Shown here one piece after another: positions 1-61,089 of a stretch of 61,089 nucleotides of DNA. Source of the stretch: Duncaniella sp. (GTDB lineage: Bacteria; Bacteroidota; Bacteroidia; Bacteroidales; Muribaculaceae); NCBI GenBank assembly GCA_029060405.1, contig JAIDUB010000013.1, positions 1 through 61,089 of the forward strand, in the 5' to 3' direction. The translations under genes and the position numbers were made by a program. Under the pieces are notes generated by a model. That model saw only the letters and a program-made list of their open reading frames with translations, did not search any database and was not told where the DNA came from. How positions within the stretch are numbered: the first letter of the stretch is position 1; every line of letters starts with the position of its first letter.

Positions 1-420
1 GTACGCAAATAATCAGACGAAAAACTTCCTCCGAACTTGCTCCCACATACTTGATGGGACTTTTTCAGTGCCCTCCCTGTGAAGCGCCCCTACAGGATAT
101 GCGGGCGATAAAAACAGGGACGCAGCATATACTGTATCCCTGTAGTCGTGGGGCGGGTGGGGCGAGTGTATCAACACAAGCGATGGCTTGAACGATGTCG
201 ATAACCCTTCGTTTTCCGGTCAAGAGCTAAATCAGCCTCCGAGCAGTCAAGCCATCAACGGCTAAGTGTGTTTTGGAAAACAGGTCATTGTAATGAGCCA
301 AAGGCTTACTGAAAAATTACCGCGTTTTACGGCGGCTCAAAATTTCTTGCGAGTAATGATACACCGCCCTCATCCCTGCGGGCGACGGTGGCCATAATCC
401 GGCACCGTCTGATCCCTACC
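1..420. other. Left-edge non-coding stretch with palindromes
   Basis: I find no convincing gene here. An arrangement CCTGT...TACAGG surrounds a GCGCCCC core near 77-98. ACAGGGA near 115-121 pairs with TCCCTGT near 157-163. A 10-bp inverted repeat, GATGGCTTGA at 182-191 and TCAAGCCATC at 247-256, encloses a 55-base loop. The first ~75 bases (with GGGACTTTTTCAGTGCCC at about 56-73) resemble the terminal end of an insertion sequence, but the rest of such an element would lie outside the window, so this is only a suspicion. Confidence 0.35.
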
Positions 421-1317
421 TCACGACTTTGATTTACCGAGTTGCGATACCGTTTGGTAAATATCGCGCAGCGACTCGGGTATGCGTATACGCATAGCGG
501 CTATTTCTTGGCATCGGCTGCAGATATGTTCGGCCAGACGGGCCTCTACAATGTTGCACTGGGCTGCCCAGTCGCTCATCTCTTGCGAGAATTTGGTTCT
601 CGCTGCAAGTTCCGATTCTTCCACGGCTTTTTTACACTCGTGTTTCATGGCGTTGAGCTGCGACTGCACGTCGCGATACTGCGCCTGAAGTGAAAAATAC
701 ACGTCCTCCACCACTTGAGAATCTACCGTGGGCTGGTAGGTAAATATGAGCGTATCGCGTCCCTTACCCTCCACTTCATGAGGTTTCTTGCCCTTAGCCT
801 GCAACTGTTGGCGCGCTTCGGCCAGTTCTCCCCCCGGGTGTATGGCTTTGCCGAGAGTCGACGCAAGAGCTTCAAGCGTGTAATAGCGACAACGCTCGTC
901 GATTGACTTGGATGCGTAATAGTCATCTTCGGTCAAATAGTAGCCGAGGTGAGGTTCTTTTTCAAGATCTAAGCCGCATTCTCCGGCATAATCTTCAAAG
1001 TTCAGTTGTCTTACTTTGCTGAGCAATCTTTCCTTGGCTTTAATAGCCTCGCGAAGCCACGCTATAAGTGATTTTGCCTGGGCGACGCGTTTCAGTAGCT
1101 CAGGAATTTTTTCCACTTCCGCATTATCGGCTCCCTTATTGAGAACATTTGGTTTTTCTCCGCTTATGAGGGTGACAGTAGTGGAATATAGTGTGATTTC
1201 CTTAAGTGAAGTTTCTATTTCACTTACCATCTCCTTTGCCAGATTGGCGATGTGATTTGCTGAAGTAGATGTCAGACCTTTTCCGTCGGCATCAAAAAAT
1301 ATCATGTCTTTTTCCAT
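421..1317 (-). CDS. Conserved-looking hypothetical protein, 298 aa
   Basis: I do not recognise a family. I chose the ATG at 1317, whose product begins MEKDMIFFDADGKG, over the in-frame ATG 60 bases upstream because a TAatTTTG promoter -7 box lies at 1339-1346, between the two. The protein is soluble, with no signal peptide or membrane segment. It is rich in long Glu/Lys/Ala/Gln helices (about residues 20-125 and 210-280) that could form coiled coils, separated by a more globular middle with a Tyr-rich stretch (LGYYLTEDDYYASK). Two Cys in CSRCQE near the C-terminus are not enough for a zinc site. It appears monocistronic. Confidence 0.7.
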   Translation of the reverse strand: MEKDMIFFDADGKGLTSTSANHIANLAKEMVSEIETSLKEITLYSTTVTLISGEKPNVLNKGADNAEVEKIPELLKRVAQAKSLIAWLREAIKAKERLLSKVRQLNFEDYAGECGLDLEKEPHLGYYLTEDDYYASKSIDERCRYYTLEALASTLGKAIHPGGELAEARQQLQAKGKKPHEVEGKGRDTLIFTYQPTVDSQVVEDVYFSLQAQYRDVQSQLNAMKHECKKAVEESELAARTKFSQEMSDWAAQCNIVEARLAEHICSRCQEIAAMRIRIPESLRDIYQTVSQLGKSKS

Positions 1318-1338
1318 AGCATTTTTATGTTTACGATG

Positions 1339-1346
1339 CAAAATTA
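1339..1346 (-). promoter_or_regulatory. Promoter -7 box with adjacent palindrome
   Basis: On the minus strand the sequence reads TAATTTTG, matching the Bacteroidota -7 consensus TAnnTTTG, 22 bases before the chosen start of the 298-aa gene. No TTTG -33 box stands at the usual distance. Instead a perfect 12-bp palindrome, CGTTGCGCAACG, lies at 1353-1364, where a repressor or activator could bind. Confidence 0.5.
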
Positions 1347-1439
1347 TATACCCGTTGCGCAACGTATCTGCGCACAATAAAAAAAGTTGAAATAAAAAGA
1401 AAAAAGCGCTCGGCGACAGCGCGATAACAAATCGCGGGA

Positions 1440-1690
1440 GTGATACATGGCATAATCAAGAGCCGCGGAGCGGTGATGTTGTCAAATCCGCCCACACAAC
1501 ACCGCCGCTCCGCGGCTTTATTTAATAGATTGAATTGCAATCCTGTAGGGGCGCTCCATGGAGCGCCCGGCCGGACAAAAGGTAATTTCAGTCATGGTGC
1601 TCAAATACCTCCGCCGGGCAAAAAGTAATTTCCATAATAAAGCTCATTTTGCTCCGCCGGACGCTCCCGAGTGAGCGTCCCTACTGGATA
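1440..1690. repeat. Cluster of intergenic palindromic modules
   Basis: The gap 1318-2075 contains no gene I can support. It holds an imperfect inverted repeat built on AGCCGCGGAGCGG (about 1461-1473) and CCGCTCCGCGGCT (about 1505-1517), a perfect 20-bp palindrome GGGCGCTCCATGGAGCGCCC at 1548-1567, two copies of a CCGG(A/G)CAAAA(A/G)GTAATTTC motif (about 1570-1588 and 1615-1632), and GGACGCTC-ccgagt-GAGCGTCC at 1659-1680. Closely related units recur near 19.8, 30.3, 30.7 and 34.6 kb, so these are dispersed elements rather than single terminators. Confidence 0.7.
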
Positions 1691-1947
1691 TGCGGTTGAG
1701 AATTACACCATTTTTATCTTCATCAATAATAAATAATACAGATATAATCAATGAGCAGGAGTAGTGGGTGTAAGGGATGATGATAGGTGAGTTAAAGATG
1801 AAGGGATCAAACGATTGGTTTGTAGAAAAGTGATGGATAAGTAGAGTGGGTGTATGCGGTGGGGAATTATAGGGAATGTGTATGGTGAAATGGTGAGATT
1901 CCGTGTTATAAAAGAGTTGTTTACATACTTTTTACATCGGATTATAC

Positions 1948-2027
1948 ACACTTTTCAATCCTTTTTTGCAATGATTTTATACACTTTTCAATCCATTTTG
2001 GGGTGGAAAAAATACACTTTTCAATCC
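1948..2027. repeat. Three direct repeats with exact 33-bp period
   Basis: The 14-mer ACACTTTTCAATCC occurs at 1948-1961, 1981-1994 and 2014-2027, each start exactly 33 bp after the last. All three are preceded by an A/T-rich TA-containing context. The two 19-bp spacers are unrelated to each other. The array lies downstream of the DUF2752 gene and about 630 bp upstream of the 298-aa gene. Regular spacing of about three helical turns suggests binding sites for an oligomeric protein. Confidence 0.7.
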
Positions 2028-2075
2028 CGAGGCGTGGGAAAGGAGTGTTTTTTTGACGGGTGGTGAAGGGGAAAA

Positions 2076-2474
2076 TCACACCAGATTTCTCACGATGGTG
2101 AATCCGATGATGGTGGCGAGGAGGATGAGGATGAATGTGCGGGAGACGAGGATGCGGCGCAAGCGGTGGAAGCGGTCGGTAAACAATGATGTAAGTGCCA
2201 GCAGAAGCAGTAATGGGAGTTCTATGACAAATAGGGCGTTGAGGCGGAGTGCTTCAACGACATGGCCGTGGAGCAGGGCATGGATGGCGCGTTGCGATCC
2301 GCAGCCGGGGCAGTCGAGTCCGGTGAGGGTCTTGAATGTGCAGCGTGGGAATAATGATCCGTCGGCCGACGGATCGAAGGTGGAGTAGATATATATTAAA
2401 ACGATAGCGGCGACAATGGCTATCGCCGCTATCAGTATTTTAACCGGTCGCGAAATGCAGGTCAATCCGGTCAA
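2076..2474 (-). CDS. DUF2752 family membrane protein
   Basis: The sequence shows a DUF2752-type protein: an N-terminal hydrophobic helix (ILIAAIAIVAAIVLIYIY), then the family core C-TFKTLTGLDCPGCGSQRA with its CPGCG motif, two further membrane segments and a basic loop. The function of the family is unknown. No ATG fits a coupled start, so I chose the TTG at 2474, which overlaps the TGA of the upstream gene; another TTG lies three codons later. The only in-frame ATG, at 2549, would overlap the neighbour by about 80 bases and add 25 unlikely residues. It is the last gene of the leftward purB cluster. DUF2752 and CD225-type proteins are often neighbours in Bacteroidota, which supports the pairing. 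Confidence 0.75.
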   Translation of the reverse strand: MTGLTCISRPVKILIAAIAIVAAIVLIYIYSTFDPSADGSLFPRCTFKTLTGLDCPGCGSQRAIHALLHGHVVEALRLNALFVIELPLLLLLALTSLFTDRFHRLRRILVSRTFILILLATIIGFTIVRNLV

Positions 2475-3034
2475 AGCATCGTGGCGTATTGGATGAGACC
2501 TGTCAATGGCATACACATCAGGCCGAGCAGCAGTGATATGAGGCACCACAGCAGGGCGTTGTGCGACAGATTTTCGGCGCGGTCATATTCGCCGCGGTAG
2601 AAAGCCTGCGATACCTTCGACGAGTAGATTATCGCCACTATACCGGTGGGAATGCAGCAGCATATCGTAACGATGATCGCAAATGCGAGATATGTCGAGG
2701 GCATCTTGCGCTCGCGACGGTTGTCGGCATACCACCATTCGGGCATAGGCGACGTGGGGTTGCCGCCGAAATTCTGCGGCTGCGGCTGGTGCAAGTTATA
2801 ACCCGGAGGCGGAGCCACGGGATTGACCGGCTGCTGAGGCACATTGGGCTGGAGGGATGCGAAATAGTCGGCGAAGTCGGCTATAAGCTGCGCCTGCGCC
2901 CAGTCGGCCAGTCCGTCGCGCCACACCGGCGCGGTAGGAGAAAACCGTGGATGAACGATGATTTCGTCGAAGGACAAAGGACCCTCGTGGCGGTCGCCGT
3001 CGACTATGATGTAATATTTTCGCTGGTTGGTCAT
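2471..3034 (-). CDS. GYF-like/CD225 (dispanin-type) membrane protein
   Basis: I chose the ATG at 3034 (MTNQRKYYIIVDGDRHEGP), just 16 bases after the deoC stop, because the 23 residues before it are low-complexity. Residues 1-60 resemble the GYF_2/DUF4339 domain: a 'YYxxxdGxxxGPlsfdEi' opening and a W-x-x-G-x-x-W ending (VWRDGLADWAQA). A Pro/Gln/Asn-rich linker follows. The C-terminal 80 residues form a CD225-like unit with two membrane helices: YLAFAIIVTICCCIPTGIVA, then YSSKVSQAFYRGEYDRA, then LLWCLISLLLGLMCM. The family is linked to membrane organisation, but its bacterial role is not established. The stop overlaps the TTG start of the DUF2752 gene. Confidence 0.8.
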   Translation of the reverse strand: MTNQRKYYIIVDGDRHEGPLSFDEIIVHPRFSPTAPVWRDGLADWAQAQLIADFADYFASLQPNVPQQPVNPVAPPPGYNLHQPQPQNFGGNPTSPMPEWWYADNRRERKMPSTYLAFAIIVTICCCIPTGIVAIIYSSKVSQAFYRGEYDRAENLSHNALLWCLISLLLGLMCMPLTGLIQYATML

Positions 3035-3050
3035 GAGCGGGAGAGGTGAA

Positions 3051-3938
3051 TCAGAAGAATTTGGTTTCTGTGCCGGTGATGTCGCTGAGCACGGCGTTGG
3101 CAAGACGCGATGCTCCTATGCGGAATGTCTCGTTGGATTCCACCCATTTGTCGCCGAGCACGGTGCGCACGATGGTGTAGTATTGCAGGGCTTCGTCGGT
3201 GGTGGCCACGCCGCCCGATACCTTGAAGCCTACCATGCGGCCGGTCTGCTCGTAATATTCCTTGATGCATTCACACATGATGTAAGCTGCCTCGAGCGAA
3301 GCGCCGGGATATTCCTTGCCGGTTGAGGTCTTGAGGAAGTCGGCACCGGAGTAGAGCGAGAGCACCGAAGCGTCGCGGATGTTTTTGGCTGATTTCAGTG
3401 CGCCTGTCTCGAGAATCACCTTCATTAGGGCATTGCGGCAGGCGTGTTTCATTTCCTGAAGCTGGTCGCAGAGCTCCTCGTAGTCATGGTCGAAGAAATC
3501 GCCCAGACCGAATACCACGTCGATTTCATCGGCACCTGCTTCCACTGCGAGAGCTATTTCAGCAATCTTCACCTCGATAAATGTCTGAGCCGAGGGGAAG
3601 CTGCCTGCTACGGAGGCGATGTCAACCTCGCTCACGTCGAGCACCGTGCGGGCGATGGGTACGAAGCAGGGATATACACACACCGCTGCCACATTGGGCA
3701 GAGCGGGATATTCTTCCTCGAAAGCGTTGACACGCTCCACGAAGTTGGCTACTGACTGCTGTGAGTCAGTCGACTTGAGGGTGGTGAGGTCAATGGAGTT
3801 GAAGATTTTCTTGAGGGTCTCCTCGTTGCGGTTTTCCTCGAGGTGCTTTTCAAGGATTTCCTTTACGCGGGCTGCCACAACTGCGTCGTCGGTAGTGACA
3901 CGTGATTTCTCGATGACTTCGGTATATTTGTCTGCCAT
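3051..3938 (-). CDS. deoC: Deoxyribose-phosphate aldolase
   Basis: A cytoplasmic class I aldolase that cleaves 2-deoxyribose-5-phosphate to glyceraldehyde-3-phosphate and acetaldehyde in deoxynucleoside salvage. The DeoC signatures are present in order: ADEIDVVFGLG (the conserved Asp region), ADFLKTSTGKE (Schiff-base Lys) and GFKVSGGV (the second catalytic Lys). The start at 3938 (MADKYTEVIEKSR) gives 295 aa. This is longer than the E. coli enzyme but usual for Bacteroidota because of an N-terminal helical extension. An upstream in-frame ATG would run into the MazG-like gene. It sits in the leftward purB-dtd-MazG-like-deoC cluster, which is consistent with nucleotide housekeeping. Confidence 0.95.
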   Translation of the reverse strand: MADKYTEVIEKSRVTTDDAVVAARVKEILEKHLEENRNEETLKKIFNSIDLTTLKSTDSQQSVANFVERVNAFEEEYPALPNVAAVCVYPCFVPIARTVLDVSEVDIASVAGSFPSAQTFIEVKIAEIALAVEAGADEIDVVFGLGDFFDHDYEELCDQLQEMKHACRNALMKVILETGALKSAKNIRDASVLSLYSGADFLKTSTGKEYPGASLEAAYIMCECIKEYYEQTGRMVGFKVSGGVATTDEALQYYTIVRTVLGDKWVESNETFRIGASRLANAVLSDITGTETKFF

Positions 3939-3966
3939 GATGAGTAATGTATTTAGTTGGTTAGAG

Positions 3967-4320
3967 TTATTTAGAATTGAGTTTGGGATTGTCGCGGTGA
4001 CGGGTGGCGTCGCGCTGGGATTTTTTTGTGAGATTCCGGGCAAATGCTTCGGAAAGATCCACACCGTTTTGATTGGCAATGGCTATGGTGACCCAAAGCA
4101 GATCGGCAAGCTCGTCGGCAAGGTCGAGTTTCTCGCCCGGCTTGGCCGACTGTTCGCCGTGAGTGCGCGCCATTATTCTCGCTACCTCTCCGGTTTCCTC
4201 GGCGAGTATGGCCATATTGGTCAGGGGCGAGAAGTAGCGCACGCCGGTGGTGGTGATCCACCTGTCGACGGTCAGCTGCATTTCAGCCATGGTGATTTGC
4301 GGAGTGCTATCGGTCATCAT
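3967..4320 (-). CDS. Small MazG-like nucleotide pyrophosphohydrolase
   Basis: A 117-aa single-domain protein of the MazG/all-alpha NTP pyrophosphatase superfamily, which converts NTPs or dNTPs to NMPs and pyrophosphate. The magnesium-binding motifs are visible: EETGEVARIMAR and, about 25 residues later, DELADLLW. Its ATG overlaps the TGA of dtd in the sequence ATGA (4317-4320), which favours this start and translational coupling. The window also has a full-length two-domain MazG at 15.3-16.1 kb, so this small protein probably has a different substrate. That is inference; the sequence does not show the substrate. Confidence 0.85.
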   Translation of the reverse strand: MMTDSTPQITMAEMQLTVDRWITTTGVRYFSPLTNMAILAEETGEVARIMARTHGEQSAKPGEKLDLADELADLLWVTIAIANQNGVDLSEAFARNLTKKSQRDATRHRDNPKLNSK

Positions 4321-4778
4321 TCACGGTTTTTAGAGTCTATAACAATCGTCACGGGGCCGTCGTTCACAAGCGACACCTGCATGTCGGCGCCGAACACTCC
4401 GGTCTGAACCTTGTGACCCGACGGGGCTATCTCGCGGTCGAGTGCGGCCACGAACCGCTCGTAGAGCGGCACAGCCACCTCGGGGCCGGCAGCGCGTATA
4501 TAACTCGGGCGGTTGCCGCGGGCAGTAAGGGCATAGAGCGTAAACTGACTTACCACCAACAGTTCTCCGCCCGTGTCGATGAGCGAGAGATTCATCACTC
4601 CGTCGGCGTCGGGAAATATACGCATCTTCACGAGTTTGGCCGCCAGCCAGTCAACATCGTCGGCGGTATCGTCGGTGCGGATGCCGGCGAGCACACAGAG
4701 TCCCCGGCCTATATGGCCGACGCACTTTCCGTCGATATCCACGCGGGCTTCCGATACCCGCTGCACCACGAGTTTCAT
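4317..4778 (-). CDS. dtd: D-aminoacyl-tRNA deacylase
   Basis: Dtd hydrolyses D-amino acids (and glycine) mischarged on tRNA, a cytoplasmic proofreading function. The 153-aa protein has the family start MKLVVQRVSEARV, the catalytic-pocket motif SQFTLYA, a RPSY segment and the C-terminal NDGPVTIVIDSK, which are the usual active-site hallmarks. The length is normal. Both ends overlap neighbours by 4 bp: the ATG with the purB stop at 4775-4778 and the stop with the MazG-like start at 4317-4320, so the three genes are probably translated as a coupled unit. Confidence 0.95.
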   Translation of the reverse strand: MKLVVQRVSEARVDIDGKCVGHIGRGLCVLAGIRTDDTADDVDWLAAKLVKMRIFPDADGVMNLSLIDTGGELLVVSQFTLYALTARGNRPSYIRAAGPEVAVPLYERFVAALDREIAPSGHKVQTGVFGADMQVSLVNDGPVTIVIDSKNRE

Positions 4779-6121
4779 TTCAATCCTGTATAGTTACCGG
4801 GTGTGATGGCGTGGAGCTGGGTCTTGACCTCATCACTCACTTCGAGCGTATCGATAAATGTGGCTATGCTCTCAGCCGTAATAGCGGTGTTGACGCGGGT
4901 GAGAGCCTTGAGAGTCTCGTAAGGCTTGGGATAACCCTCGCGGCGGAGGATGGTCTGTATAGCCTCGGCCACTACGCTCCAAGTATTGTCAAGGTCACGG
5001 TCGATGGCATCGCGGTTGAGAAGCAGTTTGCCGAGTCCTTTGAGGGTAGAGGCAAAGGCTATGAGCGAGTGAGCCATCGGGACGCCGATGTTGCGCAATA
5101 CGGTAGAGTCGGTAAGGTCACGCTGCAGACGCGATACGGGAAGTTTCTGCGCCAGATGGGAATAGATGGCGTTGGCCATACCTATATTGCCCTCGGAGTT
5201 CTCGAAGTCGATAGGATTGACCTTGTGGGGCATTGCCGACGAGCCGACCTCACCCTCTTTGATGCGCTGCTTGAAATATTCCATCGAGATGTAGAGCCAC
5301 ATATCGCGGTCGAGGTCGAGGATTATGGTGTTGATGCGACGCAGGGCATCGAACAGCGCGGCGAGATTGTCATAATTGGAAATCTGAGTGGTGTAGTCCT
5401 CGCGCACAATGCCGAGCTTTTCGCTGAGGAAGCGTGCGGCAAACGAGCGCCAGTCGATATGGGGGAAAGCTACGAGGTGGGCGTTGAAATTACCCGTCGC
5501 ACCACCGAATTTACCGCTTATCACCACCTCGTCGAGAGTCTTGAGCTGGGCGCGGAGACGATATACATACACGCGTATTTCCTTGCCGAGGATGGTGGGG
5601 GATGCGGGCTGTCCGTGAGTCTTGGCCAGCATGGGGATTGAATCCCACTCGTCGGCACGAGCCTCGAGATGACCTATCAGCTCGTCGAGCATGGGACGGT
5701 ATACCTCGCGCAGAGCGTCGGCCACCGACATTGGTACCGAAGTATTGTTGATATCCTGAGAAGTCAGGCCGAAATGGATATATTCCTTATATTCGCTCAG
5801 ACCCATGGCATCGAAATGCTCCTTTAGGAAATATTCCACAGCCTTGACGTCGTGGTTGGTCACGCTCTCGATCTCCTTGATGCGGCGGGCATCGTCGAGG
5901 GAAAAATTGCGGTATATGTCGCGCAGTTTTTCGGCGCAGCCGGCGGGAACAGACTCAAGTGCCGGCAGAGGAATTTCGGTAAGAGCTATGAAATATTCCA
6001 CTTCCACTTTCACTCGGTAGCGTATGAGGGCGTATTCCGAGAAAAATTCGTCAAGACGCTCGCATTTCGAGCGGTAGCGCCCGTCGACGGGCGAGATAGC
6101 GGTAAGGCTTGTGAGCTGCAT
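4775..6121 (-). CDS. purB: Adenylosuccinate lyase
   Basis: PurB carries out two fumarate-releasing steps of purine synthesis: SAICAR to AICAR, and adenylosuccinate to AMP. The 448-aa protein belongs to the fumarase/aspartase superfamily. It has the N-terminal LTAISPVDGRYR, the catalytic His region KTHGQPASPT and the signature loop GSSAMPHKVNPIDFENSEG. The length is normal for the E. coli-like branch. It is the first gene of a leftward cluster and has a well-formed Bacteroidota promoter 35 bases upstream (6156-6187). Confidence 0.97.
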   Translation of the reverse strand: MQLTSLTAISPVDGRYRSKCERLDEFFSEYALIRYRVKVEVEYFIALTEIPLPALESVPAGCAEKLRDIYRNFSLDDARRIKEIESVTNHDVKAVEYFLKEHFDAMGLSEYKEYIHFGLTSQDINNTSVPMSVADALREVYRPMLDELIGHLEARADEWDSIPMLAKTHGQPASPTILGKEIRVYVYRLRAQLKTLDEVVISGKFGGATGNFNAHLVAFPHIDWRSFAARFLSEKLGIVREDYTTQISNYDNLAALFDALRRINTIILDLDRDMWLYISMEYFKQRIKEGEVGSSAMPHKVNPIDFENSEGNIGMANAIYSHLAQKLPVSRLQRDLTDSTVLRNIGVPMAHSLIAFASTLKGLGKLLLNRDAIDRDLDNTWSVVAEAIQTILRREGYPKPYETLKALTRVNTAITAESIATFIDTLEVSDEVKTQLHAITPGNYTGLK

Positions 6122-6155
6122 AGTGTTGTATCAGTTTACATTTTAAATTGAAATG

Positions 6156-6187
6156 CAAATGTAATCAAAATCCCCGTCCCGCGCAAA
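6156..6187 (-). promoter_or_regulatory. Promoter of the purB cluster
   Basis: On the minus strand TTTG (6187-6184) is followed after 20 bases by TACATTTG (6163-6156). This matches the Bacteroidota primary-sigma consensus TTTG-N19/20-TAnnTTTG. It points at purB, whose ATG is 35 bases downstream. Confidence 0.75.
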
Positions 6188-6262
6188 AAGAATGTGGGTG
6201 ATATCACAGTAACGTGCCGTAAGAGCCTGATGGATCAGCTGAGTGAAACAGCTGAAACAGCT

Positions 6263-6325
6263 GAGTCAGACGAGTCAGACATGTCCGACGTGTCTGACGT
6301 GTCCGACTCGTCCGATGTGTCTGGC
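6263..6325. repeat. Seven tandem 9-bp units (NNGTCNGAC)
   Basis: Seven abutting nonamers run from 6263 to 6325: gagtcagac twice, atgtccgac, gtgtctgac, gtgtccgac, tcgtccgat and gtgtctggc. The last base falls in the stop codon of the four-helix protein gene. A looser CAGCTGAAA-like lead-in covers 6236-6262. A second array of the same unit lies at 41561-41614. The unit is one base short of 10 bp and is three codons long, but neither array is inside a gene. Confidence 0.75.
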
Positions 6326-6906
6326 TATTCTTCCTCGTCCGTTTTATCGGAGTTGCTGAACTTTTTCCTATATTCCAAGCGAGCCTTATACATTTTCTCC
6401 TTTATGCCGCCTTCGTTCAGAAATTGTTCCTGTTGCTTTTCAATCAGCCGCCGTAGCATGTAGGTTGACTGATTAATGAGTGTAATACATAGATTACAGT
6501 ATTCTTCAGCATTCATTATTTCTACGAATTCCATAGGACGGGCAAGAAATTGATCCGAACGCAGGTATTCTTTTATTTTGAAAATGCGCGCATGATTTTT
6601 ATCCCATTTTTCTAAATGATGTTGCCGCAGGTAATCTTCATAGTCAAGCAAAAGTTCTTCAAGAGATGCTTTGGCAACATTAGTCAGTTTTATTTCCGTT
6701 TCTTTTGATGTGGACGATGCCATGCTACCTTCTGCAATATTCTGTTTTCCACTGCGGGCGGCTTGAATCATCTGATCTTTCGTTCGGCTGCCACGTTCAA
6801 TGAATCTTTCGGAGAATGCTGCGGTAAGGTCATGAATGTTTTCCGCAAGTTTATAAACCCGCAGATTCCTGTAGCCACCTCCTTTGGGAAGAAAAGTGTC
6901 GCTCAT
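6325..6906 (-). CDS. Four-helix bundle protein with suffix domain
   Basis: A 193-aa soluble, largely helical protein. Residues ~12-90 match the S23/four-helix bundle family (YRNLRVYKLAENIHDLTAAF, then RSGKQNIAEGS, then ASLEELLLDYEDYL). The rest matches the 'four-helix suffix' extension common in Bacteroidota (LRQHHLEKWD, then AEEYCNLCITLINQSTYML). The family is related to the protein encoded in 23S rRNA intervening sequences, and its role in free-standing form is unknown. The C-terminus is very acidic (SDKTDEEE) and its stop abuts the 9-bp repeat array. The -7 box TATCTTTG on the minus strand (6945-6938) may drive it. Confidence 0.85.
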   Translation of the reverse strand: MSDTFLPKGGGYRNLRVYKLAENIHDLTAAFSERFIERGSRTKDQMIQAARSGKQNIAEGSMASSTSKETEIKLTNVAKASLEELLLDYEDYLRQHHLEKWDKNHARIFKIKEYLRSDQFLARPMEFVEIMNAEEYCNLCITLINQSTYMLRRLIEKQQEQFLNEGGIKEKMYKARLEYRKKFSNSDKTDEEE

Positions 6907-6989
6907 AATTCGAGTAATTATAAAAAATTGCCTGATGCAAAGATAAAATAAAAAATCCCGCGGGAGTGCGGTTTTCCCGCGATTTTCGT

Positions 6990-6997
6990 TAATTTTG
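6990..6997 (+). promoter_or_regulatory. Likely pyrG promoter -7 box
   Basis: TAATTTTG at 6990-6997 fits TAnnTTTG and lies 33 bases before the GTG start of pyrG. No clear TTTG -33 box stands at the normal distance. That region is instead occupied by the arms of a hairpin, CGCGGGA...TCCCGCG (about 6959-6981). Confidence 0.5.
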
Positions 6998-7012
6998 CAC
7001 TCTGTTAGCTAA

Positions 7013-8644
<1,632 letters not shown>

Positions 8645-8688
8645 CAAGATACCATAATCCCGAAAACACCCTACATCCGAAAAAAGCA

Positions 8689-10779
8689 ATGGATAGAAAC
8701 ACCCTAATCGGACTCCTGCTCATGGCTGCCGTGATATTCGGCTTCTCCTATCTCAACCGTCCCTCGGCCGAAGAGCTCGAGCGTCAGCGTCAGGAGCAGC
8801 TTGCCATGCAGGAAGCCGAAAAGCAAGAATCAGCTTCCACAGGCACCCTTACGGTCGACTCGATCAATGCCGCTGAAGTAGCAACGATTATCAACACCGT
8901 GCGTGAGCTCGGCACCACCGACTCCGTCGGTATGCGCACACTCAATGTAAGAAACCTTCACCTTACGCTTACCGCCGACGGTACGCTGGGCGGATATGTA
9001 AAGGCCGGTGACACTCAGGTGCCCGTGACCGACATGACTGCCAACCGCTGGAATGAAATCAAGCCTTCGGTAGCTGTAGCGGCCGTAGATAATCTGCGCG
9101 ACGGTCTGCGTGACGCTGCGAAGTATAGAGGTTTCGCGCGATATCTCGACGGAGATTCCTCTACCGTGGAGCTTGCAAATGACAAGATACGCCTCGAGAT
9201 AGCCAACAAGGGTGGCGTGATCTCACGCGCCACGCTCCGCGACTATGAGAGCTATGACTCCACGGCGCTGACCCTGATGTCGCCCGAGACCGATTCCTAC
9301 GGATTCACCCTCACGTCGTCGACCCAGCGTTTCGATACCCGCGAATTCTATTTCACTCCTATCCAGCTCAACGACTCCACGGTGGAGATGAGTCTTGACC
9401 TTGGCGACGGCGCTGTATGGGCGCTGCGCTACACGCTTCTTCCCGGCAGCTATCTTGTGAAACTCGATGTGCTCCAGAAGGGGATGACCGCCATAATACC
9501 CTCGTCGGTGGCCACTATGGAATTTGCATGGAACGAGAAGATGCGCCGTAATGAAGCCGGCCGCGTATTCGAGCAGCGCAACTCGGGTCTGTATTATATG
9601 TTTATCGACGGAGATGTAGACAATCTTTCCGAAAACAGCAGCAAGGAAAAGGAATTTACCGATAAGATAAAGTGGATCGGCTACAAGAACCAGTTCTTCT
9701 CGGCGGTGATGATGGCGCGCACCAATTTCAGTTCGGCCAATCTCCGCTCCACCATCCTTGACGACAATGAGGACTTCATAAAGGATCTTTCGTCGGAAAT
9801 GACCATGGACTATTCGCCCGCGCTTGCCAATCCCGCATCGTTCACTTTCTATCTCGGCCCCAACCTCTACCCGCTCATGAGCGAGGTGAGCACCGAGGTT
9901 TATCCCGGTGAGGATATGCATCTTACCAAAGTGATACCTTTAGGCTGGCCCATATTCCGCTGGATCAACACGCTTATCGTGATTCCCGTGTTTACATTTC
10001 TCGGCAAGTATATCGCCAACTACGGTATCATCATTCTTCTTCTGACCATCTTCATCAAGCTTATCCTCTTCCCGTTCACCTACAAGAGCTATCTGTCGCA
10101 GGCCAAGATGCGACTGCTTACCCCTGAAATCAACGCCATCAACGAAAAATACCCCGGCAATGAAAACGCCATGAAGCGCCAGCAGGAGACCATGGCTCTC
10201 TATTCGCGCGCCGGAGCCAATCCGCTATCGGGATGTCTGCCCATGCTGCTCCAGATGCCTATACTTGTGGCCATGTTCAGTTTCTTCCCGTCGGCGATAG
10301 AGCTGCGCGGCGAGCACTTCCTGTGGGCCAAGGACCTCTCGGCCCCCGATGCCGTCATATCGTGGCATACCCACATTCCGTTCATATCCTCTACATTTGG
10401 CAACCATATTTCGCTCTTCTGCTTGCTGATGACCATCACCAATATCATCTACAACAAGATCAATATGGCCAGCCAGCCCTCGCAGTCGGGCATGCCGGGA
10501 ATGAAGTGGATGATGTATCTCATGCCGGTGATGTTCCTTTTCATCTTCAACAACTACGCCGCCGGATTGAGCTACTACTACTTCCTGTCGCTGCTCATCA
10601 CCATTCTTCAGACCTACATCATGCGCCGCTTCGTATCTGAGGATAAGATGCGCGCGAAGATGGCTGAGAATGCCCGCAAGCCCAAGAAAAAATCAGGCTG
10701 GATAGCACGCCTTGAGGAGGCTCAGCGCCAGCAGCAGGCCGCTCTGCGCGAACAGCAGAAAAAGAACCGTCGCCGCTGA
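8689..10779 (+). CDS. yidC: Membrane protein insertase YidC
   Basis: YidC inserts and folds inner-membrane proteins, alone or with SecYEG. The 696-aa protein shows the Gram-negative layout: an N-terminal membrane anchor (NTLIGLLLMAAVIFGFSYL), a coiled Glu/Gln-rich segment, a large periplasmic beta domain (~residues 90-410) and the conserved C-terminal five-helix insertase core. That core includes YKSYLSQAKMR and NPLSGCLPMLLQMPILVAM, and the protein ends in a basic ribosome-facing tail (RKPKKKSG to KKNRRR). It is somewhat long through its periplasmic part. A hairpin at 10801-10856 probably ends transcription. Confidence 0.96.
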   Translation: MDRNTLIGLLLMAAVIFGFSYLNRPSAEELERQRQEQLAMQEAEKQESASTGTLTVDSINAAEVATIINTVRELGTTDSVGMRTLNVRNLHLTLTADGTLGGYVKAGDTQVPVTDMTANRWNEIKPSVAVAAVDNLRDGLRDAAKYRGFARYLDGDSSTVELANDKIRLEIANKGGVISRATLRDYESYDSTALTLMSPETDSYGFTLTSSTQRFDTREFYFTPIQLNDSTVEMSLDLGDGAVWALRYTLLPGSYLVKLDVLQKGMTAIIPSSVATMEFAWNEKMRRNEAGRVFEQRNSGLYYMFIDGDVDNLSENSSKEKEFTDKIKWIGYKNQFFSAVMMARTNFSSANLRSTILDDNEDFIKDLSSEMTMDYSPALANPASFTFYLGPNLYPLMSEVSTEVYPGEDMHLTKVIPLGWPIFRWINTLIVIPVFTFLGKYIANYGIIILLLTIFIKLILFPFTYKSYLSQAKMRLLTPEINAINEKYPGNENAMKRQQETMALYSRAGANPLSGCLPMLLQMPILVAMFSFFPSAIELRGEHFLWAKDLSAPDAVISWHTHIPFISSTFGNHISLFCLLMTITNIIYNKINMASQPSQSGMPGMKWMMYLMPVMFLFIFNNYAAGLSYYYFLSLLITILQTYIMRRFVSEDKMRAKMAENARKPKKKSGWIARLEEAQRQQQAALREQQKKNRRR

Positions 10780-10800
10780 TTTTCCATTTTTTTGAATAAC

Positions 10801-10856
10801 ATTTCACCCACCGCCTCACCCTTGTGCAAGAATCACGGCGGCGGGTGAAATTTTTT
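10801..10856 (+). terminator. Terminator after yidC
   Basis: ATTTCACCCACCGCC at 10801-10815 pairs with GGCGGCGGGTGAAAT at 10837-10851 with one mismatch, followed by a run of T to 10856. This is a Rho-independent-like hairpin 22 bases after the yidC stop. Confidence 0.75.
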
Positions 10857-10870
10857 GACCGACGGAAAAA

Positions 10871-10902
10871 TTTGGCGGAGTGAGGAAATAGTTCTATTTT
10901 TG
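10871..10902 (+). promoter_or_regulatory. Promoter of the lipoprotein gene
   Basis: TTTG at 10871-10874, a 20-base spacer and TATTTTTG at 10895-10902 match the Bacteroidota consensus. The lipoprotein ATG is 40 bases downstream. Confidence 0.7.
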
Positions 10903-10941
10903 TAAAAGTCATACTGTTGAAAACGATATTATATCACGATT

Positions 10942-12312
10942 ATGAAAAAGTTTATAAGTTCATTATTCGCCGCGATGGCATGTGTGTGCCTGTTTAATTC
11001 ATGTAGCGACAATTCAGCATCCGAACCTGATCCGGAACCGCTGCCGGTGGAAGAAGAGCAGAATGTGGATACATGGAAGTTTAATTCCGGCGAAGAGGTG
11101 AAGATAGCTTCGGCTATGATTTATGAAGAATCGGGACGGGTGACAGTGCTTTTCTCGGGTGAAAAGGATCTTGTGACCGTTCAGGACTTTGAAGAAGCCG
11201 CTGATGTGACTGAAATATGCTTCCCGTCGTCGGCAATAGGTACGGAGATCGACCTCGCAGCCCTCGGCGCCAATGATGAGGAGACATATGTGAAGAGCCG
11301 CCTGCCTGAGTTTGGCATGAATGACGGGTTGATTGTCGACGGCTCGGCATCCGTGATATCCGAAGGCACTCTGTCGTCGTCGCTCGAAAATGGCGAACTG
11401 TCGGTGAAATGCAGGTTTACCACTCTCGAAAAGGAAATAAAGTTCAGCGTATATCTTGTGAGCGAGTTGCTTCAGGATGATCCCGCTCTCGAAGGCAGTC
11501 ATTACGAATTTACCGTGAAAAGCCGCGGATTGAGCGGAGAGGAAAATTTAGGCAGCGGATTTTATCTCCGCTACGATGGCTGGACATTCTCTTACACGGC
11601 ATCAAAAATCAACAGCTATATTCAGTTCGGCAACAACAACTATGTGGAGATTCACGTGGATGCCGCCGAGCTTATGGACGGAAAACCGTTTGATGTAGCC
11701 GAAACCGAATATCCGTTCTCGTTCACATTCGTATGCATCGACCGTGCTACCGGTGAGCTCATCAAAACAATGATTGACAACGATAGCCGCGAAGGAGCAT
11801 CGGGTACCATCACACTCAAGCGTAACACGCGAGGCCTGTATGATGCGCAGTTTGACCTCTCGCTTGAAGAGGGCGATATCACCGTAAGCGGTTACTATTA
11901 CGATACACTCATGCCGCGCAATATGGCATACACCGGTGGCGAAGGCACCGTCACGGTATTGAATTCGGCCACTCTCGATATTTCGGGCAATCCTTGCGTG
12001 CTTTATCTTTCGTCGCAATCAGGCGAGGCCGGCCCCGACCGATATGATATTAAAGCCGAGGTTCCGGCCGAGGAGTGGAGATTTAATTATTTCATGGCTT
12101 TCGGCGGACAGGATTCGAGCGTGACGTGGGTAGACGGGTTCTGTTATAATAAAGTATCCATAGCCGATACATCCTTCTTCGGCGGAAACTGGAAAGTGAC
12201 CGAACCGATGGATGCGCCCGACGGCGGGGTTGTGGCCGAATGTACGGCAATGCTTTTCGGCTCAGTCACCAGCTACGCCTACTATTACGGCAATCTCCAC
12301 GTGATAAAATGA
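10942..12312 (+). CDS. Hypothetical lipoprotein, 456 aa
   Basis: I do not recognise a family. The first 21 residues are a lipoprotein signal peptide ending in the lipobox LFNSC. The mature N-terminus CSDNSASEPDPEPLPVEEE is strongly acidic, a feature associated in Bacteroidota with export of lipoproteins to the cell surface, so surface exposure is plausible but not proven. The remainder is predicted mostly beta, with many aromatic/Gly turns and no catalytic motif I can name. It has its own promoter (10871-10902) and a following hairpin (12342-12382), so it is likely a single-gene unit. Confidence 0.8.
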   Translation: MKKFISSLFAAMACVCLFNSCSDNSASEPDPEPLPVEEEQNVDTWKFNSGEEVKIASAMIYEESGRVTVLFSGEKDLVTVQDFEEAADVTEICFPSSAIGTEIDLAALGANDEETYVKSRLPEFGMNDGLIVDGSASVISEGTLSSSLENGELSVKCRFTTLEKEIKFSVYLVSELLQDDPALEGSHYEFTVKSRGLSGEENLGSGFYLRYDGWTFSYTASKINSYIQFGNNNYVEIHVDAAELMDGKPFDVAETEYPFSFTFVCIDRATGELIKTMIDNDSREGASGTITLKRNTRGLYDAQFDLSLEEGDITVSGYYYDTLMPRNMAYTGGEGTVTVLNSATLDISGNPCVLYLSSQSGEAGPDRYDIKAEVPAEEWRFNYFMAFGGQDSSVTWVDGFCYNKVSIADTSFFGGNWKVTEPMDAPDGGVVAECTAMLFGSVTSYAYYYGNLHVIK

Positions 12313-12341
12313 CATAAAAAAAGATATAGTCACCTTATTTC

Positions 12342-12382
12342 GTCCCCGGCTTCACGCAGGTAATGACTGCGAGGCCGGGGAC
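12342..12382. terminator. GC-rich hairpin after the lipoprotein gene
   Basis: GTCCCCGGC (12342-12350) and GCCGGGGAC (12374-12382) are perfect 9-bp arms with a nested CGCAG/CTGCG. No T-run follows, so it may be a terminator or another member of the palindromic repeats that fill this gap. Confidence 0.5.
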
Positions 12383-12417
12383 AACTGTATACATACACTT
12401 TACCCACAGAAGTAGAC

Positions 12418-12666
12418 TTCACCTGCTCAGCAGGTGAAAGCATAATAGCGTAGGGTTGTGGTATTTACCGAAACCCTACGTCAGGTAAAATCCCCAAATA
12501 ATGCACGCGCGGGAGCGTGTGCAAGTAGTAATGATCAGCAGCCCCTATTGTCGTTGCGATACTCGCACACGCTCCTGCGCGTGCGGAATATATAAGTCAT
12601 TTGTTTCGTGGGATTTCGGCTGAGGCTCAACCCCACGCCATTATATAGGCACCTGCGCTGCAGGTG
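12418..12666. repeat. Cluster of intergenic palindromic modules
   Basis: The gap 12313-12826 holds no gene. It contains TTCACCTGCT-c-AGCAGGTGAA (12418-12438) and CGTAGGGTT...AACCCTACG (12449-12480). A 20-bp inverted repeat at 12503-12522 and 12565-12584 has one mismatch (GCACGCGCGGGAGCGTGTGC). CGTGGG...CCCCACG lies at 12607-12637 and CACCTGC-gct-GCAGGTG at 12650-12666. The first and last units are relatives of each other. The GCACGCGC unit recurs at about 34.27 kb and the CGTGGG unit at about 20.01 kb. Confidence 0.7.
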
Positions 12667-12765
12667 ACTTGTGTGGGTAAAGAATAGACTGTATACTGAC
12701 ACAAGTGAGCCTTGTTTTTATACCTTGTTTTACGGCAGTGGTTTTAGATTTACCGAGAAATTTTG

Positions 12766-12773
12766 TATATTTG
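12766..12773 (+). promoter_or_regulatory. Promoter -7 box of the dsbD-cdd cluster
   Basis: TATATTTG at 12766-12773 matches TAnnTTTG. A T-rich TTTTA lies about 20 bases upstream as a weak -33 element. The first gene of the eight-gene cluster starts 53 bases downstream. Confidence 0.6.
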
Positions 12774-12826
12774 CATGATTATTGCCCGTCAGTATTTTAC
12801 TTTTTTACTTAAGTAATCCATAAATT

Positions 12827-13309
12827 ATGAAAAGATATTTGCTTATACTTGCCTGCGTGATGATTTCCGCTATGGGAATGGCGGTGCGCGCTCAGGCTCC
12901 CGCGTCGCCTATATCGTGGCGCATGTCGGTCAAGATGACTTCTCCCACCGAAGGAGTCGTGACGCTCAAGGCTACCGTAGCTCCCGGCTGGCACCTTTAT
13001 TCCACCACACTGCCGTCGAGCGATGGACCGCGTCCCACCACCATCACATTCTCCCATCCGGCGTCGATGACCTTTTCAACTCCGCTGAAACCCTCTGTGG
13101 CGGTAGTTGAAAAAGATGACCCTATGTTTGGCGTGAAACTTGCATGGTGGGACAGTGATGTTACGTTCACCCGTCCGTTTACCACTTCCAATCCCGGAGC
13201 TCCCGGTAAAATCGACGTGAAAATATCATTCATGGGCTGCAATGACGAGACCTGTCTGCCTCCGTCTACTGTCGAGCTTTCCCGAACTGTTAAACCGTTT
13301 GCAAAATGA
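12827..13309 (+). CDS. Exported free-standing DsbD N-terminal-type domain
   Basis: A 160-aa protein with a signal peptide (MKRYLLILACVMISAMGMAVRAQA) and one DsbD_N-like (DsbD-alpha) domain: W-H-L-Y (PGWHLYSTTLP), AWWDSDVTF, and the redox-type pair in MGCNDETCLPP. In DsbD this periplasmic domain passes electrons from the membrane domain to partner thiol oxidoreductases. The downstream dsbD gene has its own copy of the same domain, so this is a tandem duplicate encoded as a separate secreted protein. It overlaps dsbD by ATGA (13306-13309). Confidence 0.88.
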   Translation: MKRYLLILACVMISAMGMAVRAQAPASPISWRMSVKMTSPTEGVVTLKATVAPGWHLYSTTLPSSDGPRPTTITFSHPASMTFSTPLKPSVAVVEKDDPMFGVKLAWWDSDVTFTRPFTTSNPGAPGKIDVKISFMGCNDETCLPPSTVELSRTVKPFAK

Positions 13310-15291
13310 ACCGACTCCTCAAGGCATTTACGCTGATATTTATGGCGGTGCTGTCGCTTAGTGCGGCGGCACAGCTTGTCAATCCCATCCGCTGGACTTC
13401 AAAGATAAATCAGGTGTCGGACACCAAGGCCGAGCTCGTGTTTCATGCTTCGGTCGACAAGGGCTGGCATCTTTACGGCATGACTCTGCCCGACGGGGGC
13501 CCGCGCCCCACTCATTTCGAGTTCACCAAACTTCAAGGCTGTAAGCTCGATGGTGCCGTGACCCCTTCAGCGGCTCCCATAAAGAAAGTCGACATGGTAT
13601 TTCATCTTGAGCTTTCGTGGTGGGAGAGCGATGTTACTTTCAAGCAGAAACTCATCATCACCGATCCCGATGCGTGGCAAGTGGCAGGCTATATCTCGTT
13701 TCAGGGCTGCGACGACAGCTCATGCATGGCTCCTACGAAAGAAGCATTTGATTTCGCAGGTCACGCCGCTGTTCCCGCCGATGAGAAACCGGCCGAGGTA
13801 GCCGCGCCTTCAGTTGTTAAAAGCAGTTCTGCCACCGCTGTGGATGAAGCCGCTTGGTGGGCACCCGTCAAGCTGCCCAAGGCCGGAGATACCGATCCTA
13901 CAGCTTCGGGCGACCTCTCGGGCAGCTCCATGTGGTACATTTTCTTCTGGGGATTCATGGGCGGACTGCTGGCTCTCATGACACCGTGCGTGTGGCCCAT
14001 GATACCGCTCACGGTAAGCTTCTTTCTCAAGAAAACATCGTCACGCTCACGCTCGATACGCGATGCCGCCATCTACGGTGGGTCAATCATCGTGATATAT
14101 CTGTTGCTGGGCCTCGCCATCACGCTTATATTCGGCGCAAGCAAGCTCAATGAACTGTCGACCAACGCCGTGTTCAATCTGCTTTTCTTCGCCCTGCTTG
14201 TGGTGTTTGCCATATCGTTCTTCGGTGCGTTTGAGATCACGCTGCCCTCGAAGTGGAGCAACTCCATGGACGGCGCCGTGGAGCGCACGAGCGGTATGCT
14301 CAGCATATTCTTCATGGCATTCACATTGGCGCTTGTATCATTTTCGTGCACGGGTCCTATCATAGGCACGCTGCTTGTGGAGGCCGCCACGATGAACGAT
14401 ATTACAGGCCCTGCCGTGGGTATGGGTGCATTCGCCCTCGCCCTCGCCATACCTTTCACGCTTTTCGCCATTTTCCCCTCGTGGCTCAAGAGCATGCCCC
14501 GCTCGGGCGGATGGCTTAATTCCGTAAAAGTGGTGCTCGGCTTCCTCGAACTGGCGCTGTCGCTGAAATTCCTATCGGTAGCTGACCTCGCCTATGGCTG
14601 GGGAATCCTCGACCGCGAGGTATTCATATCGCTCTGGGTAGTGATATTCCTGATGCTCGGTATGTATCTGCTCGGCAAGCTGCGTTTCAGCCATGACTCG
14701 GAACTTGATTATGTATCGCTGCCGCGATTCTTCCTCGCACTGGCCTCGCTGAGCTTCGCCGTGTATCTCGTGCCCGGCCTGTGGGGTGCTCCCCTGAAGG
14801 GCGTGAGCGCTTTCGTGCCGCCGCTCTACACTCAGGATCTCAACCTCTATGCCGGCGGTCAGTTCCGCGAGTTCAGCGACTATGACGAAGGAATGCGCTT
14901 CGCCGCACAAAACAACCGTCCCGTGCTCATCGACTTCTCCGGCCACGGCTGTGTAAACTGCCGCAAGATGGAGGGTGCGGTGTTTGATACTCAGGAAGTG
15001 AGCGGAATCATCCGCGAGAACTTCGTGCTCATAAAGCTGATGGTCGACGAGCGCCGCGATCTGCCGCAGCCCGTCACCGTGGAGGAAAACGGCCGCAAAC
15101 TTACCCTCGAGACAGTGGGCGAGAAGTGGAGCTACCTGCAGCGCAGCAAGTTCGGCGCCAATACCCAGCCCTTCTACGTTATACTCGACAATCAGGGACA
15201 GCCGCTGAATCATGCTTATTCCTACGACGAGAATGTGGCCAAATTCGTGGATTGGCTTCAGACCGGCGTGGATAATTATCTGAAAAAATGA
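13306..15291 (+). CDS. dsbD: Thiol:disulfide interchange protein DsbD
   Basis: DsbD carries reducing power from cytoplasmic thioredoxin across the inner membrane. The 661-aa protein has all three parts. After a signal peptide comes an N-terminal DsbD-alpha domain (GWHLYGMTLPDGGPRPTH, then QGCDDSSCMAP). An eight-helix CcdA-like membrane domain (~205-470) has its Cys in MTPCVWPMIP and SFSCTGP. A C-terminal thioredoxin domain has CVNC in DFSGHGCVNCRKME. All six expected cysteines are present. It overlaps mazG by ATGA at 15288-15291. Confidence 0.95.
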   Translation: MNRLLKAFTLIFMAVLSLSAAAQLVNPIRWTSKINQVSDTKAELVFHASVDKGWHLYGMTLPDGGPRPTHFEFTKLQGCKLDGAVTPSAAPIKKVDMVFHLELSWWESDVTFKQKLIITDPDAWQVAGYISFQGCDDSSCMAPTKEAFDFAGHAAVPADEKPAEVAAPSVVKSSSATAVDEAAWWAPVKLPKAGDTDPTASGDLSGSSMWYIFFWGFMGGLLALMTPCVWPMIPLTVSFFLKKTSSRSRSIRDAAIYGGSIIVIYLLLGLAITLIFGASKLNELSTNAVFNLLFFALLVVFAISFFGAFEITLPSKWSNSMDGAVERTSGMLSIFFMAFTLALVSFSCTGPIIGTLLVEAATMNDITGPAVGMGAFALALAIPFTLFAIFPSWLKSMPRSGGWLNSVKVVLGFLELALSLKFLSVADLAYGWGILDREVFISLWVVIFLMLGMYLLGKLRFSHDSELDYVSLPRFFLALASLSFAVYLVPGLWGAPLKGVSAFVPPLYTQDLNLYAGGQFREFSDYDEGMRFAAQNNRPVLIDFSGHGCVNCRKMEGAVFDTQEVSGIIRENFVLIKLMVDERRDLPQPVTVEENGRKLTLETVGEKWSYLQRSKFGANTQPFYVILDNQGQPLNHAYSYDENVAKFVDWLQTGVDNYLKK

Positions 15292-16088
15292 AATCACGAC
15301 AGGAAAAAATCGAGGCCTTAGGCCGTGTGATAGATACGCTCGACATCCTGCGGGTGAAGTGCCCGTGGGATGCCAAGCAGACCAACGAGTCGCTTCGCCC
15401 AAATACAATCGAGGAGGTATATGAACTCTGCGACGCTCTGATAGCTTCCGACGACGTCAATATCCGCAAGGAGCTGGGCGATGTGCTGCTGCATGTACTT
15501 TTCTACGCCAAGATTGGAGAGGAGAAGGGCGCTTTTGACATCGCCGACGTAGCCGACGCGCTCAACGACAAGCTCATATTCCGCCACCCCCATGTATTCG
15601 GTGAGACAAAGGTGGATTCGACCGATGAAGTGCTCCAGAACTGGGAGCAGCTGAAACTCAAGGAGAAGGGCGGAAACCGCTCCGTGCTCGCCGGTGTGCC
15701 CAAGGCTCTTCCCGCCATGATAAAGGCTGACCGCATACAGGAGAAAGCCGCCAACGTAGGCTTCGACTGGACCTCGCGCGAGCAGGTGTGGGATAAGGTG
15801 AAGGAGGAGGTCGACGAGTTTGCTCAGGCCGTCAGCTCGGGCTCGGCATCCGATATGGAGGAGGAGATGGGCGACGTGCTTTTCAGCATCATCAATGCCG
15901 CCCGCCTCTATCATATCAATCCCGAGAATGCGCTCGAAAAGACCAACCGCAAGTTCATATCCCGCTTCAACCACATCGAGCGCCGTGCCGCCGAGACGGG
16001 TACGCAGCTTAAGGATATGACCCTTGAGCAGATGGACGCGCTGTGGAACGAGGCTAAATCTATCGAGAAAAATCACCCTCAGTCATGA
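15288..16088 (+). CDS. mazG: Nucleoside triphosphate pyrophosphohydrolase MazG
   Basis: MazG hydrolyses (d)NTPs to monophosphates and helps remove abnormal nucleotides. The 266-aa protein has two MazG folds. The N-terminal one reads CPWDAKQTNESLRPNTIEE, then EVYELCDAL and KELGDVLLHVLF. The C-terminal one reads KVKEEVDEF and EEEMGDVLFSIINAARL. The length is typical of the E. coli enzyme. Its ATG overlaps the dsbD stop and its stop overlaps the next start, both by 4 bp. Confidence 0.95.
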   Translation: MKSRQEKIEALGRVIDTLDILRVKCPWDAKQTNESLRPNTIEEVYELCDALIASDDVNIRKELGDVLLHVLFYAKIGEEKGAFDIADVADALNDKLIFRHPHVFGETKVDSTDEVLQNWEQLKLKEKGGNRSVLAGVPKALPAMIKADRIQEKAANVGFDWTSREQVWDKVKEEVDEFAQAVSSGSASDMEEEMGDVLFSIINAARLYHINPENALEKTNRKFISRFNHIERRAAETGTQLKDMTLEQMDALWNEAKSIEKNHPQS

Positions 16089-16507
16089 ATATCGGCCGCA
16101 ACGTGATACTTCGCTTCGCGCTTGCAGTAGCGGCGCTTGTCACTGTGGCATGTGCTGCCCACAGCGGTGTGGTGCGCGGCTATGTGTCGGCTCCGGCCGG
16201 TACGTCCGAGCCGGTTGCGTTCACTGTCGACAGCATCGATTTCCGCAAGGATCTCACCCGTGTATATGGCAAGCTTACCGGTGAGCCTCATACCTCCAAC
16301 CGCATCGACGATGCCATGCTCTATACCCCCTCGGGTAATTACGGGGCTACGGATATCGACGGCGTTGACTTCCGCCGCTATTTCCAGTGGGAGGACGAGG
16401 GTGTGATACTCCTTGAAATAGACTTTCCCCGCGCCAAATCGCCCTCGGCCATAGGTTTCACCACCGTACGCGGCAAGGCAAAAATCAACATCGCTCCCGC
16501 TCCATGA
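16085..16507 (+). CDS. Small exported hypothetical protein
   Basis: A 140-aa protein of no family I recognise. The N-terminus is a signal peptide (NIGRNVILRFALAVAALVTVACAA) that could be cut by signal peptidase I or, at the Cys, by lipoprotein signal peptidase; the -3 residue is not an ideal lipobox. The mature part has alternating beta strands (VAFTVDSIDFRKDLTRVYGKLTGEPHTSNRIDDAML) and a DFRRYFQWEDEGVILLEIDF stretch. It is joined by ATGA overlaps to mazG and topB, so it is certainly translated in this cluster, but position alone does not reveal a function. Confidence 0.75.
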   Translation: MNIGRNVILRFALAVAALVTVACAAHSGVVRGYVSAPAGTSEPVAFTVDSIDFRKDLTRVYGKLTGEPHTSNRIDDAMLYTPSGNYGATDIDGVDFRRYFQWEDEGVILLEIDFPRAKSPSAIGFTTVRGKAKINIAPAP

Positions 16508-18549
16508 TAGTGTGCATCACCGAGAAACCGTCGGTGGCACGCGACATCGCCTCGATACTTGGTGCCACAGCCGATCGCCGCGGCTTCTATGAAGGAAGCG
16601 GTTACTGTGTCACATGGACATTCGGACACCTTTGTACCCTAAAGGAACCGGCCGACTATACCGAGGCTTGGAAACGATGGTCGCTCGGCGTTCTGCCGAT
16701 GCTTCCGGCGAAATTCGGTATAAAACTCATCGATCAGGAAAGCATCAAGCGCCAGTTTGACGTGATAGAGACACTCGTGTCAAAGGCCGACAAGGTGATA
16801 AACTGCGGTGATGCCGGGCAGGAAGGTGAGCTGATACAGCGATGGGTGATGCAGAAAGCCGGTGTGAAATGCCCGGTGGAACGCCTGTGGATATCGTCGC
16901 TCACCGACGAGTCGATACGAGAGGGATTCTCTCATCTCCGCCCCGAGGCTGATTTCAATAACCTGTACCATGCCGGTCTGTCGCGTGCGATAGGTGACTG
17001 GATTCTCGGCCTGAATGCCACGCGCCTCTACACACTGAAATATTCAGTGCCGGGTTCGGTGCTGTCGATAGGCCGCGTGCAGACCCCTACATTGGCACTA
17101 ATCGTGAAGCGTCATTTCGAGATAGTCAATTTCAAGCCCGAGGATTACTGGGAACTCAAGACCATATACCGCGACACGACGTTTAATGCCACTGCCGGAC
17201 GATTTGCCACAGAGGCGGCAGCATCCGAAGCTCTTGCCGCCATTACCGGCAAACCGCTCGTGATTACCGGCGTGACCGAGAAGAAAGGCACAGAAGCACC
17301 TCCGCGCCTCTTTGACCTTACTTCACTGCAGGTGGAGTGTAACCGCAAGTGGGGCTGGAGCGCCGAGGAGACGCTGAGGCTGATACAGACTCTCTACGAG
17401 AAGAAAGTGACTACCTATCCGCGTGTCGACACTACATATCTTTCTGACGATATTTACCCCAAGGTGCCCGATATATTGCGCAGCATGACCCCCTACGCAT
17501 CGCTGACCGCACCGGTGCTGGCAACGAAGATACCGAAATCCAAGAAGGTATTTGACAACTCCAAGGTGACCGACCACCATGCCATCATCCCCACCGGCCA
17601 GTCGCCCAAGGTGCTCGTGGGCGAGGAGAGGAAACTGTATCATCTCATAGCCCTGCGCTTTATCGCCGCTTTCTATCCCGATTGCCGCTTTTTGTCGACG
17701 ACTGTGGATGCGAACGTGGAAAATGTACCGTTCCGAGCCACAGGCAAGGTGATAACCACTCCCGGATGGCGCGACGTCTACGGCGGAAATTCCGCCGATG
17801 CTCAGCCGTCGGAAGACTCGATATTGCCTCCCTTTACCGAGGGAGAGAGCGGCCCTCACGAGCCTTCGCTGCTCAAGAAGGCCACTCAGCCACCCAAGTA
17901 TTATACCGAGGGCACACTGCTTCGCGCCATGGAGAGCGCCGGAAAGACCGTCGACGACGAGACGCTTCGCGAGGCGATGAAGGAAAACGGTATTGGACGA
18001 CCCTCGACCCGCGCTGCTATTATAGAGACCCTTTTCAAGCGCCGCTATATAGTCAGAATCCGCAAGTCGATCGACGCCACTCAGGCGGGTATCGACCTCA
18101 TTGCCACCATTCACGACGAGCTGCTGAAAAGCGCCAAGCTGACGGGACTGTGGGAAAACAAACTGCGCCGCATAGAGCGCGGCGAATACTCCGCGGCCAC
18201 GTTTATCGACGAACTGAAGGAGCAGATATCGGCTATCGTAATCAATGTGCTCAGCGATAATTCCGGCTCGCGCATCATAGTAGACAATGAGAAGAAACCT
18301 GAGCAGAAAAAGAAAGATAGTTCCGAGTCTTCCGATGCTCCCAAGAAGCGCGCCACCCGCACCACCCGCCTCGACCAGATAGCGTGCCCCGAGTGCGGGC
18401 AGGGACACATACTCAAGGGCCGCACGGCCTACGGCTGCAGCCGATTCCGCGAGGGATGCGCCATGCGCCTTGATTTCGCCACTTATTCTCCCGACCTCAC
18501 ACCCGCCAAACTAAAGAAACTCATCTCCTCACAATATAAGAAACAATGA
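16504..18549 (+). CDS. topB: DNA topoisomerase III
   Basis: A type IA topoisomerase that decatenates and relaxes DNA through a single-strand break. The 681-aa protein has the Toprim start CITEKPSVARDIA with acidic GDAGQEGELIQRW, the conserved SIGRVQTPTLALIV, the active-site region TTYPRVDTTYLS (Tyr nucleophile of the YPR motif), and NGIGRPSTRAAIIETL. A C-terminal zinc-ribbon-like segment has CPECGQGHILKG and two further Cys. The family usually acts with a RecQ helicase, which is not encoded here. It lies in the ATGA-coupled chain, overlapping both neighbours. Confidence 0.95.
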   Translation: MIVCITEKPSVARDIASILGATADRRGFYEGSGYCVTWTFGHLCTLKEPADYTEAWKRWSLGVLPMLPAKFGIKLIDQESIKRQFDVIETLVSKADKVINCGDAGQEGELIQRWVMQKAGVKCPVERLWISSLTDESIREGFSHLRPEADFNNLYHAGLSRAIGDWILGLNATRLYTLKYSVPGSVLSIGRVQTPTLALIVKRHFEIVNFKPEDYWELKTIYRDTTFNATAGRFATEAAASEALAAITGKPLVITGVTEKKGTEAPPRLFDLTSLQVECNRKWGWSAEETLRLIQTLYEKKVTTYPRVDTTYLSDDIYPKVPDILRSMTPYASLTAPVLATKIPKSKKVFDNSKVTDHHAIIPTGQSPKVLVGEERKLYHLIALRFIAAFYPDCRFLSTTVDANVENVPFRATGKVITTPGWRDVYGGNSADAQPSEDSILPPFTEGESGPHEPSLLKKATQPPKYYTEGTLLRAMESAGKTVDDETLREAMKENGIGRPSTRAAIIETLFKRRYIVRIRKSIDATQAGIDLIATIHDELLKSAKLTGLWENKLRRIERGEYSAATFIDELKEQISAIVINVLSDNSGSRIIVDNEKKPEQKKKDSSESSDAPKKRATRTTRLDQIACPECGQGHILKGRTAYGCSRFREGCAMRLDFATYSPDLTPAKLKKLISSQYKKQ

Positions 18550-18725
18550 ACTCCATCATCCAGACCGTCATAACCGCTTTGATCGTTGTTGCCGCCGTGG
18601 CCTATGTCGTGGTGAGGCTTCTGCGCCGTAAGAGCTCGTGTGGCTGTGACAGTTGCGACAGTTGTTGCGACGGATGTCAGCTGATGGAAAAATGCGAAAA
18701 ATCCCGTAATACCCGCCGCCCATGA
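18546..18725 (+). CDS. FeoB-associated-type Cys-rich membrane peptide
   Basis: A 59-aa protein starting at the ATG in the ATGA that closes topB and ending in the ATGA that opens the phosphatase gene. It has one membrane helix (IIQTVITALIVVAAVAYVVV), a basic stop-transfer RLLRRKSS, then a cytoplasmic-type Cys cluster CGCDSCDSCCDGC and one more Cys. This layout matches the small FeoB-associated Cys-rich membrane protein family. No feoA/B is nearby, so a role in iron transport is only a family-based guess. Confidence 0.75.
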   Translation: MNSIIQTVITALIVVAAVAYVVVRLLRRKSSCGCDSCDSCCDGCQLMEKCEKSRNTRRP

Positions 18726-19222
18726 ATAAGTCAGATTCCCCACGCTCACCGCGCCGCATCCTCTTCGTATGCCTCGGCAATATATGTCGCTCTCCGGCAG
18801 CCGAGGGAGTGTTCCGCGACATTGTGGAGCGGCAGGGAAACCCTCAGGAGTGGACGATTGATTCGGCCGGCACGGGAGGCTATCATGTAGGTGACCTGCC
18901 CGACAACCGCATGCGCATCCATGCCCGACGCCGCGGTTATGAGCTCACCCACCATGCCCGCAAGGTCACCGAAAGTGATTTTGATGACTTCGACCTTATC
19001 ATAGGTATGGACAACTCCAATGTAGCCAATCTCCGCCGCCTCGCTCCGTCGCCCGAAGCTGAGAAAAAAGTAGTGCCTATGGCCGATTTCATAGGCAAGG
19101 CGATGAGATATGACTACGTCCCCGATCCATATTACGAGGGTGCCGAGGGTTTTGAACTCGTGCTCGATCTGCTCGAGGACGGCTGCCAGAACTTGTATAA
19201 TACCTTACAAACCCTACCTTAA
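18722..19222 (+). CDS. Low-molecular-weight protein tyrosine phosphatase
   Basis: A 166-aa cytoplasmic phosphatase. The P-loop CLGNICRSP near the N-terminus carries the nucleophilic Cys and the Arg, and VPDPYYEGAEGFE near the C-terminus carries the general-acid Asp. The length is normal. In other bacteria such enzymes reverse tyrosine-kinase phosphorylation in capsule control or act on arginine phosphate; nothing here identifies the partner. The ATG overlaps the preceding stop (18722-18725), and cdd follows after 13 bases. Confidence 0.93.
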   Translation: MNKSDSPRSPRRILFVCLGNICRSPAAEGVFRDIVERQGNPQEWTIDSAGTGGYHVGDLPDNRMRIHARRRGYELTHHARKVTESDFDDFDLIIGMDNSNVANLRRLAPSPEAEKKVVPMADFIGKAMRYDYVPDPYYEGAEGFELVLDLLEDGCQNLYNTLQTLP

Positions 19223-19235
19223 CCAACCTTGAAAA

Positions 19236-19709
19236 ATGAGAACATTCGACATTGTAGTCCCGGTGAAAGCCGTGGATTTTGACGAGCTTTCCATTCAGGA
19301 ACAGAATCTCGTGGAAATAGCCCGCGACGCCACCTACCGTTCCTATGCCCCTTACAGCCATTTCCGCGTGGGAGCGGCCATCTTGCTCGAAAACGGTGAG
19401 ATCGTGGCCGGATCCAATCAGGAAAACGTAGCTTTTCCCTCAGGCACCTGCGCCGAGCGCACAGCCTGCTTCTATGCCCACTCACAGTATCCCGACGTGC
19501 CGTTCAAGGCCATAGCAATCGCTGCCCGCGGAGTCGACGAACTGCCCGTGGCCTCGCCTGTGGCACCCTGCGGAGCATGCCGCCAGTCGCTGCTCGAATA
19601 TGAGATGCTCGCCGGCCACGACGTAAAAGTATTCCTCATAGGCCGCAAGGAAATCTTCACCATCCCCTCCATCAAGTCCCTCCTCCCGCTGGCATTCACG
19701 GAGTTCTGA
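19236..19709 (+). CDS. cdd: Cytidine deaminase
   Basis: Cdd deaminates cytidine and deoxycytidine to uridine forms in pyrimidine salvage. The 157-aa protein has the small homotetrameric-type zinc motifs TCAERTA (zinc Cys and catalytic Glu) and PCGACRQ (two zinc Cys), with the substrate loop YAPYSHFRVGAA. The length is slightly above the usual 130-140 aa because of an N-terminal extension. It is the last gene of the rightward cluster and the only one not joined by an overlap. Confidence 0.95.
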   Translation: MRTFDIVVPVKAVDFDELSIQEQNLVEIARDATYRSYAPYSHFRVGAAILLENGEIVAGSNQENVAFPSGTCAERTACFYAHSQYPDVPFKAIAIAARGVDELPVASPVAPCGACRQSLLEYEMLAGHDVKVFLIGRKEIFTIPSIKSLLPLAFTEF

Positions 19710-19754
19710 TATTATAACGCAATAGACTAATCGCAATATAAAGATTTGATTCAC

Positions 19755-20120
19755 AGTACTGTAGGGACGCACACTCGGGTGCGTCCGGCGGTGGCTGCGG
19801 CGATTGATGCAGCAGAAAATATATTGCAAATCAACAAGCTATATAATCGGCGGCCTTGCGGACGCCAAAGTTTACAGTCCAATAGCCGGCGACGCCTCCG
19901 CATAGCTACGGCGGCGCCGGTTACGAAAAAGTCGGCGCCCACGGGCGCCCTTTTGAATTTTGAAATAGACCTGCAGTGATGATCTCCTATATATAGGTAG
20001 CCGGTAACGTGGGGTTTCGGCGAAACCTCAACTGCCACGCCATTATTGACGCAGCGGAAATTACATTTTTGTCAGGCCTGACGCTTACCGGGGAGCGTTC
20101 ATACAGGATTGAATTTCAGC
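19755..20120. repeat. Palindromic modules between cdd and mutS
   Basis: The gap 19710-20137 between two convergent genes has no supportable gene. It contains TGTAGGGACGCACACTCGGG plus TGCGTCCGGC (about 19761-19790), the reverse-orientation counterpart of units at about 1.66, 30.67 and 34.64 kb. It also has GGCGCC-cacg-GGCGCC-like arms near 19933-19950, a GTGGGGTTTCGG...CCACGCC unit (about 20010-20042) related to 12607-12640, and CCTGACGCT...AGCGTTC (about 20077-20100). No clear T-tailed terminator for either gene was seen. Confidence 0.6.
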
Positions 20121-20137
20121 TGTTTTGCGAAGATGTG

Positions 20138-22756
20138 TTACTTGCCGGTGAGGAGCTGGCGGATGGAGTGGAGCTTGTTGAGGGCGGCCATGGGGGTGAG
20201 GTTGTCGATGTCGAGGCCGAGAATCTCATCGCGCAGCGAGGTAAGCAGCGGGTCGTCGAGCTGGAAGAACGACAGCTGAACGCCTTCCTCTATCTCAGGC
20301 ATGGCTGCGAGGGCGGGGGCGGCATCGCTTCCTCCGGCAGCATTGGCTTTTTCGAGATGCTTTAGCACCACGTCGGCACGCTCCACTATGGAGCGCGGCA
20401 TACCGGCCAGTCGCGCCACGTGTATACCGAAACTGTGTTCGGAGCCTCCGCGGGCGAGTTTGCGCAGGAACACGACCTTACCGTCGATCTCCTTGACCGA
20501 TACGTTGTAGTTGACCACGCGGGCGAGTTTGCCTTCCATCTCGTTGAGCTCGTGGTAGTGGGTGGCAAAAAGTGTCTTTGGGCGCATGTCGCCGCTTTCG
20601 TGAATATGTTCCACGATGGCCCATGCTATCGAGATGCCGTCGTAGGTTGAGGTGCCGCGGCCGAGCTCGTCGAATAGTATCAGCGAGCGGCGGCTCATAT
20701 TGTTGAGAATCGATGCTGCCTCGTTCATCTCCACCATGAAAGTCGACTCGCCGAGCGAGATATTGTCGCTGGCGCCCACGCGGGTGAAAATCTTGTCGAC
20801 CACGCCTATGCGGGCGCTGTCGGCTGCCACGAAGCAGCCCATCTGAGCCATGAGCACGTTTAGGGCAGTCTGGCGCAGCAGGGCCGATTTACCCGACATG
20901 TTGGGGCCGGTGAGCATCATGATCTGAGTTTCGTCGTTGGAGAGGCTTACCGAGTTGGTGATGTACGGCTCACCCGCGGGAAGCTCTTTCTCGATGACCG
21001 GGTGGCGCGCTTCGGTGAGCGAGAGCACGAGCGAATCATCGACCACCGGGCGATTGTAGCGGTTTTCGATAGCCACGCGGGTGAAGGAGTTGAATACGTC
21101 GAGCTGGGCTATGAGGCGTGCATCGAGGAGCAGGGCGGGGATATAGTCGGCGAGAGCGTTGATGAGGTCGGTGAACACACGCTGCTCTATGATGGCTATG
21201 CGATCCTGTGCGCCGAGGATTTTTTCTTCATATTCCTTTAGTTCGGGAGTGATGTAGCGCTCGGCGTTGACGAGAGTCTGCTTTCGTATCCACTCGGCGG
21301 GGACTTTGTCGCGATGGGTGTTGGTGACCTCTATGTAGTAGCCGAATACGTTGTTATAGCCCACTTTGAGCGATGAAATACCGGTGGCCTCGCTTTCGCG
21401 CTGCTGTATGCGCAGCAGGTAATCTTTGCCCGATCGGGCAATGGAGCGAAGTTCGTCGAGCTCGGCATCCACGCCGGGGCGTATCACATCGCCGCGGTTG
21501 AGCGCCACGGGAGCATCGTCGACAAGTTCGCGGGCTATGCGGTCGTGAATGCTCGTGCAGGGGTTGAGCTGCTCGCCTATGGCGCGCAGAGCCTGATCGG
21601 TCGAATGCTCACACATTTCCTTTACCGGAGCAATATATGTGAGGGCATTCTTTATCTGCACCACCTCGCGGGGATTGGCACGTCCGGCCGCCACTTTGGC
21701 CACGAGTCGCTCCAGATCTCCTATGCGCGCCAGATGGTCGCGCAGAGTCTCGCGCTCGTCGGGGTCGCGGAAAAAGTATTCCACAATATCGAGACGCTTG
21801 TTGATTTCCACCGGGTCTTTCAGGGGGAAAAGCATCCAGCGGCGGAGCATGCGCGCGCCCATGGGGCTGACTGTGCGGTCAAGCACGTCGAGCAGACTTT
21901 TCCCTTCCTCGTTCAGGGCCTGTATCAGCTCGAGGTTGCGTATGGTGAAGCGGTCGAGACGCACATATTTCTCTTCCTCGATAAGCGACAGGCGGGTGAT
22001 GTGGCCGGTGCGGGTGTGCTGGGTTATGTCGAGATAGTGGAGTATGGCGCCCGAAGCTATCAGTGCTTCGTTGAGGCCGTGGAGGCCGAACCCTTTGAGC
22101 GAAGCCGTCTCAAATTGCTTGAGCAGTCGGTCGCGTGCGCTGTCGGAGGTGAAAATCCAGTCATCGAGCTCGAAATACAGATAATTTTCCGATGTGATAT
22201 CACTCATGCGCTGCTTGTTGCCGCGCTCTATGAGCACCTCTTTAGGAGCGAAGTTGGCGAGCAGTTTCGCCACATAGTCGGTCGAACCTTCGGCGGTGAG
22301 AAACTCGCCGGTGGAGATGTCGAGAAAAGCCACACCGCAGCGATCCTTGCCTATGTGGACGGCAGCGAGAAAGTTGTTTTCGCGGTGGTTGAGCACGTTA
22401 TCGTTGATCGACACTCCGGGGGTGATCAGCTCGGTGATGCCGCGCTTTACGAGCTTCTTGGTGGTCTTGGGATCTTCGAGCTGCTCACATATGGCCACGC
22501 GCTTTCCTGCCCGCACGAGTTTGGGCAGGTATGTATCTAGGGCGTGGTGGGGAAATCCGGCCAGCTCCACGAATTGAGCCGAGCCGTTGGCGCGACGGGT
22601 GAGCGTTATGCCGAGTATCTCGGATGCCGCGATGGCATCGTCGGAAAAGGTTTCGTAGAAGTCGCCCACTCGGAAAAGCAATATCGCATCGGGATGCTTG
22701 GCCTTCATGGCCGTGTATTGCTTCATCAGCGGGGTTTCAACTATCTTTTTAGCCAC
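20138..22756 (-). CDS. mutS: DNA mismatch repair protein MutS
   Basis: MutS recognises mismatches and small loops and recruits MutL. The 872-aa protein is a full MutS1: the mismatch-reading Phe-x-Glu in [11 protein letters not shown] near residue 35, connector and lever domains, a clamp region, and the C-terminal ATPase with Walker [14 protein letters not shown], Walker [17 protein letters not shown] and the conserved His in [12 protein letters not shown]. The length is typical. The start [14 protein letters not shown] was chosen because the only upstream sequence is A/T-rich and non-coding. Confidence 0.97.
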
Positions 22757-22885
22757 GGTGCTAAAAATTTTAAAAAATTTAGAATTTAGAATTTAAAAAG
22801 GAGAATTTCGGGATTAGGAATTAATGATAAGTCATTTATAATCAAATTTCATTAATTCAAAATTTTCAATTCTCAATTAATCAAA

Positions 22886-23953
22886 TTAAAGGTGGGCGGT
22901 GACCTTGTCGATGATGATCTGCGGCGCTATGCCGGCCAGACAGTGATAGTCGCCACGATGGCATGGCTTGTCGCCGAATACCGAGCACGGGCGGCATGTC
23001 ATCGACAGCTGCACCAGATCATTATCATCTTGTCGCCAGCCCTTGAATCCGCAGTAGGGATGAGTAGCACCCCACACGCTCACTACCGGAGTGCGCACGA
23101 GCGATGCAAGGTGCATGTTGGCCGAGTCCATCGACACCATCACGTCGAGATGGCTGAGCAGCGAGAGTTCCACGGCAAAACCGTGACGCTTCGAAGCGAG
23201 CGAAATAGTGCGCGGGTATCGCGCGGCCCATGCTCCCAACACTTCGGCTTCCTCCTTGCCCCCTCCGAAAAGGAAAATCTTCACGTGGGGCATCCGTGAG
23301 AAATGCTCCACAACCTTTTCCATTAGGGCTATGGGGTAGATCTTACCCTTGTGCTTGGCAAACGGAGCTATGCCTATCCACTTCTCGCCCTGAGATTTAG
23401 GCGGAGTGATGTCGGCAAACAGATTTTCGGGACCCCGGCCGTCGGGGTAGAGTGAGTTAAAGCGGCTCTCGACCACCAGCCCGAGACGGAAAAACACCTC
23501 GCGGTAGCGGGCTCGCTGCGAAGTGAGCGGCAGCATCACTTTATTGGTCTGGCGGGTAAGACGGCGCTTGTGGGAGCGCCCTTTGTTGATACGAGCCACG
23601 CGGATACCGCCGAGCCGGGCACGAAGGTCGAGAACCTGCGTGCGGAGCACGTCGTGAAGGTCGGCCACAGCATCGAAATCATATTCGTCGCGCAACTGAC
23701 GGTACAGGCGGTTTAAGCCGAAAATCCCCTTGCTTTCGGGCGCGTTGAGGTCAATGCCTTTTACAGTGAGATTGGCGGGCGGATTGACAAACATACCCGT
23801 CATTGACGAGCGTGTCACGAAGATAAATTGCGTGGCCGGGTTGCACAGGGCCACGCTATATAGCACCGGGATGGTCATTGCGACATCGCCCAGAGCCGAG
23901 AACCGCGTGACAAGCACGCGGCGCGGATGATTGTCAGCGCTTTTGTGCGCCAT
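22886..23953 (-). CDS. Glycosyltransferase family 9 (heptosyltransferase-like)
   Basis: A 355-aa GT-B glycosyltransferase of family GT9, which transfers heptose or related sugars to the LPS inner core on the cytoplasmic face. Visible features are the N-terminal VTRFSALGDVAMTIPVLYS (the acceptor loop near the conserved Asp), a C-terminal IGIAPFAKHKGKIYP stretch and the nucleotide-sugar region SMDSANMHLASLVRTPVVSVWGATHP. It overlaps the end of the DUF4254 gene by 20 bases, suggesting coupled expression and a shared role at the envelope. The donor sugar cannot be read from the sequence. Confidence 0.9.
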   Translation of the reverse strand: MAHKSADNHPRRVLVTRFSALGDVAMTIPVLYSVALCNPATQFIFVTRSSMTGMFVNPPANLTVKGIDLNAPESKGIFGLNRLYRQLRDEYDFDAVADLHDVLRTQVLDLRARLGGIRVARINKGRSHKRRLTRQTNKVMLPLTSQRARYREVFFRLGLVVESRFNSLYPDGRGPENLFADITPPKSQGEKWIGIAPFAKHKGKIYPIALMEKVVEHFSRMPHVKIFLFGGGKEEAEVLGAWAARYPRTISLASKRHGFAVELSLLSHLDVMVSMDSANMHLASLVRTPVVSVWGATHPYCGFKGWRQDDNDLVQLSMTCRPCSVFGDKPCHRGDYHCLAGIAPQIIIDKVTAHL

Positions 23954-24545
23954 AAAGCACGGGGTTGGTCGACGGATCGTTGTACATCTTCATCTGTCGG
24001 TATACCTTCATGTATTTGCGTCCGGCCTCGATATCGGCAAGCAGGTCGTCGATAGCGGCCGTAAGGTCGGCGCGCTGCTCCAGAAGCACGTCGAGCTTGG
24101 CCTGACAGCGGGCCTTGTGCTCGGGCGAAGCGTCGGGGCGGTTGACCTCGGCCAGCATGTGGTAGATCTTCACGGCCAGAATCGAAAGGCGGTCGAGTGC
24201 CCACGCGGGGCTCTCGGTGTTGATTTTAGCATCATCGAGAGGCTTCACGCCGGCATATTTGTCGAGGAAATAAGTGTCGAGCTGTTCCACCATATCAGTG
24301 CGTACCTGATTGGAGCGGTCGATGCGGCGCTTGAGCTGCAGGGCAGCCACGGGGTCGATTTCGGGGTCGCGTATTATGTCCTCGAGATGCCACTGCACCA
24401 CGTCGACCCAGTTTTTCTCAAACAGCGTATGCTCTACCGAACCCTCGGGATAGGGGTTGGGACAAGGAGTGTCGACATTGTCAGTGACGTGATATGCTTT
24501 GGTAGCTTCTTCAAAAATATCGAAGCTCTTGCGGGCGAAATTCAT
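23934..24545 (-). CDS. DUF4254 domain protein
   Basis: A 203-aa soluble, mostly helical protein matching the DUF4254 family found next to GT9 glycosyltransferases in Bacteroidota. Recognisable parts are NWVDVVQWHLEDIIRDPEID, LKRRIDRSNQVRTDMVEQLD, and SPAWALDRLSILAVKIYHM. I chose the ATG at 24545 (MNFARKSFDIF); the upstream extension is unlike the family. No enzymatic motif is evident. Location suggests a role in lipopolysaccharide or glycan assembly, which is inference. Confidence 0.85.
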   Translation of the reverse strand: MNFARKSFDIFEEATKAYHVTDNVDTPCPNPYPEGSVEHTLFEKNWVDVVQWHLEDIIRDPEIDPVAALQLKRRIDRSNQVRTDMVEQLDTYFLDKYAGVKPLDDAKINTESPAWALDRLSILAVKIYHMLAEVNRPDASPEHKARCQAKLDVLLEQRADLTAAIDDLLADIEAGRKYMKVYRQMKMYNDPSTNPVLYGAQKR

Positions 24546-24678
24546 AAAAATGTAAGTAATATGATTGGGGTTAGTAACGCAAAAATACTCAACCCCCGCC
24601 AATCCACCAAATATTTACGAGAAATAATGGAAGATTTTTGGTAATGTGGTGAGATGAGAAGGTTAGATGCCGGGTGGA

Positions 24679-24808
24679 TTAGACGTTCCCGGCCAGCCAT
24701 AATTTGAAAAGCGGATCGCAGATTTCGTAGGGCGCGCCGCGTTTTGACGGATCGGTTTTGCGTATTTCGCCCGATATTACCAGTTGGCGCAAGTGAGACC
24801 TATCCGAA
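24679..24808 (-). pseudogene. C-terminal remnant of an ATP-binding (AAA-type) protein
   Basis: One minus-strand frame reads LRQLVISGEIRKTDPSKRGA followed by PYEICDPLFKLWLAGNV and a TAA at 24681-24679. This closely resembles the winged-helix end of Bacteroidota AAA-type ATPases, which commonly finish '..RRGAPYEI.DPLFKLW..'. The ATPase core is missing: the frame overlaps the tail of the toxin pseudogene and has no room for it. I infer a deletion that fused the end of an ATPase gene to the toxin locus. Confidence 0.5.
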
Positions 24809-25075
24809 TATATCAGCATGAGATCCGGTGTCGACCAAAAGTAGATTTAGAATTTGGTCATTCTGCTGCCATACCAACAGCCAGTCGGGTTCGATATGGC
24901 ATTCCCATAATCCATTTTATTTTCCGGACAACTTGTGAGGCCGATATTGCGGTGGAAGCATGCCGTTCTCGGCAAGAAGAATAATAGCCTGCTTGATTTT
25001 GTTTTCATCAAGCCCGCGTTTAATACACCTTTTAAGGGAGCGCTTAAATGTATTGGTTCGTTCAATAGTATACAT
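24800..25075 (-). pseudogene. YafQ-type mRNA interferase toxin, nonsense-mutated
   Basis: The frame from the ATG at 25075 reads MYTIERTNTFKRSLKRCIKR and continues as a RelE/YafQ-fold toxin, but codon 53 is TAA (24919-24917). Beyond it the same frame continues as NGLWECHIEPDWLLVW and ends LLLVDTGSHADIFG-stop at 24802-24800, for 91 codons in all. This is the family's normal length, and the C-terminal segment has the expected catalytic-region His. Only one base separates TAA from TAT or TAC (Tyr). An intact antitoxin gene lies 17 bases upstream. YafQ toxins cut mRNA at the ribosome; this copy should give only a 52-aa fragment unless it is read through. Confidence 0.85.
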
Positions 25076-25092
25076 TTCGCAATAAAAAAAGA

Positions 25093-25296
25093 TTATATTC
25101 CGAGGTCGGCAAAAAGCTCATCGGTATTGGAAAACTTTTTCGTGCGACCGGAAACAACATCATCCATCGCGCGATCTATCGAGCGTCGTTGTGCGGGATG
25201 AGACTTTGCGATACTCACACCTTCGATTGCTCCAAGTATCTTTTTAAGATGAGGGAGTATCGCCTTATTTTCAATATTAATGGTGAGTTGTGTCAT
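25093..25296 (-). CDS. Type II antitoxin paired with YafQ-like toxin
   Basis: A 67-aa protein, MTQLTINIENKAILPHLKKI..., with a short N-terminal strand-helix typical of a DNA-binding dimerisation segment and a flexible acidic C-terminus (FSNTDELFADLGI) that would wrap the toxin. It precedes the broken toxin by 17 bases, the usual antitoxin-toxin order. The frame is intact. Its A+T-richness and isolation between housekeeping genes suggest horizontal gain. Confidence 0.75.
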   Translation of the reverse strand: MTQLTINIENKAILPHLKKILGAIEGVSIAKSHPAQRRSIDRAMDDVVSGRTKKFSNTDELFADLGI

Positions 25297-25960
25297 AAGA
25301 ATTATGTTATTGATTTATGCAAAGTTATACGAATAGATTGATAAATGCAAGTCAGTTGATGAATTTTTTAGCTATATAATCCGCGCGAAAGGTTTAATAT
25401 ACATGTGTACCACGAATCAACTCATTAGATTAACAAAAGTGGAATAGGACGATTATGCGTAAAATGTATCTCCGGCACTTATAACCGCCACGTAGTCGGC
25501 TTCTTTAGAAGAATATTATACCCGTCTCTTTAATAAATTGGTTCATAGAGAAATGAATAGTTATAGAAAAAAAGTTCTATAGAAGATTTTTTCTATAAGG
25601 ACAATAAGTGGTGGAAATTACGGGTGTGACGAAAGGGTAGAAGTAGAGGCGACGGAAGTAGCCGCGACGGCAGAAGGCCGCTGTGGGGCGGCCTTCGGGT
25701 AAATGATAGATTACATTTTCAATTCCAATTTCCTTATTTCCCTACAGGCCGGTGAGATGACTCGCGTCGGTCAGGAGGCCTGATGAGTGTTAAATCGTGT
25801 TGTTTCTAATTTTCAATTATCCGATTGCAAAATTATAAAGTAATAATGAGCCGGGTAATACCTTAAAATGAGTAATTATGAGGGTGCGGGAGCTACAGAA
25901 GTAACTATAATCCGGTATATGGCGTGGAAAAACATGAAAATAGGGAAGAAAATTTAAGGA
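25297..25960. other. Long gene-free stretch with hairpins
   Basis: This 0.66-kb stretch upstream of the sdh promoter has no supportable gene. A compound palindrome lies at 25561-25598: arms TATAGAAAAAA (25562-25572) and TTTTTTCTATA (25587-25597) with a second palindrome, TTCTATAGAA, in the loop. Farther right are GAAGGCCGC...GGCGGCCTTC (about 25673-25698) and a CAGGCC...GGCCTG arrangement near 25745-25783. A minus-strand frame ending near 25453 reads SSKEADYVAVISAGDTFYA before a stop, possibly the tail of a decayed gene, but an in-frame stop precedes it. Confidence 0.5.
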
Positions 25961-25975
25961 ATTTTTTCTTTATTT

Positions 25976-26007
25976 ATTGCAAAGGAATCGAATTTTCAAT
26001 ACCTTTG
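25976..26007 (+). promoter_or_regulatory. Promoter of sdhCAB
   Basis: ATTG at 25976-25979 as the -33 element, 20 bases, then TACCTTTG at 26000-26007 match the Bacteroidota promoter form. sdhC starts 97 bases downstream, leaving a leader of about 85-90 bases. Confidence 0.65.
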
Positions 26008-26103
26008 CACTGCCGAGTCTCCGTGTCGCAGCGGAGAGTGGCAGGTAAAAGAGAATTTTAGTAAATCAATTTCAATATCCATTAAATTTTCAAAGTAACT
26101 ACT

Positions 26104-27150
26104 ATGTGGTTAACATGTTCATCTGTAGGACGTAAGCTCGTGATGGCCATCACTGGAGCCTGTCTTGTCCTCTTTGTCACGTTTCACTGCCTGATGAATG
26201 GAGTTGCGCTATTCTGGCCTTCGGGCTACAACGCAGTGTGTGAATTCTTAGGCGCCAACTGGTATGCCCTCGTGGCTACCGTCGGCCTGGCCGCCCTTTT
26301 CATCATCCACATCATCTATGCATTGTGGCTGACAGTTCAAAACCGTAAGGCCCGCGGCAACGACCGTTATGCCGTGACCGCTACTCCCAAGGGCGTGGAA
26401 TGGTCGTCGCAGAACATGCTCGTGCTCGGTATCGTGGTGCTTGCATTCCTTGTGGTGCACCTGATACAGTTCTGGGCCAAGATGCAGCTTCAGGAGCTTC
26501 TCGGCACAGAGTATATCCACGACGGCGTGGAAGTGGCTCCCGCCGCCGGTACACTTTTCATCCATCTCGCTTTCTCGCAGGTGTGGACTCCGATAGTATA
26601 TATCATCGGTTTCGTAGCCCTCTGGTTTCACATGAACCATGGCTTCTGGTCGATGTTCCAGACCGCCGGTTGGGACAATGACACATGGCTTCCCCGCCTG
26701 AAGTGCATCGCCTGCTGGTGGACCACCATAGTAGTGGGTCTCTTCATCGCTCAGGCTATCGTGTTCACCGTGCGCGCCCACACCAACGATTTCGAGACCG
26801 AATACAATGAGTATCTTCAGTACAAGGCATCGGAATACGCTCTCTCTACCGATGATTTCAATGCCGGATTCCCCTTCACCAATCCCGCGTGTGAGGGCAT
26901 GAAAGCCGATTGCAAGGGTCACGGACATGCCGGCTGCCCCAAGGAAGCTGCCGCATGCGAAGGCGCTGCATGCGAGAACGCCGCATGTGAATCTGCTGCA
27001 TGCGAAGGAACTAAGACCTGCTCTCCCGCCGCCTGCGGCAAGGAGGTGTGCAAAGGTGCCGAATGTTCGCCCGAAGCCTGCGGCAAGCCTTCTTGCAAAG
27101 GCGCACAGTGCGATACGGAGGTATGCGGAAATCCCGGCTGCGCCAAGTAA
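26104..27150 (+). CDS. sdhC: Succinate dehydrogenase/fumarate reductase cytochrome b subunit with Cys-rich tail
   Basis: The membrane anchor of the B-type succinate:quinone oxidoreductase. Residues 1-230 are a standard five-helix diheme subunit, with candidate heme His at 28, 69, 119 and 176/179 (FVTFHC, IIHIIY, VVHLIQFW, FHMNHGFW). The family normally ends near there. This protein runs to 348 aa: residues 260-348 form a Cys/Ala/Lys-rich tail with 16 Cys at spacings of about 5 (ACEGAACENAACESAACEG, then CGKEVCKGAECSPEACG). The tail is in frame, has no stop and ends at TAA before the sdhA leader. No similar domain is known to me in this family. Confidence 0.93.
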   Translation: MWLTCSSVGRKLVMAITGACLVLFVTFHCLMNGVALFWPSGYNAVCEFLGANWYALVATVGLAALFIIHIIYALWLTVQNRKARGNDRYAVTATPKGVEWSSQNMLVLGIVVLAFLVVHLIQFWAKMQLQELLGTEYIHDGVEVAPAAGTLFIHLAFSQVWTPIVYIIGFVALWFHMNHGFWSMFQTAGWDNDTWLPRLKCIACWWTTIVVGLFIAQAIVFTVRAHTNDFETEYNEYLQYKASEYALSTDDFNAGFPFTNPACEGMKADCKGHGHAGCPKEAAACEGAACENAACESAACEGTKTCSPAACGKEVCKGAECSPEACGKPSCKGAQCDTEVCGNPGCAK

Positions 27151-27214
27151 GCATCGTCATCCCACCTTCTATTTTTATTTTTCAATTCAACAACTATCAC
27201 ACATCTATTAAGAT

Positions 27215-29242
27215 ATGGCAGATATAAAGAATCTCGATGGGATGATCGATTCTACCCCCATCATGAAGGATTTTGCCGACATCGAATCCTCCAAGCTACC
27301 TGAATATCAGATAGACTCAAAGATACCCGAGGGACCGCTCGCCCAGAAGTGGACCAACTACAAGGCCCACCAGAAGCTGGTCAACCCCGCCAACAAGCGT
27401 AATCTCGACATCATCGTAGTAGGTACCGGTCTTGCCGGTGCTTCGGCTGCCTCGACTCTCGCCGAACTGGGCTTCAACGTGTGGAACTTCTGCATACAGG
27501 ATTCTCCCCGCCGCGCCCACTCTATCGCCGCTCAGGGCGGTATCAACGCAGCCAAGGATTATCAGAACGACGGCGACTCGGTATACCGTCTTTTCTACGA
27601 CACTGTAAAGGGCGGTGACTTCCGCTCGCGCGAGGCCAACGTATACCGTCTGGCCGAGGTGTCAAACAATATCATCGACCAGTGCGTGCAGCAGGGTGTG
27701 CCCTTCGCCCGCGAATACGGCGGCCTGCTCGCCAACCGCTCATTTGGCGGCGCGCAGGTATCGCGTACGTTCTACGCCAAGGGTCAGACCGGCCAGCAGC
27801 TTCTCCTCGGAGCTTACTCGTCGCTCAACCGCCAGATCGAAAAGGGTCAGGTGCGCTCGTTCAACCGTCGCGAGATGCTCGACCTCGTGATCATCGACGG
27901 CCGTGCCCGCGGTATCATCGTGCGCAACCTCATCACGGGTGAGCTCGAGCGCTATGCAGCCCACGCTGTGGTGCTCGCCACCGGTGGCTATGGCCGCACA
28001 TTCTTCCTCTCGACCAACGCTATGGGCTGCAACGGCTCGGCCGCAATTCAGGCTTTCCGCCGCGGTGCTTATCTGGCCAACCTCGCTTTCACCCAGATTC
28101 ACCCCACCTGTATCCCCGTGCATGGTGAGGATCAGTCGAAGCTCACCCTCATGAGCGAGTCGCTCCGCAACGACGGCCGCATATGGGTGCCTGCCAAGAA
28201 GGAGGACGCCGAGGCTATCCGTGCCGGCAAGAAGAAACCCACCGATATTCCCGACGAGGACCGTGACTTCTACCTCGAGCGCCGCTATCCGGCTTTCGGT
28301 AACCTCTGTCCCCGCGACATCGCTTCGCGTGCCGCCAAGGAGCGCTGCGACGCAGGTTTCGGCGTAGGTACCGGCAACGCCGTGTATCTCGACTTCAAGT
28401 ATGCCATCGAGCGTCTGGGCGAGGATGTGGTACGCGACCGCTACGGCAACCTCTTCGATATGTATCAGATGATCTCCGATGATAATCCCTACGAGACTCC
28501 CATGATGATCTTCCCCGCGTCGCACTACACCATGGGCGGTATATGGGTTGACTACGAGCTTCAGACCTCGATCAAGGGCCTCTTTGCAATCGGCGAATGT
28601 AACTTCTCCGATCACGGTGCCAACCGTCTGGGTGCATCGGCACTCATGCAGGGCCTTGCCGACGGTTACTTCGTGCTTCCCTACACCATGCAGAATTATC
28701 TCGCCGACCAGATCAAGGTGAAGCATCCCGGCACGGATCATCCCGAATTTGACAAGGTGGAGAAGGAAGTGCGCGACCGTATCGCCCGCCTCATGAACAT
28801 CAAGGGTACCAAGTCGCCCGACCAGATTCACAAGCGTCTCGGTCACGTGATGTGGAACCTCGTAGGTATGGGCCGCACGCTCCAGAGCCTCGTGAAGGCA
28901 ACCGAGGAAATAGCCGAGGTACGCAAGGAATTCTACAGCGACCTCCGCATCGTGGGCAGCGCCGACGATCTCAACACCGAGCTCGAAAAGGCCCTGCGTC
29001 TTGAAGACTTCCTCGAAATGGCCCGCATGATGGCTATCGACGCCCTCAACCGCAACGAATCGTGCGGCGCGCATTTCCGCGAGGAATACCAGACCGCCGA
29101 CGGTGAAGCCGCCCGTAACGACAAAGACTACATGTATGTGTCGTGCTGGAAGTACACCGGCGACAACGAGCGTCCCATCCTTCTCAAGGAGCCCCTCAAC
29201 TATGAGGAGATTCAGGTTCAGACCCGTAACTATAAATCCTGA
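27215..29242 (+). CDS. sdhA: Succinate dehydrogenase/fumarate reductase flavoprotein subunit
   Basis: The catalytic subunit that interconverts succinate and fumarate at the cytoplasmic face. The 675-aa protein has the FAD dinucleotide fold ([15 protein letters not shown]), the covalent-FAD His region [15 protein letters not shown], the dicarboxylate-binding HPTCIPVHG, and the conserved [13 protein letters not shown] and [18 protein letters not shown] blocks. The length is typical for Bacteroidota. In fermenting gut members the complex mostly works as fumarate reductase, which is inference here. It lies between sdhC and sdhB with gaps of 64 and 49 bases. Confidence 0.97.
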
Positions 29243-29291
29243 CGCTGAACGTCATAATTCAAATTCCTTACCCACATTTTGAAAATCCGAT

Positions 29292-30047
29292 ATGGAAACT
29301 ACTATAAATGTAAATCTCAGAATTTGGCGCCAGCGTGGCCCCAAAGAACCCGGTAAGCTTGTAGACTACCGCGTGGAAAACGTATCCACCGGCTCGAGCT
29401 TCCTCGAAATGCTCGACATGCTCAACCAGCAGCTCGTAGAGAAGGGCGAAGAGCCTGTGGTGTTTGACAGCGACTGCCGCGAAGGTATCTGCGGTATGTG
29501 CTCGCTCTACATCAACGGTCATCCCCACGGCCCCGTGCAGGGCATCACTACCTGCCAGCTCCACATGCGCAAGTTCCACAACGAGGAGACCATCACCATC
29601 GAGCCTTGGCGCTCGGCTGCGTTCCCCATCGTGCGCGACCTCATGGTTGACCGCAACGCATTCGACAAGATCCAGCAGGCCGGCGGCTACGTGTCGTTCA
29701 ACTGCGGCGGCGCTCAGGATGCCAACAATCTCCCCATCTCCAAGGAAGTGGCCGACATCGCCATGGACTCCGCCACCTGTATCGGTTGCGGCGCCTGCGT
29801 GGCAGCTTGCAAAAACGGCTCGGCAATGCTCTTTGTCAGCGCCAAGGTAAGCCAGTTTGCCCTCCTTCCCCAAGGTCAGGTAGAGCGCGCCCGTCGCGCC
29901 CGCAAGATGGTGGCCCGCATGGACGAACTCGGATTCGGTAACTGCACCAACACCGGTGCCTGTGCCGCCGAGTGCCCCAAGAACGTACCTCTGAGCAACA
30001 TCGCCCGCCTCAACCGCGAGTTTATCAAAGCCAAGCTCAAAGACTGA
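29292..30047 (+). CDS. sdhB: Succinate dehydrogenase/fumarate reductase iron-sulfur subunit
   Basis: The electron-transfer subunit linking the flavin to the hemes and quinone. The 251-aa protein has the plant-ferredoxin-type [2Fe-2S] ligands in [15 protein letters not shown] plus a later Cys (GITTCQ), the [4Fe-4S] set [11 protein letters not shown] near residue 165, and the [3Fe-4S] set [13 protein letters not shown] near 217. The third motif's sequence fits the Bacteroidota B-type enzymes. It is the last gene of the operon; a hairpin follows at 30071-30101. Confidence 0.97.
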
Positions 30048-30070
30048 TACTGAAACACTCCGATACCCCT

Positions 30071-30101
30071 GTCGCCCGACATGCCCCGCATGCCGGGCGA
30101 C
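30071..30101 (+). terminator. Hairpin after sdhB
   Basis: GTCGCCCGACATGC pairs with GCATGCCGGGCGAC (one mismatch), with a 3-base loop, 24 bases after the sdhB stop. Only a weak T/A tail follows (ATTATTAAG), so termination may be partial. Confidence 0.6.
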
Positions 30102-30129
30102 ATTATTAAGAGGAGGCCAGCCCGGATAT

Positions 30130-30348
30130 AACAACCAGCAATGTTCACCCCGGAGGGGTTGACATCTGATCAACTGCGGGTGCTTGTCACCCGTGGATAC
30201 CGTGTGCCACCACATATCAGCCCCGGTGGGGTTGGACAATACGGCGCTATTGTTCAACCTCTCCGAGGTATATTGCAAGCACTTGACAACCAACTTTGTA
30301 GGGGCGCTCCATGGAGCGCCCGGCGGCGGATGGTGCACGATGATGGTA
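30130..30348. repeat. Palindromic modules left of the direct repeat
   Basis: Between sdhB and the 345-bp repeat lie CACCCC-gg-AGGGGTTG (about 30147-30163), CGGGTG-cttgt-CACCCG (about 30177-30193), CCCCGGTGGGG (about 30222-30232) and the perfect 20-bp palindrome GGGCGCTCCATGGAGCGCCC at 30302-30321, identical to 1548-1567. No gene is supportable in 30048-30825. Confidence 0.65.
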
Positions 30349-30693
30349 AGGTGATGGTGTGCGACAACGGCGTGGAATGGAGTGCCGAAGGCACGAGGTT
30401 GTCGATAACCACGGGTGCTAGCCCGTGGAGAACAGCATGAAACTCTCTCTTGAGCTGCGGAGCTGCGATGTAGTAAGAACGGCTCAAACGACATCGCAGC
30501 TCCGCAGCTCATATTGTCAGGGGCACTTGTCCGCGGGCTTCACCCGCGGTTATGTACAACGACGGGCTTCCAGCCCTGATTTTCATTAACGCGGCGGCAG
30601 GGTGGTGCGCGACGATGGCGGATGATGGTGCGAGTAAACGGTGGTGGTATGAATTCGCCTTTTTGCTCTGCCGGACGCTCCCGAGTGTGCGTC
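30349..30693 (+). repeat. 345-bp composite direct repeat, copy A
   Basis: This copy aligns without gaps to 34314-34658 at a constant offset of 3965 bases. Over 30361-30660 I counted four mismatches in 300 bases. It is built of hairpins: CCACGGG...CCCGTGG (30409-30428), perfect 21-bp arms at 30451-30471 and 30491-30511 with a 19-base loop, CCGCGGG-cttca-CCCGCGG (30531-30549), GGGCT-tcc-AGCCC near 30563-30575, and GGACGCTC/GTGCGTC at the right end. It carries no gene. A more divergent, partial relative of the hairpin unit continues at about 30712-30790. Confidence 0.85.
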
Positions 30694-30825
30694 AGGCAGA
30701 AATACCAATACAAAAGCGTAGCCGCGAGGCGGTAATGTTATGGAAGCACTGATCTCTCCACGACATTTCCACTTCGCGGCCGTTTGAATCGATGATAAGC
30801 CCCTTTGCTAAGGGCTAAAGAGTAA

Positions 30826-31263
30826 CTATTTTTTTGCTTTTACATCCGTTACGATCAATTCCGTTCGGTTACGGTCAAGAAGGTCGCCAATTTTTATGTC
30901 GAAAGTATCATCTTTGGATAGCGTTATGTCAGGAAACCAAATACTCATACTTGATTTTTCTTTATCGCTGATGCTCTTTGTATCCGATACCGCCTTACGA
31001 TCATTATCCCATTCAAATACTTTTCCTTTTATTTTGATTGACTCGTTCGGGATCGATAGATAGATATCAGAGAAAGAAATATTATAGCTGAAATTTTTCT
31101 TTTGTATAAGGGATACATAAACTATTGAGCCGGATTGAGTTGGCTCAACGTTCTCAATATTTAATTTAATCGATTTTATTTCCTCTTTTCGATTAACTTT
31201 TAGATTCTTCGCCTGCATTGCATAGGAACAAAAGATCAAAAGTAATGATATAATAATTCTCAT
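30826..31263 (-). CDS. Small exported hypothetical protein of the caspase operon
   Basis: A 145-aa protein of unknown family. The first ~18 residues (MRIIISLLLIFCSYAMQA) form a signal peptide; the mature chain is Lys/Ile/Ser-rich and predicted beta (SIKLNIENVEPTQSGSIVYV, SFSDIYLSIP, MSIWFPDITLSKDDTFDI), like a small immunoglobulin-like or beta-sandwich fold. It is the third gene of a leftward three-gene operon behind the caspase-like peptidase (gap 36 bases). The A+T-rich composition contrasts with sdhB on the left. A partner or substrate role in the caspase locus is inference. Confidence 0.7.
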   Translation of the reverse strand: MRIIISLLLIFCSYAMQAKNLKVNRKEEIKSIKLNIENVEPTQSGSIVYVSLIQKKNFSYNISFSDIYLSIPNESIKIKGKVFEWDNDRKAVSDTKSISDKEKSSMSIWFPDITLSKDDTFDIKIGDLLDRNRTELIVTDVKAKK

Positions 31264-31299
31264 TGCTGTATTTTTTTTGTGTTAATTGTATTTTTTGTG

Positions 31300-32649
31300 T
31301 TAATAAAGTTTCCAATTATGCCATTCGTTGACAATATTTGGAGTGGCAGATACAGTGGGGGTTTGGGACTTGCCGTTTATTACTAAAGATTTTCTTTTCA
31401 CATTATCTTTGAGTGATTCAAACAGTTCTCCTAATGTAATTTGACCGCAGCTGTCTTTCAGTTGTTTAAGGAGATAATAAGTAAACAGGCCGTGAGATTT
31501 CTCTATATAAGGGTAGGCTGTTTCGTCTCCTTGAGATGAGGATATTACGACAGTGTTGCCTTTTGGGGTCGCCGTTTTTGCCTTAATCCTAATACCACGC
31601 GCGGCATACAACATTTCATTACCGCGAGCGGAGCCACTGAAACATGCATCGATCAATATGATGTTGCGTTGAGACGGTATTGTTCCAAAGATTTCGTAAA
31701 AATCAGAGATAGCATAGCAAGTCGATAAATCGGAAGTGTATCCGTCAACCGGCATCAAGTATGCGTTACCTGTCTTTTCATCTGGAAAACCATGTCCGGA
31801 ATAATATATTAGAAAAGAAGCTTGACCGTCATATGCTTCAGCAATCTGACGTATCAGATTGATCTCCCGCTTGATGTTATTAAGTGTGGCATCTTTAACC
31901 AGATGAATATTACTCTCCGGTATGCCAAGAGTCTTACGGCAGTATTGCGCAAATATTTCACCGTCGTTTAAAGCATTGGCAACCTTTGCCACATCCTGAT
32001 AATTCTCATTAGAGATAATTAGAGCAAACGTATTGTCTGACTTTATAGATGAGAAGGGAATATCAATATCAACATCCGAAACACTGTTTAAATCATATTT
32101 AGGATTATGATATTCAGTAAGACTCATAGTTTCATTTGAATTAACTGATTTCGGCTCTGAGTCCATTACTTTAGTTTCTATCCTAATATCATCGGCGATT
32201 AAATTGTTTTCACCCGTTGTTTTGGTGTTATTATCGCGGCTTTTACAAAACTCTGCTATGTGGGGCAGATCGTTGTGGAAATTCTTATTATCATATCGTT
32301 TTTGCCATTCATCTGCCCGCTTTATATCAGAAGTCACACCAATTCCCATGCGATAGCAACGTGCAAGTTCAAGCATTGCCGGAGGGAAACCGCGTTCTGC
32401 GGCGCGCCGATATGTAGAGAAGGCCAAAGTAATATCCTTGTTTACCCCAATACCATACTCATAGCATTGCGCAATATAATATTGAGCTAATACATCATTC
32501 GTGCCGGCGGCGCGTTTAAGAATTCCAATGGCATTTTCAATCTCACCATGTTGCAGCGATTGAAAAGCACTCTCCACTCGATTGCTCAAAGTGTAACTGT
32601 TAGAAAATAAAGCGATACTAAAAGATATCAAGCAAAAGAAAAAGCGCAT
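31300..32649 (-). CDS. Exported caspase-family (C14) peptidase with Sel1 repeats
   Basis: A 449-aa protein with three parts. Residues 1-19 are a signal peptide. Residues ~25-120 are tetratricopeptide/Sel1-like repeats (AQYYIAQCYEYGIGVNKD, then AMLELARCYRMGIGVTSD). After a Ser/Asn/Thr-rich linker, residues ~205-440 form a caspase-like domain: FALIISNENYQDVAKVANAL, the catalytic His in FLIYYSGHGFPDEK (H286) and the catalytic Cys in NIILIDACFSGSA (C336), then VISSSQGDETAYPY. Both catalytic residues are present, so activity is plausible. Sel1 repeats usually bind other proteins. The signal peptide places it outside the cytoplasm, unlike most defence-associated bacterial caspases. Confidence 0.9.
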   Translation of the reverse strand: MRFFFCLISFSIALFSNSYTLSNRVESAFQSLQHGEIENAIGILKRAAGTNDVLAQYYIAQCYEYGIGVNKDITLAFSTYRRAAERGFPPAMLELARCYRMGIGVTSDIKRADEWQKRYDNKNFHNDLPHIAEFCKSRDNNTKTTGENNLIADDIRIETKVMDSEPKSVNSNETMSLTEYHNPKYDLNSVSDVDIDIPFSSIKSDNTFALIISNENYQDVAKVANALNDGEIFAQYCRKTLGIPESNIHLVKDATLNNIKREINLIRQIAEAYDGQASFLIYYSGHGFPDEKTGNAYLMPVDGYTSDLSTCYAISDFYEIFGTIPSQRNIILIDACFSGSARGNEMLYAARGIRIKAKTATPKGNTVVISSSQGDETAYPYIEKSHGLFTYYLLKQLKDSCGQITLGELFESLKDNVKRKSLVINGKSQTPTVSATPNIVNEWHNWKLY

Positions 32650-32711
32650 ATAATATTAATTCATGATAGGTTGCTATTTCGGATAAGCAACCTATCATAT
32701 CAATTTTGAAA

Positions 32712-33770
32712 TTAACGGTTGTTGTTAAACTGTGAAAAATCCTTGTTATTGAAGTATTTCATTTTGCCCCAGTTGGATTCTTCACCCTCGAAAATAATTT
32801 CACTTTTATAATAGGTTTCATCTCGATTCGCAAAGAGAGCGGCAGCAGCTCCTCCTGTTCCCAGTATAGCTAACCCAGCGAGTAGCCCTTGTCCAAATGA
32901 CATCCCCTTTTTCTTCGAAATCCATACAGGGTTAAGCGAAAATGTTCCCTTTTTGAAATTTCCGGTCCAATCGCAAACAATTACCGGAGATTTATCTTGC
33001 TCAAATTCAAATGGGGTATCAGCTTTAACATGAACTTTTGCTGCTTCTGTTTTCTTAACGCCAAAACCACTTTTCTCTTTATTGGAAAGTTCAAGAGGCA
33101 TTTCAACGTAAAATGGAGCTAAATACAAATCACTTACCCACGTAGATATTGCAATAGGTGTCCAGTTCTCCGAACGTTTGTTAAATGAATAGGCTAATGA
33201 AGCTCCAATATTATTTACACTTTCATCTTCTGTAAGGTGACGTGAAGCCGTTCCGAGATAATTTTCCCCCATAGGATCAGCTTCCAGTGATTCATTAACT
33301 AACTCATTAAGAATAGTTAATAATCTCTCTTCATATTCCGAAAAATCGCCTGAAGGAGATTCTGTAGTGGTATATTTTCCATACATACCTCCAGCTAAAT
33401 TGCATATAAAAGTTTCGTTTTGCTTATTGCCAACTGAAGGAGCGATAGAGAAAAAGGAGTCTTCAATAGATACATTACCTTTCGATGCTTTTTTATCATC
33501 TTGATGTTTTGAATACATTGGGTAAGACGATCCGTTGTGTATTAAGAAACACTGTGAAAGGTCTAAAAATATAGTTTTATCTGTTTTATTAATTGCATAT
33601 AGTTTTTCATTGTAGATTTCAAGTTTGATATTTTCATCCTCAAAAACACTATTCGCAGGAGAGTAAGCCATTACGAGTGCTGTACGATAGTTTGTTGATA
33701 ACTCCTTGGCAAATGTTGTTAATCCTGATAGCAGGCACATCATTGCGAAAACAAATAAAAATTTTTTCAT
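32712..33770 (-). CDS. Exported hypothetical protein, first gene of caspase operon
   Basis: A 352-aa protein of no family I recognise. I start it at 33770 (MKKFLFVFAMMCLLSGLTTFA), a clear signal peptide; the eight residues upstream are not signal-like. The mature part looks like mixed alpha/beta with a charged middle (EYEERLLTILNELVNESLEADPMGENYLGTASRHL). Near the C-terminus, after ISKKKG, a Gly/Ala-rich hydrophobic stretch (GQGLLAGLAILGTGGAAAAL) could insert in a membrane. It precedes the caspase-like gene by 62 bases and follows a ~400-base untranslated leader with its own promoter. Confidence 0.75.
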   Translation of the reverse strand: MKKFLFVFAMMCLLSGLTTFAKELSTNYRTALVMAYSPANSVFEDENIKLEIYNEKLYAINKTDKTIFLDLSQCFLIHNGSSYPMYSKHQDDKKASKGNVSIEDSFFSIAPSVGNKQNETFICNLAGGMYGKYTTTESPSGDFSEYEERLLTILNELVNESLEADPMGENYLGTASRHLTEDESVNNIGASLAYSFNKRSENWTPIAISTWVSDLYLAPFYVEMPLELSNKEKSGFGVKKTEAAKVHVKADTPFEFEQDKSPVIVCDWTGNFKKGTFSLNPVWISKKKGMSFGQGLLAGLAILGTGGAAAALFANRDETYYKSEIIFEGEESNWGKMKYFNNKDFSQFNNNR

Positions 33771-34171
33771 AATGAAATAAGTTGCCGCGGTCATCCTCTC
33801 GTTGGCGTAAATTGTTGATTAATAAAGGAAAAGCGTAGGAATCTGTATCATTTGCCGTCCTACTTTCCGAGGCTTCTCGCATTGCCCATCAATAGTCGGA
33901 CGGCAACGCAGAAGCCCACGCCAGTATATGCAACCATCGCTTCCGAAACAATTCCTCACGGAATAACGAGCCGAAAGCAGGATATTACATAACCACGGGC
34001 ATCTACCGTTGCTCAATCCTTGACTATTGATTGAAATTTTGCGAGAATTTCGGAAAGTCAAGAATCAGCGCGGATAAACGCTTTTAAATCAGTATTTTCA
34101 CTGCATCCCACCTCTCTTGCCCCTCCCAAGCGGATCGTGATCCTACTGGCGTGAACACGGGAGACGGTCTG
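33771..34171 (-). ncRNA. Candidate structured leader RNA or independent ncRNA
   Basis: A strong promoter at 34178-34208 should start a minus-strand transcript near 34171, some 400 bases before the first gene. No convincing coding frame fills this. The RNA strand shows CTCCC...GGGAG enclosing GGATCACGATCC near its 5' end (about 34160-34122), CTTGACT...AGTCAAG (about 34062-34015), and a late hairpin GGCTTCT...AGAAGCC flanked by CCGTCC...GGACGG (about 33926-33855). The unusual length and paired segments suggest a regulatory leader or a separate small RNA. I could not assign a known RNA family. Confidence 0.45.
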
Positions 34172-34177
34172 CATCGG

Positions 34178-34208
34178 CAAAGATACAACAATTATGTTGT
34201 TTTGCAAA
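34178..34208 (-). promoter_or_regulatory. Promoter of the caspase operon or its leader RNA
   Basis: On the minus strand TTTG (34208-34205), a 19-base spacer and TATCTTTG (34185-34178) match the Bacteroidota consensus exactly. An ACAACA...TGTTGT arrangement (34186-34201) lies in the spacer and could be an operator. Confidence 0.75.
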
Positions 34209-34313
34209 AATATTTTTGGGTTGTGATGTCAACCACTTTGATGCAGTTCAATGCCGCAGCGATGCTCGCACGCGCTCCCGCGCGTGCGTTTTGGGGTGGG
34301 GGGATGATTCGTG

Positions 34314-34658
34314 AGGTGAAGGTGCGCGACAACGGCGTGGAATGGAGTGCCGAAGGCACGAGGTTGTTGATAACCACGGGTGCAAGCCCGTGGAGAACAG
34401 CATGAAACTCTCTCGTGAGCTGCGGAGCTGCGATGTAGTAAGAACGGCTCAAACGACATCGCAGCTCCGCAGCTCATATTGTCAGGGGCACTTGTCCGCG
34501 GGCTTCACCCGCGGTTATGTACAACGACGGGCTTCCAGCCCTGATTTTCATTAACGCGGCGGCAGGGTGGTGCGCGACGATGGCGGATGATGGTGCGAGT
34601 AAACGGCGGTGGTATGAATTCGCCTTTTTTCTCTGCCGGACGCACCCGAGTGTGCGTC
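34314..34658 (+). repeat. 345-bp composite direct repeat, copy B
   Basis: This is the partner of copy A (30349-30693), in the same orientation. It has the same series of hairpins, including the perfect 21-bp arms at 34416-34436 and 34456-34476. To its left, GCACGCGC...GCGCGTGC (about 34268-34287) repeats a unit of the 12.5-kb cluster. Its right end, GGACGCAC-ccgagt-GTGCGTCC, is a full palindrome where copy A has diverged. The rest of the gap 33771-34763 not covered by the leader RNA holds no gene. Confidence 0.85.
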
Positions 34659-34763
34659 CCTACTGGGACGATGCACAACTATTTATATAACAAGGATGTA
34701 AATTTGGGGGCGGTGCGGGTGTTTAGATCGTTGAGTCGTGGGATATGTCTGCATCGGTCGGGA

Positions 34764-35297
34764 TCAGATGTCGCTTTCGGAGACGTAGCCGTTCATCACG
34801 GCGTAGATGCCGAGGCCTGAGATGCTCTTGATGCCGAGTTTGGCGGTGATGTTCTTGCGATGGGTGAGCACGGTGTTGATGCTTATTGAGAGGCGGTCGG
34901 CTATTTCCTTGTTGATGCATCCGCGGGCGAGAAGGCTTAGCACGTCGATCTCGCGCTGGGAGAGGGCTGACTGCTCGGCCGCGGGTGAGGGGAGTGATGA
35001 AAGTATTTCCTGCAGGTGCTCCAGCAGCACGTCGGTGTGAGCCGATGGGTCGATGGTAAGGAATGAGTCGGAGGGGACTGACGTGATTATGGCCGTTGTC
35101 TTGCGTCGTGGCGCGAAAAAGGCCGAATGTTGCACCACGGCATCCGTATCGGCTATCCACAGAGTAGGTTCCGCGTCGGGGGGCGACGATGGAGATGCGT
35201 CGGTCACTTCGGCATCGCTTATGATACCCAACAGGCGTCGCATACCTTCCCGGCGGAGGGTGTCGCTGCACACTATCGCTACGAGCGGTCGCTTCAT
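34764..35297 (-). CDS. LuxR-family regulator with degenerate receiver-like domain
   Basis: A 177-aa protein starting at 35297 (MKRPLVAIVCSDTLRREGMR), whose ATG overlaps the TGA of the upstream gene. Residues 1-100 have the layout of a response-regulator receiver, but I do not see the acidic pocket, phosphorylatable Asp or conserved Lys in their usual settings. Residues ~112-172 are a LuxR/GerE helix-turn-helix: LSQREIDVLSLLARGCINKE, then ADRLSISINTVLTHRKNI. With no cognate kinase adjacent, control through the neighbouring RIC-like protein rather than phosphorylation is a reasonable inference. Confidence 0.88.
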   Translation of the reverse strand: MKRPLVAIVCSDTLRREGMRRLLGIISDAEVTDASPSSPPDAEPTLWIADTDAVVQHSAFFAPRRKTTAIITSVPSDSFLTIDPSAHTDVLLEHLQEILSSLPSPAAEQSALSQREIDVLSLLARGCINKEIADRLSISINTVLTHRKNITAKLGIKSISGLGIYAVMNGYVSESDI

Positions 35298-35977
35298 CGC
35301 TTGGAGGCCAGCTCGAGGGCGGCGGGGCGGAGGATGAGGTTGCGGATACGGTTGTTTTTGCTCAGATCGGTGCGCAGACCGGCCACGGCTACTATGGTGG
35401 CGTAGCACAGGTTGGGGTCATATTCGCCCGATATGTTGCGCACGATCATGCTGAGGAGATCGGCGAGCATTTCTTCCACCGCTTCGGCCGCGGCGGTGTC
35501 CACTTCGGGTACGGCATCGTTGTCGTTACGCTCAGCCGAGAGGGCGCGCAGGGTGGGGAAGAGGCTCTTAAGGTCACTGTCGATCAGCGCTATCAGGTCG
35601 GTCTTGGCCTTGTCAAAGAGGCGTCGGAGCAGTGTTAGGCTCGAGTTGTCGGGCCCTGAGGCGACAAGAGCGTTGAAATGCCGCTCTATGTTGGGTATCT
35701 GGAAGTGACGGTAATAGCGGTCGGTGAGCTCAAGGTAGCTGAGCATGGTGGGCATGTCGACCCGGCTGAGGGCAGTGGCGGGGAAATAGTCGCGGCTGGC
35801 GAATGTGTTGATTATCGTCACGAGGAAATCGGGCGACAGGCGGTGGGCCGCTGCGACTTCGGTCACGGAGCGGTCGTCGGTTCCGAGCGCTATGCCCAGT
35901 CGGTTTATGACCGGTATTATGGAAGGATCAGCAAGGATTACCTCACTGAGCGGAGTATCGGCGGTGATGATTTTCAT
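35294..35977 (-). CDS. RIC/ScdA-like protein lacking metal ligands
   Basis: A 227-aa helical protein. Residues ~5-60 align in pattern with the ScdA_N domain of iron-sulfur cluster repair (RIC/YtfE) proteins: TPLSEVILADPSIIPVINRLGI. In true RIC proteins the next residues are the di-Cys 'DFCCGG'; here residues 30-35 are ALGTDD. The C-terminal part has the length of a hemerythrin-like four-helix bundle, but the spaced His/Glu di-iron ligands are not apparent (only a few His, as in YYRHF and ERHFNAL). I infer a sensor or scaffold that has lost the metal site. It is co-translated with the LuxR gene (35294-35297). Confidence 0.7.
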   Translation of the reverse strand: MKIITADTPLSEVILADPSIIPVINRLGIALGTDDRSVTEVAAAHRLSPDFLVTIINTFASRDYFPATALSRVDMPTMLSYLELTDRYYRHFQIPNIERHFNALVASGPDNSSLTLLRRLFDKAKTDLIALIDSDLKSLFPTLRALSAERNDNDAVPEVDTAAAEAVEEMLADLLSMIVRNISGEYDPNLCYATIVAVAGLRTDLSKNNRIRNLILRPAALELASKR

Positions 35978-35999
35978 GGTTTGGCAAGATTGAGGTTTT

Positions 36000-36551
36000 T
36001 TAGCGGCGGCGCACCACTATGTAGCCGCTTTCGGTGATAACGGCGTCCATCATCACGTCGTGAGGCTCAACGGGTACTTCATCCACGAGCTGGAAATCGT
36101 AACCCACGCCTATCTTGACGGCGCGGCTCGTGGCAAGCAGGCGGTCGTAATATCCCTTTCCGCGTCCCAGTCGGGCACCACGTCGGTCATAGGCCACGCC
36201 GGGGATAACGATAAGCTCAATTTCGTCGATTGAAGTCACATCGTCGCCCGTGGGCTCCTCGATGTGAAATGAGCCGAGGGCAAGGCGCTGGCTGTCGTAG
36301 GGGAGTATCTCGAGGTTGACCCCGTTGACACGCGGCAGGAAGAAGCGCTTGCGTCCGCTCCACTTGGCGATGAACTCGCGCGTGGAGAGCTCGTCGGGGA
36401 GGGAGTGATACATGAGTATATTGCCGGCGAGGATAAACTCGGCGGTCTGCTCGAGCAGGGCAAACACGCGGGCGGCGGCCTGAGCCTTATCCTGCTCGGT
36501 AAGAAGTGTCTTGCGTGCCTTTACGTGGCGGCGGATATCGTCCTTGTTCAT
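36000..36551 (-). CDS. 5-formyltetrahydrofolate cyclo-ligase
   Basis: A 183-aa cytoplasmic enzyme that turns 5-formyl-THF into 5,10-methenyl-THF using ATP. Family signatures are the N-terminal DDIRRHVKARKTLL, IELIVIPGVAYDRRGARLG and GRGKGYYDRLL (the nucleotide/folate-binding glycine-rich motif). The length is normal. It lies 34 bases after ctpA and 22 bases before the RIC-like gene on the same strand, in an operon-like series without obvious functional unity. Confidence 0.93.
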   Translation of the reverse strand: MNKDDIRRHVKARKTLLTEQDKAQAAARVFALLEQTAEFILAGNILMYHSLPDELSTREFIAKWSGRKRFFLPRVNGVNLEILPYDSQRLALGSFHIEEPTGDDVTSIDEIELIVIPGVAYDRRGARLGRGKGYYDRLLATSRAVKIGVGYDFQLVDEVPVEPHDVMMDAVITESGYIVVRRR

Positions 36552-36585
36552 GATGATAGAGAGATTACCTGATTATCTAATTGTT

Positions 36586-38217
36586 TTATTCCGGGCTCTC
36601 ATCGGGCAGGAGGGGAAATGCCGCCTCGCCGCGGCCGAGTGCGTCGAGCGCCTCGCCTACGGTGGGATCAGTGTCGTTGAAGACCTGATAATAGGCTTCG
36701 GTGCCCAGCATGTTGCGGGTGATGAGAGCTTTCAGATTGTCAACAATCAAGTCGCGCGATTGGTTTATGTAGCCCATTCTGACGGGCACGCCCTCGCGCA
36801 TGGTGTATTGCACGAACTCGCTGAGCAGCACGCCGTCAGAGGGGATTATCTCAAGCAGTTCGTCGGGAGTGCGGGCCTGTGACAGACGGGCGCGGTTGGC
36901 GTCGGTAAACGTGAACGTGAATTTATGGAACAGACCTCGGTTGACCACGTCGAGATACCACGACGTGATACCCGAAGTGTCGTTGGGCACGAACAAGTCA
37001 GGCATTATGCCGCCACCGCCGTATACCTCGCGGCCGTGAAGTGTGGTGAAAATCAATGAGCGGTCGAGGTGTATGCTGTCGGCCGAGTAGAATTCGCCGT
37101 GGGAATAGCGTTCGTTGAGGTCGTTTTCGTAGTCCACGCCGGGAGCGTAGGTTTTCTGTATGCAGCGCCCCGACGGGGTGTAGTAGCGGGCTACGGTCAG
37201 GCGCACGGCACTGCTGTCGGGCAGCTCGTGCTGATGCTGTACGAGACCTTTGCCGAAAGAGCGGCGACCCACCACGAGGCCGCGGTCATTGTCCTGAATG
37301 GCGCCTGAAAGGATTTCGCTCGCGCTTGCGGTGAGTTCGTCGATGAGCACCACCACTTCACAGTCGCGCAGCGCGCCCGTGCCGTCGGCTACAGTGGCGG
37401 CATTGTTGGAATCCTTGCGTCCGCGCATGCTCACTATAGGCTGTCCCGCGCCCAAGAACTCGTTGGCTATCAGCACGGCCGGTTCCATATATCCTCCGCC
37501 GTTGCCGCGCAGGTCGATCATGAACGCCCGCGCGCCGCCGGCCCGCAGGTTGATGGCCGCGGTGATGAATTCGCCGAAGGTATTGGCGCCGAACTTGTTG
37601 ATATGTATGTAGCCTGTGGTATCGTTGATCATGTATGCCGCATCTACGGTGTTGACCGGAATGTCGCCGCGGGTGATCTCAAATGTGAGCAGGCCTTTCA
37701 CGCCCGGACGCTTCACGTCGACCTTGACCACCGATCCGCGGTCGCCGCGCAGCGACTTGAGCACACGCGACTGAGGCCACTGCCGCCCGGCGGCAATAGA
37801 ATCGTCGATGGCCACTATGCGGTCGCCGGCCATGATGCCTACCTTATCCGACGGGCCTCCGGGTATCACCTCAAGCACGTTGATGGTATCGCCGAGCATA
37901 TTGAACTGGATGCCCACGCCAGAGAACGAGCCGCCGAGATCTTCATTCACCTGCTGCAGATCAGAGGCGGGGATATAGGTGGAATGGGGGTCGAGATGCG
38001 AGAGAAGGTCGGGAATGGAAACTTCAAGAAGGCTGTCGATGTTGACATTGTCCACGTAATTCTCATCCACAAGTCCGAGAATGGCATCAATCTTGGCCCG
38101 CGACGGGGAGTCATATCTGTCGGAAAACAGATATTTACCGAGCCACATGCCTGCAATCAAGGCGATGGCCACCACCAGAGGCAGCCATACGGCCGTTTTG
38201 CGTAAATTCTGATTCAT
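36586..38217 (-). CDS. S41 family C-terminal processing peptidase
   Basis: A 543-aa periplasmic serine protease anchored by an N-terminal helix (VWLPLVVAIALIAGMWLGKYL). It has a PDZ domain (~90-170; GVGIQFNMLGDTINVLEVIPGGPSDKVGI), then the S41 catalytic core: RGNGGGYMEPAVLIA, and the Ser-Lys dyad in DELTASASEILSGAIQD (Ser) and GRRSFGKGLVQ (Lys). A C-terminal helical extension of ~150 residues is typical of Bacteroidota Ctp proteases. Substrates cannot be inferred. Confidence 0.94.
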   Translation of the reverse strand: MNQNLRKTAVWLPLVVAIALIAGMWLGKYLFSDRYDSPSRAKIDAILGLVDENYVDNVNIDSLLEVSIPDLLSHLDPHSTYIPASDLQQVNEDLGGSFSGVGIQFNMLGDTINVLEVIPGGPSDKVGIMAGDRIVAIDDSIAAGRQWPQSRVLKSLRGDRGSVVKVDVKRPGVKGLLTFEITRGDIPVNTVDAAYMINDTTGYIHINKFGANTFGEFITAAINLRAGGARAFMIDLRGNGGGYMEPAVLIANEFLGAGQPIVSMRGRKDSNNAATVADGTGALRDCEVVVLIDELTASASEILSGAIQDNDRGLVVGRRSFGKGLVQHQHELPDSSAVRLTVARYYTPSGRCIQKTYAPGVDYENDLNERYSHGEFYSADSIHLDRSLIFTTLHGREVYGGGGIMPDLFVPNDTSGITSWYLDVVNRGLFHKFTFTFTDANRARLSQARTPDELLEIIPSDGVLLSEFVQYTMREGVPVRMGYINQSRDLIVDNLKALITRNMLGTEAYYQVFNDTDPTVGEALDALGRGEAAFPLLPDESPE

Positions 38218-38285
38218 CTATGTATTAAAAAAATAGCTTTTTGATTTCTGACGGAAAAGTATCGGGGATAAATCGCGCGTGTGTG

Positions 38286-38714
38286 TCATTCAATCTCCTC
38301 TATGTGGCAACATTCCACTCCCGCGCGGCGCAGCAGATCGATGCCGTCGGTTATGCGGTAGAGTTCATTGAACACCACCCGCTTTATGCCGGCCTGAATT
38401 ATGAGTTTCGCGCAATCGAGGCATGGCGACGCGGTGATGTAGAGCGTGGCGCCGTCGCTGGAGTTGTTGCTTCGGGCCACCTTGGTTATGGCATTGGCCT
38501 CGGCGTGGAGCACATAGCTCTTTGTGAGGCCGCTTTCGTCCTCACAAATGTTTTCAAATCCCGCCGGAGTACCGTTGAATCCGTCGGAGATTATAGCGCG
38601 GTCTTTCACCAGCAGCGCGCCCACCTTGCGGCGCTCGCAATAGGAATTCTCAGCCCATATCCGCGCCATGCGCAGGTAGCGGCGGTCGAGTACCTCACGT
38701 TTATCCATATACAT
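38286..38714 (-). CDS. dCMP deaminase-family zinc enzyme
   Basis: A 142-aa deaminase likely converting dCMP to dUMP for thymidylate synthesis. The zinc/catalytic motifs are HAEANAI (His ligand and catalytic Glu) and PCLDCAKLI (two Cys ligands), and ISDGFNGTPAG is the substrate-binding stretch of the dCMP family. Two adjacent in-frame ATGs (38714 and 38708) are equally possible starts. It is the first gene of the leftward ctpA cluster. A -7 box CAAAATTA on the plus strand (TAATTTTG on the minus) sits at 38730-38737. Confidence 0.92.
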   Translation of the reverse strand: MYMDKREVLDRRYLRMARIWAENSYCERRKVGALLVKDRAIISDGFNGTPAGFENICEDESGLTKSYVLHAEANAITKVARSNNSSDGATLYITASPCLDCAKLIIQAGIKRVVFNELYRITDGIDLLRRAGVECCHIEEIE

Positions 38715-38729
38715 GAATTAATTGTGCCA

Positions 38730-38737
38730 CAAAATTA
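38730..38737 (-). promoter_or_regulatory. Promoter -7 box of the dCMP deaminase cluster
   Basis: TAATTTTG on the minus strand fits TAnnTTTG, 15 bases before the first possible ATG. No good -33 TTTG was found, so this is a partial match. Confidence 0.4.
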
Positions 38738-38817
38738 CTCAATTTCCCCTATTTCCCACCATAAAAGCGAAATATTTTGAGCGGAAACGGCCTGTCAAAG
38801 AGCGGCGGCTCACTTTT

Positions 38818-38849
38818 TTTGCGCGGGCAGTGCACAATTTTAACATTTG
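38818..38849 (+). promoter_or_regulatory. Possible promoter of the META lipoprotein gene
   Basis: TTTG at 38818-38821, 19 bases, then TAACATTTG (38841-38849), which has one base too many between TA and TTTG. It is a near-match 45 bases before the ATG. Confidence 0.4.
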
Positions 38850-38893
38850 CAGCGTTATATATTTATACGTCAATCAAGAAATTGTGTGAAATC

Positions 38894-39784
38894 ATGAGTA
38901 AATCATCTCTTTTAATCGGTATAATGGCTGCAATGTCGCTCGGATCGTGCTCGACGATCAACAGTATCATCCACCGTCAGGCAAAGGACACTCCCGCGCC
39001 TGCCGCTCCCGTGGCTCCCGTATCGGAAACCACCGTGGTATCGTCAAACCAGTCGGTGAAGGCTATATCAGGCGAGTGGGCCGTAATTGAAATCAATGGC
39101 CGTGAACTTAATATCAACGGCGACAATCGCCCTACTTTCACATTTACCGCCGCCCCCGATGTGGCCGGAGCCGTGAGCCTCATAGCTTTCAACGGCTGCA
39201 ATTATCTCAACGGAACATATCTGGTGGGAGAGAAGAAACTCGTGCCGCAGAGCGAGCTTATATCGTCGCTTATGGCATGTCCCGACGCTCCATATGAATA
39301 TGAAGTTAATCAGGCGCTGGCCAAGGTGACGGAATACAGCGTGGAACGCGCCGGCGGCATGGCGACACTCCGACTCATGGATGATACCGGCAGGGCGGTG
39401 ATGGTGCTCCGCAATCACACGCTGTCGTATCTCAACGGCGCATGGAAAGTGCTTCGAATCGACAATAAGACAGTGCCTTCCACGGCCGAAGTAAAGGTAG
39501 TGATCGATATTCAGTCGCGCACCATCCACGGTAACGCGGGCTGTAATCTGCTCAACGGGGAGATATTGCTGAATCTCGACGTGCCGGCCGGCATAGAGTT
39601 CGGCAATCTGCGCACCACGCGCATGATGTGTCCTGATATCGAGACCGAGCAGGCTTTTCTCGTCGCACTCGAGCAGGTGAAGGCTGCGGCTAATGTCGAC
39701 GCTGACCATGCTTCGCTCCTTAATGATAAGGATGAGGTGATAGTATCGCTCGAGCGCATCGATCCCGCGAGCATGGAGGAGTGA
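38894..39784 (+). CDS. META (HslJ-like) domain lipoprotein
   Basis: A 296-aa lipoprotein; I start it at 38894 (MSKSSLLIGIMAAMSLGSCS), with lipobox LGSC at about residues 16-19, rather than 39 residues earlier where no signal peptide exists. After an Ala/Pro/Val linker come two META/DUF306 units. The first (~70-170) has SGEWAVIEINGRELNIN, FTFTAAPDVAGAVSLIAFNG and CNYLNGTY; the second (~185-290) has LNGAWKVLRIDNKTVP, VVIDIQSRTIHGNAGCNLLNG and RTTRMMCPDIETEQAFL. HslJ-type proteins are tied to envelope stress and novobiocin tolerance in E. coli, but the molecular role is open. Confidence 0.88.
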   Translation: MSKSSLLIGIMAAMSLGSCSTINSIIHRQAKDTPAPAAPVAPVSETTVVSSNQSVKAISGEWAVIEINGRELNINGDNRPTFTFTAAPDVAGAVSLIAFNGCNYLNGTYLVGEKKLVPQSELISSLMACPDAPYEYEVNQALAKVTEYSVERAGGMATLRLMDDTGRAVMVLRNHTLSYLNGAWKVLRIDNKTVPSTAEVKVVIDIQSRTIHGNAGCNLLNGEILLNLDVPAGIEFGNLRTTRMMCPDIETEQAFLVALEQVKAAANVDADHASLLNDKDEVIVSLERIDPASMEE

Positions 39785-39851
39785 GAATTTTTAAATTTAG
39801 AACGGAGAATTGAGAATTTAAAATTTTAGAATTTTCGGCTCTGCCGGACAT

Positions 39852-39893
39852 AAAAAATGGAGAATCGAGTTTCGGCTCAATTCTCCATTTTTT
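39852..39893. terminator. Bidirectional terminator
   Basis: AAAAAATGGAGAAT (39852-39865) and ATTCTCCATTTTTT (39880-39893) are perfect 14-bp arms with an inner GAG/CTC extension. A T-run follows on either strand. It lies between the convergent META lipoprotein and inositol-phosphate synthase genes and can serve both. Confidence 0.85.
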
Positions 39894-39916
39894 AATTTTT
39901 AAAATTTCAATTACGA

Positions 39917-41245
39917 TCAATCGATTTCCTCATCGGGTTCGTAGCCGCCCATTTCGCGGAGAGCGTTTTTGAGCATGGTGTACTGCTGATAGAGGTTGTT
40001 GACGGGGACTTCGTTTTTGGTATAGTCGTGCATCGGGCTCTTGAGGTAGAAGCTGAGCCAGCGCTGAGTGCCATACCATCCGGCGCGTGCTGCGAGGTCG
40101 CTCAGGAGCACGAGGTCAAGGCAGAGGGGAGCAGCGAGGATAGAATCGCGGCAGAGGAAGTTGATCTTGATCTGCATGGGGTAGCCCATCCAGCCGAAGA
40201 TGTCGATGTTGTCCCAGCCTTCCTTATTATCGTTGCGCGGGGGGTAGTAGTTGATGCGCACTTTGTGGTAGTAGCCGGTGTGAGTGCCGTGGTCGGCGCC
40301 ATAGAGATCGGGCTGATTTTCGGGCACGAGGATTGACTCGAGGGTAGAGAGTTTCGATACCTCCTTGGTGCGGAAGTTGGCGGGCTCGTCGAGCACGAGG
40401 CCGTCGCGGTTGCCGAGGATGTTGGTTGAGAACCATCCGCTCAGGCCGAGGCAGCGGGTGCCGATGATGGGAGCGAAGCCTGACTTTACGAGAGTCTGGC
40501 CTGTCTTGAAGTCCTTGCCGGCGATAGGCATCTTGGTCTTTTCGGCGAGTTCCCACATGGCGGGGATATCAACTGTGGTGTTGGGAGCGCCCATGATGAA
40601 GGGAGCGCCTTCTGTGAGGGCTGCGTAGGCGTAGCACATCGAGGGAGCGACGTGAGCCTTGTCGTCGGCCTTCATGGCTGCTTCGAGGTCGGCGAGGTTG
40701 TAGTGAACGTTTTCGTCAACGGGTACATACACTTCGGTCGAAGCTGCCCAGAGCACAACCACGCGGTCGCAGTTGTTTTCCTTCTTGAAGTTGCGTATAT
40801 CTTCGCGGAGCTGCTCCACCATTTCCCAGCGGGTCTTGTCTTTCATGACGTTGTCGCCTTCGAGACGAGAAGCGTAGTTTTTGTCAAAAGCGGCCTTCAT
40901 GGGGACGATCTTTTCGAGTTCGTCCTTTACGGGAAGGATATCTTTTTCTTTAAGCACCTCGCAGTTCATGGCGCTTTCGAAAGCGTTGGCGGGATATACG
41001 TCCCATGCACCGAATACTATATCGTTGAGGTCAGTGATGGGAACGATTTCGTTGTAGGGGAGGTATTTCTTGTCAGCTCCCTTGCCTACACGGATTTTGT
41101 CGTACTGAGTCATCGAGCCGACGGGCTTTGTGAGGCCCTTGCGGGTCATGAGTACGCCGGTCATAAAAGTAGAGGACACTGCTCCGAGACCCACGACGAG
41201 CACGCCAAGACGGCCGGTAGCGGGTTTAACGTCGGTTTTCTTCAT
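39917..41245 (-). CDS. Inositol-3-phosphate synthase
   Basis: A 442-aa NAD-dependent enzyme turning glucose-6-phosphate into myo-inositol-3-phosphate. The Rossmann motif is GRLGVLVVGLGAVSSTFMTG; other hallmarks are VVLWAASTEVYVP, FIMGAPNTTVDIP, the catalytic Lys region GKDFKTGQTLVKSG, and NILGNRDGLVLDEPANFRTK. In Bacteroides the gene sits with inositol-lipid genes (phosphatidylinositol-phosphate synthase and others). Here it stands alone, so its lipid partners must be encoded elsewhere. Convergent with the META lipoprotein gene. Confidence 0.95.
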   Translation of the reverse strand: MKKTDVKPATGRLGVLVVGLGAVSSTFMTGVLMTRKGLTKPVGSMTQYDKIRVGKGADKKYLPYNEIVPITDLNDIVFGAWDVYPANAFESAMNCEVLKEKDILPVKDELEKIVPMKAAFDKNYASRLEGDNVMKDKTRWEMVEQLREDIRNFKKENNCDRVVVLWAASTEVYVPVDENVHYNLADLEAAMKADDKAHVAPSMCYAYAALTEGAPFIMGAPNTTVDIPAMWELAEKTKMPIAGKDFKTGQTLVKSGFAPIIGTRCLGLSGWFSTNILGNRDGLVLDEPANFRTKEVSKLSTLESILVPENQPDLYGADHGTHTGYYHKVRINYYPPRNDNKEGWDNIDIFGWMGYPMQIKINFLCRDSILAAPLCLDLVLLSDLAARAGWYGTQRWLSFYLKSPMHDYTKNEVPVNNLYQQYTMLKNALREMGGYEPDEEID

Positions 41246-41331
41246 GTTTTCTAAGGTTGAAACTAATATTATATTAATGTATTATCACATAGGAGCGGCT
41301 GCTGTGAGGTCGCAGTCACCGAAATTGCCGT

Positions 41332-41339
41332 CAAAAATA
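41332..41339 (-). promoter_or_regulatory. Possible promoter -7 box of the inositol-phosphate synthase gene
   Basis: On the minus strand TATTTTTG fits TAnnTTTG, about 87 bases before the ATG. The -33 region is A/T-rich without a TTTG, so the match is partial. Confidence 0.4.
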
Positions 41340-41560
41340 CTGCTAATTTTTTTAAATGTAAAATTTTTGATATTGTAATTTTAGTGTTATTTGCTAAATG
41401 TAGTTAAAGAAACGTAGATTGTAATAAAAAATGGTAATTCTGGTGCTGAAAGATGTAGTAATAGTAAATGAGTGTTAATCGGGTGCGGTGATTCATGTAC
41501 AGTGGCGGCGGATAATACCGATAGCTCCCCCGCCTCTGACAATCCCGGACGACACCGGAT

Positions 41561-41614
41561 GGGTCAGACAAGTCAGACGAGTCCGACATGTCCGACGAGT
41601 CCGACAGATCAGGC
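41561..41614. repeat. Six tandem 9-bp units, second array
   Basis: The nonamers gggtcagac, aagtcagac, gagtccgac, atgtccgac, gagtccgac and agatcaggc abut at 41561-41614. They share the NNGTCNGAC unit with the array at 6263-6325. The surrounding gap (41246-41694) shows no gene; a repeated CCGGACGACACCGG-like palindrome sits just upstream. Confidence 0.7.
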
Positions 41615-41694
41615 AGCCCTGACTTGGCAGGGGCGACCTGCCGGTATTCTGAAAAAGTCGGGCGGAAGTGCATGAAAAATATTTTGCGGAAATG

Positions 41695-41726
41695 TTTGGT
41701 AGTTAGGAAAATAAGTTGTAATTTTG
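41695..41726 (+). promoter_or_regulatory. Promoter of the ribosomal superoperon
   Basis: TTTG at 41695-41698, a 20-base spacer, and TAATTTTG at 41719-41726 match the Bacteroidota consensus. rpsL starts 146 bases downstream, giving a leader of roughly 140 bases. Confidence 0.75.
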
Positions 41727-41733
41727 CAACGCT

Positions 41734-41812
41734 TTAAGAGTATTGCGCCCGTATGTCAGCCGTAACAATTTGATTGTCAGGCTGATATATCTATGTGGCA
41801 GGTGCTCTTGAG
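41734..41812 (+). promoter_or_regulatory. Nested-hairpin leader of rpsL
   Basis: Three helices nest concentrically: AAGAG (41736-41740) with CTCTT (41805-41809), TCAGCC (41756-41761) with GGCTGA (41780-41785), and ACAAT (41765-41769) with ATTGT (41773-41777). Such a leader could bind a ribosomal protein for feedback control. No SD-like sequence is sequestered; the rpsL start lies 60 bases further on. Confidence 0.45.
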
Positions 41813-41872
41813 GCGTCCGAAAAAGAAACGTAATTCGAATAATAAACATAAAGTATAACTAAAACAACTAAG

Positions 41873-42256
41873 ATGCCTACTATTCAGCAATTAGTAAGAA
41901 AAGGACGTGTAGCCCTCGAAGACAAGAGCAAGTCTCCCGCTCTCGACAGCTGTCCGCAGCGTCGTGGCGTGTGTGTACGTGTCTACACCACCACCCCCAA
42001 GAAACCTAACTCGGCAATGCGTAAAGTAGCCCGTGTACGCCTCACCAACGGTAAGGAAGTCAACAGCTACATCCCCGGTGAAGGTCACAACCTTCAGGAG
42101 CACTCGATCGTGCTTGTACGCGGTGGTCGTGTTAAGGACCTCCCCGGTGTACGCTATCACATTGTCCGCGGTACTCTCGATACCTCCGGTGTCAAGGATC
42201 GCACCCAGCGTCGCTCCAAGTATGGTGCAAAACGCCCCAAAGCCGGTAAGAAGTAA
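41873..42256 (+). CDS. rpsL: 30S ribosomal protein S12
   Basis: The 127-aa decoding-centre protein, first gene of the superoperon. The conserved [18 protein letters not shown] carries the Lys that pairs with the mRNA-tRNA helix and is a classic streptomycin-resistance site; [17 protein letters not shown] contains the second resistance-associated Lys and the usually methylthiolated Asp. Both Lys are the wild-type (sensitive) form. The start [12 protein letters not shown] is standard. Confidence 0.97.
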
Positions 42257-42371
42257 TCAGAGACCGACTACTGAAAAGCGTTACCGTTTCTTTTCTTAAC
42301 TATCAATTCAAAAACAGAGTAAATTAACCTCGTTTTTGTGATTGGAAAAGGCTAAATCAAAAGGTTGAGTA

Positions 42372-42414
42372 AACCCTCACGAGCGGTCAGAGGACCGCGA
42401 CTCCGAAAAGGGTT
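42372..42414 (+). promoter_or_regulatory. Stem-loop upstream of rpsG
   Basis: In the 212-base gap between rpsL and rpsG, AACCCT (42372-42377) pairs with AGGGTT (42409-42414) around a perfect inner hairpin GCGGTC-agag-GACCGC (42383-42398). In E. coli S7 controls its operon at the rpsL-rpsG gap, so an equivalent protein-binding site is plausible here. The remaining leader to the ATG is A-rich. Confidence 0.45.
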
Positions 42415-42468
42415 GAAGATGAAGATGCAGCAACAACCAAGCAACAAAAACAAAACATTTCTAAAACA

Positions 42469-42945
42469 ATGAGAAAGGCTAAGCCCAAAAAGCGGGTAAT
42501 TCTCCCCGATCCCGTGTTTCACGATGTAAGAGTGTCAAAGTTCGTCAACCACCTTATGTATGACGGCAAGAAGAACACTTCCTACACTATTTTCTATACG
42601 GCTCTCGAACTTGTGAAAGCCAAGATGCCCAACAACGAGGAAACCGCCCTCGAAATCTGGAAAAAAGCCCTCGAAAACGTCACTCCCCAAGTGGAGGTTA
42701 AGTCGCGCCGAGTAGGTGGTGCAACCTTCCAGGTCCCCACTGAAATCCGTCCCGACCGTAAAGAATCAATCTCAATGAAAAACCTTATCCTCTACGCACG
42801 CCGCCGCGGAGGAAAGACCATGGCTGAAAAGCTCGCCGCTGAAATCGTCGACGCTTTCAATGACCAAGGTGGCGCATTCAAGCGCAAGGAAGATATGCAC
42901 AAGATGGCCGAGGCCAACCGCGCATTCGCTCACTTCCGTTTCTGA
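42469..42945 (+). CDS. rpsG: 30S ribosomal protein S7
   Basis: The primary 16S 3'-domain assembly protein, 158 aa and helical. Markers are [31 protein letters not shown], the [20 protein letters not shown] beta hairpin, and the C-terminal [10 protein letters not shown]. It follows a long gap with a stem-loop and precedes fusA by 39 bases. Confidence 0.97.
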
Positions 42946-42984
42946 GATTAAGATTAATAACTTTAATTACACAATAGCACATAA

Positions 42985-45111
<2,127 letters not shown>

Positions 45112-45145
45112 TCAATAATCGTCAACAATCATTCAACCCTATAAG

Positions 45146-45451
45146 ATGGACCAAACAATCAGAATCAAACTCAAATCCTACGACTACAACCTCGTAGACA
45201 AGTCGGCTGAGAAGATTGTGAAGACTGTAAAAGCCACCGGTGCCGTAATCTCGGGTCCCATACCCCTGCCTACCCACCGCCGCATCTTCACCGTCAACCG
45301 CTCAACTTTCGTTAACAAGAAATCGCGCGAGCAGTTCCAGCTGTCGAGCTACAAGCGCCTCATCGACATCCACAACTCCACCTCCAAGACTGTGGACGCC
45401 CTGATGAAGCTCGAGCTCCCCTCAGGCGTGGAAGTAGAAATCAAGGTCTGA
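45146..45451 (+). CDS. rpsJ: 30S ribosomal protein S10
   Basis: 101 aa, start of the S10 segment. The loop [28 protein letters not shown] is characteristic; its His-Arg tip contacts the 30S head, and in E. coli it also serves antitermination with NusB. The C-terminal beta strand is GVEVEIKV. rplC follows after 71 bases. Confidence 0.97.
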
Positions 45452-45522
45452 TTCCTCACACAATACAATTTTCCCAGAAAAGACAACAAGATTTTAACCA
45501 ACCATTTTAATACAACAGAGAA

Positions 45523-46137
45523 ATGCCAGGATTAATAGGAAAAAAAATCGGAATGACATCCGTTTTCAGTGCCGACGGCAAAAACGTGCCGTGCACTGTT
45601 ATCGAAGTAGGTCCCTGCGTCGTTACTCAGATTAAGACTGCCGACACCGACGGCTATGAAGCAGTGCAGCTTGGCTTCGAGGAAAAGAAGGAGAAGCACA
45701 CCACCGCTCCCATGGCAGGTCACTTCAAGAAGGCAGGAGTAGCTCCGCAGCGTCACTTGGCCGAGTTCAAGGGTTTCGAGGAAGTAAACCTCGGTGACAC
45801 CATCACCGTGGATCTCTTCACCGAAAACGATTTCGTCGACATCCAAGGTGTGTCGAAAGGTAAAGGATTCCAGGGCGTAGTGAAGCGTCACGGTTTCGGC
45901 GGTGTAGGTCAGTCGACCCACGGCCAGCACAACCGTCTGCGCGCTCCCGGTTCGGTAGGTGCCTGCTCTTACCCCGCTAAGGTGTTCAAGGGAATGCGCA
46001 TGGCCGGCCAGATGGGCAACCAGAACGTCACCATTCAAAACCTCCAAGTAGTTAAAATCCTCCCCGAGCACAACCTCATGCTGATCAAAGGCTCAGTGCC
46101 CGGAAGCAAAGGTTCAATCTTAATAATCGAGAAATAA
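45523..46137 (+). CDS. rplC: 50S ribosomal protein L3
   Basis: A 204-aa 23S-binding assembly initiator. The central extension [19 protein letters not shown] ends in the loop that reaches the peptidyl-transferase centre ([20 protein letters not shown]). The conserved start [15 protein letters not shown] supports the chosen ATG. The last base of its stop codon is the first base of the rplD ATG (46137). Confidence 0.97.
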
Positions 46138-46757
46138 TGGAACTCGCAATTTACAACATAAAAGGACAAGACACCGGCCGCAAAGCAACACTCAACGACG
46201 AAGTATTTGCTATCGATGCTAACGAGCAAGCCGTTTATCTCGACGTTAAGCAATACCTCGCCAACCAGCGCCAGGGTACTCACAAATCTAAAGAACGTTC
46301 GGAAGTTTCAGGCTCCACCCGCAAGCTCCACAAGCAGAAGGGTGGCGGCGGCAGCCGTATAGGTGATATCAACTCACCCGTGCTCGTCGGTGGTGGACGC
46401 GTTTTTGGTCCCCGTCCCCGCGACTACCGTTTCAAACTCAACAAGAAGGTGAAACAGCTCGCACGCCGCAGCGCTCTTACCTACAAAGTTCAGGATTCGC
46501 AGCTCATCGTAGTGGAAAACTTCACTTTCGACGCTCCCAAAACTAAAGATTTCGTAAATTTTGCTAAAAATCTTAAAGTTGACGGAAAGAAAGTGCTTCT
46601 CGTTTTACCCTCTCGCGATAATAACGTAACTTTGTCAGCCCGTAACGTACCTGATGCCGACACCATCTGCGCTGCCGACATCAATACCTATGCGCTCATG
46701 AACTCAAACGCCATCATCCTCACCGAAGATGCGCTCGAGCTCATCAATAAACTTTAA
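46137..46757 (+). CDS. rplD: 50S ribosomal protein L4
   Basis: 206 aa. The long tunnel-lining loop ([20 protein letters not shown], then [17 protein letters not shown]) is intact. L4 lines the exit tunnel and, in some bacteria, regulates the S10 operon; no matching leader hairpin was found upstream of rpsJ. It overlaps rplC by one base. Confidence 0.96.
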
Positions 46758-46794
46758 TAACCCCGTGAGAAATCAATAACGGCACATTACAACA

Positions 46795-47085
46795 ATGGAA
46801 ATTTCAATCACCCCCATCGTAACCGAGAAAGCCAACAAGATCTCGGAAAAGTACAACCGCTACACTTTCCGCGTTTCTCCCGAGGCCAACAAGTATCAGA
46901 TCAAAGCCCTCGTAGAGGAACTCTACGGCGTTAAAGTGACCCGTGTCAACACTATGAACGTCCGCGCCAAGAATAAATCGCGCTGGACCAAGAGCGGTCT
47001 CCTCCGCGGAAACACCGCAGCATGGAAAAAGGCTCTCGTCACCGTAGCCGAAGGTCAGTCAATCGACTTCTATAGCAATATCTAA
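46795..47085 (+). CDS. rplW: 50S ribosomal protein L23
   Basis: 96 aa, tunnel-exit protein that docks SRP and trigger factor. [20 protein letters not shown] and [20 protein letters not shown] are typical; the extended loop carries [10 protein letters not shown]. rplB follows after 5 bases. Confidence 0.96.
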
Positions 47086-47090
47086 ATAAA

Positions 47091-47918
47091 ATGGCAGTAA
47101 GAAAATTCAAGCCCACTACCCCCGGGCAGAGACACAAAATTATCGGTGTATTCAAGGGTACAATCACTGCTACAACACCGGAAAAATCCCTTACAGTCGG
47201 GAAACGTGCCTCAGGCGGCCGCAACAACGAAGGCCACCTCACCAACCGCTACCTCGGTGGCGGTCACAAGCGTAAATTCCGTATCATCGACTTTAAGAGA
47301 ACCAAGGACGGAATTCCCGCAGTAGTAAAATCCATCGAATACGATCCCAACCGCTCGGCACGCATCGCCCTTCTCTACTATGTAGACGGTGCCAAGACCT
47401 ACATCATCGCCCCCAACGGCCTTGAGGTAGGTGCCACAGTGGTATCAGGTCCCGACGCAGCTCCCGAAGTAGGAAATGCGCTCCCCTTAAGCAAAATCCC
47501 CGTCGGTACACTCATTCACAATATCGAGCTCCGTCCCGGTCAGGGTGCTTTCATGGCACGCTCAGCCGGTACATTCGCTCAGCTCGTATCACGTGAAGGC
47601 GACTATGTGATTGTCAAATTACCTTCAGGTGAAACCCGCAAGGTCCTCGCCGCCTGCAAAGCAACAGTAGGTGTCGTAGGCAACTCTGAGCACTCACTCG
47701 AGCGCTCGGGTAAAGCGGGCCGTTCACGCTGGCTCGGACGCCGTCCCCGCAACCGCGGTGTAGTTATGAACCCTGTCGATCACCCCATGGGTGGTGGTGA
47801 AGGCCGCGCTTCCGGTGGTCATCCCCGCTCGCGCAAGGGTCTTTACTCTAAGGGTCTCAAGACACGTGCACCCAAGAAGCAATCGTCCAAGTACATTGTC
47901 GAAAGACGTAAAAAGTAA
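47091..47918 (+). CDS. rplB: 50S ribosomal protein L2
   Basis: 275 aa, needed for subunit joining and peptidyl transfer. The conserved [17 protein letters not shown] block near residue 225-240 contains the essential His. The OB-fold and SH3-like domains are intact ([32 protein letters not shown]), and the basic tail ends [11 protein letters not shown]. Confidence 0.97.
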
Positions 47919-47940
47919 TCTGAATTAATTTGAAACACTT

Positions 47941-48210
47941 ATGAGTCGTTCACTTAAAAAAGGCCCCTTCATCAGCGTCAAGCTCGAAAAGAAAGTAGCC
48001 GCCATGGAAGAATCCGGTAAAAAGACCGTAATCAAGACATGGTCGCGCGCTTCGATGATCGCTCCCGAATTCGTAGGCCACACTTTCGCAGTTCACAACG
48101 GCAACAAGTTTATTCCCGTTTACGTCACCGAGAACATGGTAGGTCACAAGCTGGGCGAATTTGCCCCCACCCGTACCTTCCGCGGTCACTCCGGCAATAA
48201 GAAGAAATAA
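47941..48210 (+). CDS. rpsS: 30S ribosomal protein S19
   Basis: 89 aa, 30S head protein forming bridge B1a. [19 protein letters not shown] opens it; [27 protein letters not shown] is the conserved core. The tail KGNKKK-like (HSGNKKK) is basic, as usual. Confidence 0.97.
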
Positions 48211-48255
48211 ACCCAAGCCACATCTTTCCAACTGACAAAAAATATACCAAATAAA

Positions 48256-48660
48256 ATGGGTGTAAGAAAAAGAAACTCAGCCGACATCAGAAAAGAACGT
48301 CAAAAGACTATCGCGTTTGCCAAGCTGACAAATATCCCCACCTCGCCCCGCAAGATGCGCCTCGTGGCTGATCTCGTGCGCGGTGTCGAAGTCAACAAGG
48401 CCCTCGGCATTCTCAAATTCTCCAATAAAGAAGCTGCCGCTCGTCTCGAAAAGCTCCTCCGCTCAGCTATCGCTAACTGGGAAGCCAAAAACGAGCGCAA
48501 GGCCGACGCCGGCGAGCTTTACGTGACCACAATCTACGTAAACTGCGCGCCTATGCTCAAGCGCCTCCGTCCCGCTCCGCAGGGTCGTGGCTACCGTATC
48601 CGCAAACGTGCCAATCACGTAACTCTGATTGTCGACACTAAAGAAAACAAAAACGCTTAA
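48256..48660 (+). CDS. rplV: 50S ribosomal protein L22
   Basis: 134 aa, with an N-terminal extension ([17 protein letters not shown]) common in Bacteroidota. [14 protein letters not shown] and the tunnel loop [19 protein letters not shown] are conserved; mutations in this loop confer macrolide resistance elsewhere, but none can be judged here. Confidence 0.96.
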
Positions 48661-48673
48661 AACGCTTATATAA

Positions 48674-49408
48674 ATGGGACAAAAAGTAAACCCGATCAGC
48701 AATCGATTAGGAGTAATTCGCGGCTGGGACTCCAACTGGTATGGCGGTAAGAAATACGGCGATACCCTCCTCGAAGACTCAAAACTCCGCAAATATCTCA
48801 ACGTTCGTCTCGCAAAATCAAGCGTATCACGTATCGTTATCGAGCGCACTATGAAGCTCATCACAATCACCGTATGCACCTCGCGTCCCGGTCTTATCAT
48901 CGGCAAAGGTGGCTCGGAGGTTGACAAACTCAAGGAAGAGCTCAAGAAAATCACCGACAAGGATATCCAGATCAATATCTACGAAGTAAAACGCCCCGAG
49001 CTCGACGCTCAGATCGTAGCTTCGACTATCGCACGCCAGATCGAAGGCAAGATCGCCTACCGCCGCGCAGTGAAGATGGCTATCGCTGCCACCATGCGCT
49101 CAGGTGCCGAAGGTATCAAGATTCAGATCTCAGGCCGTCTCAACGGCGCCGAAATGGCACGCTCCGAGATGTTCAAGGAAGGCCGTACGCCTCTCCACAC
49201 TCTCCGTGCCGACATCGACTACGCACTGGTTGAAGCCCACACCAAGGTCGGTGTTATCGGTGTGAAAGTATGGATATGCCGCGGCGAAGTTTACGGCAAG
49301 CGCGATCTCGCCCCCAACTACACCGTAGCACAGAAGGAATCCCGCCCCGCAGGCGCTCCCGCAGGAAACCGTCGCGGCGGCTTCCGCAAACCTAAAAACA
49401 ACCGTTAA
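48674..49408 (+). CDS. rpsC: 30S ribosomal protein S3
   Basis: 244 aa. Two KH domains: the first with [16 protein letters not shown] (GXXG motif), the second starting near [20 protein letters not shown]. The mRNA-entry helicase residues are in this latter part. A Pro/Gly/Arg-rich tail ([18 protein letters not shown]) follows. Confidence 0.97.
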
Positions 49409-49429
49409 ACCGTCAACTGATTACCGAAA

Positions 49430-49861
49430 ATGTTACAACCCAAGAAAACAAAATTCCGCCGCGCCCAAAAGGGTCGCATGAAAGGAAACGCTCAGCGTGG
49501 CAACCAGCTGGCATTCGGTTCATTTGGTATCAAGACCCTCGAATCGAAATGGATTACCGGTCGTCAGATCGAGGCTGCCCGTATCGCTGTGACACGTCAC
49601 ATGCAGCGTCAGGGTCAGATCTGGATCCGCATCTTCCCCGATAAGCCTATCACCAAGAAGCCTGCCGAAGTCCGCATGGGTAAAGGTAAAGGTAACCCCG
49701 AAGGATATGTTGCGCCCGTCACTCCCGGCCGCATCCTCATCGAAGTTGAAGGCGTGCCCTTCGAAGTCGCTAAGGAGGCGCTCCGTCTGGCCGCTCAGAA
49801 ACTTCCCGTAACCACAAAATTCATCGTGCGTCGTGACTACGACCCCACTCAAAACGTCTAA
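49430..49861 (+). CDS. rplP: 50S ribosomal protein L16
   Basis: 143 aa. [19 protein letters not shown] opens it; [20 protein letters not shown] and [20 protein letters not shown] are the conserved tRNA-contacting segments (the latter holding the usual hydroxylated Arg region). rpmC follows after 6 bases. Confidence 0.97.
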
Positions 49862-49867
49862 GTCCAC

Positions 49868-50065
49868 ATGAAACAAGAAGAAATCAAAGAAATGCCCACT
49901 CAGGATCTGCGCGATCGCTTGGTGGAAATGCAGAAAGACTACGCACAGCTTAAAATCAACCATGCCATTTCGCCACTGGACAGCCCCGCCAAGATCACTG
50001 CGGCACGCAAAGATATCGCACGTGTTAAAACCGAGCTCCGCCAGCGCGAACTCAACAACAAATAA
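49868..50065 (+). CDS. rpmC: 50S ribosomal protein L29
   Basis: 65 aa, two-helix protein at the tunnel exit. The sequence MKQEEIKEMPTQDLRDRLVE with the later ITAARKDIARVKTELRQRE is typical. It sits in the expected L16-L29-S17 order. Confidence 0.95.
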   Translation: MKQEEIKEMPTQDLRDRLVEMQKDYAQLKINHAISPLDSPAKITAARKDIARVKTELRQRELNNK

Positions 50066-50086
50066 TCTATTCCAAAATCAACCGAC

Positions 50087-50344
50087 ATGGAAAAAAGAAA
50101 TCTCCGTAAAGAGCGAATCGGCGTAGTCTCTTCCAATCGTGGCGACAAGACCATCACCGTCACCATCAAATGGAAAGAAAAGCACCCCATCTACGGTAAA
50201 TTCGTGAATAAAACCAAAAAATACCACGCCCACGACGAAAACAACGAATGTCAGGTAGGCGACACCGTGCGTCTCATGGAGACCCGTCCCCTCAGCAAGA
50301 CAAAACGTTGGAGACTCGTAGAAATCATCGAAAAAGTAAAATAA
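50087..50344 (+). CDS. rpsQ: 30S ribosomal protein S17
   Basis: 85 aa with an OB fold. [20 protein letters not shown] and [20 protein letters not shown] are diagnostic. The stop is followed by rplN with a single intervening base. Confidence 0.96.
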
Positions 50345-50345
50345 T

Positions 50346-50714
50346 ATGATACAGACTGAAAGCCGACTCACAGTCGCCGACAATTCCGGCGCAAAAGAAG
50401 CACTCTGCATCCACGTGCTCGGTGGCACAGGCCGTCGTTATGCTTCGGTAGGTGACATCATCGTTGTCTCCGTCAAGAGTGTCATCCCCTCTTCCGACGT
50501 AAAGAAGGGTACCGTATCCAAGGCAGTGGTCGTACGCACCAAGAAGGAAATCCGCCGTCCCGACGGTTCCTACATCCGCTTCGACGACAATGCCTGCGTG
50601 CTCCTCAACAACGCCGGCGAACTCCGCGGAACCCGTATCTTCGGCCCCGTTGCCCGCGAACTCCGCGCCGCCAACCAGATGAAGATCGTATCTCTCGCAC
50701 CCGAAGTCCTCTAA
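50346..50714 (+). CDS. rplN: 50S ribosomal protein L14
   Basis: 122 aa, part of the intersubunit bridge B8. [20 protein letters not shown] and [20 protein letters not shown] are conserved, and the end [20 protein letters not shown] is standard. Confidence 0.97.
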
Positions 50715-50733
50715 CTTTCACCACACTACTACA

Positions 50734-51054
50734 ATGAGCAAGAATCACATAAAAAAAGGCGACATTGTCCGCGTGATCTCGGGTGAGGACCGCGGCAAGG
50801 AAGGCCGCGTGCTCAAGGTTCTGACCTCGAAGCAGCGCGCCATCGTCGAAGGCATCAACATGGTAACCAAAGCCACCAAGCCTTCAGCCAAGCACCCCGA
50901 TGGTGGCCTCATCAAGATGGAAGCCCCCATCCATATCTCTAACATCGCCCTTATCGATCCCAAATCAGGCAAGCCCACCCGCGTGTCGATCCGCCGCACC
51001 GACGACGGCAAGCTCGTGCGCATCGCTAAAAAATCAGGAGAGGAAATCAAATGA
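50734..51054 (+). CDS. rplX: 50S ribosomal protein L24
   Basis: 106 aa, KOW-type assembly initiator. [20 protein letters not shown] contains the KOW motif, and [20 protein letters not shown] is the conserved loop. Its TGA overlaps the rplE ATG (51051-51054). Confidence 0.96.
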
Positions 51055-51602
51055 GCAACAAGACAGTAAAAACCGACTATCAGGAAAGAATAGTCCCCGC
51101 CCTTACCGAGAAGTTCAGCTACACCACCCCCATGCAGGTGCCCAAGCTGAAGAAAATCGTAATCAATCAGGGCCTCGGCGCTGCCACGCAGGACAAGAAG
51201 CTCATCGAGACCGCCATCAACGAGCTCACAGCCATCACCGGCCAGAAAGCCGTGGCTACCCTCTCGCGCAAGGATATCTCGAACTTCAAGCTCCGTAAGA
51301 AAATGCCCATAGGCGTGATGGTGACCCTCCGCCGTGAGAAAATGTATGAATTCCTTGAGCGTCTCATCCGTGTCGCCCTTCCCCGTATCCGCGACTTCAA
51401 GGGTATCGAAGGCAAGCTCGACGGCCGCGGCAACTACACCCTCGGCATCACCGAGCAGATCATCTTCCCCGAGATCAACATCGACGCCATCAACAAGCTC
51501 ATGGGTATGAACATCACTTTCGTGACTTCAGCAAATACCGATGAAGAAGGCTACGAGCTCCTCAAGCAATTCGGTCTCCCCTTCAAAAACGCTAAAAACT
51601 AA
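51051..51602 (+). CDS. rplE: 50S ribosomal protein L5
   Basis: 183 aa, 5S rRNA-binding protein of the central protuberance. [40 protein letters not shown] and [13 protein letters not shown] match the family. It is coupled to rplX by an ATGA overlap. Confidence 0.97.
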
Positions 51603-51611
51603 TTCCCGACT

Positions 51612-51881
51612 ATGGCAAAAGAATCAATGAAAGCGCGCGAGGTAAAACGTGCAAAGCTCGTTGCCCGCTACGCCAAGAAGAAAGCCGAACTCAAGGCCGC
51701 CGGCGACTATGAAGCTCTCCAGCTTCTCCCGAAGAACGCCTCGAGCGTGCGTCTGCACAACCGCTGCTCAATCACCGGACGTCCCAAAGGATACATGCGC
51801 CAGTTTGGCATCTCGCGTATCCAGTTCCGCGAAATGGCATCGGCCGGTCTCATCCCCGGCGTGAAGAAAGCTTCCTGGTAA
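51612..51881 (+). CDS. rpsN: 30S ribosomal protein S14, zinc-free type
   Basis: 89 aa, the longer form that lacks the CxxC zinc motifs (only one Cys, in [20 protein letters not shown]). This C-minus type needs no zinc. A 220-base gap without a supportable gene separates it from rpsH. Confidence 0.96.
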
Positions 51882-52101
51882 TCGCCCGCCCGCTTTTTCA
51901 ATCAATCTCTGAATACTGCACCCCACGGAATCCGGCACGAGTATCGTTAACTCACAGGCGCGCCATCAACCTTCCTTAATGAACCCGGCCGCGCCGCCGG
52001 CTCCATCCTCTTCCTCTTTTCCCTCACCAATCATTCGACCCCGAAAAAGTCAAAATTAAATATTGTTAGGAATCCCCTGATCAATTTAAATCAAAACTAC
52101 A

Positions 52102-52500
52102 ATGACAGATCCTATTGCAGACTATCTCACAAGATTGAGAAACGCGATCAAAGCCAACCACCGCGTGGTAGAGATTCCCGCCTCAAACTTGAAAAAGGAG
52201 ATAACCAAAATCCTTTTCGAACAAGGATACATCCTCAACTACAAGTTCATCGAAGGCGAGAACCCCGCAGGTACCATCAAGATCGCCCTCAAGTATGATC
52301 CCATCGACAAAGTGAACGCCATCAAGTCGCTCGAGCGCGTATCACGTCCCGGTCTCCGCCGCTACACCGGCTACAAGGACATGCCCCGCGTCCTCAACGG
52401 ACTCGGTATCGCCATCCTCTCCACCAGCCACGGCGTAATGACCAATAAGAAAGCCCGCGAACTCAAGGTGGGCGGTGAAGTATTATGTTACGTTTACTAA
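52102..52500 (+). CDS. rpsH: 30S ribosomal protein S8
   Basis: 132 aa. MTDPIADYLTRLRNAIKANH opens it and STSHGVMTNKKARELKVGGE is the conserved rRNA-binding C-terminal segment. In E. coli S8 represses the spc operon at rplE. Here a long gap lies directly before rpsH instead. Confidence 0.97.
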   Translation: MTDPIADYLTRLRNAIKANHRVVEIPASNLKKEITKILFEQGYILNYKFIEGENPAGTIKIALKYDPIDKVNAIKSLERVSRPGLRRYTGYKDMPRVLNGLGIAILSTSHGVMTNKKARELKVGGEVLCYVY

Positions 52501-52519
52501 TCAGAAAGGAGCAACTACA

Positions 52520-53077
52520 ATGTCACGTATAGGTAAAGCACCCATCACACTCCCTGCAAAGGTTGAAGTAACCGTTGCCCCCGACAACACCGTCACTGTC
52601 AAAGGCCCCAAAGGTACACTCTCTCAGAAAGTCAACGAAGACCTCACTGTCAAGGTAGAGGACGGTCACCTCGTGATCACCCGTCCCTCCGACGACCGCG
52701 AGCACCGCGCACAGCACGGTCTCTACCGCGCTCTGCTCCACAACATGGTGGTAGGTGTATCTGAAGGATACCGCAAAGAAATGGAACTCATCGGCGTAGG
52801 TTTCCGCGCATCGGCTACCGGTCAGGTACTCGAACTCTCGCTCGGTTACTCCCACGCAATATATATCAAGCTCCCCCCCGAAGTAAAAGTAGAGGCCAAG
52901 ACCGAGCGTAACAAAGCTCCTCTGATCATCCTCGAAAGCTACGACAAGCAGCTCCTCGGCCAAGTATGCGCCAAAATCCGCTCACTCCGCAAGCCTGAAC
53001 CCTACAAGGGCAAAGGTATCAAGTTTGTCGGCGAAGTTATCCGCCGCAAGTCGGGCAAGTCAGCAAGCGCTAAATAA
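52520..53077 (+). CDS. rplF: 50S ribosomal protein L6
   Basis: 185 aa. I start it at 52520 (MSRIGKAPITLPAKVEV), 19 bases after the rpsH stop, and not at the in-frame ATG inside rpsH, since the family begins with MSRIGK. The GVSEGYRKEMELIGVGFRA and PEPYKGKGIKFVGEVIRRK blocks are diagnostic. Confidence 0.97.
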   Translation: MSRIGKAPITLPAKVEVTVAPDNTVTVKGPKGTLSQKVNEDLTVKVEDGHLVITRPSDDREHRAQHGLYRALLHNMVVGVSEGYRKEMELIGVGFRASATGQVLELSLGYSHAIYIKLPPEVKVEAKTERNKAPLIILESYDKQLLGQVCAKIRSLRKPEPYKGKGIKFVGEVIRRKSGKSASAK

Positions 53078-53095
53078 TTTTAACTTCGTACAACT

Positions 53096-53437
53096 ATGGT
53101 AAGCAAAATACAAAGAAGAAATAAAATCAAAGCCCGCATCCGCGGTAAAATCTCCGGCACAGCTGCCCGTCCCCGCATGACCGTGTTCCGCTCCAACAAG
53201 CAGATCTACGTACAGCTCGTCGACGACCTTGCCGGCAAGACTCTCGTAGCAACATCTTCAAAGGGTATCGAAGAAGGCACCAAGACCGAAATCGCAGCCA
53301 AGGTAGGCGAGAAGATCGCCCAGAAGGCTCTCGAAGCCGGCATTACTGAAGTAGTATTCGACCGCAACGGCTACCTCTTCCACGGACGCATCAAATCTCT
53401 CGCCGACGCTGCTCGCACCGCCGGTCTCAAATTCTAA
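53096..53437 (+). CDS. rplR: 50S ribosomal protein L18
   Basis: 113 aa, 5S rRNA binder. [20 protein letters not shown] and the C-terminal [20 protein letters not shown] are conserved. rpsE follows after 9 bases. Confidence 0.96.
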
Positions 53438-53446
53438 TCATTCATC

Positions 53447-53965
53447 ATGGCCACCAAATACAATAAAGTAAAGACCACCAACGATCTCGAACTCAAGGAT
53501 CGTCTCGTTGCCATAAACCGCGTAACTAAAGTAACCAAGGGCGGACGCACCTTTACCTTCGCAGCTATCGTCGTAGTAGGCGACGAGCACGGAGTAGTGG
53601 GCTGGGGCCTCGGTAAAGCCAATGAAGTGCAGGCCGCTATCGCCAAAGGTATCGAAGCCGCCAAGAAAAACCTCATCAAGGTTCCCGTGCACAAAGGCAC
53701 CATTCCTCACGAGCAGGCTGCCAAATTCGGCGGTTCGCGCGTAGTCCTCATCCCCGCTTCCGAGGGTACCGGAGTGAAGGCCGGTGGTGCAATGCGCGCC
53801 GTGCTTGAAAGCGTGGGTATCACCGACGTGCTCGCCAAGTCAAAGGGTTCTTCCAACCCCCACAACCTCGTGAAGGCTACTATCGCCGCTCTCGGCGAGA
53901 TGCGCTCACCCGCTCAGGTAGCCCAGCACCGCGGCATCACAGTCGATCAGGTTTTCAACGGCTAA
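53447..53965 (+). CDS. rpsE: 30S ribosomal protein S5
   Basis: 172 aa. [20 protein letters not shown] contains the loop whose mutation gives spectinomycin resistance elsewhere; the wild-type VTKGGR is present. The second domain has [10 protein letters not shown]-like [19 protein letters not shown]. Standard length. Confidence 0.97.
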
Positions 53966-53988
53966 TCCATCCCTTTAATTCTACAAAA

Positions 53989-54168
53989 ATGGCAAAAATC
54001 AAGATAACCCAGACCAAGAGCCGCATCAACGCTCCCGCAGTGCAGAAACGCACTCTCGACGCGCTCGGCCTCAAGAAAATGAATCACTCCGTAGTGCTCG
54101 AGGACACTCCCTCGGTGCTCGGTATGGTAAAGGCTGTACGTCACCTCGTCACCGTAACCAACGCCTGA
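53989..54168 (+). CDS. rpmD: 50S ribosomal protein L30
   Basis: A 59-aa protein beginning MAKIKITQTKSRINAPAVQK and ending GMVKAVRHLVTVTNA, matching L30. The ATG at 53989 is 23 bases after the rpsE stop, and the TGA is at 54166-54168. It fills the expected S5-L30-L15 position. Confidence 0.96.
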   Translation: MAKIKITQTKSRINAPAVQKRTLDALGLKKMNHSVVLEDTPSVLGMVKAVRHLVTVTNA

Positions 54169-54236
54169 TTCACGTCGATCCCCTCTCCTCATTATCACTC
54201 ACTTTTTACACTTAAATTTTCCAAGACATATAAGTT

Positions 54237-54680
54237 ATGGACTTAAGCAATCTTAAACCCGCTCCCGGCTCTGTTACAGCCAAGACCCGCATAGGTCGCG
54301 GTGCCGGTTCCGGCAAAGGCGGTACATCTACCCGCGGTCACAAAGGCGCAAAATCACGCTCCGGTTATTCGCGTAAAATCGGTTTCGAAGGTGGTCAGAT
54401 GCCTCTCCAGCGCCGTCTTCCCAAATTCGGTTTCAAGAACATCTCTCGCGTGGCTTACAAGCCCGTCAATCTTTCTGACCTCGAAGCTCTCGCAGCTGAA
54501 GGTGTCACCACTATCGGCTTAGCCGAACTCATCGCCGCAGGTCTGGTCAACAAGAAATCTCTTGTAAAGATCCTCGCCAACGGCACCCTCACCAAGCCCG
54601 TCAACGTTACTGCCAACGCTTTCTCGGCAGCAGCCAAGGCAGCTATCGAACAAGCAGGCGGTACCGCCACCACACTCTAA
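54237..54680 (+). CDS. rplO: 50S ribosomal protein L15
   Basis: 147 aa. The Gly/Arg-rich N-terminal extension [20 protein letters not shown] binds r[21 protein letters not shown] is the family signature. secY follows after 18 bases. Confidence 0.97.
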
Positions 54681-54698
54681 TAATCCCCTCCTCAACAA

Positions 54699-56048
54699 AT
54701 GAGTTTCGTAAAAACAATCCGTAACATCTGGACCATTGACGAACTCCGTCAACGCATCCTCGTGACACTCCTGCTCGTGCTCGTGTACCGACTGGGCTGT
54801 TACGTAGTCCTTCCGGGCATCAGCCCCGACGATCTTGATGCGCTCTCGAAGTTCACCAACAAGAGCGGCCTGATGCAACTTCTCGACATGTTCTCCGGCG
54901 GCGCCTTCTCGCAGGCTTCGATCTTCGCCCTCGGTATCATGCCCTACATCACCGCTTCGATCGTAATACAGCTTCTCGGAATGGTGCTCCCGTCGTTCCA
55001 GAAGATGCAGCGCGAAGGTGAAAGCGGCCGCCAGAAGCTGAGCCAGTACACTCGTTATCTCACCGTGCTGATCCTCCTCTTCCAAGGCCCCGCTTATCTT
55101 ATCAATCTTCAGGTGCAGGTGAGCGCCGCCACAGGCGGAGCCACCATGTCGTGGCCTACCATACTCTATCTCACGGTAATCCTTGCCGCCGGCTCGATGT
55201 TCATCATGTGGCTGGGCGAGCGCATTACCGACCGTGGTATAGGCAACGGTATCTCCTTCATCATCCTCGTGGGTATCATAGCCCGTTTCCCCGGCGCTAT
55301 CTTCTATGAATTCACCTCACGCCTCCCGGGATCAACCGGTTCGCAGGGCGGTCTGGTGATGTTCATCGTCGAGCTCATCATCTTCTTTGCCGTAATAGTG
55401 GGAGCAGTGCTCCTCGTGCAGGGTACCCGTAAAGTTCCCGTGCAGTATGCCAAGCGCATTGTCGGCAACAAGCAGTATGGCGGTGCCCGTCAGTACATCC
55501 CCCTCAAGGTCAATGCAGCCGGTGTGATGCCTATCATCTTCGCTCAGGCTATCATGTTCATCCCCATCACCCTCATGGGCTTCAGCACCAGCGAGGCCGG
55601 TTCGGGATTTGCAGCAGCCTTCTCCGACATCAACGGTTTCTGGTATAACTTCGTCTACTTCATCCTCATCGTAGCCTTCACCTACTTCTACACCGCCATC
55701 ACCGTGCGTCCCACCCAGATGGCTGAAGACATGAAGCGCAACAACGGATTTATCCCCGGCGTGAAACCCGGTAAGAAGACAGCCGAATACCTCGACTCCA
55801 TCATGTCGCGCATCACCCTCCCCGGCTCGCTCTTCCTCGGTATAGTAGCTATCCTTCCCGCCTTCGCGCGATTCTTCGGCATCAGCCAGAATTTCGCCCA
55901 GTTCTTCGGCGGAACATCGCTGCTCATCCTTGTGGGAGTAGTGCTCGATACACTGCAGCAGGTTGAATCGCACCTCATGATGCACCACTACGACGGTCTC
56001 ATGAAGGACGGCAAGATCAAAGGCCGCACCACCGGCTCAGCCTACTGA
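54699..56048 (+). CDS. secY: Preprotein translocase subunit SecY
   Basis: 449 aa, the ten-helix channel of the Sec translocon. TM1 is RILVTLLLVLVYRLGCYVV, the plug region follows (LLDMFSGGAFSQASIFALGI), and the cytoplasmic ribosome/SecA loops hold RKVPVQYAKRIVGNKQYGG and RPTQMAEDMKRNNGFIPG. The length is normal. It is unusual only in being followed directly by map, with no adk. Confidence 0.97.
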   Translation: MSFVKTIRNIWTIDELRQRILVTLLLVLVYRLGCYVVLPGISPDDLDALSKFTNKSGLMQLLDMFSGGAFSQASIFALGIMPYITASIVIQLLGMVLPSFQKMQREGESGRQKLSQYTRYLTVLILLFQGPAYLINLQVQVSAATGGATMSWPTILYLTVILAAGSMFIMWLGERITDRGIGNGISFIILVGIIARFPGAIFYEFTSRLPGSTGSQGGLVMFIVELIIFFAVIVGAVLLVQGTRKVPVQYAKRIVGNKQYGGARQYIPLKVNAAGVMPIIFAQAIMFIPITLMGFSTSEAGSGFAAAFSDINGFWYNFVYFILIVAFTYFYTAITVRPTQMAEDMKRNNGFIPGVKPGKKTAEYLDSIMSRITLPGSLFLGIVAILPAFARFFGISQNFAQFFGGTSLLILVGVVLDTLQQVESHLMMHHYDGLMKDGKIKGRTTGSAY

Positions 56049-56100
56049 TAACCGAAATCGATTAAAGCAAATTTCCATCGACCCATTTTCTGACTGTTAA

Positions 56101-56883
56101 ATGATCTATCTCAAGACAGAAGAAGATCTCGAGAAAATGCGCGCAGCCGCAACACTCGTGAGTCGCACACTTGGCGAAGTCGCCAAGTGGGTGGCTCCCG
56201 GTGTTACTACCCGGCAGCTCGATAATGTCGCCCGCGAGTTCATACTCGACAACGGCGGCCGTCCCGCATGCCTCGGCTACGGCGGTTTTCCCGGTACACT
56301 CTGCATAGAAATCAACGAGACCATCGTGCACGGATTCCCTTCGGGTCGCACTCTTGTCGAGGGCGACATCATAGGAATCGATACCGTGGTGGAACTCGAC
56401 GGATTCAACGGCGATATGTGTTACACCTTCCCGGTAGGCGAGATCGCTCCCGAAGTGCGTGCGCTGTGCGTCACCACCAAGGAGTCGCTTGCCATAGGCA
56501 TCGAGGCCGCTCAGGAAGGACGCCGCATAGGCGATATAGCCAACGCCATCCAGCGCTATTGCGAGGGACACGGCTACACGGTAGTGCGCGAGATGTGCGG
56601 TCATGGCATCGGCAAGAAGATGCACGAAGATCCTGAGGTGCCCAACTACGGACGCCCCGGTACCGGCCCGCTTCTGCGCCGCGGCATGACCATAGCCATC
56701 GAGCCAATGATCAACCTCGGCTCACGCAACATAGTCATCGAGCCCGACGGCTGGCAGTGCCGCACCCGCGACCGCAAGCCCTCGGCCCACTACGAGCACA
56801 CCATCGCCATCCATCCCGAAGGCCCCGAGGTGCTCACCACATTCGATTATGTGCGCGAGGCGCTCGGAGACCGATTTATTTGA
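56101..56883 (+). CDS. map: Type I methionine aminopeptidase
   Basis: 260 aa; removes N-terminal Met from nascent chains. The metal ligands and catalytic residues are visible: ETIVHGFPSG (His), GIDTVVELDGFNGDMCY (two Asp), EMCGHGIGKKMHEDP (His), TIAIEPMINLG (Glu) and YEHTIAI (second Glu near the C-terminus). infA follows after 30 bases. Confidence 0.96.
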   Translation: MIYLKTEEDLEKMRAAATLVSRTLGEVAKWVAPGVTTRQLDNVAREFILDNGGRPACLGYGGFPGTLCIEINETIVHGFPSGRTLVEGDIIGIDTVVELDGFNGDMCYTFPVGEIAPEVRALCVTTKESLAIGIEAAQEGRRIGDIANAIQRYCEGHGYTVVREMCGHGIGKKMHEDPEVPNYGRPGTGPLLRRGMTIAIEPMINLGSRNIVIEPDGWQCRTRDRKPSAHYEHTIAIHPEGPEVLTTFDYVREALGDRFI

Positions 56884-56913
56884 CAACCAGAAAATATCCA
56901 CCAATACCATCAC

Positions 56914-57132
56914 ATGGCAAAACAAGCTGCAATCGAACTCGACGGCACTATCGTCGAAGCACTCTCCAACGCAATGTTTCGCGTCGAACTTGAAAACGGC
57001 CACGAAATCACCGCCCACATCTCCGGAAAGATGCGCATGCACTACATCAAGATTCTTCCCGGCGACAAGGTGAAAGTGGAAATGTCGCCCTACGACCTTT
57101 CAAAAGGCCGCATCGCATTCCGCTACAAGTAA
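56914..57132 (+). CDS. infA: Translation initiation factor IF-1
   Basis: 72 aa, OB-fold protein that binds the 30S A site. [20 protein letters not shown] and [20 protein letters not shown] are the signature; the usual end [11 protein letters not shown] is present. Normal length. Confidence 0.97.
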
Positions 57133-57196
57133 TCGCTCTGACGCGACCACCCGATATTGTAAATCAATCACAACACAATAAAACAATCAAAACGAC

Positions 57197-57313
57197 ATGA
57201 AAGTAAGAGCATCAATCAAGAAGCGCACTCCCGACAGCAAAATCGTCCGCCGCAAAGGACGCCTCTACGTCATCAACAAGAAAAACCCCAAAATGAAAAT
57301 GCGTCAGGGATAA
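57197..57313 (+). CDS. rpmJ: 50S ribosomal protein L36, Cys-free type
   Basis: A 38-aa protein starting [20 protein letters not shown] and ending [13 protein letters not shown]. The zinc-binding Cys/His of the C-plus form are absent. It follows infA by 64 bases and is followed at once by a T-tailed hairpin (57342-57370). Confidence 0.95.
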
Positions 57314-57341
57314 TTGAGTTAACAATACTCAATGATTCCTA

Positions 57342-57370
57342 AAAAGTGTTACTTTCCAAGTAGCGCTTTT
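57342..57370 (+). terminator. Hairpin between rpmJ and rpsM
   Basis: AAAAGTGTTACTT (57342-57354) pairs with AAGTAGCGCTTTT (57358-57370) over 13 bp with two G-U pairs and a 3-base loop. The stem ends in a T-run. It would reduce read-through into rpsM. Confidence 0.65.
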
Positions 57371-57391
57371 ACTTAACACGCAAAATTTCAT

Positions 57392-57399
57392 TACCTTTG
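57392..57399 (+). promoter_or_regulatory. Promoter -7 box of the rpsM-rplQ segment
   Basis: TACCTTTG at 57392-57399 fits TAnnTTTG with a weak TTTA at about 57368-57371 (20-base spacer). It is 40 bases before rpsM and directly after the preceding hairpin, supporting a separate alpha-operon transcript. Confidence 0.6.
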
Positions 57400-57439
57400 C
57401 ACCACAAAAACAAATATTTCACAACAGTCAAAAAAATAT

Positions 57440-57820
57440 ATGGCAGTAAGAATCGTGGGAGTTGACCTCCCCCAAAACAAAAGAGGTGAAATCGCCTTAA
57501 CCTATATTTTTGGCATCGGACGCAGCGCTGCGACTTCTATCCTTAACAAAGCAGGCGTCGACGTCAACATCAAGGTAAAAGACTGGACCGACGATCAGGC
57601 CGCAGCAGTGCGTGAAGTAATCGGTTCCGACTACAAAGTAGAAGGTGATCTCCGCAGCGAAATCCAGCTCAACATCAAGCGACTCATGGATATCGGTTGC
57701 TACCGCGGTATCCGTCACCGTAACGGTCTCCCCGTGCGCGGTCAGTCGACCAAAAACAACGCCCGCACCCGCAAAGGCCGCAAGAAAACAGTCGCCAACA
57801 AAAAGAAAGCTACTAAATAA
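57440..57820 (+). CDS. rpsM: 30S ribosomal protein S13
   Basis: 126 aa, head protein contacting the P-site tRNA and the 50S subunit. [20 protein letters not shown] and [19 protein letters not shown] are the signature; the tail [16 protein letters not shown] is basic. Confidence 0.97.
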
Positions 57821-57829
57821 TAAATCACT

Positions 57830-58219
57830 ATGGCAAAAAAAACAGTCGCTACCAAGAAGAGAAATGTCAAGGTTGACGCAGCCGGTCAGCTTCACGTACA
57901 CTCCTCTTTCAATAACATCATTGTCTGCTTAGCCAACTCCGAAGGTCAGGTAATCTCATGGTCGAGCGCAGGTAAAATGGGCTTCCGCGGCTCAAAGAAA
58001 AATACCCCCTACGCTGCCCAGATGGCCGCTCAGGATTGCGCCAAAGTTGCCTATGACCTCGGTCTCCGCAAGGTGAAGGCATATGTAAAAGGTCCCGGCA
58101 ACGGCCGCGAATCAGCTATCCGTACCGTACACGGCGCAGGTATCGAAGTTACCGAAATCATCGACGTAACTCCGCTGCCCCACAACGGTTGCCGTCCTCC
58201 CAAGCGTCGCCGCGTCTGA
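57830..58219 (+). CDS. rpsK: 30S ribosomal protein S11
   Basis: 129 aa. [20 protein letters not shown] and [20 protein letters not shown] are conserved, and the C-terminus [18 protein letters not shown] is diagnostic. A 248-base gap with no supportable gene follows before rpsD. Confidence 0.97.
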
Positions 58220-58467
58220 TCCTTCAGTTTTACAGGCAATACCACATTTCCCCTCTTATATAAAACTAATCATTCCGGGCGTCGTCAGACATCAGCAGAG
58301 CCTTATACTTCATGTCAACCCGTAAGCCCCAAAGATTATAAAAAGGAAAGCCACCGCCGGCAGGGCGAGCCGCAATTCATTTCACCTCTCTGCGGCATAT
58401 GAACATCAGCCCGCACGACCCACGGCAATCCGACTGACGACACCACCAATATTTAACAATAACTCAA

Positions 58468-59073
58468 ATGGCAAGATACACAGGTCCCAGAACCAAAATC
58501 GCCCGTAAATTCGGCGAACCTATCTTCGGTGATGATAAAACCCTCGCCAAGAAAAACTATCCCCCGGGACAGCACGGACTCAACAAGCGTCGTAAGACTT
58601 CAGAATACGGCGTACAGCTCCGCGAAAAGCAGAAAGCTAAATACACCTACGGCGTACTCGAGAAGCAGTTCCGCAACCTCTTCGAGAAAGCCGCCCGCAC
58701 CAAAGGCATTACCGGTGAGGTGCTCCTCCAGCTCCTTGAAGCCCGCCTTGACAACGTAGTATACCGTCTCGGCATCGCACCCACCCGTGCAGCAGCCCGT
58801 CAGCTCGTCCTTCACCGCCACATCACCGTCAACGGTAAGGTGGTCAACGTAGCTTCTTATCACGTACAGCCCGGCGACGTAGTAGCAGTCCGCGAAAAAT
58901 CCAAGTCACTCGAAGTGATCGCCGACGCACTTGCCGGATTCAACCACTCCAAATACCCTTGGCTCCAGTGGGACGAAACCGTAAAGGGTGGAACACTCCT
59001 TCACGTTCCCGCCCGCGAAGACATCCCCGAGAATATCAAGGAGCAGCTGATTGTCGAGCTGTACTCTAAATAA
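58468..59073 (+). CDS. rpsD: 30S ribosomal protein S4
   Basis: 201 aa, a primary 16S 5'-domain binder. [20 protein letters not shown] opens it; the Cys-free N-terminal form and the S4 domain ([20 protein letters not shown]) are clear. In E. coli S4 controls the alpha operon; the long leader before rpsD would be the place to look for it here. Confidence 0.97.
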
Positions 59074-59095
59074 TAAATAAAAAATAATCAGATCC

Positions 59096-60088
59096 ATGGC
59101 TATATTAGCATTCCAGAAACCCGACAAAGTCCTCATGTTGGAGGCCGATGACCGCTTCGGTAAATTTGAGTTCAAGCCATTGGAGCCCGGTTATGGTATA
59201 ACCATTGGCAACGCACTGCGTCGCATCCTCCTCTCCTCGCTCGAAGGTTATGCTATCTCAAGCATCCGTATCGACGGCGTACGCCACGAATTCGATACCA
59301 TTCCGGGTGTTAAGGAAGACGTCACCAATATCATCCTTAACCTCAAGAAAGTCAACCTCAAGCAGATTGTGGAAGACACCGACAGCGAAAAGGCTACCAT
59401 CACTGTCTCGGGCTTGGAAGAGTTCAAAGCCGGTGACATTGGCAAGGCTCTCACAGGATTCGAAGTACTGAACCCTGAGCTCGTCATCTGTCATTTGGAT
59501 CCCGGTGCCTCTTTTACCATCGACCTTACAATCAACAAAGGCCGCGGTTGGGTGCCCGCCGATGAGAACCGTACCGCCAATGATCCCATCGACCTCATTG
59601 CCATCGACTCCATCTACACCCCCATCCAGAACGTAAAATACACCGTTGAAAACTTCCGCGTCGACCAGAAAACCGACTACGACAAACTCACCCTCGAGAT
59701 TACAACCGACGGCTCTATCGACCCCAAGGATGCGCTCAAGGAAGCAGCGAAGATACTCATATATCACTTCATGCTCTTCTCCGACGAGAAGATAACCCTC
59801 GAAACCGATGAATCAAACGGCGAAGAGGAATTCGATGAAGAAGTGCTCCACATGCGCCAGCTCCTCAAGTCGAAGCTTGTCGATATGGACCTCTCGGTAC
59901 GCGCCCTCAACTGCCTCAAGTCAGCTGAAGTAGAGACACTCGGTGAACTCGTCGTATTCAACAAAACCGACCTGCTCAAATTCCGTAACTTCGGTAAGAA
60001 GTCTCTCACCGAACTCGACGACCTCCTCGAAAGCCTCAACCTTTCGTTCGGTATGGATATTTCAAAATACAAATTAGATAAAGATTAA
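59096..60088 (+). CDS. rpoA: RNA polymerase alpha subunit
   Basis: 330 aa. The N-terminal assembly domain has [20 protein letters not shown] and [18 protein letters not shown]; after a Glu-rich linker the C-terminal domain contains [20 protein letters not shown] and [17 protein letters not shown], used for promoter UP elements and activator contacts. Normal length. Confidence 0.98.
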
Positions 60089-60096
60089 TTACCCCG

Positions 60097-60582
60097 ATGA
60101 GACACAATAAAAAATTCAATCACCTCAGCCGAAAAAAGGCTCATCGCGACGCGCTTCTGGCCAACATGACCATCGCGCTCATCATGCGCAAGCGCATCTT
60201 CACCACTCTGGCTAAGGCAAAAGCACTCCGCGTTTACGCCGAGCCCCTCATCAACCGAGCTAAGGAAGACACCATGCTTAACCGCCGCACCGTCTTCTCT
60301 TACCTCCAGAATAAGGAAGCCGTAAACGAGCTCTTCCGCGAAATCGCCCAGAAAATCGCTAACCGCAACGGCGGATACACTCGTATCCTCAAGACCGGCA
60401 ACCGTCTCGGCGACAACGCCAAGATGTGCTTCATCGAGTTAGTTGACTACAACGAAATCATGCTCAACGACAAGGCTCCCAAGAAGGCCAAGACCACTCG
60501 CCGCAGCCGTCGTTCTTCAAAGCCCGCAGCCGAGGCTCCCGCAGCTGAAGCTCCCGCTACCGAAGCACCCGCAGCAGAATAA
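60097..60582 (+). CDS. rplQ: 50S ribosomal protein L17 with Ala/Pro-rich tail
   Basis: 161 aa versus about 120-130 in many bacteria. The core ([40 protein letters not shown]) is normal. The extra residues are a basic linker [18 protein letters not shown], then about 20 residues of Ala/Glu/Pro repeats ([18 protein letters not shown]). Such tails are usual in Bacteroidota. Last gene of the superoperon. Confidence 0.97.
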
Positions 60583-60604
60583 TTTCGTTATTCTAAATAA
60601 TTCA

Positions 60605-60648
60605 CGAGAGGATGTGTCACACACCGACGCATCCTCTTGCGTTTTTTT
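60605..60648 (+). terminator. Terminator after rplQ
   Basis: AGAGGATG at 60607-60614 pairs with CATCCTCT at 60630-60637, followed by TGCG and a run of seven T ending at 60648. It stands 24 bases after the rplQ stop. Confidence 0.8.
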
Positions 60649-60742
60649 CGCATACACGTGAACCATTCCGGTTACCGCTTGTTATTAAAGTATAGTTACA
60701 ATATTTGCACTGTGTTTTCATGGTATTAGATTTAAGGTTAAG

Positions 60743-60784
60743 CACCAAACGGGCTGTCGCGACGACAGCCCGTTGGTGTTTTTA
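60743..60784 (+). terminator. Second terminator-like hairpin
   Basis: CACCAAACGGGCTGTC and GACAGCCCGTTGGTG (with GCGAC loop) form a long GC-rich stem followed by a T-run. A weak -7 box AATATTTG at about 60705-60712 precedes it, so a ~75-base transcript between is conceivable. No gene is visible in 60583-61035. Confidence 0.6.
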
Positions 60785-60866
60785 CACGATAGTGAAGCCC
60801 TGAAGTGCTAAGTCATTTGGAGAAGCATATCACCAATTCACCTCCTTCCCTATGATGAGACTACGT

Positions 60867-60899
60867 CATGATTCATCCATGATTCATCCATGATTCAGG
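60867..60899 (+). repeat. Short tandem repeat CATGATTCATC
   Basis: The 11-mer catgattcatc occurs at 60867-60877 and 60878-60888, with a third, diverged copy (catgattcagg) at 60889-60899. It lies just outside the IS end. Confidence 0.65.
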
Positions 60900-60929
60900 A
60901 CTCTCCCGCTTTATTATTCTTGAATTATT

Positions 60930-61089
60930 GCTGTCCGATAAAAATTTTTGATCGGATAAAAAATTAGGGTCGATTCCATTTGCAGGAGTCAACCCTTTTC
61001 GGTTACTTTGGATTCGCCAAAAAACAAATAAACCGATGGGTAAAAGTAGTCATTTTATCGGACAGCCGCTCTATGCACAGGTAATAAAA
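60930..61089 (+). mobile_element. Left end of an IS4-like element (partial)
   Basis: From about 60930 the sequence GCTGTCCGATAAAA begins the element. A small palindrome, TCCGAT...ATCGGA, lies at about 60934-60956. An inverted copy of the tip, TTTTATCGGACAGC, lies at about 61053-61066 inside the transposase start. The rest of the element is beyond the window. Confidence 0.55.
61036..61089 (+). CDS. IS4-family-type transposase, N-terminal fragment
   Basis: Eighteen codons are present: MGKSSHFIGQPLYAQVIK, running off the window end. This matches the usual start (M-x-K-S-x-H-F-x-G-Q-P) of Bacteroidota IS4/DUF4372 transposases. Catalytic residues are outside the window, so integrity cannot be assessed. 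Confidence 0.6.
   Translation, partial: MGKSSHFIGQPLYAQVIK

Follow-up and report, generated by a model that had tools for sequence, protein, structure and literature searches.

Muribaculaceae dominate the mouse gut, and their gene regulation is little known. Leaders of the EAR or LoaP/UpxY type recruit processive antitermination factors, and caspases are usually discussed as intracellular. Candidate structured RNAs from the same order or phylum have been described: Bacteroidales-1, Bacteroides-1 and Bacteroid-trp, which have Rfam accessions, and Bacteroides-2 and GUCCY-hairpin, which stand without one in the table of the same study (PMC2864571). Candidate RNAs from the human microbiome include palindromic ones of Bacteroidetes with a length of 80-132 bp (PMC8040213). 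Orthocaspases are known with accessory domains, and the table of a cyanobacterial survey gives Sel1 in 2 proteins and DUF4384 in 23 (PMC8283722). Here, we describe a locus of the mouse-gut bacterium Duncaniella sp. in which an operon with a caspase gene is preceded by a large, rod-shaped structured RNA. The window, i.e. the whole stretch of DNA that was analyzed, comprises 61,089 nucleotides of contig JAIDUB010000013.1; the features of the locus are collected in Table 1.

Table 1 Features of the caspase locus and its leader (window positions).
Feature	Position	Strand	Properties and basis
Dispersed palindromic repeat, right copy	34311-34655	+	345 bp
Bacteroidota -7 promoter box TATCTTTG (TAnnTTTG)	34178-34185	-	upstream of the rod
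Predicted transcribed 5′ leader, about 400 nt, starting with GCAGACCG	33771-34172	-	predicted transcription start
5′ domain of the leader	34085-34172	-	length varies between copies; alignment of copies, fold
Rod-shaped structured RNA, recurrent family (model R1)	33829-34084	-	256 nt; covariation, fold, family search
Purine-rich box (GAGAGGA), conserved, between rod and start codon	33784-33808	-	such a motif in 115/175 copies; hairpin putative
Gene 1	32712-33770	-	352 aa, exported-looking; four homologs support the start at 33770
Gene 2	31300-32649	-	449 aa, Sel1 repeats and caspase (Peptidase_C14), His286/Cys336 intact
Gene 3	30826-31263	-	145 aa, exported-looking; beta-sandwich predicted
Dispersed palindromic repeat, left copy	30346-30690	+	345 bp

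The N termini of all three proteins resemble Sec signal peptides, as judged by eye, and with a G+C content of 36.9% the operon is A+T-richer than sdhA/sdhB (58-59%). Both had been seen in an earlier note made from the sequence alone, as had the Sel1 repeats and the intact caspase dyad of the middle protein. Pfam bears out the latter with matches to Peptidase_C14 (E 5.9e-23) and Sel1 (E 4e-12); the PF00656 score is 82.2 bits at a curated cut-off of 21.4, the PADLOC caspase model matches as well (E 1.8e-10), and His286 and Cys336 are unchanged across four aligned orthologs. Judged by the Pfam cut-off and the His-Cys dyad, the product of gene 2 is a predicted orthocaspase. The flanking proteins, called unrecognized in the note, have no match in Pfam. 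Structure prediction, which had been recommended for them, was of use for one only: the product of gene 3 gave a good model, but it is assigned no function because its best Foldseek match has an E value of only 1.4e-3, whereas the AlphaFold model of the gene 1 product (pLDDT 31) is unusable. The reading frame of gene 1 has a possible alternative start at 33794. We discarded an N-terminal extension, MTAA/MTEA, in front of its signal peptide: its codons would run across the conserved purine-rich box, and four homologs and the usual gap between RNA and start codon favor 33770. An extracytoplasmic role of the operon fits the signal-like N termini and the genes that accompany the leader elsewhere.

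The co-occurrence that the note had proposed to check was found: the same three genes are present in the same order in the genomes G177, G009 and G036. The operons of G177 and G036 have two additional genes. The first has nothing reliable in Pfam; the second is weakly related to DUF4384, with matches for 12 of its 15 members and a lowest E value of 1.5e-6.

It was correct that, apart from the operon, the two repeats enclose nothing but a leader, but the main feature, a structured RNA of 256 nt that recurs in other genomes, had been missed. In 45 copies, the 68 pairs of the structure are formed in 91.2% of the cells, compared to 80.0 ± 0.4% in shuffles, and 357 cells are changed on both sides, compared to 118.8 ± 10.7 in shuffles and 61-126 in slid controls (A1 includes the sequences used to draw the structure). 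Individual pairs of helix B are changed on both sides in up to 28 sequences. G-U cells (207) outnumber A-C cells (59), and therefore the structure is apparently formed on the transcribed strand. The copy in the window folds with an energy z score of -5.82, a value reached by none of 200 shuffles. Altogether, this is convincing evidence for a conserved RNA family, of which we are nearly certain. Of 156 copies, 141 have the motif TAnnTTTG, which we take to be the Bacteroidota -7 promoter consensus, at a distance of 60-220 nt upstream of the rod; after one mononucleotide shuffle the number was 11. A further candidate element, a regular 3′ hairpin with a GGGGA loop, was rejected since it is too inconsistent among the copies.

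Helix D can be formed in 44 of the 45 copies, including the compensated versions GCCGTCC/GGACGGC and GCTCGTTC/GAACGAGC. The 3′ strand of this helix is able to pair with TTGC, whose alternative partner is GCAA of helix E1. Because E1 and E2 hardly vary, part of the sequence underlying the alternative states has no support by covariation. A very stable rod close to the 5′ end, in front of genes that have no pathway in common, could also be a constitutive stabilizer or processing site that shields the 5′ ends of mRNAs for exported proteins from decay and senses nothing. This is unlikely, since a simple clamp would seem to require fewer than the 40 columns that are invariant over the 45 copies, and helix D is kept as an alternative or pseudoknot pairing. 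That the RNA is a leader acting in cis is highly probable; that it switches between two states as proposed below is tentative and we hold it at somewhat less than even odds.

Of 198 Muribaculaceae genomes sampled, 179 contain the RNA, often in several copies; in the order Bacteroidales it is sporadic (44 of 247 genomes, 40 of the 44 outside Muribaculaceae), and cultured Duncaniella muris DSM 103720 carries it as well. Downstream sequence of 600 nt or more was available for 112 copies, and 110 of these are followed within 450 nt by the start of an open reading frame of at least 60 aa, at a median gap of 60 nt. The genes behind the RNA include those for BspA leucine-rich-repeat proteins, C10 proteases and caspase operons, and LRR_5 was found in 32 of the 110 first genes, whereas among 110 control proteins it does not rank within the 25 most frequent families. 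A signal-like N terminus was seen in 81 of the 110 first genes, compared to 57 of 150 control reading frames (p = 1e-8), a control that contained the same genes many times. The comparison was redone on collapsed homologs for this reason and gave 34/53 versus 26/69 (p = 0.006; window 19/57), a modest excess, and by the same crude rule 29 of the 110 first genes are without such a start. The position of the RNA in front of many unrelated, often exported proteins raises the possibility of a control module common to them.

The link to caspases was also seen from the side of the protein. Of 40 caspase loci, taken from a ranked list with most loci at contig ends skipped, 16 have the RNA upstream and in the same orientation, compared to only 1 of 20 control loci (p = 0.005), and the single positive control is the swapped site of G205 described below. 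Three of the loci (L220, L223, L224) had been picked with knowledge of a nearby RNA and the result for L193 was half seen beforehand; leaving out the former three, 13/37 are positive (p = 0.012). At L192 the RNA is 5.8 kb from the caspase gene and probably outside its operon. Caspase operons of the type in the window have the RNA in 4 of 4 cases. Since the leader of the window precedes A+T-rich accessory genes, and multi-gene operons stand behind the leader, it could be thought to recruit a processive antitermination factor in the manner of EAR or LoaP/UpxY and so ensure read-through of long or A+T-rich acquired operons. Some of the first genes are short, however, and we regard this function as quite unlikely.

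There are 96 pairs of copies with a rod identity of at least 90%, and only 9 of them have at least 150 nt of downstream DNA in common. As an argument for modularity this is weakened because purifying selection alone could keep unrelated copies alike. Unrelated genes, even in different genera, are preceded by very similar copies, and several copies are near contig ends; this would be in line with a small mobile element whose transcript, made from its own promoter, is the RNA, so that any effect on the expression of the genes before which it lands would be a by-product. We give this very little credence: random landing would not be expected to lead to the usual place on the same strand some 60 nt before a start codon, nor would covariation at the level of RNA be expected, and viral contigs have no match to the exact pattern of the RNA. 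A phage origin of the RNA was discarded on the latter ground.

The site of the operon between sdhB and a gene of the LuxR type differs between close relatives. In G170 the operon is absent and 629 nt separate the two genes; in G205 different genes stand behind a leader that is 97% identical (over 33783-34317), and the insert sits between duplicated ends of the LuxR gene. This comparison of genomes supports the notion that the site is exchangeable, and to this extent the earlier idea of a mobilized or exchangeable cassette stands, but the 345-bp repeats do not hold as its ends. The pair itself is real and far beyond chance, although slightly more divergent than the 1-2% stated before (8 mismatches over 345 bp, 97.7% identity). 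The repeat family is dispersed: BLAST gave 72 matches across the genome, several of them counting a single palindromic place once per strand, and after the flanking pair the best long copies (about 205-245 nt) reach 82-87% identity. The sequences retrieved for the three orthologous operons (L039, L040, L041), of which L041, from G036, stops at a contig end about 320 nt past the RNA, have no match to the 345-bp repeat, and no bracketing direct repeat was seen around the operons of G177 and G009. Being dispersed and not found near the three orthologous operons, the repeat therefore does not define the cassette; operons without it were seen across species in these stretches.

Nevertheless, mobilization of the caspase cassette via the two flanking repeats would explain their presence on both sides, and a sequence of about 100 nt related to the repeat (75% identity), which G170 retains between sdhB and luxR, is as expected after loss through the repeats. 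Also in its favor are the duplicated LuxR-gene ends around the G205 insert and, as a mild point, the exceptional operon of G036, on either side of which a different palindromic sequence recurs (35 bp, 94% match). Against this, direct repeats of at least 80 bp bracket 3 of 78 copies of the RNA compared to none of 44 control loci (p = 0.55), so bracketing is not general, and the three genes inside the repeats match no transposase or integrase family. Together with the dispersal of the repeat and its lack of matches around the orthologous operons, this makes mobilization by the repeats improbable, and we rejected them as cassette ends in the general case.

Our preferred reading is that promoter, leader of about 400 nt and three-gene operon, for an exported caspase with Sel1 repeats and two partners that look exported, form one transcription unit in which the RNA would act in cis as a switch on its own mRNA. 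Competition of helices D and E1 for TTGC would give two states, one of which permits transcription or translation while the other hinders it. A shared signal, a small molecule or an RNA-binding protein, would thereby coordinate exported proteins of an accessory set; recombination would replace the genes behind the leader, as the sdhB-luxR site suggests, and the caspase would process envelope or extracellular proteins. Taken as a whole, we put this explanation at roughly 70%. It is tempting to speculate further that the RNA, as yet undescribed, is a portable promoter-plus-RNA unit of Muribaculaceae, swapped among unrelated genes and genera, that subjects a changing repertoire, made up of exported adhesin-like proteins, proteases and caspase operons, to a common signal, the sdhB-luxR site being a recent exchange; we consider this possible, if rather less likely than its opposite. 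If linked to exported proteins, the RNA would allow the surface and secreted proteins that face host and competitors to be controlled from one common point. Its size, its covariation and its presence in D. muris DSM 103720 make mechanism and signal directly testable, and exported-looking caspases are placed in a defined operon family.

How does the locus compare to known systems? In the window stretch and 20 loci, none of the covariance models of Rfam 15 matched the rod at E <=1; matches away from the rod were at chance level, except for RNase P and tRNA genes of neighbors. Among the motifs of PMC2864571, the comparison covered those with accessions, Bacteroidales-1, Bacteroides-1 and Bacteroid-trp, which had no cmscan match in the same sequences. 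The rod is longer than the palindromic candidates described in the text of PMC8040213, a study with 3,161 candidate RNAs in its supplements. No description of the leader RNA was found in the literature searched, which includes the parts consulted of PMC2864571, PMC7366714 and PMC8040213, and a description in print elsewhere is possible. The 345-bp repeats resemble REP-like families in being dispersed and palindromic but are longer. Like riboswitches and other cis-regulatory 5′ leaders, the RNA is structured and covarying, is located between a promoter box and a start codon, in a predicted 5′ UTR, and has helices that may compete; unlike these leaders, it has no match to Rfam 15 in the stretches searched, is an unusually large single rod and is tied to diverse, often exported proteins instead of one pathway. 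Leaders of the EAR/LoaP type are also RNAs in front of accessory operons. With the orthocaspases in the survey table of PMC8283722 the product of gene 2 shares the caspase domain and the His-Cys dyad, and the DUF4384-like genes that adjoin caspases here recall the DUF4384 accessory domains of the cyanobacterial proteins; in contrast to these, the present caspase is exported-looking, part of a Bacteroidales operon and located behind a leader RNA.

Upstream of gene 1 lies a leader of about 400 nt with a 256-nt element (the rod) that would be transcribed as a structured RNA, and we put the probability that it is a conserved cis-acting leader RNA at roughly 85%. The window leader matches 25 of the 27 genomes of the genus at an E value of 0.001, in some over short parts only, and in the aligned copies variable segments come with matching complements. 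When 45 full cores are scored with the helices P1, B, M, C, E2 and G plus helix D, 91.2% of the cells are paired (80.0 ± 0.4% in shuffles) and 357 cells carry double changes (118.8 ± 10.7 in shuffles, 61–126 in slid versions); the structure was derived from the same 45 sequences and is somewhat favoured thereby, but not on the scale observed. G-U pairs outnumber A-C mismatches by 207 to 59, and the structure therefore appears to be formed in the RNA of the leader's strand. The window rod folds with −100.5 kcal/mol (z = −5.8), and the rod has no match in Rfam, either in the window stretch or at 20 loci searched. Helix D can be formed in 44 of the 45 copies and competes with helix E1 at TTGC. 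That the leader RNA works as a switch answering to a signal is a tentative proposal, with the odds somewhat against it. Eight copies in the window's genome differ in their helix B and helix C segments like private pairing codes, which might prevent pairing in trans.

Comparison of the copies also points to a usual position ahead of genes. The downstream sequence reaches 600 nt or more for 112 of 124 distinct copies, and in 110 of these an ORF of 60 aa or longer begins within 450 nt, with a median gap of 60 nt. Of 156 copies, 141 have a TAnnTTTG promoter box 60–220 nt ahead of the rod, compared to 11 in a shuffle. By a crude hydrophobicity rule, 81 of the 110 first genes have a signal-like start versus 57 of 150 control ORFs, a control that contains the same genes repeatedly; with homologs collapsed the values are 34/53 and 26/69 (p = 0.006), and 19/57 in the window. 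Pfam families in the 110 first genes include LRR_5 (32), Big_2 (13) and Peptidase_C10 (4); LRR_5 is absent from the 25 commonest families of 110 control proteins, so at most three of these proteins carry it. Of 40 caspase loci, some of which offered less than 6 kb upstream, 16 have the RNA ahead of them on the same strand, versus 1 of 20 control regions (p = 0.005), the one control region with the RNA being the swapped site of genome G205; 13 of 37 remain (p = 0.012) after dropping three loci chosen with the RNA already known there. Each of the four caspase operons of the window's kind has it, as does a second caspase operon, on contig C35 of the window's genome.

With R1, the search model of the rod, the RNA is detected in 179 of 198 genomes of the family, where scoring was limited to 10 candidates per genome. 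At the level of the order it is detected in 44 of 247 genomes (40 of the 44 lie outside the family), and at that of the phylum in 3 of 395, one of which is the window's own. Some distant matches span just ~160 nt and do not include the central domain. Short rod relatives of ~165 nt also lack this domain; certain distant Bacteroidales, e.g. G678, have several of them in one genome. In named genomes, at least 117 stretches match an exact DNA pattern of the RNA, which has no match in viral contigs; the 80 matches listed with titles are from Bacteroidales, save one contig labelled as a Clostridia MAG, which is probably misbinned.

The operon itself is as the earlier note had described it, with three leftward ORFs, the caspase His-Cys dyad (Pfam search and ortholog alignment), A+T richness and two surrounding 345-bp repeats with 8 mismatches between them. 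The repeat, which folds into a long hairpin, is not specific to the caspase operon: it has 72 BLAST matches in the window's own genome (palindromic places counted on both strands), the next best long copies being 82–87% identical. Direct repeats bracketing the locus occur at 3 of 78 RNA copies and at none of 44 controls, which is not significant. A second RNA-led locus, in G153, lies between direct repeats of ~460 bp that are 97% identical. The caspase operon of G036 is bracketed by a 35-bp direct match at 94%, which belongs to another palindromic sequence and has its right copy at a contig end.

Genes 1 and 3 have no match in Pfam or NCBIfam. Gene 1 is present in 4 of 397 family genomes, the window's own included (198 searched initially), a weak partial match in a fifth, G187, being excluded. 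The suggested co-occurrence was borne out: G177, G009 and G036 have gene 1, caspase and gene 3 in the window's order, with gene 3 at an identity of only 26–38%; a further gene-1 homolog lies at locus L259, where the fetched stretch stops short of the next gene. G177 and G036 have two additional exported-looking genes ahead of gene 1, the second weakly related to DUF4384, and both, or the DUF4384-like one alone, adjoin caspases at many other fetched loci; the operon in the window therefore looks like an abridged member of a broader family of exported-caspase operons. Two proteins recur between RNA and caspases, one DUF4384-like and the other exported-looking, 225 aa long and without Pfam match. 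On contig C62 of the window's genome a DUF4384-like gene adjoins another caspase; a search there for the second of the extra genes, run without positive control, did not find it. The caspase is predicted, and likely, to act as an exported protease.

Coordinates of the features (L numbers, fetched loci)
Feature	Location	Remark
Genes 1, 2, 3	window 33770-32712, 32649-31300, 31263-30826	leftward
345-bp repeats	window 30346-30690, 34311-34655	
RNA copies in window's genome	window 33829-34084 (-); L120, L119, L123, L121, L122, L124, L125	eight copies
Second caspase operon, C35	L125 402-3159	RNA, then 192-aa protein, then BspA-LRR + caspase protein
225-aa + DUF4384-like pair	L039 7933-9491; L041 12396-13960; also L194, L196, L197, L223, L224	
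Bracketing repeats, G153	L128 530-996 and 5490-5949	
Bracketing match, G036	L041 7755-7789 and 14565-14599	
Short rod relatives	L039 18432-18596; L228 1501-1666	
RNA pattern, Clostridia-labelled	L282 3923-3962	
Duplicated LuxR-type end, G205	L070 5095-5271 and 7637 onward	longer repeat L257 4898-5285 and 7411-7827

Of all pairs formed by 157 copies, 96 have rod identities of 90% or more, and only 9 of these 96 have at least 150 nt of downstream DNA in common. In 14 pairs examined the similarity stops 12–46 nt beyond the rod; 13 of these were picked from pairs without downstream similarity, so that the ending itself is given and only its place is informative. Either the leader has been exchanged between genes or selection keeps it very tight. 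The site between sdhB and the LuxR-type gene, a gene seen only at G170 and G205 among 20 same-genus sdhB regions fetched, favours exchange for the window and G205. In G170 the interval measures 629 nt and no operon is present. In G205 it measures 2,891 nt and comprises a 535-bp leader with 97% identity to that of the window, a match that ends just ahead of the coding sequences, then a pair of different leftward genes (one with a weak resemblance to CsgG) and a duplicated LuxR-type gene end. The duplicate, 418 bp at 86% (against the window gene, 177 bp at 94%), follows the inserted genes and could be what single-crossover integration leaves. A leader of ~400 nt would be exceptional, since the median 5′ UTR that PMC7366714 gives for Bacteroides thetaiotaomicron is 32 nt.
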